Part shown: positions 1 through 64,000 of the stretch, one piece after another
How the letters are laid out: each line of letters starts with the position of its first letter
Position numbering within the stretch: position 1 is the stretch's first letter
DNA from: Picocystis sp. L7
Lineage: Eukaryota > Chlorophyta > Picocystophyceae > Picocystales > Picocystaceae
Reading direction: 5' to 3'
Length of the DNA: 64,000 nucleotides
Assembly (NCBI GenBank): GCA_020975725.1
Contig: QXJR01000009.1
Coordinates: 124,001-188,000, forward strand
Notes under the pieces: model-generated
The model's input: only the letters and a program-made list of their open reading frames with translations
Databases searched by the model: none
Told to the model about the DNA's origin: nothing
Made by a program: the position numbers and the translations under genes

Positions 1-543
1 CAAATGGCCTACTGGTACTACATGTATGCAAACGCAATGCAAGCCTATCACATGCATGATAGGAACCACAACACAGATCGGACCAATGCTGCTGTCCCCG
101 TGCGAAATGTCACCGAAGCAGGACCTCCTGCGCCCACCGAAGTAAGGAAGCCGGATCAGCCGCGGATCCTCCAAAGCACCCTGCAGAAGCCCAAGCCTGC
201 CCCAACAGCTTTGAAATCGGGACTTCCAAATGCAACCCCCAAAGCGAAGAAAGATTTTTACTCGGCAATCGCACTCCAGATGAAGCACGTTTCCCCGAAG
301 AAGAGAGAACGTGAACGCTCACCGGAAATGGGAGAGAATGGCACGAGCAAGAAGGTGAAGCCGGGGCAAGAGGTCAAGGTATGCAACAACTGTGGAACTA
401 CAGATACACCGTTTTGGAGGAAAGAAAAAACGGGTGGCATGCCTCTTTGCAACGCTTGTGGGCTTTATTGTGCTAAGAACGATGCGCCGCGTCCTAAACT
501 GCTCTGGAGGAGGCCGTCCACGCCCCCCAAGCTGTCTGCATAA
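1..543 (+). CDS. GATA-type zinc finger transcription factor (5' end may lie outside the window)
   Basis: Probable sequence-specific nuclear DNA-binding protein. Counting from the ATG at base 4, one GATA finger occupies residues 127-152 with cysteines C127, C130, C149 and C152 (C-x2-C-x18-C-x2-C, the loop length usual in plant GATA factors). It ends in the expected NACGL-type motif and a short basic tail. The first 120 residues are low-complexity, rich in Asn, His, Pro and Lys, with no second domain. The frame is open to the window edge, so the ATG at 4 may be internal. The gene is convergent with the TRM7 gene. Target genes cannot be inferred. The finger is certain; the N-terminus is not. Confidence 0.85.
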   Translation, partial: QMAYWYYMYANAMQAYHMHDRNHNTDRTNAAVPVRNVTEAGPPAPTEVRKPDQPRILQSTLQKPKPAPTALKSGLPNATPKAKKDFYSAIALQMKHVSPKKRERERSPEMGENGTSKKVKPGQEVKVCNNCGTTDTPFWRKEKTGGMPLCNACGLYCAKNDAPRPKLLWRRPSTPPKLSA

Positions 544-853
544 GTCGGCGCGCCGTACAGACCACTGCAGAGTAGTAGAACATGGCATTTTCAAGCCATT
601 CGGTTGCTGTACATAAGAAGGCCTGATCCGCTCTCCAGGAATCCAGATTCTTTGCCACGTGTGGCCTGAACACGTACGTGGTCGATTTGACCGACGATTC
701 AAGAGGGTGCAAAACAACAAGGAGGTTCGCTGCAGCGTTCAGCGCAACTTCCTTTACATGTGTATTATTGAACACCCAGAAGACTCTCGATAAATAGAGA
801 AAGCCTGGAAATTAAGATGCTATTGATGGCCAAAACACGCACTGCCTCGAGTT
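544..853. other. convergent 3' region between the GATA and TRM7 genes
   Basis: About 310 bp separate the two stop codons. It should hold both 3' UTRs. I see no RNA gene, repeat or conserved open frame in it. Confidence 0.5.
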
Positions 854-1765
854 TCATCCCACGCCGCCATGATCACCGCCACAAACCTGCCTTCCTTCCC
901 GTTCGATGGCAGTTTTGTACGCAGGGGCAATCGGGGGTTGCACGGGATGGAGCTGCACGTAGGTTCCGTCATCTGGCAGCTCGTAGGACTGGTCTGGATC
1001 CCATCCTTCGTGGTCTTTGCACAGGACAAACGGGACCACGGCTTCCCAGGGATCGCCCAACCTACCCTCCCCTCCATCCATGGGCAGCTGGCTTTCGCAC
1101 GTGGCCAGCAACTCCTTGAATCTACTCCTTTCGAATCCTTGGGGTGGTGCATAACCTTGGCAGACCACGAAAGCTTCCACGCTGGAATTGCGGCAGCATC
1201 TGGGCTTGGCACAGGTGACTTTATCGAAGAACAGTCCGAGCTGAGCGTAGAGCACGGCAATGTCCTTTCCTCGGAAGATCTTGGCCACGAAGTTCCCTCC
1301 AGTCCGAAGCACGTGTGTGGTGATCCACAGTGCAGCTCGCACGAGTTCGGCTTGGATGTACTCGTCGAAATCGTGGAGCCCCGTGACATCCGGCGCTCCA
1401 TCGCTGAGCACCAGATCTGCGTGCATTCCGTCGAAGTGTCGGATGACTTCCATGGCCGTTTCTTCGCAGGTGATGTCCCCTCTCATTTGGATGACGCCTT
1501 CGATGGGCGTCATGGGTTGCATGTCGATGGCCACCAGTTTGGGGGGTTCGCGTCCTTGTTCCAGCGCGGGAAGGTAGACCTTTCTGCTCAGCACCTGGCT
1601 CCAGCTCCCGGGTGCCGCACACAGGTCTACGACGTGTTTCACATCCTTGAGTATGTCGAATTGATCGTCGATCTGCATCAACTTGTACGCACTCCTGGCC
1701 CTCCAACCCTCCTCCTTGGCTTTCCGATAGTAGATGTCTCGTTTGTCCTTGGACCATCGTCCCAT
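854..1765 (-). CDS. TRM7: FtsJ-family tRNA 2'-O-methyltransferase, TRM7/FTSJ1 type
   Basis: A 303-residue SAM-dependent ribose methyltransferase. In yeast and human this family methylates positions 32 and 34 of the tRNA anticodon loop in the cytosol. The protein opens MGRWSKDKRDIYYRKAKEEG, nearly the family's canonical N-terminus, which fixes the start at 1765 even though the frame stays open far upstream. The SAM-binding motif DLCAAPGSWSQ lies near residues 47-57. The catalytic K-D-K-E tetrad is visible as K28, D122, K162 and E197. Length matches the family, and nothing suggests an organellar signal. The gene is divergent from the DDX6-like helicase. Confidence 0.95.
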   Translation of the reverse strand: MGRWSKDKRDIYYRKAKEEGWRARSAYKLMQIDDQFDILKDVKHVVDLCAAPGSWSQVLSRKVYLPALEQGREPPKLVAIDMQPMTPIEGVIQMRGDITCEETAMEVIRHFDGMHADLVLSDGAPDVTGLHDFDEYIQAELVRAALWITTHVLRTGGNFVAKIFRGKDIAVLYAQLGLFFDKVTCAKPRCCRNSSVEAFVVCQGYAPPQGFERSRFKELLATCESQLPMDGGEGRLGDPWEAVVPFVLCKDHEGWDPDQSYELPDDGTYVQLHPVQPPIAPAYKTAIEREGRQVCGGDHGGVG

Positions 1766-2716
1766 GCCTTCCCGCGGTCTTCTTCCTCCTCCTCCTCCTC
1801 CTGGTGCCGTGCCGTTCGCGATCCCTCGAGCTCCCAAGTCCACCACCAATCCCGCATCCGCTCCGCTCCAGTCGTCGGTCGAAAGGATCGAACCGGACCG
1901 GTCTTCCTTTCTGGGCTCGTGCGTCCAGGTCAAAGGGGTCCTTCTGAACCGAGGAGGTGAACCGAACGTCGAAGGCTTCGAAAGGGAGAGGACCGATACC
2001 ATCCGTGGGGGATCGTGGGGGACGGATCGAGGACGCTGGGGAACGGATCCTGAGCAGCGCATGCGCGCCTGGGGACGTTCCCCGGTCTTTCGTCCTCGAA
2101 TAGGGCACCGTCGATGCGCATGTACCGTCGAGGATGGTCCTCGTTGGCACACGTCGAGACGGCCCCCTTTTGCTCCGAGTCGTACCCCACGAACGCCCGT
2201 ACCATGGACGGCGATCGCAGAGCCGTCCGGGGCTGGGATCCCCACCCGACCTCGCCCCCTTTCCTCTGCGTCCCCCGTCTCCTTCCCCTTCCCCTTCCCC
2301 TAGTCCATCGGACACCGTTTCCCCGTCCTCCCTTTCCCCGACGAGGAAGGGATCCTCCCTCGAGTCCTGGGAAGGGACGAGGCCAGACTCGAAGACAGAT
2401 CCGACAAAGTGCGCCGATCGAGCCGTGCTCGGCCGCACACGCGTGCGTCTCGTGACGAGGAAGCACCGAACGTAGGCGAGAGAGGCCTTGGAAGAGGGAC
2501 TGGACGATCCCAGGGAGACGCAGGAAGGGAGATCGCCGTCCGGAGGACGGAAAGAAGCGCGGCAAAAGCCACACGAGAGAGGGTTGCCGAGGGGTCGAAG
2601 AGAACGGGAGGAGCACGATCCAAGACGTCGTGTGAACCGAGTGGAGTCGGAGACGAAGCTTCGGACGCATCGTGCCGTTGTGAAAGGGGCGGAGTGGAAG
2701 AAAAGAAACGGGGAAC
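1766..2716. promoter_or_regulatory. GC-rich divergent promoter region, TRM7 / DDX6
   Basis: About 950 bp between two outward-facing start codons. It is GC-rich with C/T-rich runs (about 2263-2310, CCTTCC units). TTCGAAAGGG sits at 1977-1986, 212 bp upstream of TRM7, a motif also seen near other starts in this window. Long frames here (for example 1221-3029 on the minus strand) are composition artefacts without recognisable protein features. I see no gene. Confidence 0.5.
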
Positions 2717-4192
2717 ATGGCGCAGTACCCTCCACACGGGACCTATCCTCCGCCGTATGGACAGGCGTATCCGCCGCACCAAAACTACTACGGCCAGTAT
2801 CCGCACATGATGCCACCGCAGGTGCAGATGCAGATGGGACAACAACAACAGCAACAGAATGCGCAGCAGCAGCCCCAAGCGCAGCTTCCCATGCACATGA
2901 TGCCGCCATACCTGCAGCAACAGATGGGAAACTTTCAACCCATGCCGACGGGACCACCCCCGCCAGTGCCTCCGACAAAAGAAGAGCCCGACTGGAAAAA
3001 GGACCTGAACGTACCCGCGGCGGACGCACGCGTGAAGACGGAAGACGTCACCGCCACCAAAGGTAACGAGTTTGAAGACTACTACCTCAAAAGAGAGATA
3101 CTCATGGGAATTTACGAGAAAGGATTTGAAAAGCCCTCGCCCATCCAAGAAGAGAGCATTCCCATTGCGCTTTCGGGTAGGGACATCCTGGCAAGGGCCA
3201 AGAACGGAACAGGAAAGACTGCGTCCTTCTGCATACCTGCCCTCGAAAAAATCGACGCGTCCAAGAACCAGATACAGGTACTCATCCTGGTGCCAACTAG
3301 GGAGCTTGCCTTGCAAACTGCGCAGGTCTGCAAAGAACTTGGCAAGCACACGGACATACAGGTCATGGTAACAACAGGAGGCACCAGTCTCAAGGACGAT
3401 ATCATGCGGCTGCACAACCCGGTGCACTTGCTCGTGGCGACGCCTGGCCGAGTATTAGACTTGGCGCAGAAGAAGGTTGCAAAGCTCTCAACCGTGCAGA
3501 TGGTGGCCATGGACGAAGCGGACAAGCTCCTTTCTCCGGAGTTTGTGCCATTAATTGAGCAGATCCTTGACCTCACCGCGCCCAAGCGACAGCTGATGCT
3601 GTACTCGGCAACATTTCCGGTGACTGTCAAACAGTTCAAGGACAAATGGTTGACAAGGCCCTACATCATCAACCTGATGGAAGAGCTTACCTTGAAGGGT
3701 GTAACGCAGTACTATGCGTTCGTCCCAGAGAAGCAGAAGGTGCATTGCTTGAACACGCTGTTTTCCAAGCTGCAGATCAACCAATCAATCATCTTTTGCA
3801 ACTCCGTCAACCGAGTGGAGCTTCTAGCCAAGAAAATCACAGACCTTGGCTACTCGTGCTTTTACATTCATGCCAAGATGCTGCAATCGCACCGAAACCG
3901 CGTGTTTCACGACTTCAGGAATGGCGCTTGCAGAAACTTGGTTTCCTCCGACCTTTTCACCCGAGGCATAGACATCCAGTCTGTGAATGTGGTGATCAAC
4001 TTTGACTTTCCAAAGAATGCGGAAACGTACCTGCACAGGGTTGGGCGTTCGGGACGGTTTGGTCACCTGGGCCTCGCTGTAAACCTCATCACGTACGAGG
4101 ACCGTCACAACCTGTATCGCATTGAGCAAGAACTGGGCACCGAAATCAAACCCATTCCGTCCCAGATTGACACAGCACTATACTGCCAATAG
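2717..4192 (+). CDS. DHH1: DEAD-box ATP-dependent RNA helicase, DDX6/Dhh1 family
   Basis: A 491-residue RNA helicase of the decapping-activator family that represses translation and promotes mRNA decay in P-bodies. Residues 1 to about 90 are a Pro/Gln/Met-rich low-complexity tail, as in plant RH6/RH8/RH12. The core follows: Walker A AKNGTGKT at 161-168, [16 protein letters not shown] inside MDEADK, SAT, and the C-terminal [10 protein letters not shown]. Sequence between the motifs matches DDX6 rather than eIF4A. The ATG at 2717 is the first in frame. No intron is needed. AATAAA-like signals follow near 4499 and 4529. It is convergent with selenoprotein K. Confidence 0.96.
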
Positions 4193-4854
4193 GCCCCCGC
4201 CATGGTGATGGGCTTCCAAGCAAGGCAGTTGGATGGGAAGGGAGTGAGGCAAGGGTGCAATGACCTTGGTTCGGCCAGAGGAGCGTTGTATCGTGGTCCT
4301 CTGTTGGCGTTGAATAATGTTAACCCGCACGGTAGGTGGGGGTACCGCACCGTTTTGGTGCAAGGGGTGTTGTGTGACTTGCGAGGACGGCGAACGCCTT
4401 GTCATTCCAGGTCGTGACGATAGCACCTTTATGTTTACGGGTGCTAGGAATCATGCCTTGGAGCAGACTGTTTTATGCCGTGGCTCGTTGCAGAAGCGAA
4501 TAAACCGACCGGCACACGCTCTGCCGGGAAATAAACTGCAAGCATTTATCTGCCGCAGGAGACATATTGGTAAAAAAAGAAAAAAAAAGCATCTGGTTTT
4601 GAAAGTGCAAGTGTTTAATACATTGTGAGTCAGGACTTGGTGCGAAGGGGGCATTCCATCCCAGCCGTTCGTTGGCCGACCGGACCTCGTAGGTTCGGCC
4701 CGTGTGCATTCCCTTGGGGGCTTTTTGCACAGGGGCGTCATGCACGAGCGTCTTTTCGTCGTCCATTCGTCCTTCACTGCATCGGGGACGTTTCGACCGT
4801 CCTGGTCCGTCTCGTACCCTCGGAGCATTCCTCGGAGGGTCCTCGACGGACCCA
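4193..4854. other. convergent 3' regions of the DDX6 and selenoprotein K genes
   Basis: About 660 bp between the two stops. The plus-strand half holds likely DDX6 polyadenylation signals (AATAAA near 4499 and 4529). The minus-strand half is the selenoprotein K 3' UTR with its SECIS element. I see no other gene. Confidence 0.6.
4686..4748 (-). promoter_or_regulatory. SECIS element in the 3' UTR of selenoprotein K
   Basis: Read on the minus strand, the order is: lower stem CTCGT/ACGAG (4744-4748 with 4686-4690); then the SECIS core with ATGA at 4738-4741 facing CGAA at 4694-4697, giving the tandem G.A pairs; then a roughly 10-bp stem GCCCCTGTGC/GCACACGGGC with one C.C mismatch; then an apical loop starting AAAAA. 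A C-rich/GGG pairing inside the loop would make it a form-II SECIS. It starts about 107 nt after the selenoprotein stop codon. These features are what SBP2 needs to recode UGA as selenocysteine. The fold was drawn by hand and no energy was computed. Confidence 0.85.
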
Positions 4855-5400
4855 TTAGCGTCATCCACCTCCCATCACGGCACAGCTTGGACCACGACTG
4901 TTTCGGACGTTGTCCATGCCGTGGACTCTACCACGGGAACTTCCTCCTCCCCCTCCTCCGTTCCACCTTCCTCCACCGCTTCCTGGCGGCGGACGTGGTC
5001 CACCTGGTCCGCGAATGCGCGTTTTTTTATCGCCTTGGACGTAGCTGTCGGTGGCTTCGGCCTGGTTGCGGTGGTTCTCGTCAGTCGTCCAGGACCCACG
5101 TTTCCTTGTCGTCGTCCGCTTTTTTTCTTTTCGGGTTCTTTTTCTCCACGTACCGAGATCATGGTTTGGAAGCTGTGCGTGCATGCACGATCGTCCGCGG
5201 CGGTGGGTCAGCACGTTTGTTTCCGTCGTTGTTTTTCGGTCCCGTTCGTCCCGTGTTTGGCGTTCCTTTCATTCGTGCGTCTATCTTTCGTCCACGTACA
5301 AGTATCCGATCGTGTTGAAGATCTCCCAGACCCATCCCACCAGTCTGTTCAGCGACCAAGGTTGCGTTTCCACCACTCTTCCGCCGTCCACGTACGGCAT
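4855..5400 (-). CDS. SELENOK: selenoprotein K, three exons, UGA read as selenocysteine
   Basis: Small ER-membrane selenoprotein; in animals it takes part in ER-associated degradation and protein palmitoylation. Exons are 5300-5400, 5154-5172 (a 19-nt microexon) and 4855-5061, giving 108 residues. The N-terminus MPYVDGGRVVETQPW, one membrane helix ending FFQTM, a Gly/Pro/Arg-rich tail and the terminus MGGGUR match the family, which ends GGUGR. U is the TGA at 4861-4863, followed by CGC and the true stop TAA at 4855-4857. Both introns (5173-5299 and 5062-5153) start GTACGTGGA, contain CTGAC and end CAG; phases join exactly. A SECIS lies downstream. Read without introns and recoding, the gene looks like two unrelated scraps. 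Confidence 0.9.
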
Positions 5401-6448
5401 CGTCGACGTGCTCGATCCGCGCGGACCGCCGCGTGCCTCGGTTGGTGGTTCGACCAGACACACCCTCAGACGGAGCCAGACACACCCCACACGTCCCTGG
5501 TTGCCCCTCCCCCTCCACCTGGGGTTGGGGTGTGTCTCCCTGCACCCTTCTCCCTTTCCGTTCCATTCCCAAGGGAAGGGACCCGGGGGTTCCCGATGGG
5601 ACCCTTCCTTTTCGAAAAGGATTCGTTTCGGGTCTATCCCCCCCTTCCCTTCCCTTCTCTCTCCGAGCTCGAGGGGGGTGGGGTGGGAACCCCCACGGGG
5701 AAGGTCCACCCGTGGGCGCCACACCGGCAGGGACAGAGAGAGATGGAGAGAGACAGATGGAGAGGGACAGAGAGATGGAGAGGGACAGAGAGATGGAGAG
5801 GGACAGAGAGATGGAGAGAGATAGAGATGGAGAGGGACAGATGGAGAGAGACAGATGGAGAGAGACAGATGGAGAAGGACAGAGATGGAGAGGGACAGAG
5901 AGATGGAGAGGGACAGAGATGGAGAGAGACAGGCAGAGATGGAGAGAGACAGAGATGGAGAGATGGAGGGACCCACAGGTGCCACACGCGCCTGGACCCT
6001 GCCGTGCAAGGACGCACGTGAACGGTCGAAGGCCGCGCGTCCGTCGATCCCATCGCCGATTGCGATGGATCCCGGTTTCGAACAAGGACCCGAGTGGACG
6101 CACGGGACGATTTCGAAAGCATCCCATGCGACGCACGTCCATGCGACGCTCCTCCACGCGCACGTGCACGTGCCAAGACCAGCCGACACCCGCGCTCGCG
6201 ACGCGGCCAGGACGTCTACTCCTTCCTCCTTCCATCCGTCCGTCCCATGGATCCCACTTACGTGCACGTGCACCAGCATGCGCACACGTCCGTCCTGCCT
6301 CGACGAACGAAGCCAGGTGCGGCCTGGGAGTCGGTCCACGTCACACGCCAACGCCGACGTCGGCGCATTCCCACGTGCACCGCCGACGCGCACGGGTCCG
6401 CGAGGGAGACGAGAGGGAGGACGGTTGCGCATCTGCGCGCATCGACGC
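5401..6448. other. divergent upstream region of selenoprotein K and RNase II, with minisatellite
   Basis: About 1,050 bp. The palindrome CCTTTTCGAAAAGG at 5607-5620 is one of several TTCGAA-centred sites upstream of genes here. A purine minisatellite occupies 5731-5971. The rest is GC-rich with open frames that look accidental (for example 4702-6021 plus and 5281-6852 minus). Confidence 0.5.
5731..5971. repeat. purine-rich minisatellite
   Basis: About 240 bp of imperfect tandem copies of a 16-18 bp unit built from GATGGAGAGGGACAGAGA and shorter GATGGAGAGAGACA versions. All purines lie on the plus strand except interspersed C and T. It sits between the two start codons and is open in several frames, giving Met-Glu-Arg-Asp repeats that should not be read as protein. 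Confidence 0.9.
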
Positions 6449-8614
6449 ATGTGGATGGCGTTGCGAGGGGCAGCCAGGCGCCAAGGCCTCGTCCCGCGGG
6501 CGAGGAGCCTCTCGGCTGCGCCTGCGCTGCGCAAAGGGAGCATGGTGGAGTTCCACAAAGGCGATCGGAAGTGGGACTTGGCCGTGTTGGACAAACCGGA
6601 CGGGAAGAAGAACTGGTTCGGAACCGATCGAAACGGGATCATCTTCTCCATACGACCGCAACAGATCGCCTTCACCGTGCCTGGAGACGGATACAACGTC
6701 GAAGACATCGGCACGGTGCTGTCGCAATCCAGACAGAACCGAGATCCAGAGCTCCTGCGAGTCGCATGGGAGATCCTGCAGGACGAAGGGAACGAAGCAA
6801 GCGTCGAAGACATCGAAAAAATGATGTTCTCCACCAGCAGCCCAGCCACCAAGTACGCGACTCACCGGATCCTCAGCGAAGACGTGGTCTACTTCAAGCG
6901 AAAAATCAAGAAAGGAACCGCCGTCTTCGAACCAAGGAAACCCGAACAAGTGCACAAGCGCCTGGAGGAGATGGAAAAAGCCAAGCAGAGAGTCGAAGAA
7001 GAAAAAAGGAAGATGGCGGCATTCGAAGCAGCCATCCGGGAAGCCATCCAACTGCCCAGAGAACAAAGACCCAAACCAGAAGAATGGAGAGAAAGAGACG
7101 TGAACGGAAGGTTGGAAGCCTTGGAATCCATGGCGTTGAACGTAGGACCAGCAGCAGGAACAGGAGAAGAGAGGGAAGCGGCAGAAGACACCCTCCTGAA
7201 GATGGGCTACGAGCCGTCCAACGAAGGAGCCCACCAGTTGCTCTCCGACATCGGAATGTGGGGCGCCTACGAAATCCTCGAATTGAGACGCAAGGAAACC
7301 TTCGGGTTGGGAATAAAGAGCTTCAAGCAAAACATCTGCGAGGCTGCCGAAGAGCTGATCGCGTCCACGCCACCTGACGCGGACCAATCCAGAAGGGTGG
7401 ACCTGACCAGCATGAAAGTGCTGACGATCGACGACGAAAGCACGACCGAGATCGATGATGGGGTCAGCTTTGAAGATCTGGGGAACGGGAGGTCGAGAGT
7501 ATGGATACACATTGCAGATCCAACTCGATGGGTTCATATGGACACAGTGCTCGAACGGGAAGCCAGGCGCAGGACCTCCACCGTCTACCTTCCGACTGGT
7601 TCCGTCCCCATGTTTCCAAGGGTTCTATCGGACGGACCATTCAGCTTACGGGCGGGACAAAAGTGCTGCGCCTTCAGCATAGGAGTGGTGGTGGCCGAAG
7701 ATGGTAGCATAGAATCGTACGATATGATACCATCCCTCATCACTCCCAAGTATCGGCTGACATACGACGATGCAGACGAACTCCTGAGTGAAAATTCGGC
7801 CATGGAACCGGAGTTGACGGCCATAGCCCAAGTTGCAGAGAGCCGCCGAGCATACCGAACTCGCAACGGAGCCGTGGACATTGCGTTGCCCGAGACGAAC
7901 GTCAAGGTGAAGAACGGCTTCCACGAGGATGCGGAGATCGACGTTTACCCGCTGTACATCGACAGCCCATCCCGGAAGCTGGTGGCAGAGCTCATGATTT
8001 TGGCTGGAGAGGTTACCGCGCTGGCAGGCACGGCAGCCGGCATTGCTCTACCCTATCGCGGGCAGCCAACCCCGGACCTTCCTCCCATGGAAGACCTCCT
8101 GATGCTACCAGAGGGTCCTTGTCGGGAGATCGCAAAGCGAAGCAGGATGACACGCAGCGTCCAGAGCTACAACGGTGCGATCCGACATGCTAGCCTCGGC
8201 CTTGCTGGGTACTGCCAGGTGAGCAGTCCCATTCGCCGGTACGGTGATATGCTTGTGCACTACCAGATGAAGGCGCACCTCCGAGGGACCAACGCACCCT
8301 TGAACGAAGAAGAGCTTGCGTTGGTGATGGATTACGTCGGTTCTGCCGCGAGGGAAACCCAACTGCTCCAGCGCGAGGTGGAGAGCTTTTGGACCACAGA
8401 GTTTTTCCGCCGTCAACCTCGTGATCGCGCCTACAAGGCACTGCTCCTGCGATGGTTGAGGGAGGACAGCATGCTTGCCTCGGTCTTGGTGGAAGAGTTT
8501 GGGATCGAGACTGCGGTTCGGATGAAGAACGGTCATCCTTTGGGTGCGCACATTTCCGTGGGGGTGTCGGAGGCCAATCCTCGTGCCGGGCGTCTCTTTT
8601 TCGAGGAGTGGTGA
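6449..8614 (+). CDS. organellar RNase II/R-family exoribonuclease
   Basis: A 721-residue 3'-5' exoribonuclease with an RNB domain, probably in chloroplast or mitochondrion like plant RNR1, where it matures rRNA and degrades RNA. The RNB signature is seen as LTIDDESTTEIDDG followed by WIHIADPTRW, with the metal-binding acidic residues; the domain runs to about residue 620. An N-terminal helical and coiled region (about 40-300) and a small C-terminal domain follow the family. I place the start at 6449 (MWMALRG) because residues 1-30 are Arg/Ala/Ser-rich like an organelle presequence; ATG 6455 is equally possible. The frame stays open upstream through the minisatellite, but that part is not protein-like. 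Confidence 0.9.
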   Translation: MWMALRGAARRQGLVPRARSLSAAPALRKGSMVEFHKGDRKWDLAVLDKPDGKKNWFGTDRNGIIFSIRPQQIAFTVPGDGYNVEDIGTVLSQSRQNRDPELLRVAWEILQDEGNEASVEDIEKMMFSTSSPATKYATHRILSEDVVYFKRKIKKGTAVFEPRKPEQVHKRLEEMEKAKQRVEEEKRKMAAFEAAIREAIQLPREQRPKPEEWRERDVNGRLEALESMALNVGPAAGTGEEREAAEDTLLKMGYEPSNEGAHQLLSDIGMWGAYEILELRRKETFGLGIKSFKQNICEAAEELIASTPPDADQSRRVDLTSMKVLTIDDESTTEIDDGVSFEDLGNGRSRVWIHIADPTRWVHMDTVLEREARRRTSTVYLPTGSVPMFPRVLSDGPFSLRAGQKCCAFSIGVVVAEDGSIESYDMIPSLITPKYRLTYDDADELLSENSAMEPELTAIAQVAESRRAYRTRNGAVDIALPETNVKVKNGFHEDAEIDVYPLYIDSPSRKLVAELMILAGEVTALAGTAAGIALPYRGQPTPDLPPMEDLLMLPEGPCREIAKRSRMTRSVQSYNGAIRHASLGLAGYCQVSSPIRRYGDMLVHYQMKAHLRGTNAPLNEEELALVMDYVGSAARETQLLQREVESFWTTEFFRRQPRDRAYKALLLRWLREDSMLASVLVEEFGIETAVRMKNGHPLGAHISVGVSEANPRAGRLFFEEW

Positions 8615-9568
8615 ATCCGATCCATCCGATGCATCTCTCCTGTGTGCATCGTACGGTGGGTACGTCCGCCACGTCGATCTTCCTCCCTTCGGAGGTCTCG
8701 AATAACACCATTGTAACCCTTTGCTTGGTTGAAGACCCATGGGTCCTGGGCTCTTCGTCCCCCCGGTTTCACCCGACGTGTCCCGAAAACCCACACCCCG
8801 AAAGGAGGACGAAAAGGAGGGAGAAGGAGGCCCATCCCAATTCCCACCTGGATCCCCCCCACCCCGACGGACACGTGTCCGCCCCGGGGAGGGTGGAAAC
8901 GCGATCCATCCGATCCATCCCGATCGATCCGAGGATCGGTTCGATCCGTGCGAGACGGGGAAGGGGGGGAGGGAAAAGGATGCCATCGGATCGATGGGAC
9001 ACGGATCGGATGGATCTCGACCGCCCGGGTCTGGGTGCTTCGTGTGGATGGGTGGGTGGATCCAACGGAGGGAGACGTTGTCAATTGTCCCTTCAATTCC
9101 CCCTTCCGGAAGGACCCCCGTCTCCGACTGCTGGGTGTCCCCATCCGATCGATCCACCCCACGACGGGAGGATGTCTCCAAGACTCTACGTTTCCCAGCC
9201 CCCTTCCCTGTTCCCCGAGGCAGGTGGAGCGACGCCCCCCCCCTCCCCAACCCGATCCTTCGGCCCAACCGGGGAGGGACCCGAGGGGTGTGGGACCCCG
9301 TCCCGGTCCACGTCGAGTCCAGACGCCATCCAACACGAAAGAGCGAAGTTCGAACCGCACACAGCACGTCCGAGCGATCCGTCGCCCAACCGGACCGAGG
9401 GGACGGGAGCGGTCTTGCCAAGGGGAACACGTCCACGTCCATCGCAAGGGAAGAAGACGGAAAGGTCGATCGGTTCGAAAGGGGGGAAGAAGACGTGCCC
9501 ACAGGCGAGGGACAGGACCGGAACGATACCAAGGCAACCACCGTCGTACCGACGTGCTCGGAGAAGGA
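8615..9568. other. GC-rich intergenic and promoter region
   Basis: About 950 bp between two same-strand genes. TGTAA at about 8713 is a candidate 3'-end signal for the RNase gene. The rest is GC-rich with many GATCGATCC-like words, and TTCGAAA at 9474-9480 is 90 bp before the next start. Long minus-strand frames (8105-9865, 8533-9537) have no protein-like content. Confidence 0.5.
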
Positions 9569-10219
9569 ATGGTGCATCGACAGACCGCCCCGCGTGGAGG
9601 AAGGAAAGGGAAACGAACCAGATTCGATGCACTGCTCCTCGCGGCAGAAGAGCAAGAGACCAGAAGGGATGAAGACGGGATGACGCGCGGGTACGACGCC
9701 CGGCCGAAGACCAGCCTGAAAGCCAGTCAACCTTCCCACGTGGAAGAGTCCCGCCTCACAAGACTCGCACCCGCGGCGGCAAACCAAGACAACAAAGGGT
9801 CGAAGGATAGGGTACCTGCACAAGGAAACGTACCAAGAGGAAAGACTCCGGAAGAAATCAAACACATGCAGAAGGTCGTGGCAGCAGAGAAAAATCTAGG
9901 AGCGTGCCATCCGGATGTGGGGAGGGCCATCCTGGAGCTAGGCATGTACTACAACGCCCTGGGAGACATGGTGCATGCACAGAGATGCTTCCAGAGGTCC
10001 TCGCAGATACTCTCGCAGCATGGACCTGGGTCGAAATCGATGGAAGATGAATCCCCAGGCCCGGTACAAGCCATTCTGAGAGCACAGGATGGGAATCAAG
10101 CCTACCCCGTGGCCGTGCCCAAAGAAGAGATTGATGCCTCCAACTTGCCATCGAGCCCTTGTTGCGTGGAGCTCAGCAGCTCGGACCTGGTGCATAGTGT
10201 GTCGCAGCTGGTCATTTGA
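9569..10219 (+). CDS. small protein with a TPR-like helical pair, function unknown
   Basis: 216 residues if it starts at ATG 9569. The first third is basic and low-complexity. A conserved-looking block, TPEEIKHMQKVVAAEKNLG then HPDVGRAILELGMYY, and QRCFQRSSQIL resembles a kinesin-light-chain or TPR helix-turn-helix pair, usually a protein-protein contact. No catalytic motif is seen. The upstream frame is open to 8729 but is low-complexity. TGTAAATAT lies just after the stop, a green-algal type 3' signal. I do not recognise the family. Confidence 0.6.
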   Translation: MVHRQTAPRGGRKGKRTRFDALLLAAEEQETRRDEDGMTRGYDARPKTSLKASQPSHVEESRLTRLAPAAANQDNKGSKDRVPAQGNVPRGKTPEEIKHMQKVVAAEKNLGACHPDVGRAILELGMYYNALGDMVHAQRCFQRSSQILSQHGPGSKSMEDESPGPVQAILRAQDGNQAYPVAVPKEEIDASNLPSSPCCVELSSSDLVHSVSQLVI

Positions 10220-10348
10220 GTTCCACCAATGTGCCCCCATTGTAAATATGTATCGGAGTACCATTGCACGAAGTATCGAGCATCTCCCACTGCCGTCCAT
10301 TCCGGTCTGTCGCAACGGTCGATGACTCGAAGCCCATCGTCTTGTTCT

Positions 10349-10697
10349 TTATTTGCGCATCATCTTGGACAATCTTTGCAGGTGGTAGTTGAGGGAGCTC
10401 TTGTGCGTCTTCTTTTTGGCCGTCTATGGGTCGCCTCGTGCAGAACGTGTCGGGTCAGTTTCGTGGTTTCCTCGACCCTCGTTCGCTTCTCGCATCGCGT
10501 TCTTCCACTCGCCCGTCCCTTCCACGCACCGCCGCAGTCATGCATTCGTTGAGTGCCTTGATTTCTCCTTGACACTTGGAGTCGTCGAGGTTGGTTTTCT
10601 TGAAGCAGGAGATGACCGAGAGGAACTCCGGATAGCACGTCAGGTTCCGCCTCCTCGTTTTCCTGGGAATCACCTTGAGTTCCCCTGGTCCACCCAT
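10349..10697 (-). CDS. mitochondrial ribosomal protein mS37 (twin CX9C, Mrp10/CHCHD1 type), two exons
   Basis: An 80-residue CHCH-fold subunit of the mitochondrial small ribosomal subunit. Exon 1 is 10530-10697 (56 residues) and exon 2 is 10349-10423. The intron 10424-10529 starts GTGCGT, carries CTGAC and ends TAG, phase 0. Cysteines C21, C31, C42 and C52 form the twin CX9C pattern imported by the Mia40 pathway. The C-terminus KTHKSSLNYHLQRLSKMMRK is the plant mS37-type tail. If the intron is ignored, a false Arg-rich tail results and this tail is lost. The stop TAA overlaps an AATAAA. It is convergent with the TPR-like gene. Confidence 0.88.
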
Positions 10698-11094
10698 GGC
10701 GAACGCGTCCACGTGTGCTTGCTGTGCAGCACGTGTGGTGTCCACGAAGTCCCACTGGCCGCCTCAGGGTTCCGATCCCAAAGCTCGTCCAGCTCGTTGT
10801 GGGACGACCTTCGGATCCACGTTTCCTCCTACCTGCTGCGCGTGCTTTGACCTAGCCCGCAGAGGATACTTCCTAGCTTACCCACCCCTTCCTCGACGGG
10901 TCGCGCTCGAACGCGTCTCGGGGTCCCTGCGGGGGGGATCGATCGAGGTTACATTCACCGAAAACATCGGATTCGTATGAAGGAAGGGGGGAGGTGAACG
11001 AGGTTAACCTCGGGTTACATGGGTGGGCTTGTCCACTGGTCCCAGCAGTTGGCGTTCGGCGAAGGACGCCGTGCTGCGCGTGCTGCGCTTCGCC
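10698..11094. promoter_or_regulatory. divergent promoter, mS37 / PWWP gene
   Basis: About 400 bp. It contains the perfect 14-bp palindrome CGAGGTTAACCTCG at 10999-11012, 83 bp upstream of the PWWP start. GGTTAAC also occurs twice in the uL23m/3R-MYB divergent region (40657 and 40998). I see no other gene. Confidence 0.45.
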
Positions 11095-12830
11095 ATGGAG
11101 TTGAAGACGAGCGAGGAGCTGAGCGTGGGCGATTACGTGTTTGCGAAGATGAAGGGGTATCCGACCTGGCCCGCCCAGGTGCGTCCTTGCGGAACGAAGG
11201 AGGCGAATGCTGGAACGAAAGCGGAAGAGGAGCTGACGAGCATGGACGTCCACGCTGCCGTCCGGTGGGAAACCTGCAGATTATCGATCCGCCCGAAGGG
11301 AAAGTAGAACCTTCCAAGAAGTTCGCCGTGTACTTCTTCGGCACGAAAGAGCTCGGGTTCCTGAAACCAGGAGATCTCGAAGATGCGAGAAACGAAGCCC
11401 TGAAGAAACGGCTGCAGGCGCAGCACAGGAAGAAGAAACAGTGGAGAATGGGGTTGGAAGAAATGATGCTGCAGATGCTACGCGAAGAGGAAGGACTAGT
11501 TCAGAGAGAGGAAGATGGAGAAGCGGATGGCAATGATCGAGGGGCGGAGAGCCAAGGCGCCCTCCTGGAACTCGCCGTCGCAGCAAAGGAAGCAGACACC
11601 GGCCAGGAAAAGAGGAAAAGAGACGTCAAGACCGAGGCAAACAAGGTGACGAAGAATAAGAAGGCGAAGAAAGAGAAAGAGAAAGGAAAGCAAGACACGA
11701 GGGGGACCGCCTCCACGGATCCGCAGATGGAAAAGAAGCTGGTCGAAACCGAAGACGTCCCGCCAGCGGAATTCGTCGAAGGTGAAGCTCTTGCATCAGG
11801 ACCGCTCCCACCAGACGCACAGGCTGTCCTCCATTTGAAGGAGGTAATCAGAGATCGCCTGGCAGCATTCGAGGAAAATAGCATCAAGTCCCACAAAGCA
11901 GAAGAAAAAGCAGAGCAAGCTATGAGAAAGGCCATGAAGCTCCAGAATGAGTCGGAGCTAGCAAAGAAAGCTCTTCGCCAAGATGCACGGGAGCTGGAAG
12001 AAATCCTGAGAAGACTAGGGCAGGAAAAGGTCACCATTGAAGTGCTTGAGTCTACCAACATCGGCATTGCTGTTAAGAAGTGGAGGAAAAAGGAGCTGAA
12101 GGACCCGATGCTTGCCGGTGCTGCTGACGTTTGCAAGCAAATCCTCGGAAAATGGATGGGACTCATCACGGTGTCTCCGAAAGACAGCACCATGCACAGG
12201 AAAGGCACAGAAAACCACGTGAAGAAGGATGCAGAACACGAAGGAATTTCCAACACGGAGGGGGCAGCCGAGGTCGGTGCGGAACCGTTAGGGGAATGGA
12301 ATGATGCCGAGCGCGAAACGACCCCTCCTACCTTAGACGATTCAGAGAAGGGCACCCAAGCCCCGGAAGCACCGATACAGCAGAGGACGGAACAAGTGGA
12401 ATATCACCCGCGACCCCCGTCCACTCCAAAGGTGGAGAAGGGAGTAACGCCTGGGGGCGAAGAACTGAAGGACTTATTGACTGAAGCACACCGAATGCAA
12501 GGGGATCCTGTCAAGCCAAGCGTCCAAGAACGCTTCGAAATTTCAACGGGATCTACACTACGTGATAAGGGTAGGAAAATTTTGAAGAGACATATACAAG
12601 ACATTGATAAAGTGGGGGCTGGTGTACGTGCCCTTGAGCTGACTATGGACTTAGAGCAAGAGCTTTGCAAGCACCTAGGCGTGAATGCCGGTGAAGAGCC
12701 CGGGAGGGCATACAAGTTGCTTGTGCAGGCTGTGTGCAACCGTCTTGATGGGAATCTGGGGCACAAACTTTTGTCTGGAGGGGTTGCACCCAAGGAAATG
12801 GTGAGGCTAAGTACACAATTCTCGAGATAG
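11095..12830 (+). CDS. PWWP-domain chromatin protein with TFIIS N-terminal-like and TFIIS central-like domains, two exons
   Basis: Predicted nuclear chromatin reader, 544 residues. Exon 1 is 11095-11178 and exon 2 is 11280-12830; the 101-bp intron starts GTGCGT, has CTGAC and ends GCAG, phase 0. The PWWP domain spans the junction: GDYVFAKMKGYPTWPAQ then KKFAVYFFGTKELGFL. A Lys/Glu-rich coiled region follows. At about 330-380 the text VLESTNIGIAVKKWRK resembles the LEDGF IBD/TFIIS N-terminal fold. The last 110 residues (DKGRKILKRHI, then YKLLVQAVCNRLDGN, HKLLSGGVAPKEM) resemble the TFIIS central domain. PWWP plus the first helical domain recalls LEDGF/HDGF; adding the TFIIS middle domain is unusual. 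No zinc ribbon is present, so it is not TFIIS itself. Confidence 0.82.
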
Positions 12831-12956
12831 AACACTTGGTAAGTATTGAAGTCCACTGATGTGAAGGCAATGTAACCAGCACCATTTTTGTTCCTGTCCA
12901 ACTATTCGCGCACCCTTTTATTCTGCATCCATGATGGTTTGGATTGACCAGCGTCC

Positions 12957-13949
12957 TCACTGCGCAGCGGCAATGATGTTCCTACGTGCGCTTGTGAAGG
13001 CAGCAATGACATCTCCGAGCTGAATTTTTTCAGATGTACCGTAGGCCAAACGGTGTTCTACGCTTGCAAGCACATCCACCAGGTCCATCCTGACCGTCTG
13101 TGGGATGCTGAGGCGGAAGACCCAGGGGTGTAACTCCGTCACCAGATCTGCCAGCGCCAGCCCCTTTGCAAGCTTGAGTTTGCTTATTTTTTCGTATGCA
13201 TCCTGGATGCTGTCGTTGAGTAAGAAACCCACGATGGCTTCGATGTCTTTGGGCAAGGGGTTTCCTGTGCAGGTGTAGACCCCTTCTTCGGTGACCTTAT
13301 CGTGCGCGAGATAGGTGGACTGCAACACGTTGAGGGCTTTCCTCATGTCCCCTCTGCTGATTGCGCAGACCGCTTCGAGCCCGTCTTTCTCGACCGGCAC
13401 GCTCTCTCGATTGGCCACGTACTCCAACCTCTCGAGCACGCAATCGGGGGATAGCGGCGCGAAACGGAATCGCGTGCATCTGGATTGCAGGGCTGGGATG
13501 ATCCGGCTGACGTAGTTGCAGATGAGGCAGAACCTGGTGCTTCGGGTGTACTTTTCGATGATCCTTCGGAGTGCGAATTGAGCGTCTTTCGTCATGGCAT
13601 CGCACTCGTCGAGGATGACCAGTTTGTATCCCGTGCTGAAGATCCTCCTGGTGCTGGCGAACTCTTGGATCTGATGTCTCACCACGTTGATCCCGCGATC
13701 GTCGGATGCATTGAGCTCGAGTGTCATGCTCTGGTACGAGTTGCCGTACATTTCCTTGGCCACAGCAAGCACGGTGGACGTTTTCCCGGTCCCTGGCGGT
13801 CCATACAGCAGCAAGTGTGGCAGTCGATTGGCCCTCGTGAGCTTCCCGATCGTCTCCACGATCTCTTTGTGCGCGGCTACGTCCTCCAAACGTTTCGGAC
13901 GGTACTTCTCCACCCACACGTCCTCCCTCGCGGACCCTTCCGTCGCCAT
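12957..13949 (-). CDS. RFC5: replication factor C small subunit (RFC5; yeast Rfc3)
   Basis: A 330-residue AAA+ clamp-loader subunit that helps load PCNA at primer ends in the nucleus. It has WVEKYRPKRL near the start, Walker A GPPGTGKT at 50-57, Walker B LDECD near 114-118 and the arginine-finger motif SRC at 157-159. Among the four small subunits the sequence best fits human RFC5/plant RFC3 (FASTRRIF, NYVSRIIPALQSRCTRF, TCTGNPLPKDI). The start at 13949 is the first ATG; the upstream open frame begins only with TTG. It is convergent with the PWWP gene, 126 bp apart. Confidence 0.95.
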   Translation of the reverse strand: MATEGSAREDVWVEKYRPKRLEDVAAHKEIVETIGKLTRANRLPHLLLYGPPGTGKTSTVLAVAKEMYGNSYQSMTLELNASDDRGINVVRHQIQEFASTRRIFSTGYKLVILDECDAMTKDAQFALRRIIEKYTRSTRFCLICNYVSRIIPALQSRCTRFRFAPLSPDCVLERLEYVANRESVPVEKDGLEAVCAISRGDMRKALNVLQSTYLAHDKVTEEGVYTCTGNPLPKDIEAIVGFLLNDSIQDAYEKISKLKLAKGLALADLVTELHPWVFRLSIPQTVRMDLVDVLASVEHRLAYGTSEKIQLGDVIAAFTSARRNIIAAAQ

Positions 13950-14208
13950 GTTCGACACCGCGCGGCCGTCCAACCTGCTTCACCCTTCGTCGATTCTGGC
14001 GGGAAACGCCTGGGTCCTCTCCCCCTTCCACATCCACCCCCACCGAGGGGGATCGCCTACGACCGCCCCTGTAGCAGTCGCGCTCGTTTGGGCCCTCTCG
14101 GTGTTCTTTCGGGGGCAAGATCTCGATGGAAAGGGAGCAAGGATATCGATGTTGCATCGAACGCTTGGGAGGGGGAGGAGGAGACCGAGACGCGCCATTG
14201 GCGGTGCG

Positions 14209-14940
14209 ATGGCCACGCGCATGACGCGCGCTTTTGTGCGTGCTGGAGCCCCTCCCTCCCGTCCTTCGACGTCCAGGAAGGGAGAGAACGGGAAGAAGAA
14301 GCTGGAAGAGATCGCACAAGGGGATTTTCTCACGGGACGGGTGCGCAAGGTGCTGGAACATGGACTCGTGGTCAACGTCAAGGCCGAAGTGGACGCACTG
14401 CTGCATCAAAACGAACTCGACAAGGACAAGGACAGGTTCGATGACTTCAAGAAAGGACAGCAGATGGTGGCGCGGGTGAAGGAAGTCGATCGGAAGAGAA
14501 AAAAACTCCAGCTGACGTTGCGAAACGGTGGATACGTGGAATGGAGACGGATCAAAGCACGACACCTGCAACAAGGCAAGGTCTACTCCGGCGTCGTGAA
14601 GAAGCTCAAAGCAACACCGGACGAAGACGGGTGGTTGAGAGTCCGGGAAGCATTCGTCGACATCGGGGCGCAGTGCGATGCGCACCTGGCCAGTGCGCAA
14701 GGGGTGCCTGGTGTCGGCACACCAGTCCAAGTTCGGATCTTACCTGGCGGAACCGATCCGGAACTGGTGCGCGTGCGAAGGAGAGTCTCGGCAGTGCTCG
14801 TCGTGGATGTCGAAGGAGAGGGGACTCCGCAAGAAGAGGAGCAACAAACGACAACGACGGAACATCCACGTGTGGAGGAGGTGGAAGAAGAAGAAGTAGA
14901 CGAACTGGACAAGTACGACTACCTCGATGATATCTACTGA
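14209..14940 (+). CDS. S1 RNA-binding-domain protein, probably organellar
   Basis: 243 residues. A clear S1 domain lies at about 35-105 ([20 protein letters not shown], then [20 protein letters not shown]). A second, degenerate OB-like unit follows (about 120-190, [11 protein letters not shown]), then a strongly acidic tail ending [10 protein letters not shown]. The N-terminus is Arg/Ser/Pro-rich with few acids, which suits a chloroplast or mitochondrial presequence. It is shorter than ribosomal protein bS1 and plastid EF-Ts fusions. An earlier ATG near 14150 is possible. Role inferred: RNA binding in organelle translation. It is divergent from RFC5 and convergent with PheRS, only 39 bp between stops. 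Confidence 0.8.
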
Positions 14941-14979
14941 ATCAAGAGCGCAAACGCGTTACACACCCAACCACATCAT

Positions 14980-16557
14980 TCACATGTTGATCCGACATAT
15001 CGGGTTCTCCTTTATCATGGAGAGGTTCACTTTGTGGCTGAACAGGTCTCGAATGTTGTCGTACTCGTACAGAATCATGGTGGGCCTCTCTACGCCCAAG
15101 CCCCACGCTATCACCGAGCAGTCCTCAGGAAGACCCATTGGCCGTAGCATCTCCGGACGGAACATGCCAGAGTTACCTACCTCCACCCACTTGCCTAACG
15201 CTTCGTGGTAACTGAAGATTTCCATGCTCGGCTCTGTGTAAGGGTTGTAAGCAGGCTTGAAACGTAGCTTGGGAAGACCCAAACGTGCAAAAAAATCCCG
15301 CAAAACGCCGATTAAGTCCGCCAACGACAGGCCCCTGTCGCAGATGAGACCCTCTACTTGGTGAAATTCTGCCAAATGCGTTCTGTCTACAGCTTCGTTC
15401 CTAAAGACGCGGTCGATACTGAAGTACTTTGCAGGCCTGAACCCTTCTTGCGCCAGTTTGTACAGCATACGTGAGCTGACGGCAGTGGTGTGTGTTCGTA
15501 GCAAATTCTTCTCTGCTTCGCTTCGCTTCCAATTGTAGCCATACCCAAAGCTTCCGAACCCCCCGTTCTCGTGCGTGTCCCGTACTCGCTCCAGGTATTC
15601 CTCAGGAAAAGTCGTGCACTTTGCTGGATGTGAGAGGAAAAATGTGTCATGTGCATCCCGTGCAGGATGTTGCTGGGGCTGAAACAGGGCGTCAAAATTC
15701 CAAAAGCTGCTTTCCACATAGTTATTCGTAGGCATCTCTTCGAAACCCATCTGCAGAAATATCTTGCGGAATTGGGTCCTCACCTTGAGCAGGGGGTGCA
15801 AGTGACCTCCACGGACCTCCGTCCCCAGGGCTTTGAAGTTGTACTCCTTGAACTCTTGCGCTCTCCATGTGCCATTCTGTATCATCTCAAAGGTGAGGTC
15901 CGTGGCTTTCTTTTTTTTCTCCAGAGCAAACTCTGGTCCTTTAGTGAGCAGAAAAGTGGTCCATGTCTCCAGTGCCACGAGCTTGCGCTTCTTCAGCCCG
16001 TCGATGTCTGTGGAGGGTAGTTGTTCGTTTTGTTCCACAGCCTTGAGCATGGGCAGGACGATGTCCTCCGCATCATCGGCGATCCTTTTGATCAGGGGCT
16101 CTCCACCGCTTTTGTCCACGGCAATCCACTTCTTTTGCATCGCTTGCTTGAATCCAATGTCGGCTGCCTTTCCCACCGCGGCCTTCAAAGCAGCAAGTGA
16201 GATCCCCTCGGGCTTGACCGCCTCGTAGACGATGGTTTCGGGCATTTTCCCTTGTTTTACATTGAGTTTTGCTTCATCCGTGAGTGCCCATTTCGAATGT
16301 TTCACTTCCTGGATCATCATCGCCATCGTCAGCGCCGCTTTCTACCGCGATTCCTCGTTCCTCGTCGCTGGACCGGTAATAATTCGGGTGCGCACCTGTG
16401 CTTCCACCATTTCGTGCGCTGCCAAGGACTTGACGACGCCCACGAGGACGGCGTGTTCCCATCCTTTCTCCTTGGCCAAAGCACCGGAGTCGATGGGCTC
16501 GTTCGTCTCCAAGAGCGCGCGCAACACCGATGTGTCCATGGCGCCGCCGTCGGCCAT
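14980..16557 (-). CDS. FARSA: cytosolic phenylalanine-tRNA ligase alpha subunit, two exons
   Basis: 496-residue catalytic subunit of cytosolic PheRS, a class II synthetase that works as an alpha2beta2 tetramer. Exon 1 is 16396-16557 ([20 protein letters not shown], the winged-helix start) and exon 2 is 14980-16308. The 87-bp intron starts GTGCGC, carries CTGAC and ends CCAG, phase 0. Class II motif 2 appears as [17 protein letters not shown] and motif 3 as [10 protein letters not shown]. The tail [10 protein letters not shown] fits the family. Reading the long frame alone loses the first 54 residues, including the tRNA-binding domain. It is divergent from HCAR with 185 bp between starts. Confidence 0.93.
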
Positions 16558-16624
16558 CGTCTGTGGAACCGATCCATTCGACCGAACAAAACGGGACATC
16601 GCGTGCCGATGCCGGGGAGGATGT

Positions 16625-16633
16625 TATATTATC
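16625..16633 (+). promoter_or_regulatory. TATA-like element TATATTATC in the PheRS / HCAR divergent promoter
   Basis: An isolated AT-rich patch in GC-rich DNA, 110 bp before the HCAR ATG. The identical 9-mer stands 46 bp before the DHHC gene start (49485-49493), which supports a promoter role. Direction could also serve PheRS. Confidence 0.4.
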
Positions 16634-16742
16634 TGTCATACGACTCCTCGACGGGACACGAAAAAGGGTGGGTCGGACCTTGGGTTCGGACCGGGGTGCC
16701 CTTCGGGTTCGAACCTGAGCTCCGATCCGTAGGACGTTCCCA

Positions 16743-18176
16743 ATGGGCTACGTTTCCTTTTCGATCGGGAGACGATCGGAGATGGCGACCCCGGGTCTTC
16801 GGGTCTTCCCCGGATTGGAAAGGGGAACCCGAGGCCCGGTCAGACCCGCGATGGCGTCGGGACGAGGGTTGGGACATGGCGGGAAGGCGGCGTTGGCGGG
16901 AACGCCCCGTGCGGATTGGCGGGAAACGTCCCGACCGGTGCCACCTGGCGGAAGGTATCCCGCAGGGGAGCACTGCAGCCGCTGTGGACTGTGCGACACG
17001 TATTACGTGGCCCACGTGGGTACGGCATGTGCTTTTTTAGGGGACGGGATGGCCAAAGTAGAACGAATGGAAGCAAGTGTCCACGGGAGAGAGAGGCAAG
17101 ACGATAGGTTCGGCGTCCAGGAACAGGTGATGGTGGCCAAGAAACGCGTGCCTGTGCCTGGAGCCCAATGGACGGGCGTGGTGACCGCCGTGGCCATCGA
17201 GATGCTGCGTACGGGTAAAGTGGAAGCAGTGGTGTGCGTGCAAAGCCAAGATGACGATCGATTCGCACCCAAAGTGGTGGTGGCCACCACGCCGGAAGAT
17301 ATCATGAAGTCGAAGGGGGTCAAACCTACCTTGGCACCGAACTTGGACGTCCTAGCCACCATCGAAGCCATGCAAGTGAAGAAGCTGCTCTTCATTGGTG
17401 TCGGGTGCCAAGTCCAGGCACTCAGGGCGATTGAACCCTATCTACAGCTGGAAAAGCTGTATGTCTTGGGAACCAATTGTGTAGACAATGGGACTAGAGC
17501 AGGGTTAGATAAGTTCCTGCAAAAAGCAAGCCGTTCCCCTGCGACTGTCCAGCACTACGAGTTCATGCAAGATTACAAGGTCCATTTCAAGCACTTCAAC
17601 GGATGGGTGGAGAGGGTCCCGTACTTCTGTCTACCGGCCAATGAACTGAAAGACGTGATAGCAAACTCCTGCTACAGCTGTTTTGACTACACGAATGGCC
17701 TGGCTGACCTTGTGGTGGGATACATGGGTGTACCCTACCAAGGAGGTTCGATGGCCAGCCACCCACAGTACATCACTGCACGCAATAGCAAAGGTATAGA
17801 AATGCTGGGTACAATCAAGGACGAGTTGGATGCAACACCAGTAGTTGATGAGGGGGACAGGAAGCAGTTTGTATTGCAGACAGTGATTGCGGATGACAAT
17901 GCAACGCTGGGTTTAGCCAAACAGGGGCCTATGCCGCGTTTCCTGGGCAATGCCCTTTCAGCTTTGTTGGGATGGATAGGTCCTAAGGGCCTGGAGTTTG
18001 CTAGGTACTCGATCGACTATCACACAATCAGAAACTACTTGTATGTTAGGAGGAATTTTCCGAAGGAGTTTGCAGAGAACGCCATCCCATCTTATGCAAA
18101 ACGAATCGTCAAGGAGTATGACAACGATGGTTTGATTGAACAAAGACTACGACTAGGCAAGGAGGATCCATGCTGA
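16743..18176 (+). CDS. HCAR: 7-hydroxymethyl chlorophyll a reductase
   Basis: Chloroplast flavin/iron-sulfur enzyme that reduces 7-hydroxymethyl chlorophyll a to chlorophyll a, the last step from chlorophyll b to a. 477 residues from ATG 16743, or 464 from ATG 16782. The first 60 residues are Arg/Gly/Pro-rich and serve as transit peptide. Family blocks are near-identical to the plant enzyme: SRPVPPGGRYPAGEHCSRCG, CDTYYVAHV, GAQWTGVVTAVAIEML, GVGCQVQALRAIE, GTNCVDNGTRAGLDKFL and SCYSCFDYTNGLADLVVGYM. The cysteines of CSRCGLC and NSCYSC are the likely cluster ligands. The gene marks the organism as a chlorophyll a/b phototroph of the green lineage. TGTAAATATT near 18471 is a candidate 3' signal. 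Confidence 0.96.
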   Translation: MGYVSFSIGRRSEMATPGLRVFPGLERGTRGPVRPAMASGRGLGHGGKAALAGTPRADWRETSRPVPPGGRYPAGEHCSRCGLCDTYYVAHVGTACAFLGDGMAKVERMEASVHGRERQDDRFGVQEQVMVAKKRVPVPGAQWTGVVTAVAIEMLRTGKVEAVVCVQSQDDDRFAPKVVVATTPEDIMKSKGVKPTLAPNLDVLATIEAMQVKKLLFIGVGCQVQALRAIEPYLQLEKLYVLGTNCVDNGTRAGLDKFLQKASRSPATVQHYEFMQDYKVHFKHFNGWVERVPYFCLPANELKDVIANSCYSCFDYTNGLADLVVGYMGVPYQGGSMASHPQYITARNSKGIEMLGTIKDELDATPVVDEGDRKQFVLQTVIADDNATLGLAKQGPMPRFLGNALSALLGWIGPKGLEFARYSIDYHTIRNYLYVRRNFPKEFAENAIPSYAKRIVKEYDNDGLIEQRLRLGKEDPC

Positions 18177-18483
18177 CTCCCAGGCAATTCATAGAGGCAT
18201 GTCTAAGCATCAGCAGGGTGAGGCAGAATTGGCATCCGTTAGACATGGGAATTCCACTCTTGCAGAATTCGCTCAGTGCACGATAACAATACGTAAATCA
18301 GCATAATGGCCTTAGCATTTCAGGGTGAGTTTACCACCCTGGCGACACAGGTGCTGCTGCCTTGCGTTTTTATGTCTTTGGTCATTGTTTATTTGCTGCC
18401 TCGAGGGTCATCTAAGACACAGCATCCAGACTGTGTTGGCCCTCTCTGTCATTGGCCACCTCACAAGCATCTGTAAATATTGG

Positions 18484-18490
18484 TATAAAA
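18484..18490 (+). promoter_or_regulatory. TATA box of the snoRNA host transcript
   Basis: TATAAAA stands about 30 bp before a short stretch that ends in the perfect splice donor AAG/GTAAGT. With the snoRNA-bearing introns downstream it suggests a separate RNA polymerase II unit. Confidence 0.5.
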
Positions 18491-18567
18491 ACTCAAGCTA
18501 GATCAAGCCTCATTTGTGCAAGGTAAGTTGTCTGCGTGTATGCTGCACTGATGCAAGGTACAGTAAT

Positions 18568-18650
18568 GCCTTTGATGAGAACCGGGAAATCCAACGCTTA
18601 CTTGTTGAACACGACAATGGTGACTAATCCTTGAGCTGTGGTACTGAGGC
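18568..18650 (+). ncRNA. box C/D snoRNA, candidate 25S rRNA guide
   Basis: Box C TGATGA at 18573-18578 and box D CTGA at 18644-18647, flanked by GCC/GGC that can pair. The internal stretch AATCCAACGCTTAC (about 18588-18601) is complementary to the conserved large-subunit rRNA sequence GTAAGCGTTGGATT. It stands before a degenerate D' box. By the box+5 rule the target is in the GCG of that sequence, which is where yeast snR48 guides methylation (from memory). The second guide, before box D, was not matched. Confidence 0.65.
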
Positions 18651-18790
18651 CTTTCCTCGACGCGTCGTTCATAACAACGTGGGAGCAAGAATGGCTGACA
18701 TGTCTATTTGCTCTGTAGTTTGATTATATTGTTGGAGTTGATACTGTACATGTAAAGGTAAGCTAGTCTCGCAAGCCTTTGCCTTGTCCT

Positions 18791-18860
18791 GGCGCAATGA
18801 GGAAAAGTTTGTCGGATTTTCAATGAAGAAAGTAATAACCTCCTACTCATTCTGAGTGCC
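18791..18860 (+). ncRNA. box C/D snoRNA, candidate 25S rRNA guide
   Basis: 70 nt closed by a 5-bp terminal stem GGCGC/GTGCC. Box C is ATGAGGA (one change from consensus), C' is ATGAAGA and box D is CTGA at 18852-18855. The stretch CCTCCTACTCAT just before box D is complementary to the large-subunit rRNA sequence ATGAGTAGGAGG, known from plant 25S rRNA. The fifth nucleotide before box D would place the methyl on the A of TGA. Complementarity was judged from memory, not by alignment. Confidence 0.65.
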
Positions 18861-18874
18861 TTGGACAATGTTTT

Positions 18875-18949
18875 GGTGGGTGATGCATCAGTACATGGGT
18901 AATTTGCAACTGATTATTCTTTGACGAAAAAATCTTTACTGCTGACACC
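18875..18949 (+). ncRNA. box C/D snoRNA resembling U16, candidate 18S rRNA guide
   Basis: 75 nt with terminal stem GGTG/CACC, box C TGATG at 18881, D' CTGA at 18910-18913, C' TTGACGA near 18921 and D CTGA at 18942-18945. The stretch TGGGTAATTTGC before D' is complementary to the universally conserved 18S sequence GCAAATTACCCA. By the box+5 rule it targets the first A of GCAAATT, the site guided by SNORD16 in human. The block TTGACGAAAA...CTTTACTG also recalls U16. Confidence 0.75.
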
Positions 18950-19140
18950 GACGCCATACTTCCTCTGATTGTGCACATGCTGTGCATTGAGCAATGCTGA
19001 CTGACAGTATTTGCTCCTTCTTTGCAGGTTGTGCAAGACGCTCTCCCTTTCCCTTGCGGTCGGGAGCGGAAAGCTCAAAGTCCATGGCGTTCGAAGAATG
19101 GACCTCTTTGCCCACTCTTTTTTCTGTTATTGAGGAAGAG

Positions 19141-22100
19141 CTAGATGTAAGAGGCAACACTTGCTTCGCTCCCGAGTGAGTACCCTGGGTGCTTTCCTGA
19201 CTTCACTGCCCTCTTTTCCCTTGCTTCTAATTCTGCGATTGTACGCCAGTCTTCTGGACGATTCAAAACTGTGAATGTGCGCACCAGAAAGTCAGGAAGA
19301 AGTGCGGCCACCGTCGTAAGGAGGCTCAACAACCACATTGATGGCATGGTACCCACGTAGTCCACGAAAAGGTAGTAGTAGTTAGCTTGTGTGACAGTCG
19401 GAGGAATAACACCAAAAACGATGAGGAAAATGTACCACGTAAGTAAGCTGCCCCACAAGGCTAGGTGGATGATCCAGTGGAAGTCGGAGATGATCAGTAC
19501 CAGCTGCAAAGTCACTGTCCAGAGGATGCTTCCCATCAATGTCATGCCTTCCCCCCACATGCCGATTGCCTTTCCGCTTGAGTTGACTAATGTACCACTT
19601 TCAGCAGCAACCATAAAGAAAAAAATAATGATGCTTTGAACGATTCCGTTCAAAAGCCAATAGCCAATAACTCTGTAAGAAAACATGCGGTTAAGCCTTC
19701 CATCGTTGTAGAGTTTTGGGAACTTCAGTGCGTATTTTGGGCCAATGTCCTTCTCCAGCGCACCGAACACAACACACGTGAAAGAAGTGAAAAACACGTT
19801 GTAGAGGGAGACTGTAAAATCGTTGTATATGAGCTGGCCAGAAAAGAAGGCCTGTGCGTTGAAGTAGAAAATTGTCAACCCTAGTACCAGGTTCTTGTAG
19901 AAGAAGTAAGTAATCATCTGGCATATTCTTCTGTAGTTGTACCTACCGTGAACCAGCAATAGCCTCTCCAAAAACCTAAATTGTGCAATTGCAAAGTCAG
20001 AGTTCATGACTGCCTGGCGCCCCTCCAATCCACTGATTCCGACCCCAATGTGGGCTGCTTGAATCATACCAACATCGTTTGCGCCATCTCCAATCGCTAG
20101 AGTCACAACTCCTGCTTCTTTGATCAGTTTGGTGACCAATGCTTTCTGAAGCGGGGACACACGGCAGCAGATGATTGATTTGCAATACTTCACTAGGCTC
20201 TCAAACTTATGCAGGTTTTCCAAAACCAAGCAATAGGCAAGCGCTTCGCCGTCCACAATGATGGCCATTTCAGTGCCATGCTCTTTGCAATTCTCGGCAA
20301 GCTCAAGACCTGATGCAATCTTTTGGCCTATATCCCTCGTACCTGCAACCATTCCAGAAGCATGAGAGGATGATGCAACGTCTTTGTCAAGAGTCAGCAC
20401 AAGTTCCTTCATGCCGACTTCAAGCAAACTGCAGGCATGGCCCACGTTGATGGCAGTTTCAATCTTGTCTCCCGTGAGCATCCAAATGGATATCCCTGCC
20501 CTACGGAGGTTGAAGATTGTTTCTGGCACACCATCCTGCAATTTATCTTCAATAGCTGTCGCCCCGAGAAGATACAAATCATTCTCTATTTTTTCTGCAG
20601 CCTCCATTAGTTTTGCTTCTCTGTCTACCATTGCACTCTGAGCCTGCTGAAATTCAAGAAGCCAAGACTCGAATTCCAGTGGGTCGAGTTCTTTCCTCGC
20701 TAGACATAATGTGCGAAGGCCTGCTCCCGCATAGTACCCCAGGTCCTCTGCAGTTGTCTTTGCGAATTCTCTTCCTTCGCTACCCAGGCGTTCGTATATG
20801 ACATTGTCGGCACCTTTGCAGTACAAGACAATCTGTCCACCTGTGTCCCTAAATATCACACTCATTCTCTTGCGCTCCGAATTAAACTCAAGGACAGCTA
20901 AAATCTCATATTCTACTACTGCTGCTGTCCCGTCCTCCTGCATCTCCTCGATGACAAGATGAGTGGGTGTTCTATCCGTGCAAAAGAAGCCAAATTGCTT
21001 AGCCGCCACAACCAGGGCATTTTCATCGGGAGACTCGCACTGGTACTTCACACTTTCCCTGGGGCCATCGGGTATGCCTGTATGACAAATCGCAAGCACT
21101 CTGAATGCTTCTCGCAGAAGGTTGGCATTTTCTTGTTTCCTCCACTCTCCGTTGGCAAGCCTTTCGTCCCTGAAATTAAAGTACTTGATCTTCTCCTCGT
21201 GGTGCAAGCCCGAGGGCAAAAGATCATCACCACGTTCCTTTGCAGTGGCAAGCTCAATCTCCGTTGCCCCTCGCCCATATCGAACACCAGCAATGGAAAA
21301 CTTGAAGAACTCCATCTTGTTTTGGGTGAGAGTGCCAGTTTTGTCACTAAGAATGGTATGTACCATGCCAAGCTCCTCGTTCAAGTTGGATGTGCGCGCT
21401 TGCGCGCGTGTGTCTGTTTCCTCACAATAAAGCTCTATATCATAATTGATAAAGATCATTGATTGAAACACTTTGACAATCTCGACACTGACGTACAGTG
21501 ATATCGGTATGAAGTATCCATACAGCACAAAGGAAGTAAGCCATTGCAACACCCCAACAACAGCAGGTTTGCTTGGGTTGAATATGTCACCTTCCCCTGG
21601 AGGCGTGTCTATATACCACATGCGTGCACCAAGGTCACCCGTCCATACCCCAAAGAAGATGCCAGTAACGAAGCAAAGGGCAACAAGTAGGACAAGCATC
21701 GAAAGTACTATCTTATCAAGCCTTTTCTCTATCTGACTACGCTTGAAACGAGGGACGGTGGCATTCTTCATGATCTTTGTTTCTATGCCTGTGTAAAGCA
21801 CCAACCCAACTGCAGTTCTAGTATTCTTCAGTTGCGAGCCCCGCAAAAGAATATTGCTTGGCACAAGTGGTATTTCCTTGTCCTCCTCTATGGACATGCT
21901 CCCAGTAAAAGTGTACAGCGAGTTATTAGGCTGTTCGTAGGTCAAAGTTGCCGAGAAGGACTGTGCTGCTTCAGCACTGCTCACTGCCCAAGTCTCTTTC
22001 ACGCCCCGCTTGATTTTGAGGTTCGTTTCCCCATCCAGATTGGCCGTCAAAATGTAGCAGTTTCCTCCCGGGTTCGTGGCAGATAGTAGGAGTACGTCCG

Positions 22101-22554
22101 CAGGAATCATGCTGTTGTCTTCGATCTTCACGAAATCTCCTACTTGGATATCCTTTTTCGGAATCCTTTCGAACGCGTCTCCTCGAAGCGCCAGCACGGG
22201 CTCTGCGTTCTCCTTTTTATCTGCTTTGTACCGCTGGTAATCTTCGATGGCTTCCTTGACCATCGACACACCGATCACAAACACGAGAGGCATGATGGCC
22301 GACCACGGTTGGACCGGTGAGATGGGTGTGAGTGAGAGTGCAGCAATGACGGTGAAGTACACGTTGGCCACCCTTCTGTACTGTTCGAAGAGTCCTTTGG
22401 GAAGATACGTGAGCAGTGTGTACTTGGTTGTGTGGACGGTGTTGTCCGGATATTCTTCTCTCTCTTCCTCTTCCGTCGCATCTGGTCCCACTCGCACCAC
22501 CCGGGGTTGCCCTTCCACCGGCTGAGTGTGCGCCAGCAACTGCTTGAGCTTCAT
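19141..22554 (-). CDS. P4-type ATPase, aminophospholipid flippase
   Basis: A 1,137-residue flippase of the ALA/ATP8 family that moves phospholipids from the outer to the cytosolic leaflet, usually with a CDC50 partner. It opens with the typical YPDNTVHTTKYTLLTYLPKG. It carries LDGETNLK near 176, the P4 transmembrane-4 motif PISLYVS near 350, the phosphorylated aspartate in DKTGTLT at D404, KGADNVI, and the hinge GDGANDVGMIQAAHIGVGISG. Ten membrane segments fit the family. The start is the first ATG at 22554; the frame upstream begins only with TTG. Codon use is GC-richer at the 5' end than at the 3' end. It is convergent with the snoRNA host gene. Confidence 0.96.
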   Translation of the reverse strand: MKLKQLLAHTQPVEGQPRVVRVGPDATEEEEREEYPDNTVHTTKYTLLTYLPKGLFEQYRRVANVYFTVIAALSLTPISPVQPWSAIMPLVFVIGVSMVKEAIEDYQRYKADKKENAEPVLALRGDAFERIPKKDIQVGDFVKIEDNSMIPADVLLLSATNPGGNCYILTANLDGETNLKIKRGVKETWAVSSAEAAQSFSATLTYEQPNNSLYTFTGSMSIEEDKEIPLVPSNILLRGSQLKNTRTAVGLVLYTGIETKIMKNATVPRFKRSQIEKRLDKIVLSMLVLLVALCFVTGIFFGVWTGDLGARMWYIDTPPGEGDIFNPSKPAVVGVLQWLTSFVLYGYFIPISLYVSVEIVKVFQSMIFINYDIELYCEETDTRAQARTSNLNEELGMVHTILSDKTGTLTQNKMEFFKFSIAGVRYGRGATEIELATAKERGDDLLPSGLHHEEKIKYFNFRDERLANGEWRKQENANLLREAFRVLAICHTGIPDGPRESVKYQCESPDENALVVAAKQFGFFCTDRTPTHLVIEEMQEDGTAAVVEYEILAVLEFNSERKRMSVIFRDTGGQIVLYCKGADNVIYERLGSEGREFAKTTAEDLGYYAGAGLRTLCLARKELDPLEFESWLLEFQQAQSAMVDREAKLMEAAEKIENDLYLLGATAIEDKLQDGVPETIFNLRRAGISIWMLTGDKIETAINVGHACSLLEVGMKELVLTLDKDVASSSHASGMVAGTRDIGQKIASGLELAENCKEHGTEMAIIVDGEALAYCLVLENLHKFESLVKYCKSIICCRVSPLQKALVTKLIKEAGVVTLAIGDGANDVGMIQAAHIGVGISGLEGRQAVMNSDFAIAQFRFLERLLLVHGRYNYRRICQMITYFFYKNLVLGLTIFYFNAQAFFSGQLIYNDFTVSLYNVFFTSFTCVVFGALEKDIGPKYALKFPKLYNDGRLNRMFSYRVIGYWLLNGIVQSIIIFFFMVAAESGTLVNSSGKAIGMWGEGMTLMGSILWTVTLQLVLIISDFHWIIHLALWGSLLTWYIFLIVFGVIPPTVTQANYYYLFVDYVGTMPSMWLLSLLTTVAALLPDFLVRTFTVLNRPEDWRTIAELEAREKRAVKSGKHPGYSLGSEASVASYI

Positions 22555-24438
22555 GTCACGCAGGAGCCACTCCTCGCCCCTTTTCTGTTCACCGCGGAGT
22601 CGTTGGTGTTCACCCCCTCCCAAGCGGCCGAACAGCTATCACGAACACAGACCAATCACGCGACAACTAGAGTGCCCGCAGTGCTCGTTGGCCCGAAACC
22701 GACCCCGTCGGATGTCTTGGGGTCACCCCGACATTCCGCACTCGTCGGGGTATGCCAGGGACCCTCAGAATCGAACTGGACCGAAACGAACAGTTGTCCT
22801 ACGAGGAGCATGTCCCGCAGAGGACAGGGGATCGCTGATTTCGGCCAACTTGAAAAGGCTCAAGCCGCCGAGCTACCCAATCTTGTGGAGAAGAGTTGTC
22901 GAACAAGCGAGAGATGGATGACCCATGTTGGAAGGAGGTCAAGATGGCGGAATCTCTACCTCAAAATGGACGCACGAGCTCAACAAAGCGACATATAGCT
23001 ACAATAACCGACGAGTTCGACAATGGGATATTGCTCAAGGGAAAAGTACGTCCTACTACACAATCTATCATAGGCATCTCTGGGTAGATTCAATTTGACA
23101 ATAGCAAGAGGCGTGCGCACATGTTAGGCATGTGCGAACCGAGGATTGCTCAATAAATCTATCCACGATGAGGGACGAATCAGACCGCCAACATTGGCAA
23201 AGCACCTTTGAACACACAACGACAACTAACGTTGCCTTGTTTGCACGTTCAACAAGACCTACATGTAATATTCCGACAACACTTGCTAATACGCAAGATT
23301 TTTCATGCATTCGATTGGACTATAGCATGGGAATGACCATCAAGTGTATCGATGTTGTCTTTTCGATGAAGGCTCTTGGCATGGGCATTTTGCACATATA
23401 AATTGCAACAAGCAATGATGCGAAGAACCAGACGGAGTATTGCCAAGGCTTCCGTCTAAATCATTTGTTTGACAGTAATGGTGCATGCGCAAGATTACAA
23501 TTTCTTGTACCAATTCTCAAGCACTTGATCCGTGTTCATTGTGGATCATCAAAAGCAAAAAGTATGCCCTATCCGTATTCATTATGTTGCCAAACATTCG
23601 TTTGCGGCACGATTTGCCATCTTCGCCAACAAAAGGGAAGCGAACTTGGGATGAAAAGCAAAATCAACATTTCGTATCTAGCATTAAGTTGCTTTGTTCC
23701 ATGCAGGACACCGTGTATTCGAAAATTTGAAGTGGTGCAACGTCAAATAGCATCATGGCTTTCCTTGCAGTGGAGCAAGGGTTGCCAATCGTTAGTGTCC
23801 TTCAGTTCATGGAGATCAAAATTTTGGGCATTGGCGTGAGATGATCCTGGGTGGGTTGGGAGACAGCCAAACGCTATCGAGGGACCACAATGGGGAACAT
23901 TCTCAATGTGACCGCGTATGGCAAAGATGGGAACACACGGTACATTCTTACTTGAACTTGCCAAGCAAAAAACTTTGATCAATCCAAGGCGCTCACAAGG
24001 CCAATACACAGGATTAAATCAGGAGCTGAAATCAATTTTGAAATGTCAGCATAGCAAACAACAACGTCCTGTGTTGGTCTTGATTTATGGCGGCTTTCTG
24101 GCTCGTCCTTGTTCGACATCAATAAGTGTGCCATAAACTAAACATGCAGTTGGCTGCATGTTTGATCTGGGCATATAGATGATGATAGTTATGAAAACCC
24201 TAATATTGCCAAAACTAGAGTACCATAAGGCTGCATGCATCCAAAATTGCAAGATAGCAAGACGCAGTATCGACTTGCACTGCCATGCTGAGGCTCAAGA
24301 AACCACCAGCAAACCTCAACCGTTGAGATTACGTCTACTCCATTGCAACTAGATTCATAACCTGAAATACGCATCTCATCCAGTGGCTTTGAGGATGAAA
24401 ATTTTTGCAAAAAGCTGAAGCACTTGTTCCAGCTTTGA
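22555..24438. other. P4-ATPase upstream region and AT-richer gene-free tract
   Basis: About 1.9 kb. The first 350 bp are GC-rich promoter sequence. From about 22,880 the composition shifts to AT-richer. Around 22,905-23,050 a short plus-strand stretch faintly resembles the start of a Ty1/copia reverse transcriptase, so part of this may be a broken, old LTR-retrotransposon copy. No gene, terminal repeats or RNA gene was recognised. Confidence 0.3.
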
Positions 24439-27081
24439 TCAGCCCACTGACCCCGACTGGCTTCGATCGGCGTTGTTGTCTACATTCTCTGCCAAGGAGG
24501 CAGTCTGAAGAAGCTTGTCTTTAGAATTGATTGGAGAATAGGATAAGTCATGATCTATCCCACCACTGACGGAAAGCTTGTAACTATAAAACTTGTGCAA
24601 GGAAAACAAGATCATGATAAGGAATACAAGTTGTGACCAGAGCAAAAAAGCAGAACCAACGATGATTTTACGAACCCTCATATCAGTCACGTCGCTGCAC
24701 ATCTGAAGGACATTCCATCCACAAATTTCTTCATCGGAGAAGTAGGGAATATTGAAGCAGAGCTCCGCAAAACCTACATTTGTGAATCGAGCATCATCGA
24801 CAGTCTTGCATAGTGTTTGCAAGCTTATCTGTGCAACAAGAACGATCCAACCAACCGCAAAGAGCACGGCAGCTACATTGATAGCCAACAAAGTAAAGCC
24901 AGCCGAGCCGATCAGTATACGGAACTGATTGTTCTTCACAAACGTAAAACCTCCCAGGTAGTTTCGCATACGAATGCTTCCTAAGACATGGACGTATTCG
25001 CCACTGCTAAAAAACAGGATCAAGACTGAAATAGTGTCCAAGAGAACTATGAGAGCCAGCCCCACAGTTATAAGTATTTCGATGACTTTGATGGAACTGG
25101 TCTTTTGTGCCGCATCGGCGATCGCAGACAGAACGCTCGAGGTGAGCATGACATGGAGCCCCAAAATAACTAGCACCATTCCAGCAATGAGCATTGTCCC
25201 TGCCAACAGAACATAGAGAACATTGGTCCAACTTGCCTTTTCTTCGTCAGTGTCCGAAACCACTTCAATGGGAACATCTGATCCAAAAGACGCCACACTT
25301 TCTTGCATATCCCCAGTTGGCTTGTCTGAAGTCAAACCTTCAACGACTTTCTCTTGGCCCAGATACGCGGAATCAGGTTTCTCCAGTTGAACATCACACA
25401 TTTTCTTCTCGTTCTTCTTAAAGAAACGTGACATGTCTCTTATATTGAGCACTTGCACAGGGTTTTCATGCCGCAGCAGCACTGGCAAGAAAAGCAAAAA
25501 GGTTATTAATATGCTAAAAATGAAAGAACCCACCGAGATTCCAATGATATAATCGGCGAGCATGCCTGCGTGGGCCCATACAAAAGGTCCAGGCACTGGG
25601 TCCAGTTCCTTGATGTCTTGTGGACAAGTAAGAAGGCTTATATTTGGCGAGAAGATGGGCGCAACACGCTGAGACATCCACTTGTACGTGTACTGCCGGT
25701 ACAGTGGTCCAGTTATCTTGGGAAAGGACACATACGAAGAGTTTGAAAAGGGCTTTGCAACCGGTGGTCCAGCACCATCATACTCTGCCTGATCCAAGAA
25801 GCCCGCAAGAGGCCCCAGTTTCAACGCTGTCTCAAGTATTTCATACGCCCTATTTTCTGGGCAGTCCACATACTCGTTCAGTGCCTCGTTGAGGCAGTTG
25901 ATCGTGACCGGTGCAGTCTGAAGGGGGGCTCCCCACTGTCCCGGAAACATGGCCCATTCAAAATCTGTGAGATTATTCTCAACAATTTCATCGATGGGGG
26001 GGATGTACCTGACATTTTCTGGAGAAGGCACAAACTTTTTGTCGCTGGATGCTGTCCGGTCTGCAACAAAAATCCCGCCAAAGTTACCAAGGCCGATGGG
26101 GAACTCTGATTTGCCATGCGTCCCATTGAAGAGGGCATAAACCAGCAAGTCGCTGGGTTCATAGTAGTTCCCGTGTCCATCCAAGTTTGAGTATGCAACA
26201 GGGTGTCCATCTTCTGTAGGGCATTGTCCTGCCTCGCAGTTGCGAGTTTCGAACCACGAGTGTTGGGAATAAGCCGTTTGCATCATCTGTCCGTTACTCT
26301 TGCAGACCAGGACTGATACACGACACCAGTCACTTTCGTGCACTCCCGTAGGGCACATGAGATACTGCAACCGTTCTACTTCCTCATCTGCATTGATCAC
26401 GAACTCTTGATTGGAGCAACCGTTCCAGCTGTAATACAGGTTGAAGTTATACAGCCACAGGTCCTCACCCAGATCTTCCACTGTGTAGTAGATGTTGGCT
26501 TGAGATTGGCCATTCTCATCGAAAGGCGCTCCCGCCAGGATTTCATTCATCTCTGCCTCAATCAATTTCGTACTGTTTAAGATGGTGACGTAGGACCTTG
26601 GAAGGAGCATGAGGCCTTGCATCCCTAGATCGAAGCCCTGGACGTCCTTGTAGCTGGAGTTGAAGTCTGGCAGAGTGTCCCAGAGCCGCATGTCTGCCTT
26701 CTCATACCATTGACCTGGATCGATCAAGAAGTGCTTTTCGAGTGGATGAAAATTCACTACAGGTGCGTATTCCCAGGCAATCTGCTTGGCATCTTCAAGA
26801 GTGGGTTTTTCAGCACCTTCTAGGAAGGGAGGACACACGGGCATGGGCAAGTTCTGCGGTGGCATGGGTACATCGCAAGTGGGACCGGAGGTGACGGTGT
26901 TGGTGAACCTGCCTTCCACACGCACCATTTGCAGGAGGATCCATCCTGCAACGACGTTCCACCACGTTTTGTTGCATCCCACGGCCGCCTTCCTGTCCTT
27001 CCGCTCGGGTGTCGGTTGGTTGGCATTCTGCCGCCCTTCGTCGAACCACTCTCCCGCCTCTTTCTCCGTGCCGACCTCCAT
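24439..27081 (-). CDS. multi-pass membrane protein with a Vps62-like ectodomain
   Basis: 880 residues from ATG 27081. An N-terminal hydrophobic segment (TWWNVVAGWILLQM, near residue 45) is a signal anchor. A large domain follows (about 90-500) with APVVNFHPLEKHFLIDPGQWY, YYTVEDLG, FNLYYSWNGCSNQEFV and YSQHSWFE, which resembles the Vps62/DUF946 domain of plants and fungi. After it come five hydrophobic helices between about 530 and 840, with a Cys-rich loop before the last and an Asp/Ser-rich tail. Possible N-glycosylation sites (NSS, NSTK, NGTHG, NLTD) support a lumenal or extracellular ectodomain. Function is unknown. The frame extends to 27432, but that part looks like promoter. Confidence 0.75.
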   Translation of the reverse strand: MEVGTEKEAGEWFDEGRQNANQPTPERKDRKAAVGCNKTWWNVVAGWILLQMVRVEGRFTNTVTSGPTCDVPMPPQNLPMPVCPPFLEGAEKPTLEDAKQIAWEYAPVVNFHPLEKHFLIDPGQWYEKADMRLWDTLPDFNSSYKDVQGFDLGMQGLMLLPRSYVTILNSTKLIEAEMNEILAGAPFDENGQSQANIYYTVEDLGEDLWLYNFNLYYSWNGCSNQEFVINADEEVERLQYLMCPTGVHESDWCRVSVLVCKSNGQMMQTAYSQHSWFETRNCEAGQCPTEDGHPVAYSNLDGHGNYYEPSDLLVYALFNGTHGKSEFPIGLGNFGGIFVADRTASSDKKFVPSPENVRYIPPIDEIVENNLTDFEWAMFPGQWGAPLQTAPVTINCLNEALNEYVDCPENRAYEILETALKLGPLAGFLDQAEYDGAGPPVAKPFSNSSYVSFPKITGPLYRQYTYKWMSQRVAPIFSPNISLLTCPQDIKELDPVPGPFVWAHAGMLADYIIGISVGSFIFSILITFLLFLPVLLRHENPVQVLNIRDMSRFFKKNEKKMCDVQLEKPDSAYLGQEKVVEGLTSDKPTGDMQESVASFGSDVPIEVVSDTDEEKASWTNVLYVLLAGTMLIAGMVLVILGLHVMLTSSVLSAIADAAQKTSSIKVIEILITVGLALIVLLDTISVLILFFSSGEYVHVLGSIRMRNYLGGFTFVKNNQFRILIGSAGFTLLAINVAAVLFAVGWIVLVAQISLQTLCKTVDDARFTNVGFAELCFNIPYFSDEEICGWNVLQMCSDVTDMRVRKIIVGSAFLLWSQLVFLIMILFSLHKFYSYKLSVSGGIDHDLSYSPINSKDKLLQTASLAENVDNNADRSQSGSVG

Positions 27082-30000
27082 AATGCGCACAGAAGCCCTC
27101 CGAACCCGCTCGATCGAGGACTTGTGCGATGGAAGGCGTTTTACAAAGAAAAACGAACAGCACAAAGGACGGCGGAGGCAGGTGTCGTTGTGACATTCAC
27201 AAAGGCGGAGGCGGGTGGCGTTTACGGGAAACGGGAGTTTCTTCTCCGATGGAGGACGGAAGGGTACCGTCGGTTCCAGGTCGATCGCGCGGGACACGTC
27301 GAATTTGGGATGGACGAGAAACGCGTAGCCGACGTGTATACACGGGAGGTTAAAGACAAGCAAGTGTGCGACGAGCCATCGTGGATGGGCGTTGCTAGAC
27401 ATGAGCGAAACCCTTTTCCTCCTCGAGGCCACGTGTTCCTACCCTCGCATCCCCCAACCGTTGGCCAACTGGATCGGGGAATTTCAGAGGAAGAGAAATC
27501 AGCCTAATTTTCCATCCGAACAATACTACCTGGGACGAATCGATTCTACCACAGGGATGATGATCACATCCTCCAACAACACCGCGATGCTTGGAGGAGC
27601 CTGCCGCAAAGAGAAATTCATTATGCTACGTGGAGGGTATGTATGCAACGCCGCGAATGACAACGCAAAAAGCAAAAACGCATCGTTTGAGGAAGCCTTA
27701 TGGAAGCGCATCATCGACGCTTCCGAGAGTCCCACATCCTTTCACAACGGAAATATCATGCTTCGCGCTTATTAGTGCTACAGACGTTTGGTGAACGGTA
27801 GTATCGTGAGCAAGTCATACATGGTCCTTGTGTGGGATGTAGTTGGCAAGCTTTGAGCTCTTAAACCCGTTCACAATGAGCGCCTTAGAGAGATAGACAT
27901 GTATGTTGCAACAAGCGGCTTTGTTGGTGCATCACTCATAGACCGGATGTTCGTCAATATGGCTTGTTGTCCCTCAAGATTGGAACAATGCTTTTCATGC
28001 GGAATGACTAGGATGATGGGTGAGCACTCCCGTCGAACACCCCGTGAGATGACCTCAAAGTTTGGGAGAAAAGGCCATGGTTTTGAGAGTTATACCTAGT
28101 CGTTTGTGGATTGGTGGACATTGCCGGGACCAAGTCCCACTCGAGTTGCTCTCGGAATTCATCAGTGCACCTGAAAGTCACGCCCTCGGGTACTTTTGCA
28201 ACCTGTCATGGCATACCTCTAGCGGCCCTGGTAAAAGTGGGTGGCAAAGAGGGTGGGATGATTTACCCCGAATGGGTCGCAATATCCGCACGCAACCTTA
28301 GGCATTGTACAACTTTGCGCTAGAATGACCCATCCTCTAGGTCAATGGCAGTATTTCACCATGCCTTCACCCAGGCCTATCGCCTGGTAGGTCGAAGATG
28401 TGGACGCCAAACTGAGATTCGAAGTAGACCGAGACTCCTTGGATTCACGGCTCGCCCCTTAAATTGATCGCCATTGTAGAGTATCCGCCCAACCGGTGTG
28501 CAATGTCGACGCTTAGATTGACTTGCTTGCAGACAATGCCCGAGCCTATGCTAATCTGAATTGTTTTTTGCGAATCACGGAGAGAGGTCGGAGTATTGCA
28601 TACCATGACGAGTGAATCGCTAGAGTTTTCCAAACCGACAATTGATGAGCACGTATATTTCAAGTACACCATTCAAGGTTTGCTTTCTAGAGTACTTTCC
28701 TCCGTATATTACGCGCTTTGAGCAAGAGGGCTTTGCAATTGCAAAGACGACTAGGCAACAATGGATCAAGGCAAAAACATAACCCCAACATTCCTCCCTC
28801 GACATATAGGGAATGGAAGGCATCCTTAGCTTGCAAGAAAAGAGCGACCATATGCGTGACGTAGAAACATCCTCGTTAGAGACAAATGCAACCACTCAAG
28901 TTTTGCAAAGACAAGATGTATCCAAGGACCAACGTTGGAACGTTCCTTGGAAATTGTCGCATCGGCTTGGAGTTGGTCGCTTTGGAATTCATCATCAAGG
29001 ACTTAGGACGCGAGATGGTTTCCCAAGTGAAGGTAACGGATGCGGGCGGTTTGCTTTGACACACTTGACTCACCCGTGCCTTCTACAATTAGACTAAGTT
29101 GTTCTTATGACGGTGGCGGACAAATCAAGAGGGAGGTCTTGTAGACATCGACTTTTCCAACGCGATCTATGTCTTCTTAGATCGTACTTTGGAGACCACA
29201 AGTATCAGTTGCTCCATACACATGCTTGAGACCGTGGACTTGCACAAACCGATCTCTGTTTAACCCCGTGTCGACATTGTTCAAGACGCTTCACAAAATA
29301 TGGAATTGTGGAGTCTTAAGCGATCAGGCATGTTATAAAATCATGTGCGAAGTGGATTGCCTTCGGGACTCTTGAAAGGCCTACCTCCTATAGAACTAAT
29401 GGTGGAGGATTCATTGTTGCTAGGGAACGAAAAAAGTTTTAGTCCCAAGCGGCAAACTTGAGGGGGGTGTAGATTCTGTCCTACCAGTTGCGCGATCAAA
29501 AACCCACCCACGTCATTGCAATATCGGACGAGTACTTGCTTTCGAATTCATTTTACAAAAGCGTTGGAGTGATGCTTGGCACAAGGGACAAGCTTGGCGG
29601 ATATTGCGGAGACGAGCGCTACACGCAAAAGCTCTAGGCAAGCACTAAGGCCACTTGCCTCTTGTTTTGTCGTTTTTTCCTAGCGCTTTGGAGCGAAGAT
29701 TGAACGTGTCGAGAACTTGCAAGGCACTTCATTACAAGGGGTGAAACGCATGTTGGCAAGATTCGTAGCCTGGATGTCATCATTTCGAGTATACTTTGAC
29801 GCGTGATGCTTGCTCTTGCAAACGAGCTCCATCATTCCCGGCACCTTTGTTGTCCGAGACTTCGGGACGATTGGGGGGGGGGGGGGTACCAAAGGCGGCA
29901 ACTCGTTGCTTCGGCCAACACATATATCTTTTGTCAAGTGCAATCGTCAGAAAGCAAGGCAAGGACATCCGAGCATCCGTTTCTATGTTTCATTATACGA

Positions 30001-31139
30001 AAGACAAGCGCCGGAGGATAAGGCAGGAAGGAAGGGTAGAAGTGATACATTCGCAAGTGGAAATCAATCCTGGCATGACTTGGAAGAAACTCTCGCAAAT
30101 TACTTCTAAGCGAGTCATGCAAAAGTGACATACATGCTTCATCGCAACTCAAATTTGATCTTTGGAAAGCCACTAGCATAAACCGTGCATTTGGTGATTT
30201 CACCCTTCTTCCTTGCGACTCTAGGAAAGCATTGTCTTTAAGTACGTACCAAGGTCACCCTTTCAACTTCTTGCTTCTATTGCAAAGATTTGACCCATGC
30301 AATGAGCATTGAGGTATTGAGTTTATCCGCAACTGGCCTTGGAATCAAGGGAACGCGACGTGAATCCTACATTATCACACCATCAAGCATGGCCATTTCA
30401 AGTTACTTGTCCTTGACACGCTTTGGACTTCGCACAAACCATTTTTTTGGAGAACCACCACGCTTGCATGCAAGTTGTAACAAAAGACTCTTGTAGAGTG
30501 AGGGGACGATGCCACGAGCAAAACCATGTCTCGAGTAATTAACAAGTCCCTTATCATAAGAGAAGACGACAGTTATGCCTTTGAAGGTCCTCACCGTAAA
30601 CAAGTGTCACATCGGGTTCGCCGTGATATTCACCAACAATTCTTCCATCAATTAAGGATCGAGTATGTTGTGAGACGGTCGCCCTTTTCATCCTTGCACA
30701 CTTCCGCACTGCTCTTTCATGAAGTCGCACCTTTATTCGCTGGGTTCGGGAATGCTTTTCAGCCTCCGATTCCTTTAGTGCAAATCCGTCAAAGTGTCGA
30801 GGACTGCTTCATAGGACTTCGGACCTAAAGGGCAAGGCCACTACTTCCGATTGAACCTCAAGTAATGTTTTCATCGATACCACGGCCCGTAGAACCGAGG
30901 CTACATCCCAGATGCGCAACGACCCTGGTTCACCTTCCTCGATCGCTCGGTCTTCACCTTCCTGTTTCGTGGTTCTGGGTGTCCATCCTGGGAGTGGTTA
31001 CGTTTCGGAGGGTCCCGTTCGTCTCCGATTCTTCTTCTCGGGGTGTGGCTCTATCCCCACCAGATCTGGATCTTCTGGGATAGATCTTCAGGATCACCCA
31101 CGTGTGGCGTCGACACCGTCGGCCGCACACCACAAAGCG
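27082..31139. other. 4-kb gene-free, AT-richer tract with faint retroelement resemblance
   Basis: The first 400 bp (promoter of the Vps62-like gene) hold GGGAGTTTCTTCTCC at 27231-27245. The last 280 bp are GC-rich promoter of the ABM gene. Between about 27,500 and 30,860 no gene is recognisable. A minus-strand stretch near 28,480-28,640 weakly resembles a Ty1/copia aspartic protease region. I read the tract as a badly broken, old mobile-element graveyard with family uncertain. No terminal repeats were found. A run of 14 G lies at 29873-29886. Confidence 0.3.
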
Positions 31140-31769
31140 ATGCGCGCCTTCCAGCCGCGCTCGAAGGGCTCTCAGGCGAAGCGAAGCGCACTGGAAGGGT
31201 CCAAGAGGAAGAAAAGGGCGTATGGGCGCGCCAGGACCGCGGGGACGAGGGTGGTGGCGGCCGTGAAGGCTGGAAACGCACGTGGCGTGATGTTCCACCA
31301 GACGCTCGTGGCCATCCCAGAACAGGCACAGGTGGTGCGTGAGATGTGCCAGAAACGCGTGCAGGTGGCAGATAATCTGAATGGAGACGAGAAAAAAAGG
31401 AAAGGGCCGTCCGAAGCGTACCTCGAGCAGGACCCCTCGGAGCAGAACGTCTTCTTCCTGTGGGAAAAGTACCCCTCCAACATGGCCATGGCGGAACGTC
31501 AAGCAGAAGCAGGAAATGTCCAATGGCTGGAGGAAGTCCGACCCATGCTCGAAGAACCTGTGCGCATGGTCCTTTATGAGTACCAAGGGGATATGCTGGG
31601 CGTTCCATCCGTGTACCTGGGACCGAAAGGGGAGGGAGGGCTGGATGACGCCACTGGCGCGGCAGGAACCAATGCTGGCGCTTCCTACAATCAGCAAATG
31701 CAAGTCGAACTGGGGAAGGTCAGGAGAGGGGACGAAGGCGATAGCTTCGGAATGGAGGGGAAAAAGTGA
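31140..31769 (+). CDS. ABM-domain (dimeric alpha-beta barrel) protein, probably plastid-targeted
   Basis: 209 residues. The first 50 are rich in Arg, Lys, Ser and Ala with few acids, like a transit peptide. The rest resembles the antibiotic-biosynthesis-monooxygenase fold: VMFHQTLVAIPEQAQVVREM, then LEQDPSEQNVFFLWEKYPS, then WLEEVRPMLEEPVRMVLYEY. The fold is used by small monooxygenases and by many proteins of unknown role. No cofactor residues can be assigned and no substrate is suggested by the neighbours. ATG 31140 is chosen because the open frame upstream is not protein-like. It is convergent with the HEAT-like gene. Confidence 0.7.
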   Translation: MRAFQPRSKGSQAKRSALEGSKRKKRAYGRARTAGTRVVAAVKAGNARGVMFHQTLVAIPEQAQVVREMCQKRVQVADNLNGDEKKRKGPSEAYLEQDPSEQNVFFLWEKYPSNMAMAERQAEAGNVQWLEEVRPMLEEPVRMVLYEYQGDMLGVPSVYLGPKGEGGLDDATGAAGTNAGASYNQQMQVELGKVRRGDEGDSFGMEGKK

Positions 31770-31936
31770 TCGATGATTCGTCACCTATCAGCACAGGCTT
31801 CCGTGCATGCTTCGCCTCGAGAGGCAGGCGCTGCAGGGGGGCAATCCTATGCAGTGCAGGAAAAAATACAAGTGCAAAGTAATAAACTCCCTGGCCGTGT
31901 GAGTGCCTGTTTGTGCCAAAACCCATCTGCTGCGCA

Positions 31937-34219
31937 TCACGCATGCTGAACCTTGCAGAGGATGCGCTGATACCAGGCCACACAAGCTGGCTTCCTGTCG
32001 TAGTCGTAAGACCGTGCGATCGAGGAACGTAGACCAGACAGCAGCCTCTCATCCAGCTTGTCGTGCATTGGCCCAAACAATAAGTCTTCAAGAGATCTCA
32101 AATACCACTCTAAGTGCGACAGGCCAACGGCCGAAGTTGCTTGAAACAGGAGGGAGAGCAAACTCTCTAGTGACTTGTTGTCCTGTAGGCCTTCGCACAT
32201 CTTCTTTGCTAGTGCAAGCAGATCCTCAAGGAAAAAACGAACATTCAGGTCATCCCCGGAGTATACCATAATCAAACCCGCCAGAGCTTCGCGGAGTGCG
32301 TCCACTCCAAGGACTGATGGGAAGGCATCGAGTACCAACCTAGTATACGTGGGCACACATTGCTCTGCAAAAGACAACCCCTGCTTCTTCGCCGCATCTA
32401 GTACGCTGAGAAAGAGCAAGCTTGCATCATGGCAGAGGAGCGGGTTAGAATGTGTGAGGAAGGACATTGACATGGGAATGATCTTCTCCTCCACCACAGA
32501 ACCGGGTAACACGCCAGCCACAAGCGGAAGAAGTCTCAACTGAAACAAAAACACAGACTGCATCAGCTTGTCCTCCATTATCCGAACAGAGAATAACTCC
32601 CATTCCTTTTTATCCAACGATGGATCAGGCATCGTTATCGATGTTGCAATACGTTGACCAGTACCATGATTCACACTTGCCAACAGGACACAGTCGCTGA
32701 TGAGAGAAAGAAGCAAGTCCGATTGCACTCTGCAAAAATCAAGGTATGCGAGGGACGTTAGCACAGGTGCTACGATCGATGCTGGATCGCTGGATGGTAG
32801 GCTGAGTATCTTATGGAACACGTAGGTGTGGCAGAGATGGGCTTGGGCAAGGATAGAGTTGAGTCCACTCCCCTCCAGTAGCTTCATATTCCTAGGACAG
32901 GAGTGCCACAGTATCTCTTTATAATCGAAATGGATCTTCTTGGAAGATCCTACAAGATCATCCAAGAAGGCAAGGCGCACGCTCTCAGGAATGTGGACAA
33001 GGAATCTTGAAAAGGTACGCAGGATAGCCTTGTAGCATTGAAAGATTATACCGCCTTGCATCTGTGACAGGAATTCCTGCATGGCCCCAATGGGTAAACC
33101 TACCATTTCTGACAGGGAAAGCGCAGTGTGGAAGAGAGTCCTCAGCAAAAGTCTCGAGAAAACTTCATCGCTGGGGGTGGACATGCTGAGTCGCGACAAG
33201 GCCAGCGACAGGGTGTCCAATACGAGATCTCGCTCGGAATCATGGAAAGGGCATGTGCGAGCAACCACTGCCATCCTTGTCCACAAGAGATACCTCATCT
33301 CACGTATCTTTGGCTGTTCTTTCTGCATTGGCACCGTCGTGCAATCCTCGAGCATGTTCAACAGGCCACAGAGGGACTGAACGAGCGCTGGAATGCCTCG
33401 GGGACGCACCTCCTGACACGAGATGGAAGCTACAAAACTGCGCAACGTAGATGCTGACCAGTACATACATTGTGCGTTTGTTTCTTTCTGGATTGCATCG
33501 CCCAACGCAACGCAGCGTCGAAGGATGCGATCGTAAAGGAGCCATCGCTGTTCCGCTACGTGATCTTCCGATGGGAGAGACAGGAAGCAGCAATACCTCT
33601 CCAAAAGCGTTCCGCACAGGCCTTCAAATTCTTTCCTGACGATGAGTAGTCGAATCACATTCTCTGAGATTGTTCTCCACTTCGTTTCGTTGTCCCATGC
33701 TTTAGGAAACACCGCACATTGGTTGAAGAACATTCCCAAGCACCCCATCGCCTTTACGGCACGATCCCCTTGGCAAGCGGGCAATGTGACCAATCGAAGC
33801 AACAGTTCGACGACGGAATTCTCATCCGTCGCGTCTCGGTTGCACGTTGTGCTCGTGCATTGGTCTACCGCTCTGCAGGTGAGTTCTGTGCTGGCGTTCG
33901 CTGCGGCGGTGTTCGCCCAATCCCGCAGGAGAGTCGCTGCGTGTCTTTCACATCCCTCCCACTTCTCCCAAGCTTCCAGTACGATCCAGGCCTGGCCATC
34001 GCTCCAAGTTCCGAGTTCGTTTCTCTTCTGCATTATCCCTTCGAGCTCCAGCAGCACGGCGCTTCGGTCTCCCCTCTCCGAGGCTTCCTTGAGTTCACGG
34101 AACCCGTTCGTCTCTTTCTGGACGATTGTTTCGCGTACCCATGGTCCTCCTCCTCCTTCCTGTTCCATCTTGCTTCGCCGATTGGACGTCAACGAGCAAC
34201 TGCCATCGTCGGATTCCAT
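31937..34219 (-). CDS. large alpha-helical (HEAT/ARM-like) protein, unknown function
   Basis: 760 residues from ATG 34219. It is almost wholly amphipathic and hydrophobic helices (for example AMGCLGMFFNQC, LLLRTLFHTALSLSEM, SLAYLDFCRVQSDLLLSLI, LSHLEWYLRSLEDLLFGPM), which suits an ARM/HEAT-type solenoid. No enzyme motif, signal peptide or transmembrane helix stands out. The ending YLRSLEDLLFG...SYDYDRKPACVAWYQ resembles conserved plant proteins of unknown function, but I cannot name the family. A later start at 34168 is possible. It is divergent from the RKP ligase with 323 bp between starts. Confidence 0.7.
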   Translation of the reverse strand: MESDDGSCSLTSNRRSKMEQEGGGGPWVRETIVQKETNGFRELKEASERGDRSAVLLELEGIMQKRNELGTWSDGQAWIVLEAWEKWEGCERHAATLLRDWANTAAANASTELTCRAVDQCTSTTCNRDATDENSVVELLLRLVTLPACQGDRAVKAMGCLGMFFNQCAVFPKAWDNETKWRTISENVIRLLIVRKEFEGLCGTLLERYCCFLSLPSEDHVAEQRWLLYDRILRRCVALGDAIQKETNAQCMYWSASTLRSFVASISCQEVRPRGIPALVQSLCGLLNMLEDCTTVPMQKEQPKIREMRYLLWTRMAVVARTCPFHDSERDLVLDTLSLALSRLSMSTPSDEVFSRLLLRTLFHTALSLSEMVGLPIGAMQEFLSQMQGGIIFQCYKAILRTFSRFLVHIPESVRLAFLDDLVGSSKKIHFDYKEILWHSCPRNMKLLEGSGLNSILAQAHLCHTYVFHKILSLPSSDPASIVAPVLTSLAYLDFCRVQSDLLLSLISDCVLLASVNHGTGQRIATSITMPDPSLDKKEWELFSVRIMEDKLMQSVFLFQLRLLPLVAGVLPGSVVEEKIIPMSMSFLTHSNPLLCHDASLLFLSVLDAAKKQGLSFAEQCVPTYTRLVLDAFPSVLGVDALREALAGLIMVYSGDDLNVRFFLEDLLALAKKMCEGLQDNKSLESLLSLLFQATSAVGLSHLEWYLRSLEDLLFGPMHDKLDERLLSGLRSSIARSYDYDRKPACVAWYQRILCKVQHA

Positions 34220-34542
34220 CGTCGGTCGATCGACACCCACACCCACCACCAAGGGGGAAAGACCGTCGATGGACCGTGTAATATGCCCCATCCATGCGGG
34301 CACCACAGGAGAGTTTCTTCTCCCCTGGGATTCGGCTGGGGGTCCTCCCTTCCTGGGTCCGTCTCTCCCTGTGGTTCGAGAGGGGACGGGGACCGACCGA
34401 ACTCGGGTGTGTTAAGTTGGAAATCCAGGAGGCGTGGAGGGAGACCTGCAAAGTTAAGCCCGAGTTTAGGAACGAGGGGAAGGGACGTGCTTCGTCGCAA
34501 CCCTCACCAAGCATCACTTCGGATCGTGCTTTGGTGCGAAGC
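34220..34542. promoter_or_regulatory. divergent promoter, HEAT-like protein / RKP ligase
   Basis: Holds GAGAGTTTCTTCTCC at 34309-34323, a motif found also upstream of the Vps62-like gene and in the SLX9/RNase P promoter, and two GTTAAG words (about 34411 and 34454). No gene seen. Confidence 0.4.
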
Positions 34543-37500
34543 ATGGCCCGCGATGGCGGCAACGACGGCGTCGAAACGGGGATTCCGCGAGGCCCGGCGA
34601 CCGAGACGGAGCCCGAGAACGTGGTGGAAGCCGATGGAAGGGGAAACACGCCGCGAGAAGACGCACGAGGCAAGGCGAAAGCAGAGCACGAAGTGGAATG
34701 GGGACGTCCAGGGAACACGCGTGCTGGGAGCTCCACAGATGTCCACTTGGACGACGTGGAGGCTTGTAAGGGATTCGTGGAAAAAAGAGGGAGAAGTGGT
34801 GGTCCTGATGTCCTGAACGACGCCAAAGAGGCAGTGAAGTTGGCCGGAAGCATGTCCCAAGGTGTCCAGTACGTTTACGATCTCGATAGCAAGGACGAGT
34901 CCGATAGCCGAATGCGTGGACTTCCGTGGTCCATGGGAATGCCTGAAGGAGAGAAAAAGGGCGCTGAAGAAGACATCGACTACGGAACGCTCGATCTGCT
35001 CCTAAAAGCTAGGCTCATGGCAGAAGGGGACAGTGCATCCACGTCCACAGATGTGGACGGGAGGCTTGGACCCCCACAGGTCAAGGTAGACCGGGGAAGT
35101 TCGAGCGGGGATCTTCTGTGGGATTCGGCTAGGCTAAGAATTGAAAGTCGTAGCAATTTCAGTAGCGCAAGGGCGAATGTCTGTGTATATAAGGGAAAAT
35201 GGATGTATGAAGTCACCTTGGGAAACTGTGGCATCCAGCAGATTGGTTGGGCTACCCTTGATTGTCCTTTCACATTCGAAGAGGGCGTTGGGGACGCCCC
35301 AGACTCTTATGCATACGATGGCAAACGTGTGAGGAAGTGGAACGTAAGCTGTCACTCGTATGGGCAAACTTGGGCTACTGGAGATGTGATTGGCTGCTGC
35401 ATGGATCTGGAAAGAGGTGAGATATCCTTCCTGCGAAACGGCGAGTCTCTTGGAGTGGCATTTACAGATGTCCGACGCTGGCGGGAGGGGTTGGCTTACT
35501 TTCCAGCATTCTCTCTCTCCCAGGGGGAGAAGGCTGAACTTAACTTTGGTGGTAGAGCCTTCCTCTATCCTGTTCCTGGCTTTCGCCCGCTTCAGGAGCC
35601 AGCTGCAGAACAGGCTGCGCAGGCAGACTACCTCCTCGGCTGCCTCAGGCGATTGATGCAGCTCTCTTCGACAGCTTACGGTCAAACCAGTTTGTTACCG
35701 ATCAACTTTGCTTACCAAGAGTTTGACGCAAGTGACGTGGTCTTGTCCTGTGCTTTGGTTGCAAAATATCTCTGCCCTTTGTTAAAGGTGGACTTTGTGG
35801 TGTCTGCGGTGCTGATACCCTTCTTGTTGAACATATCATCGCCACTGGAGGATCTCAGCAATGTCCCTCAATTTGCGAGCATGTTTTTCCCTGTCCTAGA
35901 GCAGTTTGAAATACTTGAAGTCGTGAGCAAGCTGTTTGATTCGCTGGCTTCATTGTACAGGACCTCACCCTTTACGTCTACTGTAGGGTGTACACCCCCT
36001 GGGTATCGTTATCTGAAGCTTGCGTTAGAATTGATGAGGATTCCAGAAGTCTTTGTTGCTTGGAGAGCACGGCCATCATTCTACTCCCAGTTTGAAATGT
36101 TTCTCACCCAGAAACAACCTAACCCGAATGATCTGAACAGCCTACTCCCAGAAGTGTGGTGGCCTGGTGCAGATTGTAAGTTTTCTTCGGAGGACGCTAT
36201 GAAGACGCAATGCAGAAATATCAAACGAGCACTGGGCATAATTGAAGGTGTTCAGTTTGAGATGTGCATGGAACTGCTCACTTGCCCGTCCACACGTGAG
36301 AGCACTCATTTCGAAGAGTTTGTTCTGTGGCTAATTCAGAAGAATAAGGGGGCGAACCGGAATGTTCCCCCACCAAACCTATCAGACCCCACAGTCTTAA
36401 ACTCCACCTTTTTTGTTTTGCTTAGAGTTCTTCATTATCACGTGCGGATTGAAAGCAAATCTGTGGATGCACTGGAGAGGTTTCCAGCTTCTATCTTTGT
36501 GACTGAGCTTGCCAGAGAATTAGACCTTCCGCGGTTGGGGGGTACCCTTGCTCATGTTGAACGAGAACATCCTTTGAAGTGTCTTCAGCACCTAAATGTT
36601 GAGATACCACCAGGGGCAAGGCATTTGGAGGGAGACGACGCAACGTCTAGTATGAAGAAACACCCACTGGACCTCAAGGTCAAGCCTCTCCGGCAGGCGG
36701 AGTCCCTTTCACCTGAACAGCTTACACGGTTATTTGATGCAACCCTGCTACTGTACCATCTCAGTGTCGCTGACGCATTCAAGGCTGCAAATACCCAACA
36801 TCAGGCCAAACTTCATTTTCTTTCGCAGCTCGAAGATACTGAAAGGAGGATGCAGCGATTGGACATGAAGTCAGGTGAAATGCTGGCGCATCTGAAAGAA
36901 GCCAGGAAGCGGTTCAGGAAGGAGGTGATTGAAAGCACAAGAGCTTGTTGTTGGAGTAGGATGTACCTTTTTCGGCAGCAAAAGCAATGCGCAATGTATT
37001 GCGTCTCCAATTATGCTTGTCGTCTCATGTTATCTCTGTCAAGTGGCAAGTGCAGTGGCACTTCAGAAGAAGGCGAGAGGCTTTTTTCCTACGTTCCAGA
37101 GTACTATGTGGATTCGATGGTGGATATCTTTCACGCTCTCCGCCGTGCAGAGCCCGCGTTTGCAGGTGCTAGCGTCTTGGCAAGGCATGGGCTTGCCGAC
37201 GCTATCTCTTTCTTGGTCAAGCACTTTGCTGACAAACGTATTCTCAACCCAGATGTGAGAGATGGGCTGCTCCAGAGTATCAGTGTTCTTTTGCAGTACA
37301 AGGAATACCATGCTTCTTTTGAAGAAAACGAAGAGGCCAGGGAGCATATGATACCTTCCCTCCTGGCTGCTTTCCAGGAGCGTTTCTGGATTCCCATATC
37401 GAACATCTTAGTCCATCTTTGCCGCGGACGTGGTTTTGCAACAAAATCTAACAAAGGCAGGGACTTTCAGAGTGAAGTTTTCCAAAAGATACTGCATGAC

Positions 37501-38331
37501 ACGTGCAAGGATGACATTGAGATGTTCTCTTCCTTCCTCAACAGACTTTTCAATACCCTGAACTGGACAATAACCGAGTTCGGTGTGTCTCTGAAAGAGA
37601 TCAAGGAAGGCGCTAGGCGCAGGCAGTTGGCGGAGCATCACCAGCAGCAGAGGAAATGCACCATCATGTTTGAACTGAGTGTGAATCTTTTGAGGATTCT
37701 GGAGTTCTTCAGTCTGGTTCTACCGGAGGTCTTCATATATGGGTCGGGCCTGAACCTCACCCGTTTGTGTGAACTAATACGGTTTGTTCTTGTTCACACT
37801 GCAGCAGGTCCGGAGGGGAGAAGTTTCGAAGAACGTGTATCACACATCTCGAACTTATATTCTCAAGAGAAGCTCACACGTGGCACTGTCCTTGCGCCTG
37901 TTGCTGGAACACTGATCAATTTGTACCGGGCCGAGGTGGAAGCTCGCGCGAACGGTTCGAGTCACAATTCTGTGCTTGCTTGCTTGTCCGCATCTGATGC
38001 AGTCGTGGAAAGTATGGATGTGCTGGAGAACATGCATTGGTCGAAAGCACTTTCAGCAGAACCACAGTCTCTCATGAACATTCGCTTCCTGTCGGAGCTT
38101 GCCCGTGCGTTGCGCGAGCAGAAGGAGAGAGAACGTACCGCTTGCACCAAGGTTGAAGAAGACATGGATGCGGACGAGGACACATGCACGATATGTTACA
38201 GCGCCACGGTGGATACATCATTCCTTCCATGCGGACACCGCTCTTGCCATCAATGTATTTCCAGGCACCTCCTAAACAATAAGCGTTGCTTTTTCTGCAA
38301 CAAGGACGTGGAGAGTTTGGACATGTTATGA
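34543..38331 (+). CDS. RKP: SPRY and RING domain E3 ubiquitin ligase, KPC1/RNF123 (plant RKP) type
   Basis: A 1,262-residue E3 ligase. In animals KPC1 ubiquitinates p27 in G1; the plant homologue RKP acts on CDK inhibitors. Residues about 190-350 form a SPRY domain (DSARLRIESRSNFSSARANV, WMYEVTLGNCGIQQIGWA, AYDGKRVRKW, GDVIGCCMDLERGEISF). A long helical middle follows. A C3HC4 RING closes the protein at about 1214-1253 (CTICYSATVDTSFLPCGH, CHQCISRHL, CFFCNKD). Order and length match the family. ATG 34543 is preferred, since upstream residues look like promoter. It is convergent with sulfiredoxin. Confidence 0.94.
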   Translation: MARDGGNDGVETGIPRGPATETEPENVVEADGRGNTPREDARGKAKAEHEVEWGRPGNTRAGSSTDVHLDDVEACKGFVEKRGRSGGPDVLNDAKEAVKLAGSMSQGVQYVYDLDSKDESDSRMRGLPWSMGMPEGEKKGAEEDIDYGTLDLLLKARLMAEGDSASTSTDVDGRLGPPQVKVDRGSSSGDLLWDSARLRIESRSNFSSARANVCVYKGKWMYEVTLGNCGIQQIGWATLDCPFTFEEGVGDAPDSYAYDGKRVRKWNVSCHSYGQTWATGDVIGCCMDLERGEISFLRNGESLGVAFTDVRRWREGLAYFPAFSLSQGEKAELNFGGRAFLYPVPGFRPLQEPAAEQAAQADYLLGCLRRLMQLSSTAYGQTSLLPINFAYQEFDASDVVLSCALVAKYLCPLLKVDFVVSAVLIPFLLNISSPLEDLSNVPQFASMFFPVLEQFEILEVVSKLFDSLASLYRTSPFTSTVGCTPPGYRYLKLALELMRIPEVFVAWRARPSFYSQFEMFLTQKQPNPNDLNSLLPEVWWPGADCKFSSEDAMKTQCRNIKRALGIIEGVQFEMCMELLTCPSTRESTHFEEFVLWLIQKNKGANRNVPPPNLSDPTVLNSTFFVLLRVLHYHVRIESKSVDALERFPASIFVTELARELDLPRLGGTLAHVEREHPLKCLQHLNVEIPPGARHLEGDDATSSMKKHPLDLKVKPLRQAESLSPEQLTRLFDATLLLYHLSVADAFKAANTQHQAKLHFLSQLEDTERRMQRLDMKSGEMLAHLKEARKRFRKEVIESTRACCWSRMYLFRQQKQCAMYCVSNYACRLMLSLSSGKCSGTSEEGERLFSYVPEYYVDSMVDIFHALRRAEPAFAGASVLARHGLADAISFLVKHFADKRILNPDVRDGLLQSISVLLQYKEYHASFEENEEAREHMIPSLLAAFQERFWIPISNILVHLCRGRGFATKSNKGRDFQSEVFQKILHDTCKDDIEMFSSFLNRLFNTLNWTITEFGVSLKEIKEGARRRQLAEHHQQQRKCTIMFELSVNLLRILEFFSLVLPEVFIYGSGLNLTRLCELIRFVLVHTAAGPEGRSFEERVSHISNLYSQEKLTRGTVLAPVAGTLINLYRAEVEARANGSSHNSVLACLSASDAVVESMDVLENMHWSKALSAEPQSLMNIRFLSELARALREQKERERTACTKVEEDMDADEDTCTICYSATVDTSFLPCGHRSCHQCISRHLLNNKRCFFCNKDVESLDML

Positions 38332-38473
38332 AGATGTCGGCACCCTCTTGGATCCGCCGCTGCTTCGTCGTCTTTCACCGCGATCAGCTGAGAGATCATG
38401 CGTGGAGCGCGGCGATCCCCGTTGTCCGTGGGTCGACCGTGGGACTCTCGTTTCTGGTCCCTGGAAGCTTCCT

Positions 38474-38809
38474 TCACCTCAGGTGCATCTCCAGCGTTTT
38501 ACGGGTGGCTTTTCTGACCTTGCACTTGATGGTCTCCAATCCCAGTCTCTGGTGCGCTTCGAAGCGATGGCATCCAGAAAACCCGTAATACACGCCCTCC
38601 ACTTCAAGCACATCGATGGGTACCTGCAGTCCGACTTCGGCGATGCTGTCCATCAGCCAGGCCACCTTGGTCGCGTCGTTGCTTCGGGTGCGTCCCAGCG
38701 GTCTTCGGATGCTCTTCAGGGGCAGGTCTTCCACCCTTGGACTCGCAGCAACCTTCAATCGGGCCTTTGCATTCGTCTTTTGCGTCCTCCATGGGCGCAC
38801 GTGCCGCAT
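38474..38809 (-). CDS. SRX: sulfiredoxin
   Basis: A 111-residue ATP-dependent enzyme that reduces cysteine sulfinic acid on over-oxidised 2-Cys peroxiredoxins. The ParB-like fold is recognised from VEDLPLKSIRRPLGR, VAWLMDSIAEVGLQVPIDVL and the catalytic FSGCHRFEAHQRLG with the active cysteine at C80. The first 25 residues are basic with no acids, so plastid or mitochondrial targeting is possible, as in plants. The start is the ATG at 38809; the frame remains open to 39109 across the neighbouring promoter. The palindrome CCCTTTCGAAAGGG lies 84 bp upstream. Confidence 0.92.
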   Translation of the reverse strand: MRHVRPWRTQKTNAKARLKVAASPRVEDLPLKSIRRPLGRTRSNDATKVAWLMDSIAEVGLQVPIDVLEVEGVYYGFSGCHRFEAHQRLGLETIKCKVRKATRKTLEMHLR

Positions 38810-39066
38810 CTCGACTCCTCTGGATTGTGTCCATCGACCTGGCTGGGGCTCCAGGTCCCTGCCGTACGACCGGAGTTGACCGGGATCGCCTTCCCTTTCG
38901 AAAGGGAACGGTCCGGTTCGTCCCTTCCTTTCCTCCACCCCGATACCTTCCGATGAAGATCTCGATGGCGTATCGCATCCTGGTAGAGGTATCGGTGGGA
39001 AGGGGGAGGCACAAGGGAGGTGGGGGACCAATCCGACGGTCCAGACCCAAAACCTCGTCGACGAAG

Positions 39067-40005
39067 ATGGAAGACGAAGGCGAGACGTTGCGTGCAGAAG
39101 GAAACGCACTGTTCCAAGCCAAGCAGTACCTGAAGGCAGCCGCCGTGTACACCAAAGCCATCAAGGTGGATGAAAAAAACGCGGTGCTGTATAGCAACCG
39201 ATCGGCCGCGCTGCTGCAGCTGTCCAAAGTCAAGCGCGCACTGATTGATGCACAGACCTGCGTGGACTTGAGACCGGAATGGGAAAAGGGACACTTCAGG
39301 AAAGGGGCAGCACTCGAAGCACTCGAAGAATGGGAAGGCGCGCTGGAAGCTTACCGGGAAGCCGCGGCGTGCAATCCCAGCAACAAGGAAGTCGTTGCCA
39401 AGGTCAAGGCTTGTTCCAGGATGGTGAAGAACAGGAGTAAGCCGGTCGCCAAAGATGAAACAGTGGAACGACGGACCGCCAACCCCAGGGAGAACGGAAA
39501 AAAAGAAGTGGATCTGGGCAAACCCATCGCCTTCGACGTCGAGAGGATCAAGAACTATGCAGAAGAGCTGATCACGGAGTCCACCACGCAATTCGTGGAG
39601 AAGGGAGAGTTAGAAGAGACGGTCAGCTTCCTACCCGGCAGATACGGAAAGGGCGGCGGACAAGTCGTGGGACAAGTCAGGATCAAAGATGCATTTTCCA
39701 GCCCTGACACACTGACCAATTGCGTAGACTTTCTAAGACAGTATGGCGAGGACGTGTGTGCCCATGCCGCCGTTGCAGTGATCGACAAGAGCAAGATTGC
39801 CTATCCACAGGTGTGGCGTAAAACTGGGCCATCGGGCTGGCAATTAGGAGACCACAAAGGCTTCTTTGTGCAACTCGAAACGCCAATGGAGAGGAAGATC
39901 TGGTTTGTTCGACACAAGAGCGGAAAGGCGGTCCCAGAACAGAAGGTCGCCCTAGACATTGACAATTTTATGCTGTTGCCACCCCTTCTTCGGGAGAATC
40001 AATAA
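39067..40005 (+). CDS. TPR co-chaperone-like protein
   Basis: 312 residues. Three TPR units at the N-terminus (about 1-110: RAEGNALFQAKQYLKAAAVY, NAVLYSNRSAALLQLSKVKR, EKGHFRKGAALEALEEWEGA) carry the spacing of a carboxylate-clamp TPR that binds Hsp70/Hsp90 tails. A charged linker follows, then a C-terminal domain (about 160-312; TNCVDFLRQYGEDVCAHAAV, WFVRHKSGKAVPEQ) that I do not recognise. Role inferred: chaperone adaptor. ATG 39067 begins the first TPR directly. The stop is followed by AATAAA. Confidence 0.8.
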   Translation: MEDEGETLRAEGNALFQAKQYLKAAAVYTKAIKVDEKNAVLYSNRSAALLQLSKVKRALIDAQTCVDLRPEWEKGHFRKGAALEALEEWEGALEAYREAAACNPSNKEVVAKVKACSRMVKNRSKPVAKDETVERRTANPRENGKKEVDLGKPIAFDVERIKNYAEELITESTTQFVEKGELEETVSFLPGRYGKGGGQVVGQVRIKDAFSSPDTLTNCVDFLRQYGEDVCAHAAVAVIDKSKIAYPQVWRKTGPSGWQLGDHKGFFVQLETPMERKIWFVRHKSGKAVPEQKVALDIDNFMLLPPLLRENQ

Positions 40006-40062
40006 ATCCATTCTTCAATTCGATTGCTCGGTTCGAAGCCAACGGTTTGCCGTTCGTCCGAC

Positions 40063-40073
40063 GGGGGGGGGGG
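40063..40073. repeat. run of 11 G
   Basis: Homopolymer in the short gap between the TPR and uL23m genes. Confidence 0.8.
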
Positions 40074-40142
40074 ACGTGTTTTATTCCGTGCCATGGTGTT
40101 CTTCTGGTGTCTTCCTGGTCGTACTCTTCTGCATGGCATTCA

Positions 40143-40430
40143 TCACTCGAGGAAGCTGGGCTTCTCCACTGGCGTCTTCAGTGTCACGTACGCTTTCTTC
40201 CAGTCCGGTCTTCTGTAGAACCCATACTTGTCCCTTTTCTTTTTCCCTTCGTAGACGATGGTATTGACCTTGGCTACGTCGAAGCCATAGACGCTCTCGA
40301 GGAACCGCCTGATGTCGAACTTCCCTATGTTTGGCACGGTTTTAAACACCAATTCGTACACTTTGTCGTCCTGTATCTTTAGAGCTCTAGGGATCAGTTT
40401 CAGCGGGAAGTTCGGGAACCAAATCTTCAT
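40143..40430 (-). CDS. MRPL23: mitochondrial ribosomal protein uL23m
   Basis: A 95-residue large-subunit protein near the peptide exit tunnel of the mitoribosome. MKIWFPNFPLKLIPRALK, then KFDIRRFLESVYGFDVAKVN and RPDWKKAYVTLK are the family's hallmark blocks, close to plant uL23m. The ATG at 40430 gives the family's usual length and start; the frame runs on to 40508 but adds a non-conserved Arg-rich stretch. It is convergent with the TPR gene. Confidence 0.92.
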   Translation of the reverse strand: MKIWFPNFPLKLIPRALKIQDDKVYELVFKTVPNIGKFDIRRFLESVYGFDVAKVNTIVYEGKKKRDKYGFYRRPDWKKAYVTLKTPVEKPSFLE

Positions 40431-41034
40431 CCGTCTTCTTCTTCTCCACGTCCCCGATTTCCAACCCTCTGCCGCGCTTTCTTCGTCGACGTTCCACCCT
40501 TTTTTCACGGTTTCTTCGCCTGCACCAGGATCTCCAGTCCACGGGTCCTTTCCGATCCCGAATCAAGGACTCTGGCTCGTCGCGACGGGCTGGTCTTCAC
40601 CGCAATGGCGTCGTCGAGGGTTTCGCGACCGACGCGATGGCGCTGATCCGAGTCGCGGTTAACTCGATGCTTAACTTGGGTCCGTTGCCTGGGGTCGACG
40701 AGAGGGGCGTTTCGATCCCCGTCTCGGATGCGGGCATTTCGACTCCCTTGGTCCTCCCACGGTGGGGCGGGGGTCGGTTCGAGCAGCAGCTTTCGTCTCG
40801 GGGTTTGAATCCCACCCCGTCCATGGGGCAGGACCCCCGTCCTCTGCGACACAAGCTCCATCCCGTCCATTCTCTGACACCCGGGTGGTCCCTCCGCCTC
40901 GGCAGCTCCGTCTCCCGCCGAGGACGGCCCCGGGTTCCGTTTCCCCCTCCGAGGGCGGGAAATCCCCGGGGGGAAATCCTCGGACCGAGCCCCCAGGGGT
41001 TAACTCGTTCGAAAACACGTGCTCGGAGCAGGCA
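40431..41034. promoter_or_regulatory. divergent promoter, uL23m / 3R-MYB
   Basis: About 600 bp, GC-rich. GGTTAACTCG occurs twice (40657-40666 and 40998-41007); the second copy is 28 bp before the MYB ATG. Related GGTTAACCTCG stands in the mS37/PWWP promoter. Long open frames here are not protein-like. Confidence 0.45.
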
Positions 41035-43292
41035 ATGGACGCGTGCGCGATGGCCACGAGGCCGCTCCACACGGCGATGGAGACGCACACCGGGAGCGAT
41101 TCGGCGGTCCAGCGCACGTCCGACAGCCAGGAAAAGACGCACCACCTGCCTCCCGTGGAAGGGTGCGGTTCGGACGGCGGACGGAAGCGAGACGGAGCGC
41201 AGCACGGAACGTCCAGGACGATGGCTGACGTCGGAACGATGGATCTGCAGGAACATCGGAAAACCCAAGCGGAGATCTTCCAAGGGAGGATGGACGGATA
41301 AAGAGGTGGGTGGGAGTGGAAACGATCACCGGATGGAAACCGTCGATGCGAAGAACCGTGCTGACGAACCACACGACACGAACGATAGGACGAAACGCTC
41401 CGAAGGGCCGTGCAACTCTACCAGGGAAAGAACTGGAAGAAAATCGCCGAGTTCTTCGACGATCGAACGGACGTACAGTGCCTCCATCGATGGCAAAAGG
41501 TGCTCAATCCCGAGCTCATCAAAGAACCGTGGACCGCAGAGGTGAGGAGGACGATGCGAAAGCAAGCGTCAACACCTGCGTAGTCCGCCTCCCAGATACT
41601 GGTACTGACGCGTGCAATCGGATGTCGGACCGTTCGGTGCAGGAGGACCGAAGGATCGTCGAGCTCGTGAAGGAATATGGGCCGAAGAAGTGGTCCCTCA
41701 TTGCAAGCAAACTGCCAGGACGTATAGGCAAGCAATGCCGAGAAAGGTGGCACAATCACCTTAATCCGGATATCAAACACGAAGCATGGAGCGTGGAAGA
41801 AGACTGCCAGCTGGTGCAAGCCCACCACGATATAGGAAACAGATGGGCAGAGCTCTCGAAGAGAATTCAAGGGCGGACAGACAATGCCATCAAGAACCAC
41901 TGGAACAGCACCCTTAAAAGGAAAGTAGAGAAGCTCAGGGCCGAAAGCAAAACAATCGACCAAATCTTGAAAGTGATCCGAGAGGAGCCTAGAAATATGA
42001 CCATGGTTTCCAAACCAGCTTCAGGAATGCTACTTACGAAAGCTGCTTCAACTGAGGTTCTGAAGCACGCCAGCGGAGCGTACCACAATCTAAAGGGTGG
42101 CAAGGTAAGCCAGTTGGCAAAACACCCAGCGATCAACAAAAAAGCCAACGAACAGCAGAAGAAAAAGCCACTGGCACGGGAGAAGTGCAAATCCGAGAAA
42201 GGGAAAAAGGATGCGACTTCGGTTGCATCTCATCAGCCTGGCATTCCTGGCAACGACCATGCAACCCTTCCTTTTGGTAACCTGGGTCTTCCGCCCAATT
42301 GGGAACCCATGTCCCCTCCGTTGGCTAGTGCATTCGCATCCCCATATCCCAATATGCCGGCCAGCTTTCGATCGGCAGAAGACTTGACCAAGCTCAGACA
42401 AGGTATGGCCGATAGAGACAATCTTGGCACGGCCACCCCACACTTTGACAGTGACATCATGCAGGAAATCTTGGACCTGGAATTCACTCCTGGGATATTG
42501 AGGGCAGCAATGAACAGCCCCCTTGGGATATCCCATGGTATGCTACCTCTTTCCTCGCCAGGGACTGCCAAATTTGGTTCGCCAAGAAGTCCGCAATCTA
42601 GGTTGAAAGAAGCAGCTCAGTCCTTTGGAGCTACCCCATCCATTGTCAGGCGCCACAGGACAAGACCCTGCACGGAGGGAAGCACGCCCAACCCTAGGGG
42701 CAGCGATCTCGCCAAAGCACTTTTTGCTTCTCCACGAACAGCAATGCAATCGAAAGTACAAGCAGAGAAAGAACCATGCACTTCTGGTCGTCGAACTGTG
42801 GATTACATTTGGGACAAGGACACACCCACAGGGACCTTGGATCTCAGTTTGTTGTGTTCACCGCCAACGCTTTTAAATGGTACTCCATGGGCTTTAGAAA
42901 AGACGGTTCCGGGCATGACCTCTGGGATTTTCTCGGAGGGTCACCTGGCCCAGATACCCATCCCCCCACAGATGCAGGAGTGGAGGGGAAGTCGAAAGCA
43001 CCTAGGCACAAGCACTACCCCGGCACGTACTGAAGCACAGCCCAACAGTCTATCAAACCTTGCTGGAGAGCATGCGAGCAAGAAGCAGAGAACGGAGTTA
43101 CCTCACAGCAACACCCTCTCGGCTCATAGGTTAGATTACTCGGTAGAAGCAAACAAAGAGAATGCAGGAAAATGTGCCGTGAAAGGGCCAGATCAGCTGT
43201 TTGGCAAGCAGGGCGTCGACGAGGCCCATTGCAAAGTCGGGGATGATCAGAAAAGAGTAGCATCGGGCAACGTCTTGCAACAACTTAATTGA
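41035..43292 (+). CDS. MYB3R: three-repeat (R1R2R3) MYB transcription factor, four exons
   Basis: A 661-residue plant/animal-type 3R-MYB; in plants this class controls G2/M genes. Exons are 41035-41162, 41251-41305, 41389-41541 and 41643-43292. Introns of 88, 83 and 101 bp start GTGCGG, GTGGGT and GTGAGG, each carries CTGAC and ends CAG, TAG and CAG; phases fit. R1 is SKGGWTDKE joined to [21 protein letters not shown]2 is KEPWTAE joined to [21 protein letters not shown]3 is [20 protein letters not shown]. All key tryptophans are present. The C-terminal half is low-complexity with a [17 protein letters not shown] segment resembling conserved 3R-MYB C-terminal motifs. Read as one frame, R1 and part of R2 would be lost. 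Confidence 0.9.
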
Positions 43293-43306
43293 TAGTCACC
43301 TTTATT

Positions 43307-44290
43307 TCATCCATCAAAGCCGATATCTTTCAACACTCCTTCTGAATCATTTATTCCGTAAGCTATGCAGTAGTGTCCCATGATAAGTTGCCATTCCTCC
43401 AATTCGTCCAGTATTTCTAGCCTTTCAATCCTCGCGCGTTCAGTTGGGTCTACACTTGCATACATGTTGTTCATGTCGGCTGCTTGTGCCCTCGCATATC
43501 CTGCTGCGCAGAGTCTTCCCCGGTAGGAGTCTGCCGTGGGCGATGCTATCAGTCCAGGCAAAGGTATACCTCGTTTTTCTAGGTTGTATATCATCTGTTG
43601 TCCGAAGGGATCGTTGCCGTTGATCATATCGTACAACAAGAAGGCGTTGCATGGGAAGGTCTCCACGGCCCATTTCATGAGCGCCAAACTGTCCTCCGGT
43701 TCCACATACACCAACACGCATTCGGCCAGCACCAGGGTTGGCACGGTGGTGTCAACACCGGCCTCTGTCAGTACATCGTTCAATTGGTCGATGTTTCGGA
43801 GGTCGGCGGGCAGCAGGCAGTAATTGTGGCTGCTCACCCTTCCCCGATTCGCATCGACTTGCGTCTCTTCTCCCAGCACCCGCATCATGTCTTCGCACCC
43901 ACGTATGACGGAGGCTTTCTTCGTCGCCGTCTCGTGGAAGTCGACCTCGACATATTTGTCCACGTGCACTCCATCCTTCTGCAGCACGAAGTAGGACGTA
44001 TCGTATCCCGCGCCGAGCGAGACCACTTGTCTCTGCTTTCGTCCCTTTTCACGCTTGTCCTGGTCCAGGAACGCACGCACGATCCTTTGCAGCAAGTGCA
44101 CGCGTGCGAAGTACCCTCGATTGATGAGTGGCGGTCTCGGCACGACGCGGCGCACGAAGTGTTGTGCGAAAGGATCCTTCAAGTATCCACGTGCTACGCA
44201 GGACGCCTTGCTCGCACTTGCGTCGTCGTTGGTGCCACGCACGGCCAGGTCCGAGCACGGATGTCTACCACCTCCACGTTTCGGTTCCAT
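43307..44290 (-). CDS. LCMT1: leucine carboxyl methyltransferase (PP2A methyltransferase)
   Basis: A 327-residue SAM-dependent enzyme that methylates the C-terminal leucine of the PP2A catalytic subunit and so controls B-subunit binding. Family motifs are DPFAQHFVRR, RPPLINRGYFARVHLLQRIV, the SAM-binding SLGAGYDTSYF, HNYCLLPADLRNI, LAECVLVYVEPEDSLALMKW and the C-terminal EEWQLIMGHYCIAYG. ATG 44290 gives the family length. Only 14 bp separate its stop from the 3R-MYB stop, so the mRNAs must overlap. Confidence 0.94.
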   Translation of the reverse strand: MEPKRGGGRHPCSDLAVRGTNDDASASKASCVARGYLKDPFAQHFVRRVVPRPPLINRGYFARVHLLQRIVRAFLDQDKREKGRKQRQVVSLGAGYDTSYFVLQKDGVHVDKYVEVDFHETATKKASVIRGCEDMMRVLGEETQVDANRGRVSSHNYCLLPADLRNIDQLNDVLTEAGVDTTVPTLVLAECVLVYVEPEDSLALMKWAVETFPCNAFLLYDMINGNDPFGQQMIYNLEKRGIPLPGLIASPTADSYRGRLCAAGYARAQAADMNNMYASVDPTERARIERLEILDELEEWQLIMGHYCIAYGINDSEGVLKDIGFDG

Positions 44291-44620
44291 GTTCACTCCT
44301 TCGGCTGCACCTTCGTCCCACGCGGCCGCATTCGTCGCCTTTTCCTCGCCGAAGAGGTCGGCTCGCTTCGCTTCCACTCCTGCCTCGATCTCTTTGCTCT
44401 TCCAACCCGTCTCTCCCATTGGTTCGAAAGGGAGAGGGACGGGTTCGAAAGGGAGAGGTGGACCCCATCGGTTCGAAAAGGAGGGGATGGACGGGTTGGA
44501 AAGGGAGAAGGATGGGTGGGAAAAGGGAGAGACGTGCCCGAAGGAAAGGAGGTCGAAGGTGGTGGAAGAGAACCGAGGTGTGGGTCGAGAAACGTTGTGA
44601 CGTGGTTGTGACGTGTGGAC
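44291..44620. promoter_or_regulatory. divergent promoter, LCMT1 / WD40 gene, with GGTTCGAAAGGGAGAGG repeats
   Basis: Between about 44,420 and 44,550 the word GGTTCGAAAGGGAGAGG recurs three to five times with small changes (first copies at 44421 and 44442, a variant at 44470). It is the densest cluster of the TTCGAA promoter motif in the window. No gene seen. Confidence 0.5.
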
Positions 44621-45724
44621 ATGGAGGCGTGGGAGGCGCATTGGAAGCAGTTGCGCCTGCGCACGGTGGTGAAAGAAAGCCATGGACGTCCCGTGGCACA
44701 GATGGCCTACGCAAAAGGATCGTGCAGCAATCTGGTCGCCGTCGTCGGGGGAGACCAAGCCAATATATACGACGACCGACACTTCGGACGCCACCTCGAC
44801 GTCGTTGCACAATACGTGCACGTGAAGACGAAACACGTGCCAGGAGGGGAACTGAAATGCTGCTGCTTCGTCGTGTGCACCAAAAAAGAATCCGGAAAGC
44901 ATCCCTACGGCGACGTTCGGCTGGCAGTAGGAGGTGAAGATGGTTCCGTCTCCATCCTCAGTTTGGTGGAGGGAAAAGTCCTGCACATCTTGAAAAAACA
45001 TCGAAAACCGGTGGTGGCCGTCGCAGCCGACGCGAGTGTGCCGGGAGAGATTGTTTCGCTAGCGAACGATGGGATGCTCTGCCATTGGGATGCAGAACAT
45101 GGCACCCTGCTGCATACAGTTGAAGGGAAAAACGCCACCAGTGTGGCCATCGAACCGGCGACAGGCAAAGGCATACTTGCGTTGGTCACCGGACACAAAA
45201 CAGGGCAAATAAAACGGTGGATCTTGCACAATTCCAAAGATTTTCCGCAGAGAAAGCGTGCAAGATTGATGGATGATCTTCCTCTACATGGTCACTCGAA
45301 AATGGTGGACTGCCTTGCGTTTCTATCAGGGAACCGCATGGCGAGCAAATCAACCGATGGGAAAGTGATCATCTGGAACTATGAGTTGATGGAGCAAGTA
45401 TGCGCTTGGCAGGTGCGTGTTGCTGGGAGCGAGGTCAATCTCGGCCACTTTGGTCCCACTGGAGACGGCTCCTACATTGCAACGGGCGCGGGGGACGGAC
45501 ATGTGCACATTCACTGCACTTTTACGGGAAAGAATCTGACCACGCTGTCCCCAGTGAAAGTCAGTGGCCCAGTCACATGCTGCATCATCTCTGCAGATTA
45601 CAATCACGTATTGGCATCGCTGGGTGCAGGCTTCATTTTCAGGTTTGAGCACAGGGAATCAGGGGAGGGATGCAATCTTGTGGCGGACACGAAGACAATG
45701 ACCAAGGAAGTGACGGTGGACTGA
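44621..45724 (+). CDS. WD40-repeat protein
   Basis: A 367-residue beta-propeller scaffold. WD-like blades are seen as DVRLAVGGEDGSVSILSL, PGEIVSLANDGMLCHWDAEH, TGHKTGQIKRWIL, GHSKMVDCLAFLSGNRMASK with DGKVIIWNYEL, and YIATGAGDGHVHIHCTF. The pattern recalls WD proteins of chromatin or ORC-associated type, but I cannot name the orthologue. The open frame begins with GTG at 44615; the first ATG is 44621. No signal peptide or membrane segment. It is convergent with the ankyrin-FabD gene. Confidence 0.82.
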   Translation: MEAWEAHWKQLRLRTVVKESHGRPVAQMAYAKGSCSNLVAVVGGDQANIYDDRHFGRHLDVVAQYVHVKTKHVPGGELKCCCFVVCTKKESGKHPYGDVRLAVGGEDGSVSILSLVEGKVLHILKKHRKPVVAVAADASVPGEIVSLANDGMLCHWDAEHGTLLHTVEGKNATSVAIEPATGKGILALVTGHKTGQIKRWILHNSKDFPQRKRARLMDDLPLHGHSKMVDCLAFLSGNRMASKSTDGKVIIWNYELMEQVCAWQVRVAGSEVNLGHFGPTGDGSYIATGAGDGHVHIHCTFTGKNLTTLSPVKVSGPVTCCIISADYNHVLASLGAGFIFRFEHRESGEGCNLVADTKTMTKEVTVD

Positions 45725-45899
45725 AGTTGCTGGCGAGAACGAGGGAAATATGTGATTAAACGATCGGAATCGACCAGTAATCCAAATGTATGGGCGACGA
45801 GAAACGTGCTGCAATTGGTCGCAGTTGGTGTGTCCTCGGTTGGAGTCATCCGTTACAACTCAGCGGAACCATGTGCAGTGCTCTGCCAGGGTCGGGTCT

Positions 45900-47516
45900 T
45901 CATGGTTGGACATTCTTAAAGGCTTTCCACACGTTTGCATCCATGCGCTTGCACATGGCCTTGAGCTGCTGACCAGGGCCAAGCTCGAACATCTGGTTCT
46001 TCCCTGAACCAATCATTGTCTTCATGGTTTGCTCCCATTGTACAGGCTCGCAGAGCTGACGTTTAAGAAGGGCGGCCACCTGGCTTGGATCCCCAAAAGG
46101 CTTGGCAGTTACGTTAGAATAAACTGTGATTTTAGGCTCCTTGAATTGCACATCAGCCAAGGCAGCAGCAAGCTTTTCTGATGCTGGCTCCATGAGCTTC
46201 GTATGGAAAGCGCCGGAAACAGCTACCTGGACTGCTTTGAGGGCCCCCTTTGCTGTGGCCATTTTGGCAGCTTCTTCCAATGCTTTCTTATGCCCAGAGA
46301 TGACACGGCCTTGGGGAAAGAGGTAGTTGGCAGGTTGGATGACTGTGTCAGCTCCCATTTTCTTCTTGACATCACTGCAAATCAAATTGATGTCCGAGTC
46401 ATTCAGACCGACAACGCTCAACATCCCATGGGGTTCTCCCATTTGAGCTGCCTCTGCCATGCTCTCAGCACGGACTTTCACGAGCTTCATCCCTTCCTCA
46501 AACGTCATGTATCCTCCGAAGCAGAGTGCAGTGTACTCTCCAAGCGAGAGTCCTGCCGTGACGGAGCATCCGTCGATCGCAGCTGGGTTCTCTGCTCGCA
46601 ACACTTCTATAGCTGCTAGTCCTCCAACGAAAAGGGCCGGTTGTGAGTATATGGTGTTATCCAGGTCTTCCTTGGGTCCCTTGAGACACTTCTCCAGGAG
46701 ATTGTACCCAAGGATTTCTTCAGCTTTGGCGAGCATCTCCTTGACGGCCGGAATGTCCTTTGCCTTCTCGAGCATTCCAACAGCCTGGGAGCCTTGTCCT
46801 GGAAACAGGAAGGCAATGGGGGTATCCAATGCGAGTTTATCGAGATCCACTGCATTTCCAGCTCTTGCAGCTCGGCGAGCCTTGCGTTCCTCTTTCTCTT
46901 TCCGAAGTTTCTCCGCCTCTTTCTTGCGTTTGATTTCCTCCGGATAGGGGTGTTTGTAGTTCTTGTCCCATGTTTTGATTGCGTCGATCCCGTAATCATA
47001 AAGAGCCCACCAATCTCCGATGTCTGGATGTGGTTCTTTTTCCTTGGGCACGCCCGCGTATTTCTTCTCGAGCGCATAGATTTTGTTGCGAATGCTCTCG
47101 TCTTCGGGGGCGACTTCTACGGGTGTTTTCCTTCCTGGGTTGAGGTATGGATCCCAGTCGTCTGCCTGGATGCTTGGATCTGCTCCTCGACTGAGCAGGT
47201 ACTCGTAGATTTCGAGGTATCCATCGTATTGTGCCAAGTAGGCAGCCCTGTGCAGGGCAGTCATGCCCCTGGAATCCTTCTGGTTGACTTGTCCTCTGTT
47301 GTTGAGGATGTGATGCAGCATGTCCAGTTGCCTGTAGGTGGTGGCAAAATGGATGGGTGCACCTGCACCGTTGTCTTGCGTCCAGAAGTACGGATCCACT
47401 TCCATGATCTTCGCCAGCTGCTCTGGATCTCCCAATCGCACGCAGCTGTAGAAGGCGAACGGGGGATACTTCGGCTGGGGAGGATACCTCCCCGTCGCCG
47501 TCATGTCACGTGGCAT
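45900..47516 (-). CDS. ankyrin-repeat / malonyl-CoA:ACP transacylase (FabD) fusion
   Basis: 538 residues. Residues about 15-120 are ankyrin-like (LGDPEQLAKIMEVDP, NGAGAPIHFATTYRQLDML, GMTALHRAAYLAQYDGYLEI). A conserved linker (PHPDIGDWWALYDYG) and a charged Lys/Glu/Arg segment follow. From about 230 comes a full malonyltransferase: PGQGSQ, the nucleophile serine S324 in GLSLGEY, and the partner histidine H438 in SGAFHT. The enzyme loads malonate on ACP for fatty-acid synthesis, a plastid pathway in algae. No transit peptide precedes the ankyrin part from ATG 47516, which is odd unless an upstream exon was missed. Both halves are in one frame, so the fusion is real in the DNA. Confidence 0.88.
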   Translation of the reverse strand: MPRDMTATGRYPPQPKYPPFAFYSCVRLGDPEQLAKIMEVDPYFWTQDNGAGAPIHFATTYRQLDMLHHILNNRGQVNQKDSRGMTALHRAAYLAQYDGYLEIYEYLLSRGADPSIQADDWDPYLNPGRKTPVEVAPEDESIRNKIYALEKKYAGVPKEKEPHPDIGDWWALYDYGIDAIKTWDKNYKHPYPEEIKRKKEAEKLRKEKEERKARRAARAGNAVDLDKLALDTPIAFLFPGQGSQAVGMLEKAKDIPAVKEMLAKAEEILGYNLLEKCLKGPKEDLDNTIYSQPALFVGGLAAIEVLRAENPAAIDGCSVTAGLSLGEYTALCFGGYMTFEEGMKLVKVRAESMAEAAQMGEPHGMLSVVGLNDSDINLICSDVKKKMGADTVIQPANYLFPQGRVISGHKKALEEAAKMATAKGALKAVQVAVSGAFHTKLMEPASEKLAAALADVQFKEPKITVYSNVTAKPFGDPSQVAALLKRQLCEPVQWEQTMKTMIGSGKNQMFELGPGQQLKAMCKRMDANVWKAFKNVQP

Positions 47517-48129
47517 CTTGTTGCTGCTCGGCTCTCGCACAATCCGAGGTGCGATCGACGTGCAATGCGACGTGAGGAGGCGCACTTCGAGGTCGAAGTG
47601 GACGATGTCCAGCAGCGAAAACCCATCGAGGAGAGGAAGAGGCCCGATCCACCGAACGTAACGCACGAAGAAGGAGAACATGGACCGCGGAGGACGTGGG
47701 AGGGCAGAACCGGGTCCTCGAAGGACGCGGGAGGGACGGGCACCGGCATTCGAATCGACGCGGGGTGAGAATATTCGGGAGGGGTGGAGTTGCCAGGGAA
47801 ACGAATATTCGTGGGAGGGGGGTCCAGCGGACCCCCCTCTCGCACTCCGAGTCGGATTCACATGGCCAAGTGGATTGGACGTGATGAATACTGGATCCAT
47901 GTCTCCCTGTGCCTGAGGAAACGATACGAAAACCCTTGTGAACAAGTGTGCCCTGAATGCATGCATCCAACAAATGGAAGCCAGTGCCCTCGGGATGGGA
48001 AAAACACATGTGAGCGTGCTCGTGCCTCAAAGGGACAGACCCTGGACGCCGATGCCTGATGCTCCGATGGTGGACAAATCAGCTTGTCAGCTGCCTTGAA
48101 ATTCTGCGTTCACGTCCCAACAGCTCAAC
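47517..48129. other. upstream region of the ankyrin-FabD gene and 3' region of the RMND1-like gene
   Basis: About 610 bp between two minus-strand genes. GAATATTCG occurs twice near 47,767 and 47,804. A missed 5' exon with a transit peptide for the FabD fusion could lie here, but I found no convincing one. Confidence 0.4.
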
Positions 48130-49263
48130 TCAAGGCAACCCAGGAGCACGCGTCATCAGGTCGTAGATGCTCACGCATATCTCCCCTGAGATAAGGATGA
48201 TGATGATCCATTCCAACGTATCTGACTTGCGATTCTGGAGCACTTCAAGGAAAAACTTGATGTTGTTCTGGACCAGATTGAGCTTCAGGTCCAGGGTCTC
48301 AAAGCGCTCTTCAATCTCAAACTCCTGACGCAAACCTTCCCAAATCTTCCCGTACTGGGCGTACCGCCATGCTGGGTCCGACCTCTCCAACAACCTCAAC
48401 TTCGTGATGACGTCTGTGAGCGTGGTGTTGTTCGTTGCAATCAGCTGGAAGAGCTTCTTCTTCTTGATGGTCAGATCTCCTGTCTTCTCCATCATCTGGT
48501 TGAGGCTGGAAAACACATCCAACATGGAGTCCACCTGTCCGGAATAATGGTCCAGAGCCACCGTGTGAGCCAGAACCGTGGACATTACTCTGATGTTGTT
48601 TATGTCCAGTCTCTTCAAGAGCAAGTGATCCTGCTCGAAAGTGCTCCAGCCTTCCAGGGCCGAGCGCACGACCACGCCGTATTCCTCGACCCGTGGTATC
48701 TTGCTCTTTCCTTTCGTGTGCTTACTTGCCATTTCCAAGTACTTGTCTCGCTTGGTGCTGTCCAAATTGAAGAAGACAACCGAGCCATACTTGAAGGCCA
48801 CCATGTAACATTCAGAGAAGGGCACGTCGTTCGTCCGTCCGGGCTCCGGTTTCTTCATCAGGGAAATGATCAAGCTGTCTTTCTGGGACAGATGGGGTCG
48901 GTTGGGGAATTCCTTCCCCAGCTCTTCTAGATCAATCCTTCTGCCCAGATGGAATGCATTCACTGGCAGGTATCGATCCACGGCAACGTGGCTCGTTGTT
49001 GTGCCTTCCGACGTCTCCCTGCCGAACCTGTCGGATTCTTGCTGCTCGTAATCCTTCTGCTGCTCGGGAATGGGAGGAGAAGCGTGCCATCGCGAACCGA
49101 ATGGCGCTGCAGGTGCGAACAAACGAGACACATCCGTCCTGTTGGTCCAACCGAGGGTCCGTTGGCGCGTCACGAAGGCAGCCAACGCTCCTCCCTTGGA
49201 CGGTAGACCACCGCACAGGTTCCATGCGTTCCTGAAGGCCGTCCAGGCGCCGCGTTTCGCCAT
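48130..49263 (-). CDS. RMND1: RMND1/DUF155-family mitochondrial protein
   Basis: 377 residues. In yeast, animals and plants this family is a mitochondrial inner-membrane protein needed for organelle translation or cell growth. The first 60 residues are Arg/Ala-rich presequence. The domain shows FSECYMVAFKYGSVVFFNL, VVRSALEGWSTFEQDHLLLKRLDINNIRVMSTVLAHTVALDHY, and a C-terminal FFLEVLQNRKSDTLEWIIII before a single membrane helix (EWIIIILISGEICVSIYDL). ATG 49263 is the best start; the frame is open to 49440. It is divergent from the DHHC gene. Confidence 0.9.
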   Translation of the reverse strand: MAKRGAWTAFRNAWNLCGGLPSKGGALAAFVTRQRTLGWTNRTDVSRLFAPAAPFGSRWHASPPIPEQQKDYEQQESDRFGRETSEGTTTSHVAVDRYLPVNAFHLGRRIDLEELGKEFPNRPHLSQKDSLIISLMKKPEPGRTNDVPFSECYMVAFKYGSVVFFNLDSTKRDKYLEMASKHTKGKSKIPRVEEYGVVVRSALEGWSTFEQDHLLLKRLDINNIRVMSTVLAHTVALDHYSGQVDSMLDVFSSLNQMMEKTGDLTIKKKKLFQLIATNNTTLTDVITKLRLLERSDPAWRYAQYGKIWEGLRQEFEIEERFETLDLKLNLVQNNIKFFLEVLQNRKSDTLEWIIIILISGEICVSIYDLMTRAPGLP

Positions 49264-49484
49264 CCAAGCCGCTTTCCTTCCGTGGAAATGGCGGCGCTTC
49301 GCGTTGCGCCTCGAATGCCTGCTTCGATCCACACCCTTCCAATGCCAAGGGATTCGACCCCAACGAACCTCCCTTCTAATCGGCACCGAAACACCCTTTC
49401 CCCAAGGAAGTCCCTTTCCGACACGACCCCATCCATCCATCCATCCATCGATACCTCGACGGGCGAATGCCCCATAGATCGCGA

Positions 49485-49493
49485 TATATTATC
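49485..49493 (+). promoter_or_regulatory. TATA-like element TATATTATC before the DHHC gene
   Basis: Same 9-mer as in the HCAR promoter, flanked by ATCGAT words. It sits 46 bp before ATG 49539, which favours that start over the in-frame ATG at 49467. Confidence 0.4.
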
Positions 49494-49538
49494 GATATCT
49501 CTGTCGGGAAGATCTCGATGGGAGGACGAGGACGAGCG

Positions 49539-50963
49539 ATGCGATGGACGTCAATTCGCGCATTTCGTGTCGCGTCGCGCGGCTTTCACATGCCTCCGCG
49601 CGGCCTCGGCGGACTCGCACTGGACAGGAAAGAAGGCAAAAAGACCTCCGGCAGAAGCCAGGATGGCAAAAAGGAGAGCCAGGGCCGCAGAAGGGGCGAT
49701 TCGCAAGTGGAAAAGGAGGCGCGAGAACGACAGCTTGCGCAGGTGGTCTTGAAGCAAGCTGCGAAGGTGGAAGACGATCCAATGGGCGGACAAAAGATCG
49801 ATGGAAGGAGGGAAGATGTGCAAAAACACTCAGTCATGACCATCCGTGCCGTTCCAACGCACGGATTCCCTCCGCCGTCGATGGATGATCCACTGGCCAG
49901 TGAACCCAATTGGATCTCCCTGTACTTGCGTGCATACAGCGACAGCCTGGATGCTGCCACCCCTTTCCTGGTCATGCTGATCCTCATGTGGGTGGTCTTC
50001 CTAGGCTCGCCGTTGCTGGCGCTCGTACTCTTCCCTGTGCTGTTCTTTGGAGGGGTCACGGTTTTGGCACGCACACGCGGAGTGCCGACCCACCTGTACT
50101 TGGGGTCCAGGTATCTATTGGTGTTCATGATATTGGTTCTTGGCATCACCGGCGCACATTTCTTTGCACAGGTCTTCATGTGGACTCGGGACTACACCAT
50201 GGAGCAATTGCTCTTCATTGGATTGTTCGCGGCCGAGCCGTACTTCTTCTGGAAGTCGGTGCAGATGGACCCAGGCACTTTGAAACGAGAGGACGCAAAT
50301 CCCCTCATGCCAAGCGAGGCGGAGTCCAGCGCATCGAAATATTGCACGACGTGCAGGATTGATCGTCCGGTCCGTGCCAAGCATTGTGGATTCTGCGGTC
50401 GCTGCATTGTTCGTTTCGACCACCACTGTCCGCTCATTTACAACTGTGTTGGGGAATCCAACCAGGCCTGCTTCTTGGCATTTCTGACCATTGGATTTGC
50501 AGGTCAGCTTATTTATTTGCACTTGTGCGTGGTTTCCTGGCTGCGTGGCGTTGGTTACTCCAGCAATTCGAATTGGCTCGTCACCCTTTCGAACTTGGTG
50601 CCGGCTTTTCGAACGGCCAGGGCCAAGTACTCCATGGCGGTATTCTGGAGTGTTTTTCACGTGCTTGCCAGTCCTGCGCTATGCATGCTGTGGCTTCGTC
50701 AATTCACGTGTATGTTGGCCAACATCACGACCAACGAGATGGTGAATTGGCACAGGTACGAGTACTTGCTGGACCGGCAGGGAGGATTCCTGAACGTGTT
50801 TGATGCTGGGGTGGTGCACAACGTGAAGGACTTCTTGACCGACGCTCGCATCGATTGGGACGTTCGATGGATGGATCTCCAAGCTTCTCGGACGACTCGC
50901 TTCCCGACTTGGATTTCGTCCGTGGTCCAACGCCTGTGGTTATCGCGGCGTCCACACCGATGA
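49539..50963 (+). CDS. DHHC-type protein S-acyltransferase
   Basis: A 474-residue palmitoyltransferase. The cysteine-rich domain CTTCRIDRPVRAKHCGFCGRC leads to the catalytic DHHC in FDHHCPLIYNCVGESNQ. Two membrane helix pairs flank it (about 120-190 and 325-430). The sequence around DHHC and the WHRYEYL segment resemble the HIP14/AKR1 branch, which normally has N-terminal ankyrin repeats; here the N-terminus is a 110-residue basic low-complexity stretch instead. It probably acts at Golgi or endosomes. The start was chosen from the TATA-like element; ATGs at 49467 and 49518 are alternatives. Confidence 0.9.
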   Translation: MRWTSIRAFRVASRGFHMPPRGLGGLALDRKEGKKTSGRSQDGKKESQGRRRGDSQVEKEARERQLAQVVLKQAAKVEDDPMGGQKIDGRREDVQKHSVMTIRAVPTHGFPPPSMDDPLASEPNWISLYLRAYSDSLDAATPFLVMLILMWVVFLGSPLLALVLFPVLFFGGVTVLARTRGVPTHLYLGSRYLLVFMILVLGITGAHFFAQVFMWTRDYTMEQLLFIGLFAAEPYFFWKSVQMDPGTLKREDANPLMPSEAESSASKYCTTCRIDRPVRAKHCGFCGRCIVRFDHHCPLIYNCVGESNQACFLAFLTIGFAGQLIYLHLCVVSWLRGVGYSSNSNWLVTLSNLVPAFRTARAKYSMAVFWSVFHVLASPALCMLWLRQFTCMLANITTNEMVNWHRYEYLLDRQGGFLNVFDAGVVHNVKDFLTDARIDWDVRWMDLQASRTTRFPTWISSVVQRLWLSRRPHR

Positions 50964-51177
50964 GCGACCCACATGCGTTCCACAGGCACCGCGTCGGTCT
51001 CTTTTTCCATCTTTGTTGCTTGCAATTGCCTGGGGTACGTGACAGGTATCCATGCAATGGCTCGTGGAACGGGCGACGGGTCGATACCCACCGGGGTCTG
51101 CCATGACTTTGTCCCATACTTCGGGACATGAACACGTGCATGGACGACAGAAGCGTGTGCGCCTGCGCCTCGGCAGC

Positions 51178-52878
51178 ATGTCGGATTCACCGGTGCGCTG
51201 TTCGCTGCGCGCCCAGGCGCAGCGGGAGGACAAGAGCTTCGCAGCCGGCGTGGTGCGCGTGACCACGCACCACGTGGTCTTCGAGGCGGCCGACGGTGCG
51301 CCTGGTTCCTTCGCGATCCATGCGTCGCACATCGCAGGCGCGCCGCAGCGCAACAAACCAGGATCTGGACGAAGCCTCCTGCGCCTGCCCACGTCTGCTG
51401 GACCGCGCCTCCTCGAATTTCGCGACGAGGCGGAGAGAGACGCGTGCACCGACGCCGTCCTGCGCGCACAGCGCGGGGAATCCTCGCACGTGTCGGATCC
51501 GACGCGTTGGAAGCGCTTGCAGGAGGATCCAGAGCTGCAAGCGCTCCATCGAGACCTGGTGGGAGGTGGTGTGGTGGGCGAAGAGGAGTTCTGGCGGTTG
51601 CACGAGCGACATGGCGGTGGACAACACCGTCGACAAACCGTGGGATTCAGCTCCTTGTTGGATGCAGGGTTGGAGAAAGAAGTGGACCAACGCACGAAGC
51701 GAGAAAAGTACATCCTCAAGCCAGAAATCGCCCAACAGATCCTTGCCGAGAGGCCATCGGTGCGAAAAGCGTACCTGGAAAACGTGCCAGACAAGATGGA
51801 TGAAGGTCAATTCTGGAACAAGTATTTTCGGTGGAGACAAAGACAACTGGAGAAACGAAGGGTGGAAGAGGTCACCGCCACCACCTTTCAAGGACTCATG
51901 CAGGAACAAGCCAAGGATGCGACAGGAGACATGCTTGACTTGCAGGAAGACAACGAATTCCGGCAACAGGTGTCCAGGTCTAGGCTCAGGGCTGTGGATC
52001 CCACCGTCAATCTGGCCAACGAAGCGGGGGACGAATTACCAGCGGGATGGGGACTACGGGAAAAGGACGGGCAAGAAGATTGTGGGGGTGAAGAAGAAGG
52101 TGCTAAGGGTACCGCAAAATTTATTGAAGATATAAACTGGCACGCCTCTGTGGTGTTGAACGGGCTGCCGGAAACACAGGCCATGGGAACGGCCACAGAA
52201 GTGAACAAGGCGGTTGCACAGGCCGTCAACGAGTACGCAAAACAAAAAGAGAGGGAACTGTCAGACTATGCCAAGACAGACGAAATGTGGCAAGGTAAGC
52301 AAAAGGAATTGTTGGAGAGGGAGTGCATTGAAGATCTACGCGAGAAGTCCCCAGAAGAATTTGCAAAGCTGCGTTTGAAGAACTCAAAAGCATACTTCTT
52401 AGGGACTGAAGGGAATTTACCCCCCCGGGCAGCAAATTTGCAGGAGTCCAAGAGCTGCGCTGCTAGAGCGTTGAAGAGTGTGATGCAATTGGATTGCATG
52501 GACCGCCCCATTACTCCTCGTGTTGCACGGGAGGTAATGCTTGATTATACAAACAAACTCCCTCGGGAAAGCGGGGAAGATACCGAAGTGGATCGGTCCG
52601 ACGACCTCGAAGTGCCGCCTCAGTTGAGATTCTCTGCTACAAAGGTCAATGAACTCTTGCGTTTTTTCTGGGCAATGTATCCTCCAAAGAGTAACGAGGA
52701 ACGCGCAAAGCTTGAAAGGCTCAAGAGCTCCATGGATGGACAGTATGATGCCCTTCGGGATCACGTAGACAACACTCCATCCAATGAAAGGCACAAGCTT
52801 TCCTTGATTGTGAATGTCCTTTTTCAGTGTTTGGATGCTGCGTTGATGGCCTACGACGACCTCTGCGTTCAGTTGTAA
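51178..52878 (+). CDS. TFB1: TFIIH core subunit p62 (TFB1/GTF2H1)
   Basis: A 566-residue core subunit of TFIIH for transcription initiation and nucleotide excision repair. The N-terminal 100 residues form a divergent PH domain. Two BSD domains follow with the signature Phe-Trp pairs (GEEEFWRLHERH and DEGQFWNKYFRWRQ). A helical C-terminus (about 470-566) matches the p62 core-binding region (ATKVNELLRFFWAMYPPKS). ATG 51178 begins the PH domain; the frame extends upstream without protein features. Same strand as the DHHC gene, 214 bp downstream. Confidence 0.9.
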   Translation: MSDSPVRCSLRAQAQREDKSFAAGVVRVTTHHVVFEAADGAPGSFAIHASHIAGAPQRNKPGSGRSLLRLPTSAGPRLLEFRDEAERDACTDAVLRAQRGESSHVSDPTRWKRLQEDPELQALHRDLVGGGVVGEEEFWRLHERHGGGQHRRQTVGFSSLLDAGLEKEVDQRTKREKYILKPEIAQQILAERPSVRKAYLENVPDKMDEGQFWNKYFRWRQRQLEKRRVEEVTATTFQGLMQEQAKDATGDMLDLQEDNEFRQQVSRSRLRAVDPTVNLANEAGDELPAGWGLREKDGQEDCGGEEEGAKGTAKFIEDINWHASVVLNGLPETQAMGTATEVNKAVAQAVNEYAKQKERELSDYAKTDEMWQGKQKELLERECIEDLREKSPEEFAKLRLKNSKAYFLGTEGNLPPRAANLQESKSCAARALKSVMQLDCMDRPITPRVAREVMLDYTNKLPRESGEDTEVDRSDDLEVPPQLRFSATKVNELLRFFWAMYPPKSNEERAKLERLKSSMDGQYDALRDHVDNTPSNERHKLSLIVNVLFQCLDAALMAYDDLCVQL

Positions 52879-55800
52879 TCATGATCGTTTGTTGCTGAAA
52901 TAACACCACAGCTTGACCCTTGGTCGAGTTTAAGGTACAACAGATATGCTTTTCCAATGTTCATGCGCAGTGGCATCTCCAGTGCTTTGGAAATGGGTTT
53001 TTTTTAACCTTATTCGTCAACCTTGAGCAGGTCTTCAACTCGAAAGTTCTACGGCGCAGGATGTTCCTGCTGCTGAAGAGTATGGAGCTCTCGGATCCTT
53101 TAGAACCTGCTATATCCACTGCCACAAGTGCTGGCATATGTGGCTGGAAAGGAACTCATCCATTAGGTACACTTTTTAGCCAGCCATGCGAATCATTGAT
53201 CAGTAGCTTTCTACTCGGATCCTTTACTAGCGCATGTGATGTTTGCGCGTTTTGAAGTCACTAACGGCGATGATGCTGGTGCCAGAGTAAGCAAACAGCT
53301 GCTCACAACGTGGAAGCAAGTTCGCTTCGACGATCTGTCCCTATATTTAGCCTCTCAATTTGAGTTGGGAAACAAGTACTAGTATTACAAGGGTGTGAGC
53401 CAGTTGGTTTCCCGTTCTTCTTCTGGATCTAGGGCTGGAGCTTCAGCAGCTATGTTGTTCTTCAGTTGCATTCGTTTGGCTTGGTTTCCTCCATCATGTG
53501 CTCACCACCTCTCATGATGAACTTTTGCCATTATAACTTGTTGCGGAGCATCTTGGAGCACTTTTCAATTCAGCACATGTCCTGCATATCAAGGAATTCG
53601 ACCAGCCAATGGTAACCGCTATTCATCGAGTATAATTCATCATTACCGTCGGGGTCCATTGCCACCACTCGTTTCTCTTCGAGGACTCGTTGTCTTCCAT
53701 CTCGCCCGTCGGCTTTTCATGCTATCGACGCTGGGTTTGGCTTTCCTACTGCGCATCGTGACCCCTTCTTAGCGCTTGTGCAAGATTCAAATACCCACCT
53801 TATGATTTCTGTGTCTGGTGGTGGAACGTGTGTATGTTTCCCTGATTTTCAAGTGGAAGTAATTTATGCATGCACTCAAATTTAATAGCCACAGGTCATC
53901 CGATTTGATGGTGAGGTTGTTGGCCGCTGGTCAATCGACTTTTTTGGCCCCTTCAACAATGCGCCGAGTTCAAGGAATGACACCGTGTGCAAGGAGAATC
54001 TTTTAAACAACGTCCTATTATGCAAAGGGAACGCCTTGTGCATGCTCGCACTCCAAGCCTGAACGGGCTCTTCCATCTTCCAAACGAACAAGATATTGTC
54101 CAAAGACAAGCGATACACGATGTAGAGCACATCGTACTATTGCAACCTCTTGGCAAGAAGGACTTCGAAGGCGTGCTTGTAGATCCATGCTTGGGCGAGA
54201 GGGCGTGCTGCCTTTGTCCTACCATAGTTAAGTAGTTCGTTGATGGCTACTCATAGGAGTGCACACTAGGCGTCGATGGGAAGCTACAAGCACACTCTAC
54301 TTTCGAGCGATCTTTTATGATTGAAAAGACACGCTTTTTACGCTATGATATTTGAATGAATTCCTATCTATGTTCTTGTGAATTGCGTTGTGATGCTGTT
54401 ATTGTACATGGTGATTCTGTCCGTTGAAAAGCAAACCCCTACCATGCGAATAGAGTGGTGATTAACTTGCTTGACGATGAGTACCTCTCCGTGCCCTACA
54501 AAGAATTTCGTTCCGGTTTCCTCGATTACAACACACATTTGGTTTTGGAGCTCCGACGCAACTTGATTCTTTGCCAATCACTTGAATCGCTTTAATTTCT
54601 CCACTTCAATCAACGATAGATGGAGCCACGACCCTAGCGTTGAGGTGGATCATGTACATCATGATCATTTGGAGCGTATGAATCATATCCTCGTAAGCTA
54701 GCAAAGCTTCATTGAGTAGATTTTCGACCACCCTCTCATCGATCACCATACCCGCCGGGCAATTCTTCATGGCGTGACACAACGCATTGTGAGGGCTATT
54801 GGTTATTATTTACTATCTCGTTTTGCGTGAATCTTTGGGTGGGGGTTGAAGGGGTTGTACAAGCAACTGAGCATTTTCCATAAATCAGTCTTCTTCCAAA
54901 ACATCTAGCTTTTGGTACAAACCATCACTAACTAAATTTGCCCGAAGGAAGAGCCATAGTGCAACGTCGTGAAAGCTCGAGGAATTTCATGCCCATACCT
55001 AGGTAGTAGATATGGGTTTGATCTACAAATTGAATTGCACGTGTAGGGATGAAGCTAAAGGCCTCAAGTAGTGGCGGGAATGCTCTATGCGGGCTTGAAG
55101 GGGGTGTCTAGGCTTGCAAGTATTTACTTGAGTGGTAGGAACGCTTCAAAGTCGCAGGATTGACTTTTCAAGCGGGTATTTTGGACGGATATGGCCCTCG
55201 TTTGGGACACTCCTACGGATCACCCGTGGAAGAGGTATCATAAGACATCGATATAATGAAGGAAACGTGCTTAGGGGGAGAACGCACAGGATTTCCTTGT
55301 GCCCGAACACTAAATCCTCTTGTGGGAACAATTGGGGCACCCCGAGTCGTTGAGCCGAATCACGCTCTAATTCTAGAAAAATACCAATGTATTCCGCACA
55401 ATTTTGTCAAGACTCTTCTTTGTTGTGCGAAGTGATACGGAATGATCGATCTACCGATGACACTTGGGAAGCGGTCAGGGAAGAGTTATTCGAGAGCAAG
55501 GGGATGCATGCCCACTTTGTTTGGGAAACGAGAGTGATCGTTGAGACAAGAAGTAGATGTTTGGAGCGCAGAAACATGGACGGCTTCTCAGTTTTGATGA
55601 AGGTTTGGGAGAGCCCGATGGGGTTGAGACGGGGAATTCCACAACGAAAGTTGCATAGGGGACTCTTTGGAGTAAACGGCTTATCGAGTGAAAGACAAAT
55701 CCTCGGAGCATGGGAACAAATTCTTACTACAGTTGACCCTTGACTTGTTCAAGTCCTATTCTTGGTCAATTCTTGGTACCGATACCAAAAAATGTCACAT

Positions 55801-56333
55801 TGCACAAAATGAATGAGTGTCCGGTAAAGCAACAAAAAGGATATACGACGCATGCAACGTTAGGGACGAGTGGCACAGGCAAACGTATGCAGCAAGCACC
55901 ATAGGAACGCACCCTAGAGATGTGCAACACACAAGATGTGATCGTTTTGGTCGTTGCCCCATCGAGGAGTTGGTTCGTTTCTCCATCTTTGAGCCACACT
56001 CAGCCTCCTCTTTGGCGGGAAATGCATGCATACCACCTCCGACTAAGACCATGACAAATTTAGGATTCCCGAAGAGCAATCTAAACTGGGCTCACAACAG
56101 TCACAAAACGGCTGAGCGAATTCGCAGGATAGCAACCAGGACAAGCCAGCCCTTCAATTATCGCTCCAACATGCTGAAAGAAGACAAACTTTGAAAGAGA
56201 TTGATCAGCTCACGTTCGTGGCCTCACAATGCATTACTGATAGCCAATGCATGTCTGGGCAGGAAGAGTATCTTTTCCGGAATCGGAGCCCAGTCTGTGA
56301 AGGTCTTTTCCTGGCTACATTTTTGCTCACCCC
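52879..56333. other. 3.5-kb gene-free, AT-richer tract with faint retroelement resemblance
   Basis: No gene is recognisable. A plus-strand stretch near 55,310-55,350 weakly resembles the motif before the integrase of Ty1/copia elements, and minus-strand text near 53,950-54,200 has faint polyprotein-like character. I treat it as a heavily broken, old mobile-element deposit like the 27.5-30.9 kb tract. No terminal repeats were found and no age can be given beyond old. Confidence 0.3.
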
Positions 56334-57845
56334 TCACTGGACTTGACCACGTATTTCTACTTCTCCAACTCGTTCGTAACGGTCTTTGGCAGAAGAGTGC
56401 GAGTTCTGGGTGTACAGCATCCATGCCATAGACCCAAAAACCACAAAAAAGTTGAGCATGCACACCCAAAGTATCGCCCTATTGGAGACGTCATCCTCTT
56501 TGCCACTTCCCTGAGCGAAGACAGTTGAGGATTCTGGCAGAAATTCTGCGATCAGAAGCTTGTGCCCATGGGGGGGCACATGCTTTGCTGTTAAGGATTC
56601 TCTGTATGTGCCTATCTCTTTCTCCTGCCAAGGGTCTCTCAGTTTGGCAGACCGGCTCTCGCAAGCAAACGTGTTTCCAGGGACTGCGCTGTGAAAGGAC
56701 AGGGTGATGTCTCTCATGTGGTCTGCTGTATTGAGCATCAAAAACGCCCACTTGTTCCCAGCCAGAGGTTTCCTCCAGATTTGAAGGCTGTCTTCCTCCA
56801 GTATAATCCGTCCTTGAATTCCCAGGGGGTCTTGGTCGATGGCTATCACTTCCTTGGCACGCAGTATTTGGAGAGCGCTCTCACTTAAGTTCCTTACGTC
56901 TGCACCCACCAGCAGAGGTGCAGCCATGATGCACCAGAGAGCAAAGTGGCTCTTCTGCTCATCCTCACTGAGCGTGCCAATCACAATGTTTGGATCTTCC
57001 GGGAGTGTCATGCCATCCAAGCCCACCAACAGCATGTCTGGATCGTTGAACGCGCCAGGCCCAGCAAATTTCCACATCATGGCCTGTCCTCTCACAGCCT
57101 GCATGACAGAAGTTCCGTAGGTGGGAACGTTGGAATCTAACCCGAAGTCCCACACGTCGAACAGGTCTCGGTTGGTCCTCCACATGTTCCCAATCCCTTT
57201 CCCCCAGACCTGGGCATCGCCGTGTCCCCAGCTGCACAAGCTGAACACCACGGGCCTCCCGGTGCTGTTCAACGCTTCTCCCATTTTCCTGTAAGCATCG
57301 TACGCGATGTCATGAGGCACAGGCACTGGACAACCTTCCTGCACCACGCAAGTTTCCATATAGCACCAATCTTCTTTGACAAAGTCAATTCCCCAGCTTG
57401 CGTAATCTTGAGCATCCACCAGCTCGTTTCCCCAGGAGCCTGGGTATCCTGCGCAAGTCAAGTTTCCAGCGTCCGTGTAGATGCCCAAGTAGAGTCCTTT
57501 TTCGTGCACGTAATCCGCCACGTCCTTCATTCCATTTGGAAACTTGTTTAAATCTGGCACCACGTGTCCTTGTTCGTCCCGTTCCGACGATTGCCAGCAA
57601 TCATCGATGTTGACGTAGCGGTATCCGAGGTCCCGCAGGCCCAGTTCTACGATGGCGTCGGCGGTGTTTTTGACCAATTCCGCACTCACGTCGCATCGGA
57701 ACGTGTTCCAGCTGTTCCATCCCATCGGAGGCGTGCGTGCGACGCCGTTGTCGACTGCACGCGACACTCGACAGCACCACGTCCACGCCACCACACCACA
57801 CGCCCAGGCGCTCAGGACGCCCTTCGAGGCGCTCTTCGCAATCAT
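56334..57845 (-). CDS. GH27 alpha-galactosidase with a C-terminal membrane anchor
   Basis: 503 residues. A hydrophobic N-terminal segment (GVLSAWACGVVAWTW) acts as signal peptide. The GH27 domain starts ARTPPMGWNSWNTF. The nucleophile is D159 in FVKEDWCY and the acid/base is the Asp in WRTNRDLFDVWDF; YVNIDDCW, GPGAFNDPDML and CIMAAPLLVG are family blocks. It removes terminal alpha-galactose from glycans or galactolipids in the secretory route, vacuole or outside the cell. A single helix near the end (AILWVCMLNFFVVFGSMAWM) and a short charged tail make it a type I membrane protein, unusual for GH27. ATG 57845 sets the signal peptide at the start. Confidence 0.93.
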   Translation of the reverse strand: MIAKSASKGVLSAWACGVVAWTWCCRVSRAVDNGVARTPPMGWNSWNTFRCDVSAELVKNTADAIVELGLRDLGYRYVNIDDCWQSSERDEQGHVVPDLNKFPNGMKDVADYVHEKGLYLGIYTDAGNLTCAGYPGSWGNELVDAQDYASWGIDFVKEDWCYMETCVVQEGCPVPVPHDIAYDAYRKMGEALNSTGRPVVFSLCSWGHGDAQVWGKGIGNMWRTNRDLFDVWDFGLDSNVPTYGTSVMQAVRGQAMMWKFAGPGAFNDPDMLLVGLDGMTLPEDPNIVIGTLSEDEQKSHFALWCIMAAPLLVGADVRNLSESALQILRAKEVIAIDQDPLGIQGRIILEEDSLQIWRKPLAGNKWAFLMLNTADHMRDITLSFHSAVPGNTFACESRSAKLRDPWQEKEIGTYRESLTAKHVPPHGHKLLIAEFLPESSTVFAQGSGKEDDVSNRAILWVCMLNFFVVFGSMAWMLYTQNSHSSAKDRYERVGEVEIRGQVQ

Positions 57846-58238
57846 GGAGGCGTCCCTTGCCTTGGAAGAATCTCGGCAACGTGCTCTCCAAGCGAAGGAA
57901 CCCACTCGCAAGCGATGCGACGCAGGTTGGACGACGCTCCTGGCCACCAATGGATCCCAATTTCCCATCCCGGTGGGTTCAGACGAGGCAGGGAACCTCT
58001 CCTCGTCACGGCCAATGGAATCGGCACGAAATTGCATGGACGCGAATGCCGGGACGATCCAGCGTCGCAGCAGAAGCACGGAGGACAGTGGAGATAGCAG
58101 ACGCGTGGTTGTGAAACAGTACCTTCCTTACATACCAGTACCTCGAACTTTATCTTGGGCTCCAAGAGCACAGGTCCTCCCCGCGCTCACCTTGGGATTG
58201 TACTCCGTTCTCACCAAACGAAATCACGTACATGCCCC
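57846..58238. other. upstream region of alpha-galactosidase and 3' region of psaL
   Basis: About 390 bp between two minus-strand genes. I see no gene or repeat. Confidence 0.4.
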
Positions 58239-59199
58239 TCACAGGTTCTGCTTGGCATAGAAAGACACAGTCTCGAAGACAGAGTTTGCCGTGGTGATGT
58301 AGGCAAACAACACGCCGCTGAATCCACCGACCAGGAACCCAGAGGTGAACTTCTCCCAGCCTTCCGCGGTGTAGAGTGCATCTGTAGGGAGGTCCCTTCC
58401 GGTCAAGGTCTTCTTCCCAAGCATCACGTCATCACCTTGGTAGGTGACCTTTCCATAGATGGAAAGGCAAGCTGCCAGGATGGCCACCAATCCCCAGCTG
58501 GAGAGCACGCCTGCCGTCGATGCAGAAGGGGTGTCGCGCAGAGGACCAAGGGCCAGGAAGGGTCCAAGAAGGAGGTATCCGTGGGCAAGGCCGATCTCCA
58601 CGCCTCGCAGTACGGGCGATACGCTGCGACGGTTGGCAGGAAGTCCAGCCAAGAATCCAGCCACGAGTGGAGAGGAAGTCACCGGCGTTTCCAGCATGCC
58701 AATGAAGGGATCGCCATTGAGAGGCTGGATCACCTGAGCCTGCCACCAGCCATTCGAAACAACCGATCCAAGGGTCAGTACTACCGCTTCACATTTCACG
58801 AGTCCCTCGCGTTCGTGACGCCGTGTCTCCCCTCCCCAACCACGGCCGGCTGTGATCTTCGGAGTTGCCAACCACCTTCCAACGGAAATCCATCGGATCT
58901 CCCCTTTTCGCCACGTTCGCAGGCCGCGAACCACGTTCTCGCGGCACCGTCACGTTCTCCAGGAAGTGTTCCTGCATCCACCGTTCGTCGCACGCTTTCC
59001 ATCTGCGTCGCCATCCCACGTCCGAGGCGTCACGTGTCGTTCCCTGCTCGTTTCCCTCGCACTCTCGACGCACCTTCTTCTCGTCTGCTGCGCGCACGAC
59101 CACCACGCGTGCACCACTCCTCCTGGAGGTCCTGGCACGGTGCACCTTGGGCGCGGAGGTGCGTGCGATGCCGTGAGCGTTCAGGAGCGCGGTCGCCAT
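58239..59199 (-). CDS. psaL: photosystem I subunit XI, two exons
   Basis: 208-residue precursor. Exon 1 is 59074-59199 and exon 2 is 58239-58739; the 334-bp intron starts GTGCGT, carries CTGAC and ends GGCAG, phase 0. Exon 1 is a chloroplast transit peptide (MATALLNAHGIARTS...ADEKK). The mature part starts AQVIQPLNGDPFIG, then LETPVTSSPLVAGFL, VLRGVEIGLAHGYLLLGPF and two more membrane helices, as in PsaL. PsaL sits at the edge of PSI and contacts LHCII in green plants. Its nuclear location excludes a red-derived plastid of the usual type. The acceptor could also be 6 nt later (CAG/GTG) without changing frame. Confidence 0.94.
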
Positions 59200-59708
59200 G
59201 TTGCGGTTTCCAAGCACGTCTCTTGCGACGGATTGCATCGGTGAGAGGGACCCCTTCCATCCCTGGGCACGCTCGAAGCACTCGTCGACGAGGATAGGAT
59301 TGATCGATACAGGGATTCCTCCACGGGGACGGGTGGAAGGTTCGGCCTATCCGCAGGCCAGGGAGTCCCGAAGGGTGCTGCTCGCTCATTGGTCGAACGC
59401 CCCCGATGGGGATCCGGGAGGGAACACTGGGACGAAGCTATCGATCAAAAGGGGTCTCCATCGATATTTCGTATCCGAGCTATCGATCCGGGGACGGACC
59501 GATCGATACTTCGGAATCGAAGTATCGATGATGCGGTAGAGATTGCGATCAAAGGGAAAAAGGTGTCGATGCAGCGAGGAGAGGTGGACGAATGGGGTGG
59601 CCACCGACGAGGAGGATTGCGACGCGTGATGCGGGGAAACGAGCTCCTTTCGATCGCAAGAGAAGCTCGTAAAACCTAAGAAGAACAAGGTTGGAACCGA
59701 AGATAGCG
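59200..59708. promoter_or_regulatory. divergent promoter, psaL / TAF1B
   Basis: About 510 bp. ATCGAT-containing words recur through it (59300, 59438, 59459, 59490, 59502, 59522). It holds a long inverted repeat listed separately. No gene seen. Confidence 0.45.
59502..59529. promoter_or_regulatory. perfect inverted repeat ATCGATACTTC / GAAGTATCGAT
   Basis: Two 11-bp arms separated by GGAATC. It lies 180 bp before the TAF1B start and 300 bp before psaL. It could be a dimer-protein site or a cruciform. Confidence 0.5.
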
Positions 59709-61280
59709 ATGGAGGAGTCCCAGCCGCTGGAAGGAGAGCGATGCGCGGCCTGTGGGAGCCCCAACCTGGAGATGGACGAAGGAGGATTCGCCTATTGCCT
59801 GGCTTGCGGGATGCAAGTGTATGCGTATACTCAAGAGGTGGTGGAGACGCAAGAAAATATGAGACACTTCAGATCCACCAAATTGCAAAAGAGGAGTCGA
59901 GATGGAGATCCAGTACGACAAGAGACGGGACCGTCGGCCTCCGAGAGGGCCCTGGAAATGGTGGAGGCCCATTGCACCTGCTGCCAATCCGTCTTGGAAG
60001 GTCAGTACGACATCCTGGAAGCCAAATTCGGATTCCACGAGTCCGTGAGGGAGTTGGTCAAAGGATTATGGGCCGTGCTATTGGACAATTCTGAAATTCT
60101 TTCGAACGAAAACCTCTCCCAGGCAACTAGAGCGCTAGAGACGGCTGCCGAGGAAGACGACGCCGAGGCCACGGATGGAGAGAACCAGGCTGGAACCGGT
60201 GGGAAATCCACCAGAAGATTGTATGATTTGCAAGTGAAGCTTCGATCCAAAGTCAACTTGGAGCATGTGCTATCGATCCTTTACTTTGCATGCCTTTGGT
60301 CCAGGAAAGCAGTGGCTGGATTTGACTTGCTGGTATGGGTGGTGGATGGGACGCTTCCATACTTTTCTGTGGCTTCAGTCGTTTCCCCTGAAGTTCTTGA
60401 GAAGGTCCCTGCATGGAAGACCACCCTCGATGCCAATTCGGTTCCAGACATGGGTGTCCTAGATAGCGGCGTCGAGAAGCTCTTGCTGGCAACCAAGCTG
60501 GAGATTCTTCCCCCCAACGCTCCTGCCCTCATCAATCGTTTTGTCAGGGAACTAGATTTGCCTAGGCAATTGTGCGTTCCCTGCGAAAGGTTGTGTCTAC
60601 TTTTGCCAAAGGTGGCCTTGTCTTACTGCCCAAATGCAATGCGAAACCCACTCAAGGAGTACCGCTTGCCACCCACGGCGTTTCTGATAGCTACTTTGAT
60701 CGTAGTGCTGAAGCTAGTCTATGGTCTGGAGGACGAAGCGAAAGCCAAAGCAATGCCGCCGTTTCCGCCCCCATACATCTGGAAGGCTTGGGCCAGAGAG
60801 CAAATGCGAACAGCCCCCTATCGACGAATCTGGACCCAGGAAAAGGTCGAGCATTGCCAAGCAGACCTGAAGTCTATGGCAGATTACATCCGGTTTTGCA
60901 ACCAAGTTATTTTTCGAGATCAGAGAGCAGATACTGAGTTGAGAGGAGTGGAACAATTTCTTGGGGAGACGGCCAAGCCGTTCTTGGAGCTACCTAAACC
61001 AGAGGGGCCCGCACGCTCAGATTTTACAGATTTTCGCCTGCTGTCTGAAGCTTCTCAACGTGAAATCGGGGTCCTGCCTAGAGAGCAAAAATTTGACAGG
61101 GTTCGATGGAGCAAGACCGACCCGTTTGCATCAGACTACCATGCCGTCGTCCATGCATGTGCCTTGTATGCTTGGCTGGACCCGGTAGCTCTTGCGGATG
61201 CTGTCTACCTTGTAGAGGACCATTTGTGCAACCTAGAGAGGGCTGCGAATGGTGGTTTTGAAAGTGAGGACAATGCATGA
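59709..61280 (+). CDS. TAF1B: RNA polymerase I initiation factor, TAF1B/Rrn7 family
   Basis: A 523-residue TFIIB-like factor for rRNA gene transcription in the nucleolus. An N-terminal zinc ribbon has C12, C15, C30 and C33 (CAACG...CLACG). The cyclin-like region follows (about 80-420), with blocks such as LEHVLSILYFACLWSRKAV, KEYRLPPTAFLIATLIVVLKLVYGL and WTQEKVEHCQADLKSM. The match is to the plant TAF1B-like proteins. The open frame begins with TTG at 59691; ATG 59709 is used. Confidence 0.87.
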   Translation: MEESQPLEGERCAACGSPNLEMDEGGFAYCLACGMQVYAYTQEVVETQENMRHFRSTKLQKRSRDGDPVRQETGPSASERALEMVEAHCTCCQSVLEGQYDILEAKFGFHESVRELVKGLWAVLLDNSEILSNENLSQATRALETAAEEDDAEATDGENQAGTGGKSTRRLYDLQVKLRSKVNLEHVLSILYFACLWSRKAVAGFDLLVWVVDGTLPYFSVASVVSPEVLEKVPAWKTTLDANSVPDMGVLDSGVEKLLLATKLEILPPNAPALINRFVRELDLPRQLCVPCERLCLLLPKVALSYCPNAMRNPLKEYRLPPTAFLIATLIVVLKLVYGLEDEAKAKAMPPFPPPYIWKAWAREQMRTAPYRRIWTQEKVEHCQADLKSMADYIRFCNQVIFRDQRADTELRGVEQFLGETAKPFLELPKPEGPARSDFTDFRLLSEASQREIGVLPREQKFDRVRWSKTDPFASDYHAVVHACALYAWLDPVALADAVYLVEDHLCNLERAANGGFESEDNA

Positions 61281-61938
61281 ATAGTTGGCACGCACATCAC
61301 TTTTTGAGAGGCACAAACAACTCCGAACTATTTTCTTGAACAAGAAAAATGGTCGATCCTTTTCCATGCTGTTGCCGGCCTCCCCTTGGCCTTCAGAAGA
61401 CTGGCATGGCAAGACAAGAGCACAGCCTGGCACACACACCGAAGCACTGGTTGCATGCACAAAGATGCTGAGCCAGTCATTTCACAGTACACGTACAAAT
61501 AATAGTGTTGCAAGACAAAGATGCAGACACACAGCAAAGGCAGTCATTTGGCAGTCTCTCATCATCGTGGCCAACCCAAACAACAATGATACACGCTCTT
61601 TTCGTGTCACTTATCAAGTAACTTCGTGTATGCCGATGAGAAAGAAGCACCTCGAGTCCACCCACTCGTCAGCAAGAGGAATTTTCCAAGCATTTACGGA
61701 GGCCCCCTGGTAGCATGGCAACGAAGCCTTCCAAATCTTTGGTCTTCTGTGGATGGGTGCGTCCTCTGCATGGTAGGCATCCCTGAATGATTTCAGTCCG
61801 GTATTGCCTCGCATATGCTCTGGTGTACGACCACGAACATCGATTGTTCTCCTTCCTTCGTAATCGTTAGATGATTTTGCTGCGGTTGCTGCTCCCATGG
61901 AATCCTCGGTCTGCACATGCATCGTTTGGCCGGTGACT
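61281..61938. other. convergent 3' region, TAF1B / SLX9
   Basis: About 660 bp. A 102-residue minus-strand frame at 61614-61922 has no recognised homology, and the DNA here has the AT-richer look of 3' regions. I see no supported gene. Confidence 0.4.
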
Positions 61939-62424
61939 TCATCGCATCCTCGAGGCTTCGTGTTCCATGATGACCTTCATTCTCTCTTCGGCACTCACTG
62001 CTTTCTTCTTCTTTCTCTTCGATTTGCTCTTCTCTTTCGAGTTTTTCTGCATGCCTTCACGCATCACTGGTTTGGGCAGCGTGCTTTCGAGGTGGTTCCT
62101 GGCGGCTTGGAGGGGATCTTCCTGGAAGGTCGAGCTACTGTGTACGCCACGCAGCCTGGCGCTTTCCAGCGCGACCAGCTGGGTTCTGGTCTTGGCTTTG
62201 GTGAAACTCAGCTTGTTTTCTTCCTGTTCCTGCACTTTCGGCAGTGCTTCGCAGAGTTCCTGCAGGGAAGGCAGCTGTTGGGCTTGTCTCTTCTTCGTCC
62301 TCCTCCTGCGTTTTTCCGCCTTTTTCTTCTTCGTCTTGCGCAGTGGATCGACCTGTTTGTTGGTCTTGATTTCACTCCCGACCTTCCTGTCCCTCTTCCT
62401 CCCCTTTCTCTCGCCTTTCGCCAT
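61939..62424 (-). CDS. SLX9: ribosome biogenesis protein SLX9-like
   Basis: A 161-residue, strongly basic nucleolar-type protein. It has Lys/Arg-rich runs (KKKKAEKRRRRTKKR near residue 35), a helix around LPSLQELCEALPKVQ, and the family block LESARLRGVHSSSTFQEDPLQAARNHLESTL followed by a basic tail. In yeast and human SLX9 (FAM207A) is bound to pre-40S particles. The assignment rests on the short conserved block and composition, so it is moderately sure. Confidence 0.72.
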   Translation of the reverse strand: MAKGERKGRKRDRKVGSEIKTNKQVDPLRKTKKKKAEKRRRRTKKRQAQQLPSLQELCEALPKVQEQEENKLSFTKAKTRTQLVALESARLRGVHSSSTFQEDPLQAARNHLESTLPKPVMREGMQKNSKEKSKSKRKKKKAVSAEERMKVIMEHEASRMR

Positions 62425-63197
62425 CCCCTTTTCGATCCCAAATCGACCTCGTCAATCCGACGCCTGCAGCGCCGATGGATGGAAACAGGCGTCCGAGGGG
62501 AGGGTTGAAGGACCCGAGGGAGTTTCTTCTCCCGAAGGGGGATCGCCCTGGGACCCGTGGCGGGAAGGGAGTTTCTTCTCGGATCGTTTCGAGACGAGGG
62601 TAGGACCTGGCGCGAACGTCACGTGTCGGAATGGATGGCGACCGAGGGAGGAAGGGAAGGTCCATGGCGGGCGTGGAAGGATGCACGCGAGTTTCGAAGG
62701 GGAGGTGCGAAGCGGGGGGAAGGGAATCGGTGGTCGATCGTCGCAGACACGGGGGAAAAACGCGGTGGTTCCGAGCGACACCCGTCGACCTGCGTCGTTC
62801 CGGCCATGTCGGTGCCTCCTGCGGGCAAACCCGAGGCGACAAGGCAACGGGTTCGTGCCAGCAACGACTGCGTCTCCATCGATACGAACCGAACGGAGTG
62901 CACGGGGGCTCGCACGAAGGGAGGCTCGTGCGGTGCGCGGAAAGGTTCCTAGAGGGAGCGAACACGAGGGAACGCGAACGATTCGCGGATCCTCGCCACA
63001 CGAGCACCGTCCGTCCTGGTTTCCATGCACACGCGCAAAGGATGCGCCCGCCATCCGAGACGGTCTCCCATCCCACCGCAACGCGTGTGGAAGCCTTCTT
63101 CCCAGGCGCCGGTCTGGAATCGATCCCCCCTTCGAGAGAAGAAACTCCCTGGAGTGGGGGATGGAGGGAGAGGGGAACGAAGGGCGCTTCTGGTGCG
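62425..63197. promoter_or_regulatory. divergent promoter, SLX9 / RNase P, with three GGGAGTTTCTTCTC sites
   Basis: About 770 bp. GGGAGTTTCTTCTCCC at 62518-62533, GGGAGTTTCTTCTC at 62567-62580, and the reverse complement at 63136-63149. The 16-mer is itself an inverted repeat, GGGAG-TTTCTT-CTCCC. The same word occurs at 27231 and 34309. No gene seen. Confidence 0.5.
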
Positions 63198-64000
63198 ATG
63201 GCGGCGAAGCGAGCGCGTCGCGAACCCACAGCACGGGAGAAGATCGACCTGGCGGCCCGGGAGGGGGATGCAAAAGCAGCCATGGAAGCGCACGACGAGG
63301 CGTGCGCCCGTGGAGAGACACTGCCCACCCACGCCTGCAACGTGGTGCTGCACCTCTGCGCCAAAGTAGAAAGCCAAGGCGATGCAGATGGAAAAGACGC
63401 ATCCTGGTGGAGGTCCAAGGCCCAAAGCGTGTTCCAAGGAATGGAGGAGAAGGGAATCCAACGCAGTGAAGTCACCTACACCTCCATGGCGCGATTGGCG
63501 GCCGCTGTTGGAGATGCCAAGGGAGCTGCCGAGGTGGCCGAACAGGCGCGAGCCGCCCAGTGCGGGGTTCGACTCCGCACCTATGCGCCAGCACTGCACG
63601 CATTTTGTGTCCAAGGGGATTTCGAATGCGCCATGGAAGTGATGGAATCCATCAAAGCGGCGGGTCTGACACCTACACAGAAGGAATACGCGGCACTGCT
63701 GCAGACGTGCACCGCCAAAGGACGAAGACCGGACGGTCAGAAGCTGTTGCAGGAGATGAAAACATCGTTGGAAGAGGTCCACGAAGATACCGCGATGGTT
63801 CTACGACGCTGGTTCGAGACGGACGCGAGACCTTGGAAGGTGGAACAGGACGAAGTCGACGCGAAAGGGACTCTGCGAAAATGCCAACGACAGCTGCGAG
63901 CGTCGGACCTCACAGAAGAGGAGAGGAAAGCTTTCGCAGAAGGGATTGCCAAAGTCGCTTGCGAAAGAGAAACGAAACCCAACGACTTTTTGCAGTTCAA
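63198..64000 (+). CDS. PRORP: protein-only RNase P (PRORP), 3' end outside the window
   Basis: Partial, 267 codons to the window edge. PRORP cleaves the 5' leader of pre-tRNAs without RNA. From ATG 63198 the protein opens MAAKRARREPTAREKIDLAA. Four to five PPR-like helix pairs follow (AREGDAKAAMEAHDEACARG, THACNVVLHLCAKVE, SEVTYTSMARLAAAVGDAKG, LRTYAPALHAFCVQGDFECA, PTQKEYAALLQTCTAKGRRP). Then comes the start of the central zinc-binding region (GTLRKCQRQLRASDLTEEER and ACERETKPNDFLQF). The NYN nuclease domain should lie beyond base 64000. The N-terminus is basic, and nuclear or organellar location is open. Confidence 0.87.
   Translation, partial: MAAKRARREPTAREKIDLAAREGDAKAAMEAHDEACARGETLPTHACNVVLHLCAKVESQGDADGKDASWWRSKAQSVFQGMEEKGIQRSEVTYTSMARLAAAVGDAKGAAEVAEQARAAQCGVRLRTYAPALHAFCVQGDFECAMEVMESIKAAGLTPTQKEYAALLQTCTAKGRRPDGQKLLQEMKTSLEEVHEDTAMVLRRWFETDARPWKVEQDEVDAKGTLRKCQRQLRASDLTEEERKAFAEGIAKVACERETKPNDFLQF

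Follow-up and report, generated by a model that had tools for sequence, protein, structure and literature searches.

Organization of the SelK Locus

The window (the whole 64,000-nt stretch of DNA that was analysed) very probably carries, on its minus strand between positions 5400 and 4855, a real selenoprotein K (SelK) gene of an ordinary kind. The predicted start codon, an ATG at 5400, opens exon 1 (5300..5400, 101 nt), which encodes a short N-terminus and the first part of a predicted membrane helix. Exon 1 is followed by intron 1 (5173..5299, 127 nt, GTACGT...CACAG, that is, GTACGTGGA...CACAG) and then by an exon 2 of 19 nt (5154..5172), which completes one Phe codon and adds the residues FQTMIS, with which the helix ends. 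Intron 2 (5062..5153, 92 nt, GTACGT...ACCAG, or GTACGTGGA...ACCAG) separates this small exon from exon 3 (4855..5061, 207 nt), which specifies a Gly/Pro/Arg-rich tail ending in RGPSCAVMGGGU-R and the stop codon TAA (4857-4855). An in-frame TGA at 4861..4863, residue 107 of 108, is presumably read as selenocysteine (Sec). All of these features lie on the minus strand, and the two introns share both their 5' start, GTACGTGGA, and their 3' end, CAG.

When the exons of 101, 19 and 207 nt are joined, they remain in phase and yield a protein of 108 residues, MPYVDGGRVV...RGPSCAVMGGGUR; the first-pass annotation had described such a product, encoded by three exons of which one measures only 19 nt, and its minus-strand coordinates were reproduced by our analysis. 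If intron 1 is retained, the reading frame ends after LYVDER. The gene is likely to be overlooked by gene finders, because two introns cut it and its selenium codon resembles a stop, and it is a clean case of what stop-to-stop and ordinary gene finding tend to miss. A purine-rich tandem repeat (5729-5962) lies between this gene and a divergently oriented one whose product has an RNB domain of the RNase II type.

Assignment to the SelK Family

The joined product matches the Pfam family SelK_SelG (PF10961) with 48.5 bits (E = 1.4e-12), about twice the curated cut-off of 23.3, so that the family search proposed along with the earlier identification as SelK turned out positive. The frame 5400-5281, in which exon 1 is read on into intron 1 and no choice of splice sites is involved, scores 28.6 bits against the same cut-off; this stretch, when placed within the entire 526-codon stop-to-stop frame, reaches 21.3 bits, slightly below it. 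The tail is insufficient by itself for membership, since the part from FFQTMIS onwards attains no more than 9.6 bits (E = 1.8) when scored separately, and a Pfam scan of exon 3 by itself returned no match. Aligned locally with the human SelK sequence used for comparison, the product scores 100, whereas none of 2000 shuffled versions of the query exceeds 62. The C-terminal ends align as RGPSPPPMAGGU for human SelK and RGPSCAVMGGGU for the protein described here; the GGGU-R tail context that had been claimed is present, with RGPSxxxMxGGU common to both sequences.

Several long stop-to-stop frames overlap the locus on both strands, as would be expected if there were no gene here and the open frames were a chance run in GC-rich DNA, or if the protein were encoded on another frame. 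When six of the overlapping frames (four on the plus strand and two on the minus strand) were compared to Pfam, however, the sole match was SelK_SelG, in the minus-strand frame that holds exon 1, and the joined model exceeds the cut-off of that family twofold. We consider the absence of a SelK gene to be barely conceivable.

Other searches with the joined protein were less informative. It has no match in NCBIfam, and a search of PDB sequences returned six weak matches (best E = 0.016), all to unrelated proteins. A scan of viral contigs gave 225 pattern matches with no relative among them, and a literature search for the C-terminal letters of human SelK found no paper.

Alternative Splicing Models

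To place the proposed exons among other possibilities, models were enumerated with GT-AG introns, up to two per model and 40-350 nt each, that run from the ATG to the TGA/TAA with the frame kept. There are 1384 such models that stay open to the TGA, and eight of them have GTRMGT at every donor; the proposed model is the best of those eight by its score against human SelK (100). Among all 1384 it ranks 11th by the same comparison, level with the 12th, and the ten models that score higher (101-110) have the same intron 1 and a weaker second donor. The SelK_SelG scores of the contenders lie close together: 48.5 bits for the proposed model, 47.1 for the best-ranked weak-donor alternative and 46.3 for a model with the acceptor at 5077. 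Because the best-ranked weak-donor model scores so similarly, the second donor is not fixed by homology and was chosen by its motif. Good support exists, in comparison, for the position at which the 19-nt exon begins: a one-intron model that lacks this exon falls to 18.4 bits, below the cut-off of 23.3, and another one-intron model has no SelK_SelG score in Pfam.

The same SelK gene might therefore be spliced in another way, either through a single 255-nt intron (5299-5045) that skips exon 2 or through a second donor such as that at 5149, and both of these alternatives keep the frame. The 5149/5034 model, with its 47.1 bits in Pfam, even scores 110 against human SelK, above the 100 of the proposed model. 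Its donor is GTGGAG, though, which differs from the GTRCGT type found in intron 1 and in psaL (see below), and a product that lacks exon 2 loses 30 bits in Pfam, which puts it under the cut-off, and has a hydrophobic peak of 0.75 instead of 0.86. We regard such alternative splicing as unlikely; it would in any case be a variant within the explanation favored here, with which it overlaps.

Donor sequences of the type used in the proposed model are frequent in the window. There are 9 copies of GTACGT on the plus strand and 17 on the minus strand, versus 4.5 expected, and 23 and 30 copies of GTGCGT, respectively, versus 12.9 expected. A comparable intron interrupts the window's psaL gene (GTGCGT...GGCAG), so this donor type is used elsewhere in the same DNA.

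The psaL gene, for photosystem I subunit XI, occupies 58239-59199 on the minus strand and is a nuclear gene that has a single intron and encodes a plain transit peptide. Its exon 1 (59199-59074) and exon 2 (58739-58239) are separated by this 334-nt intron and join in phase 0. The exon 2 region matches Pfam PsaL with 181.9 bits, and the top match in PDB, among the best 60 of 86 matching sequences, is 6igz_L (209.8 bits), which comes from a green alga. Red algae and the secondary plastids derived from them encode psaL in the plastid. A psaL that is nuclear, interrupted by an intron and equipped with a plain transit peptide therefore suggests that the DNA belongs to an alga of the green lineage, and not to Porphyridium, which had been considered at first; of all features in the window, psaL is the best indication of the source.

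The UGA Codon and a Candidate SECIS Element

The recoding of UGA as Sec depends in eukaryotes on an RNA signal, the SECIS element, and on a machinery that includes tRNA-Sec, SBP2, EFsec and PSTK. The 3' region of the SelK gene contains a good candidate for a SECIS element of form 2 at 4686..4748 on the minus strand, detected by its pattern and by its minimum-energy fold; the first-pass annotation had named no such element. The fold consists of a helix I of 6 pairs, an internal loop AUGA/CGA, a helix II of 4+6 pairs, an A-rich bulge and a mini-helix of 3 pairs; at the core, the ATGA (4741-4738) lies opposite CGA, with the GA at 4696-4695, and 119 nt separate the TGA codon from this ATGA. The minimum-energy fold is more stable than that of shuffled sequences, with z = -3.38 for 81 nt and z = -3.27 for 66 nt, and shuffles did as well in 0/200 and 1/200 cases, respectively.

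A looser first scan for SECIS elements had given 16 rows on the minus strand and 13 on the plus strand, with several rows repeating a single site, and for this reason a stricter pattern was adopted, the thresholds of which were written after the element had been spotted by eye. With helix I included, this pattern matches once over both strands of the window (128 kb), at 4748-4686, and simulated DNA yielded 3 matches in 2 Mb with the dinucleotide composition of the window and none in 2 Mb with that of the 3' region. Without helix I there are 2 matches in the window, as compared to 18 and 2 in the two simulations; the additional match, at 60045 on the plus strand, lies within an open frame (59673-61280).

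The UGA might simply be a stop, in which case the gene would encode a Sec-less SelK homologue of 106 residues in an organism without Sec insertion. The codon is only three bases ahead of the UAA, so that termination there would lose just two residues, and Rfam, which contains SECIS models, detects none at the locus: no family was matched in a scan of 4300-5100 up to E = 5, and a scan of the window at gathering scores returned one snoRNA and no SECIS. Set against this are the GGGU-R context, which is kept here, and the SECIS-shaped element downstream, the sole full-pattern match on both strands of the window. In our estimation termination at the UGA is highly improbable, and we infer that the SelK transcript is spliced and that Sec is inserted.

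The snoRNA, of the C/D-box family snoZ105, maps to 18789-18855 on the plus strand (47.1 bits versus a gathering score of 45). No tRNA genes were found in the 64,000 nt of the window. On the minus strand, the frame 38474-38860 reaches 21.5 bits with Pfam ParB_N, below the cut-off of 26.3, as well as scores with two ParB-type NCBIfam models that are far under their cut-offs, and looks like sulfiredoxin by its FSGCHR motif. Another minus-strand region, 45900-48026, combines ankyrin repeats and an acyltransferase domain (Acyl_transf_1) in one open frame.

Features of the Predicted Protein

The SelK/SelS group is described by a membrane helix in the N-terminal part, by an abundance of Gly, Pro and positively charged residues in the tail, and by a Sec that is second or third from the C-terminus (PMC10650576). 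The 68-residue tail of the predicted SelK fits this description, with 26 Gly plus Pro residues and 11 Arg plus Lys as compared to 4 Asp plus Glu, and so does the position of the putative Sec, which would be second-last (residue 107/108). The helix is less clear-cut. There is one hydrophobic peak only, at residues 21-39, and it is weak, with a value of 0.86 on the Kyte-Doolittle scale versus 1.83 for human SelK; the usual threshold for a membrane helix is 1.6.

Proposed Expression and Function

The sequence, the reading frame, the family match and the SECIS-shaped fold are direct observations at this locus. The original identification as SelK is supported: the family match, the GGGU-R sequence at the C-terminus, the fact that the tiny exon is needed and the SECIS candidate downstream all agree with it. 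We are confident that the locus represents a nuclear algal SelK gene, probably of the green lineage, from which two introns are spliced and whose UGA is read as Sec by means of a form 2 SECIS element. Two short spliceosomal introns would be removed from the transcript to join 101, 19 and 207 nt, and ribosomes would read the UGA, three bases before the UAA, as Sec owing to a form 2 SECIS in the mRNA, the AUGA of which lies 119 nt further on. The product would span the membrane once, by a helix at about residues 20-39 that is preceded by a short N-terminus and followed by a cytosolic tail rich in Gly, Pro and Arg, and its second-last residue would be Sec. By analogy with animal SelK, it might reside in the ER and take part in protein quality control and redox handling.

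Known binding partners of SelK include p97 and the derlins. The window also encodes a DHHC palmitoyltransferase (49380-50963, plus strand), which we do not link to SelK because the two genes are 44 kb apart. Animal SelK is described as working with DHHC6 (PMC10650576).

Comparison with Known Selenoproteins

A Sec-containing SelK is already known from green algae, and the gene described here is one more; it leaves the general picture of selenoprotein biology unchanged. Table 2 of PMC2375036 lists Sec-containing SelK for Ostreococcus tauri and O. lucimarinus as well as for Dictyostelium discoideum and Drosophila pseudoobscura, and the likeness to the two Ostreococcus species is drawn from this listing and not from an alignment. 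In algae, SELENOK is described as a family that occurs almost exclusively in the Sec form and, at the same time, is among the Sec proteins with the narrowest distribution (PMC7539508); to this sparsely distributed family the present gene adds a member with a readable SECIS candidate. According to PMC2375036, the SECIS elements of O. tauri have a G before the core in all but one case and a long apical mini-stem in almost all, whereas the candidate here is of the ATGA type with a mini-stem of three pairs.

The predicted protein resembles human SELENOK in its N-terminus, in the FFxT with which the helix closes, in the Gly/Pro/Arg-rich tail and in the terminal RGPSxxxMxGGU. It differs in its longer glycine run, in its weaker hydrophobic peak and in the position of Sec, which is second-last (107 of 108) as compared to third-last in the human protein (92 of 94).

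The single Cys of the algal protein, Cys100, lies seven residues before Sec107. In human SelS, a bond between Cys174 and Sec188 has been proposed (PMC3628699), and for that reason an intramolecular selenenylsulfide between Cys100 and Sec107, acting as a SelS-like redox switch, might be imagined for the algal SelK, although we think it rather doubtful. SelS has an N-terminal membrane helix and a penultimate Sec that is preceded by a Cys (PMC3628699), an arrangement that is also predicted for the protein described here, but the distance between the two residues is 14 in SelS and 7 here, and the Pfam match of our protein is to SelK_SelG alone. If it does form, the bond would constitute a redox switch that is impossible in human SelK, which has no Cys in the sequence used for comparison.
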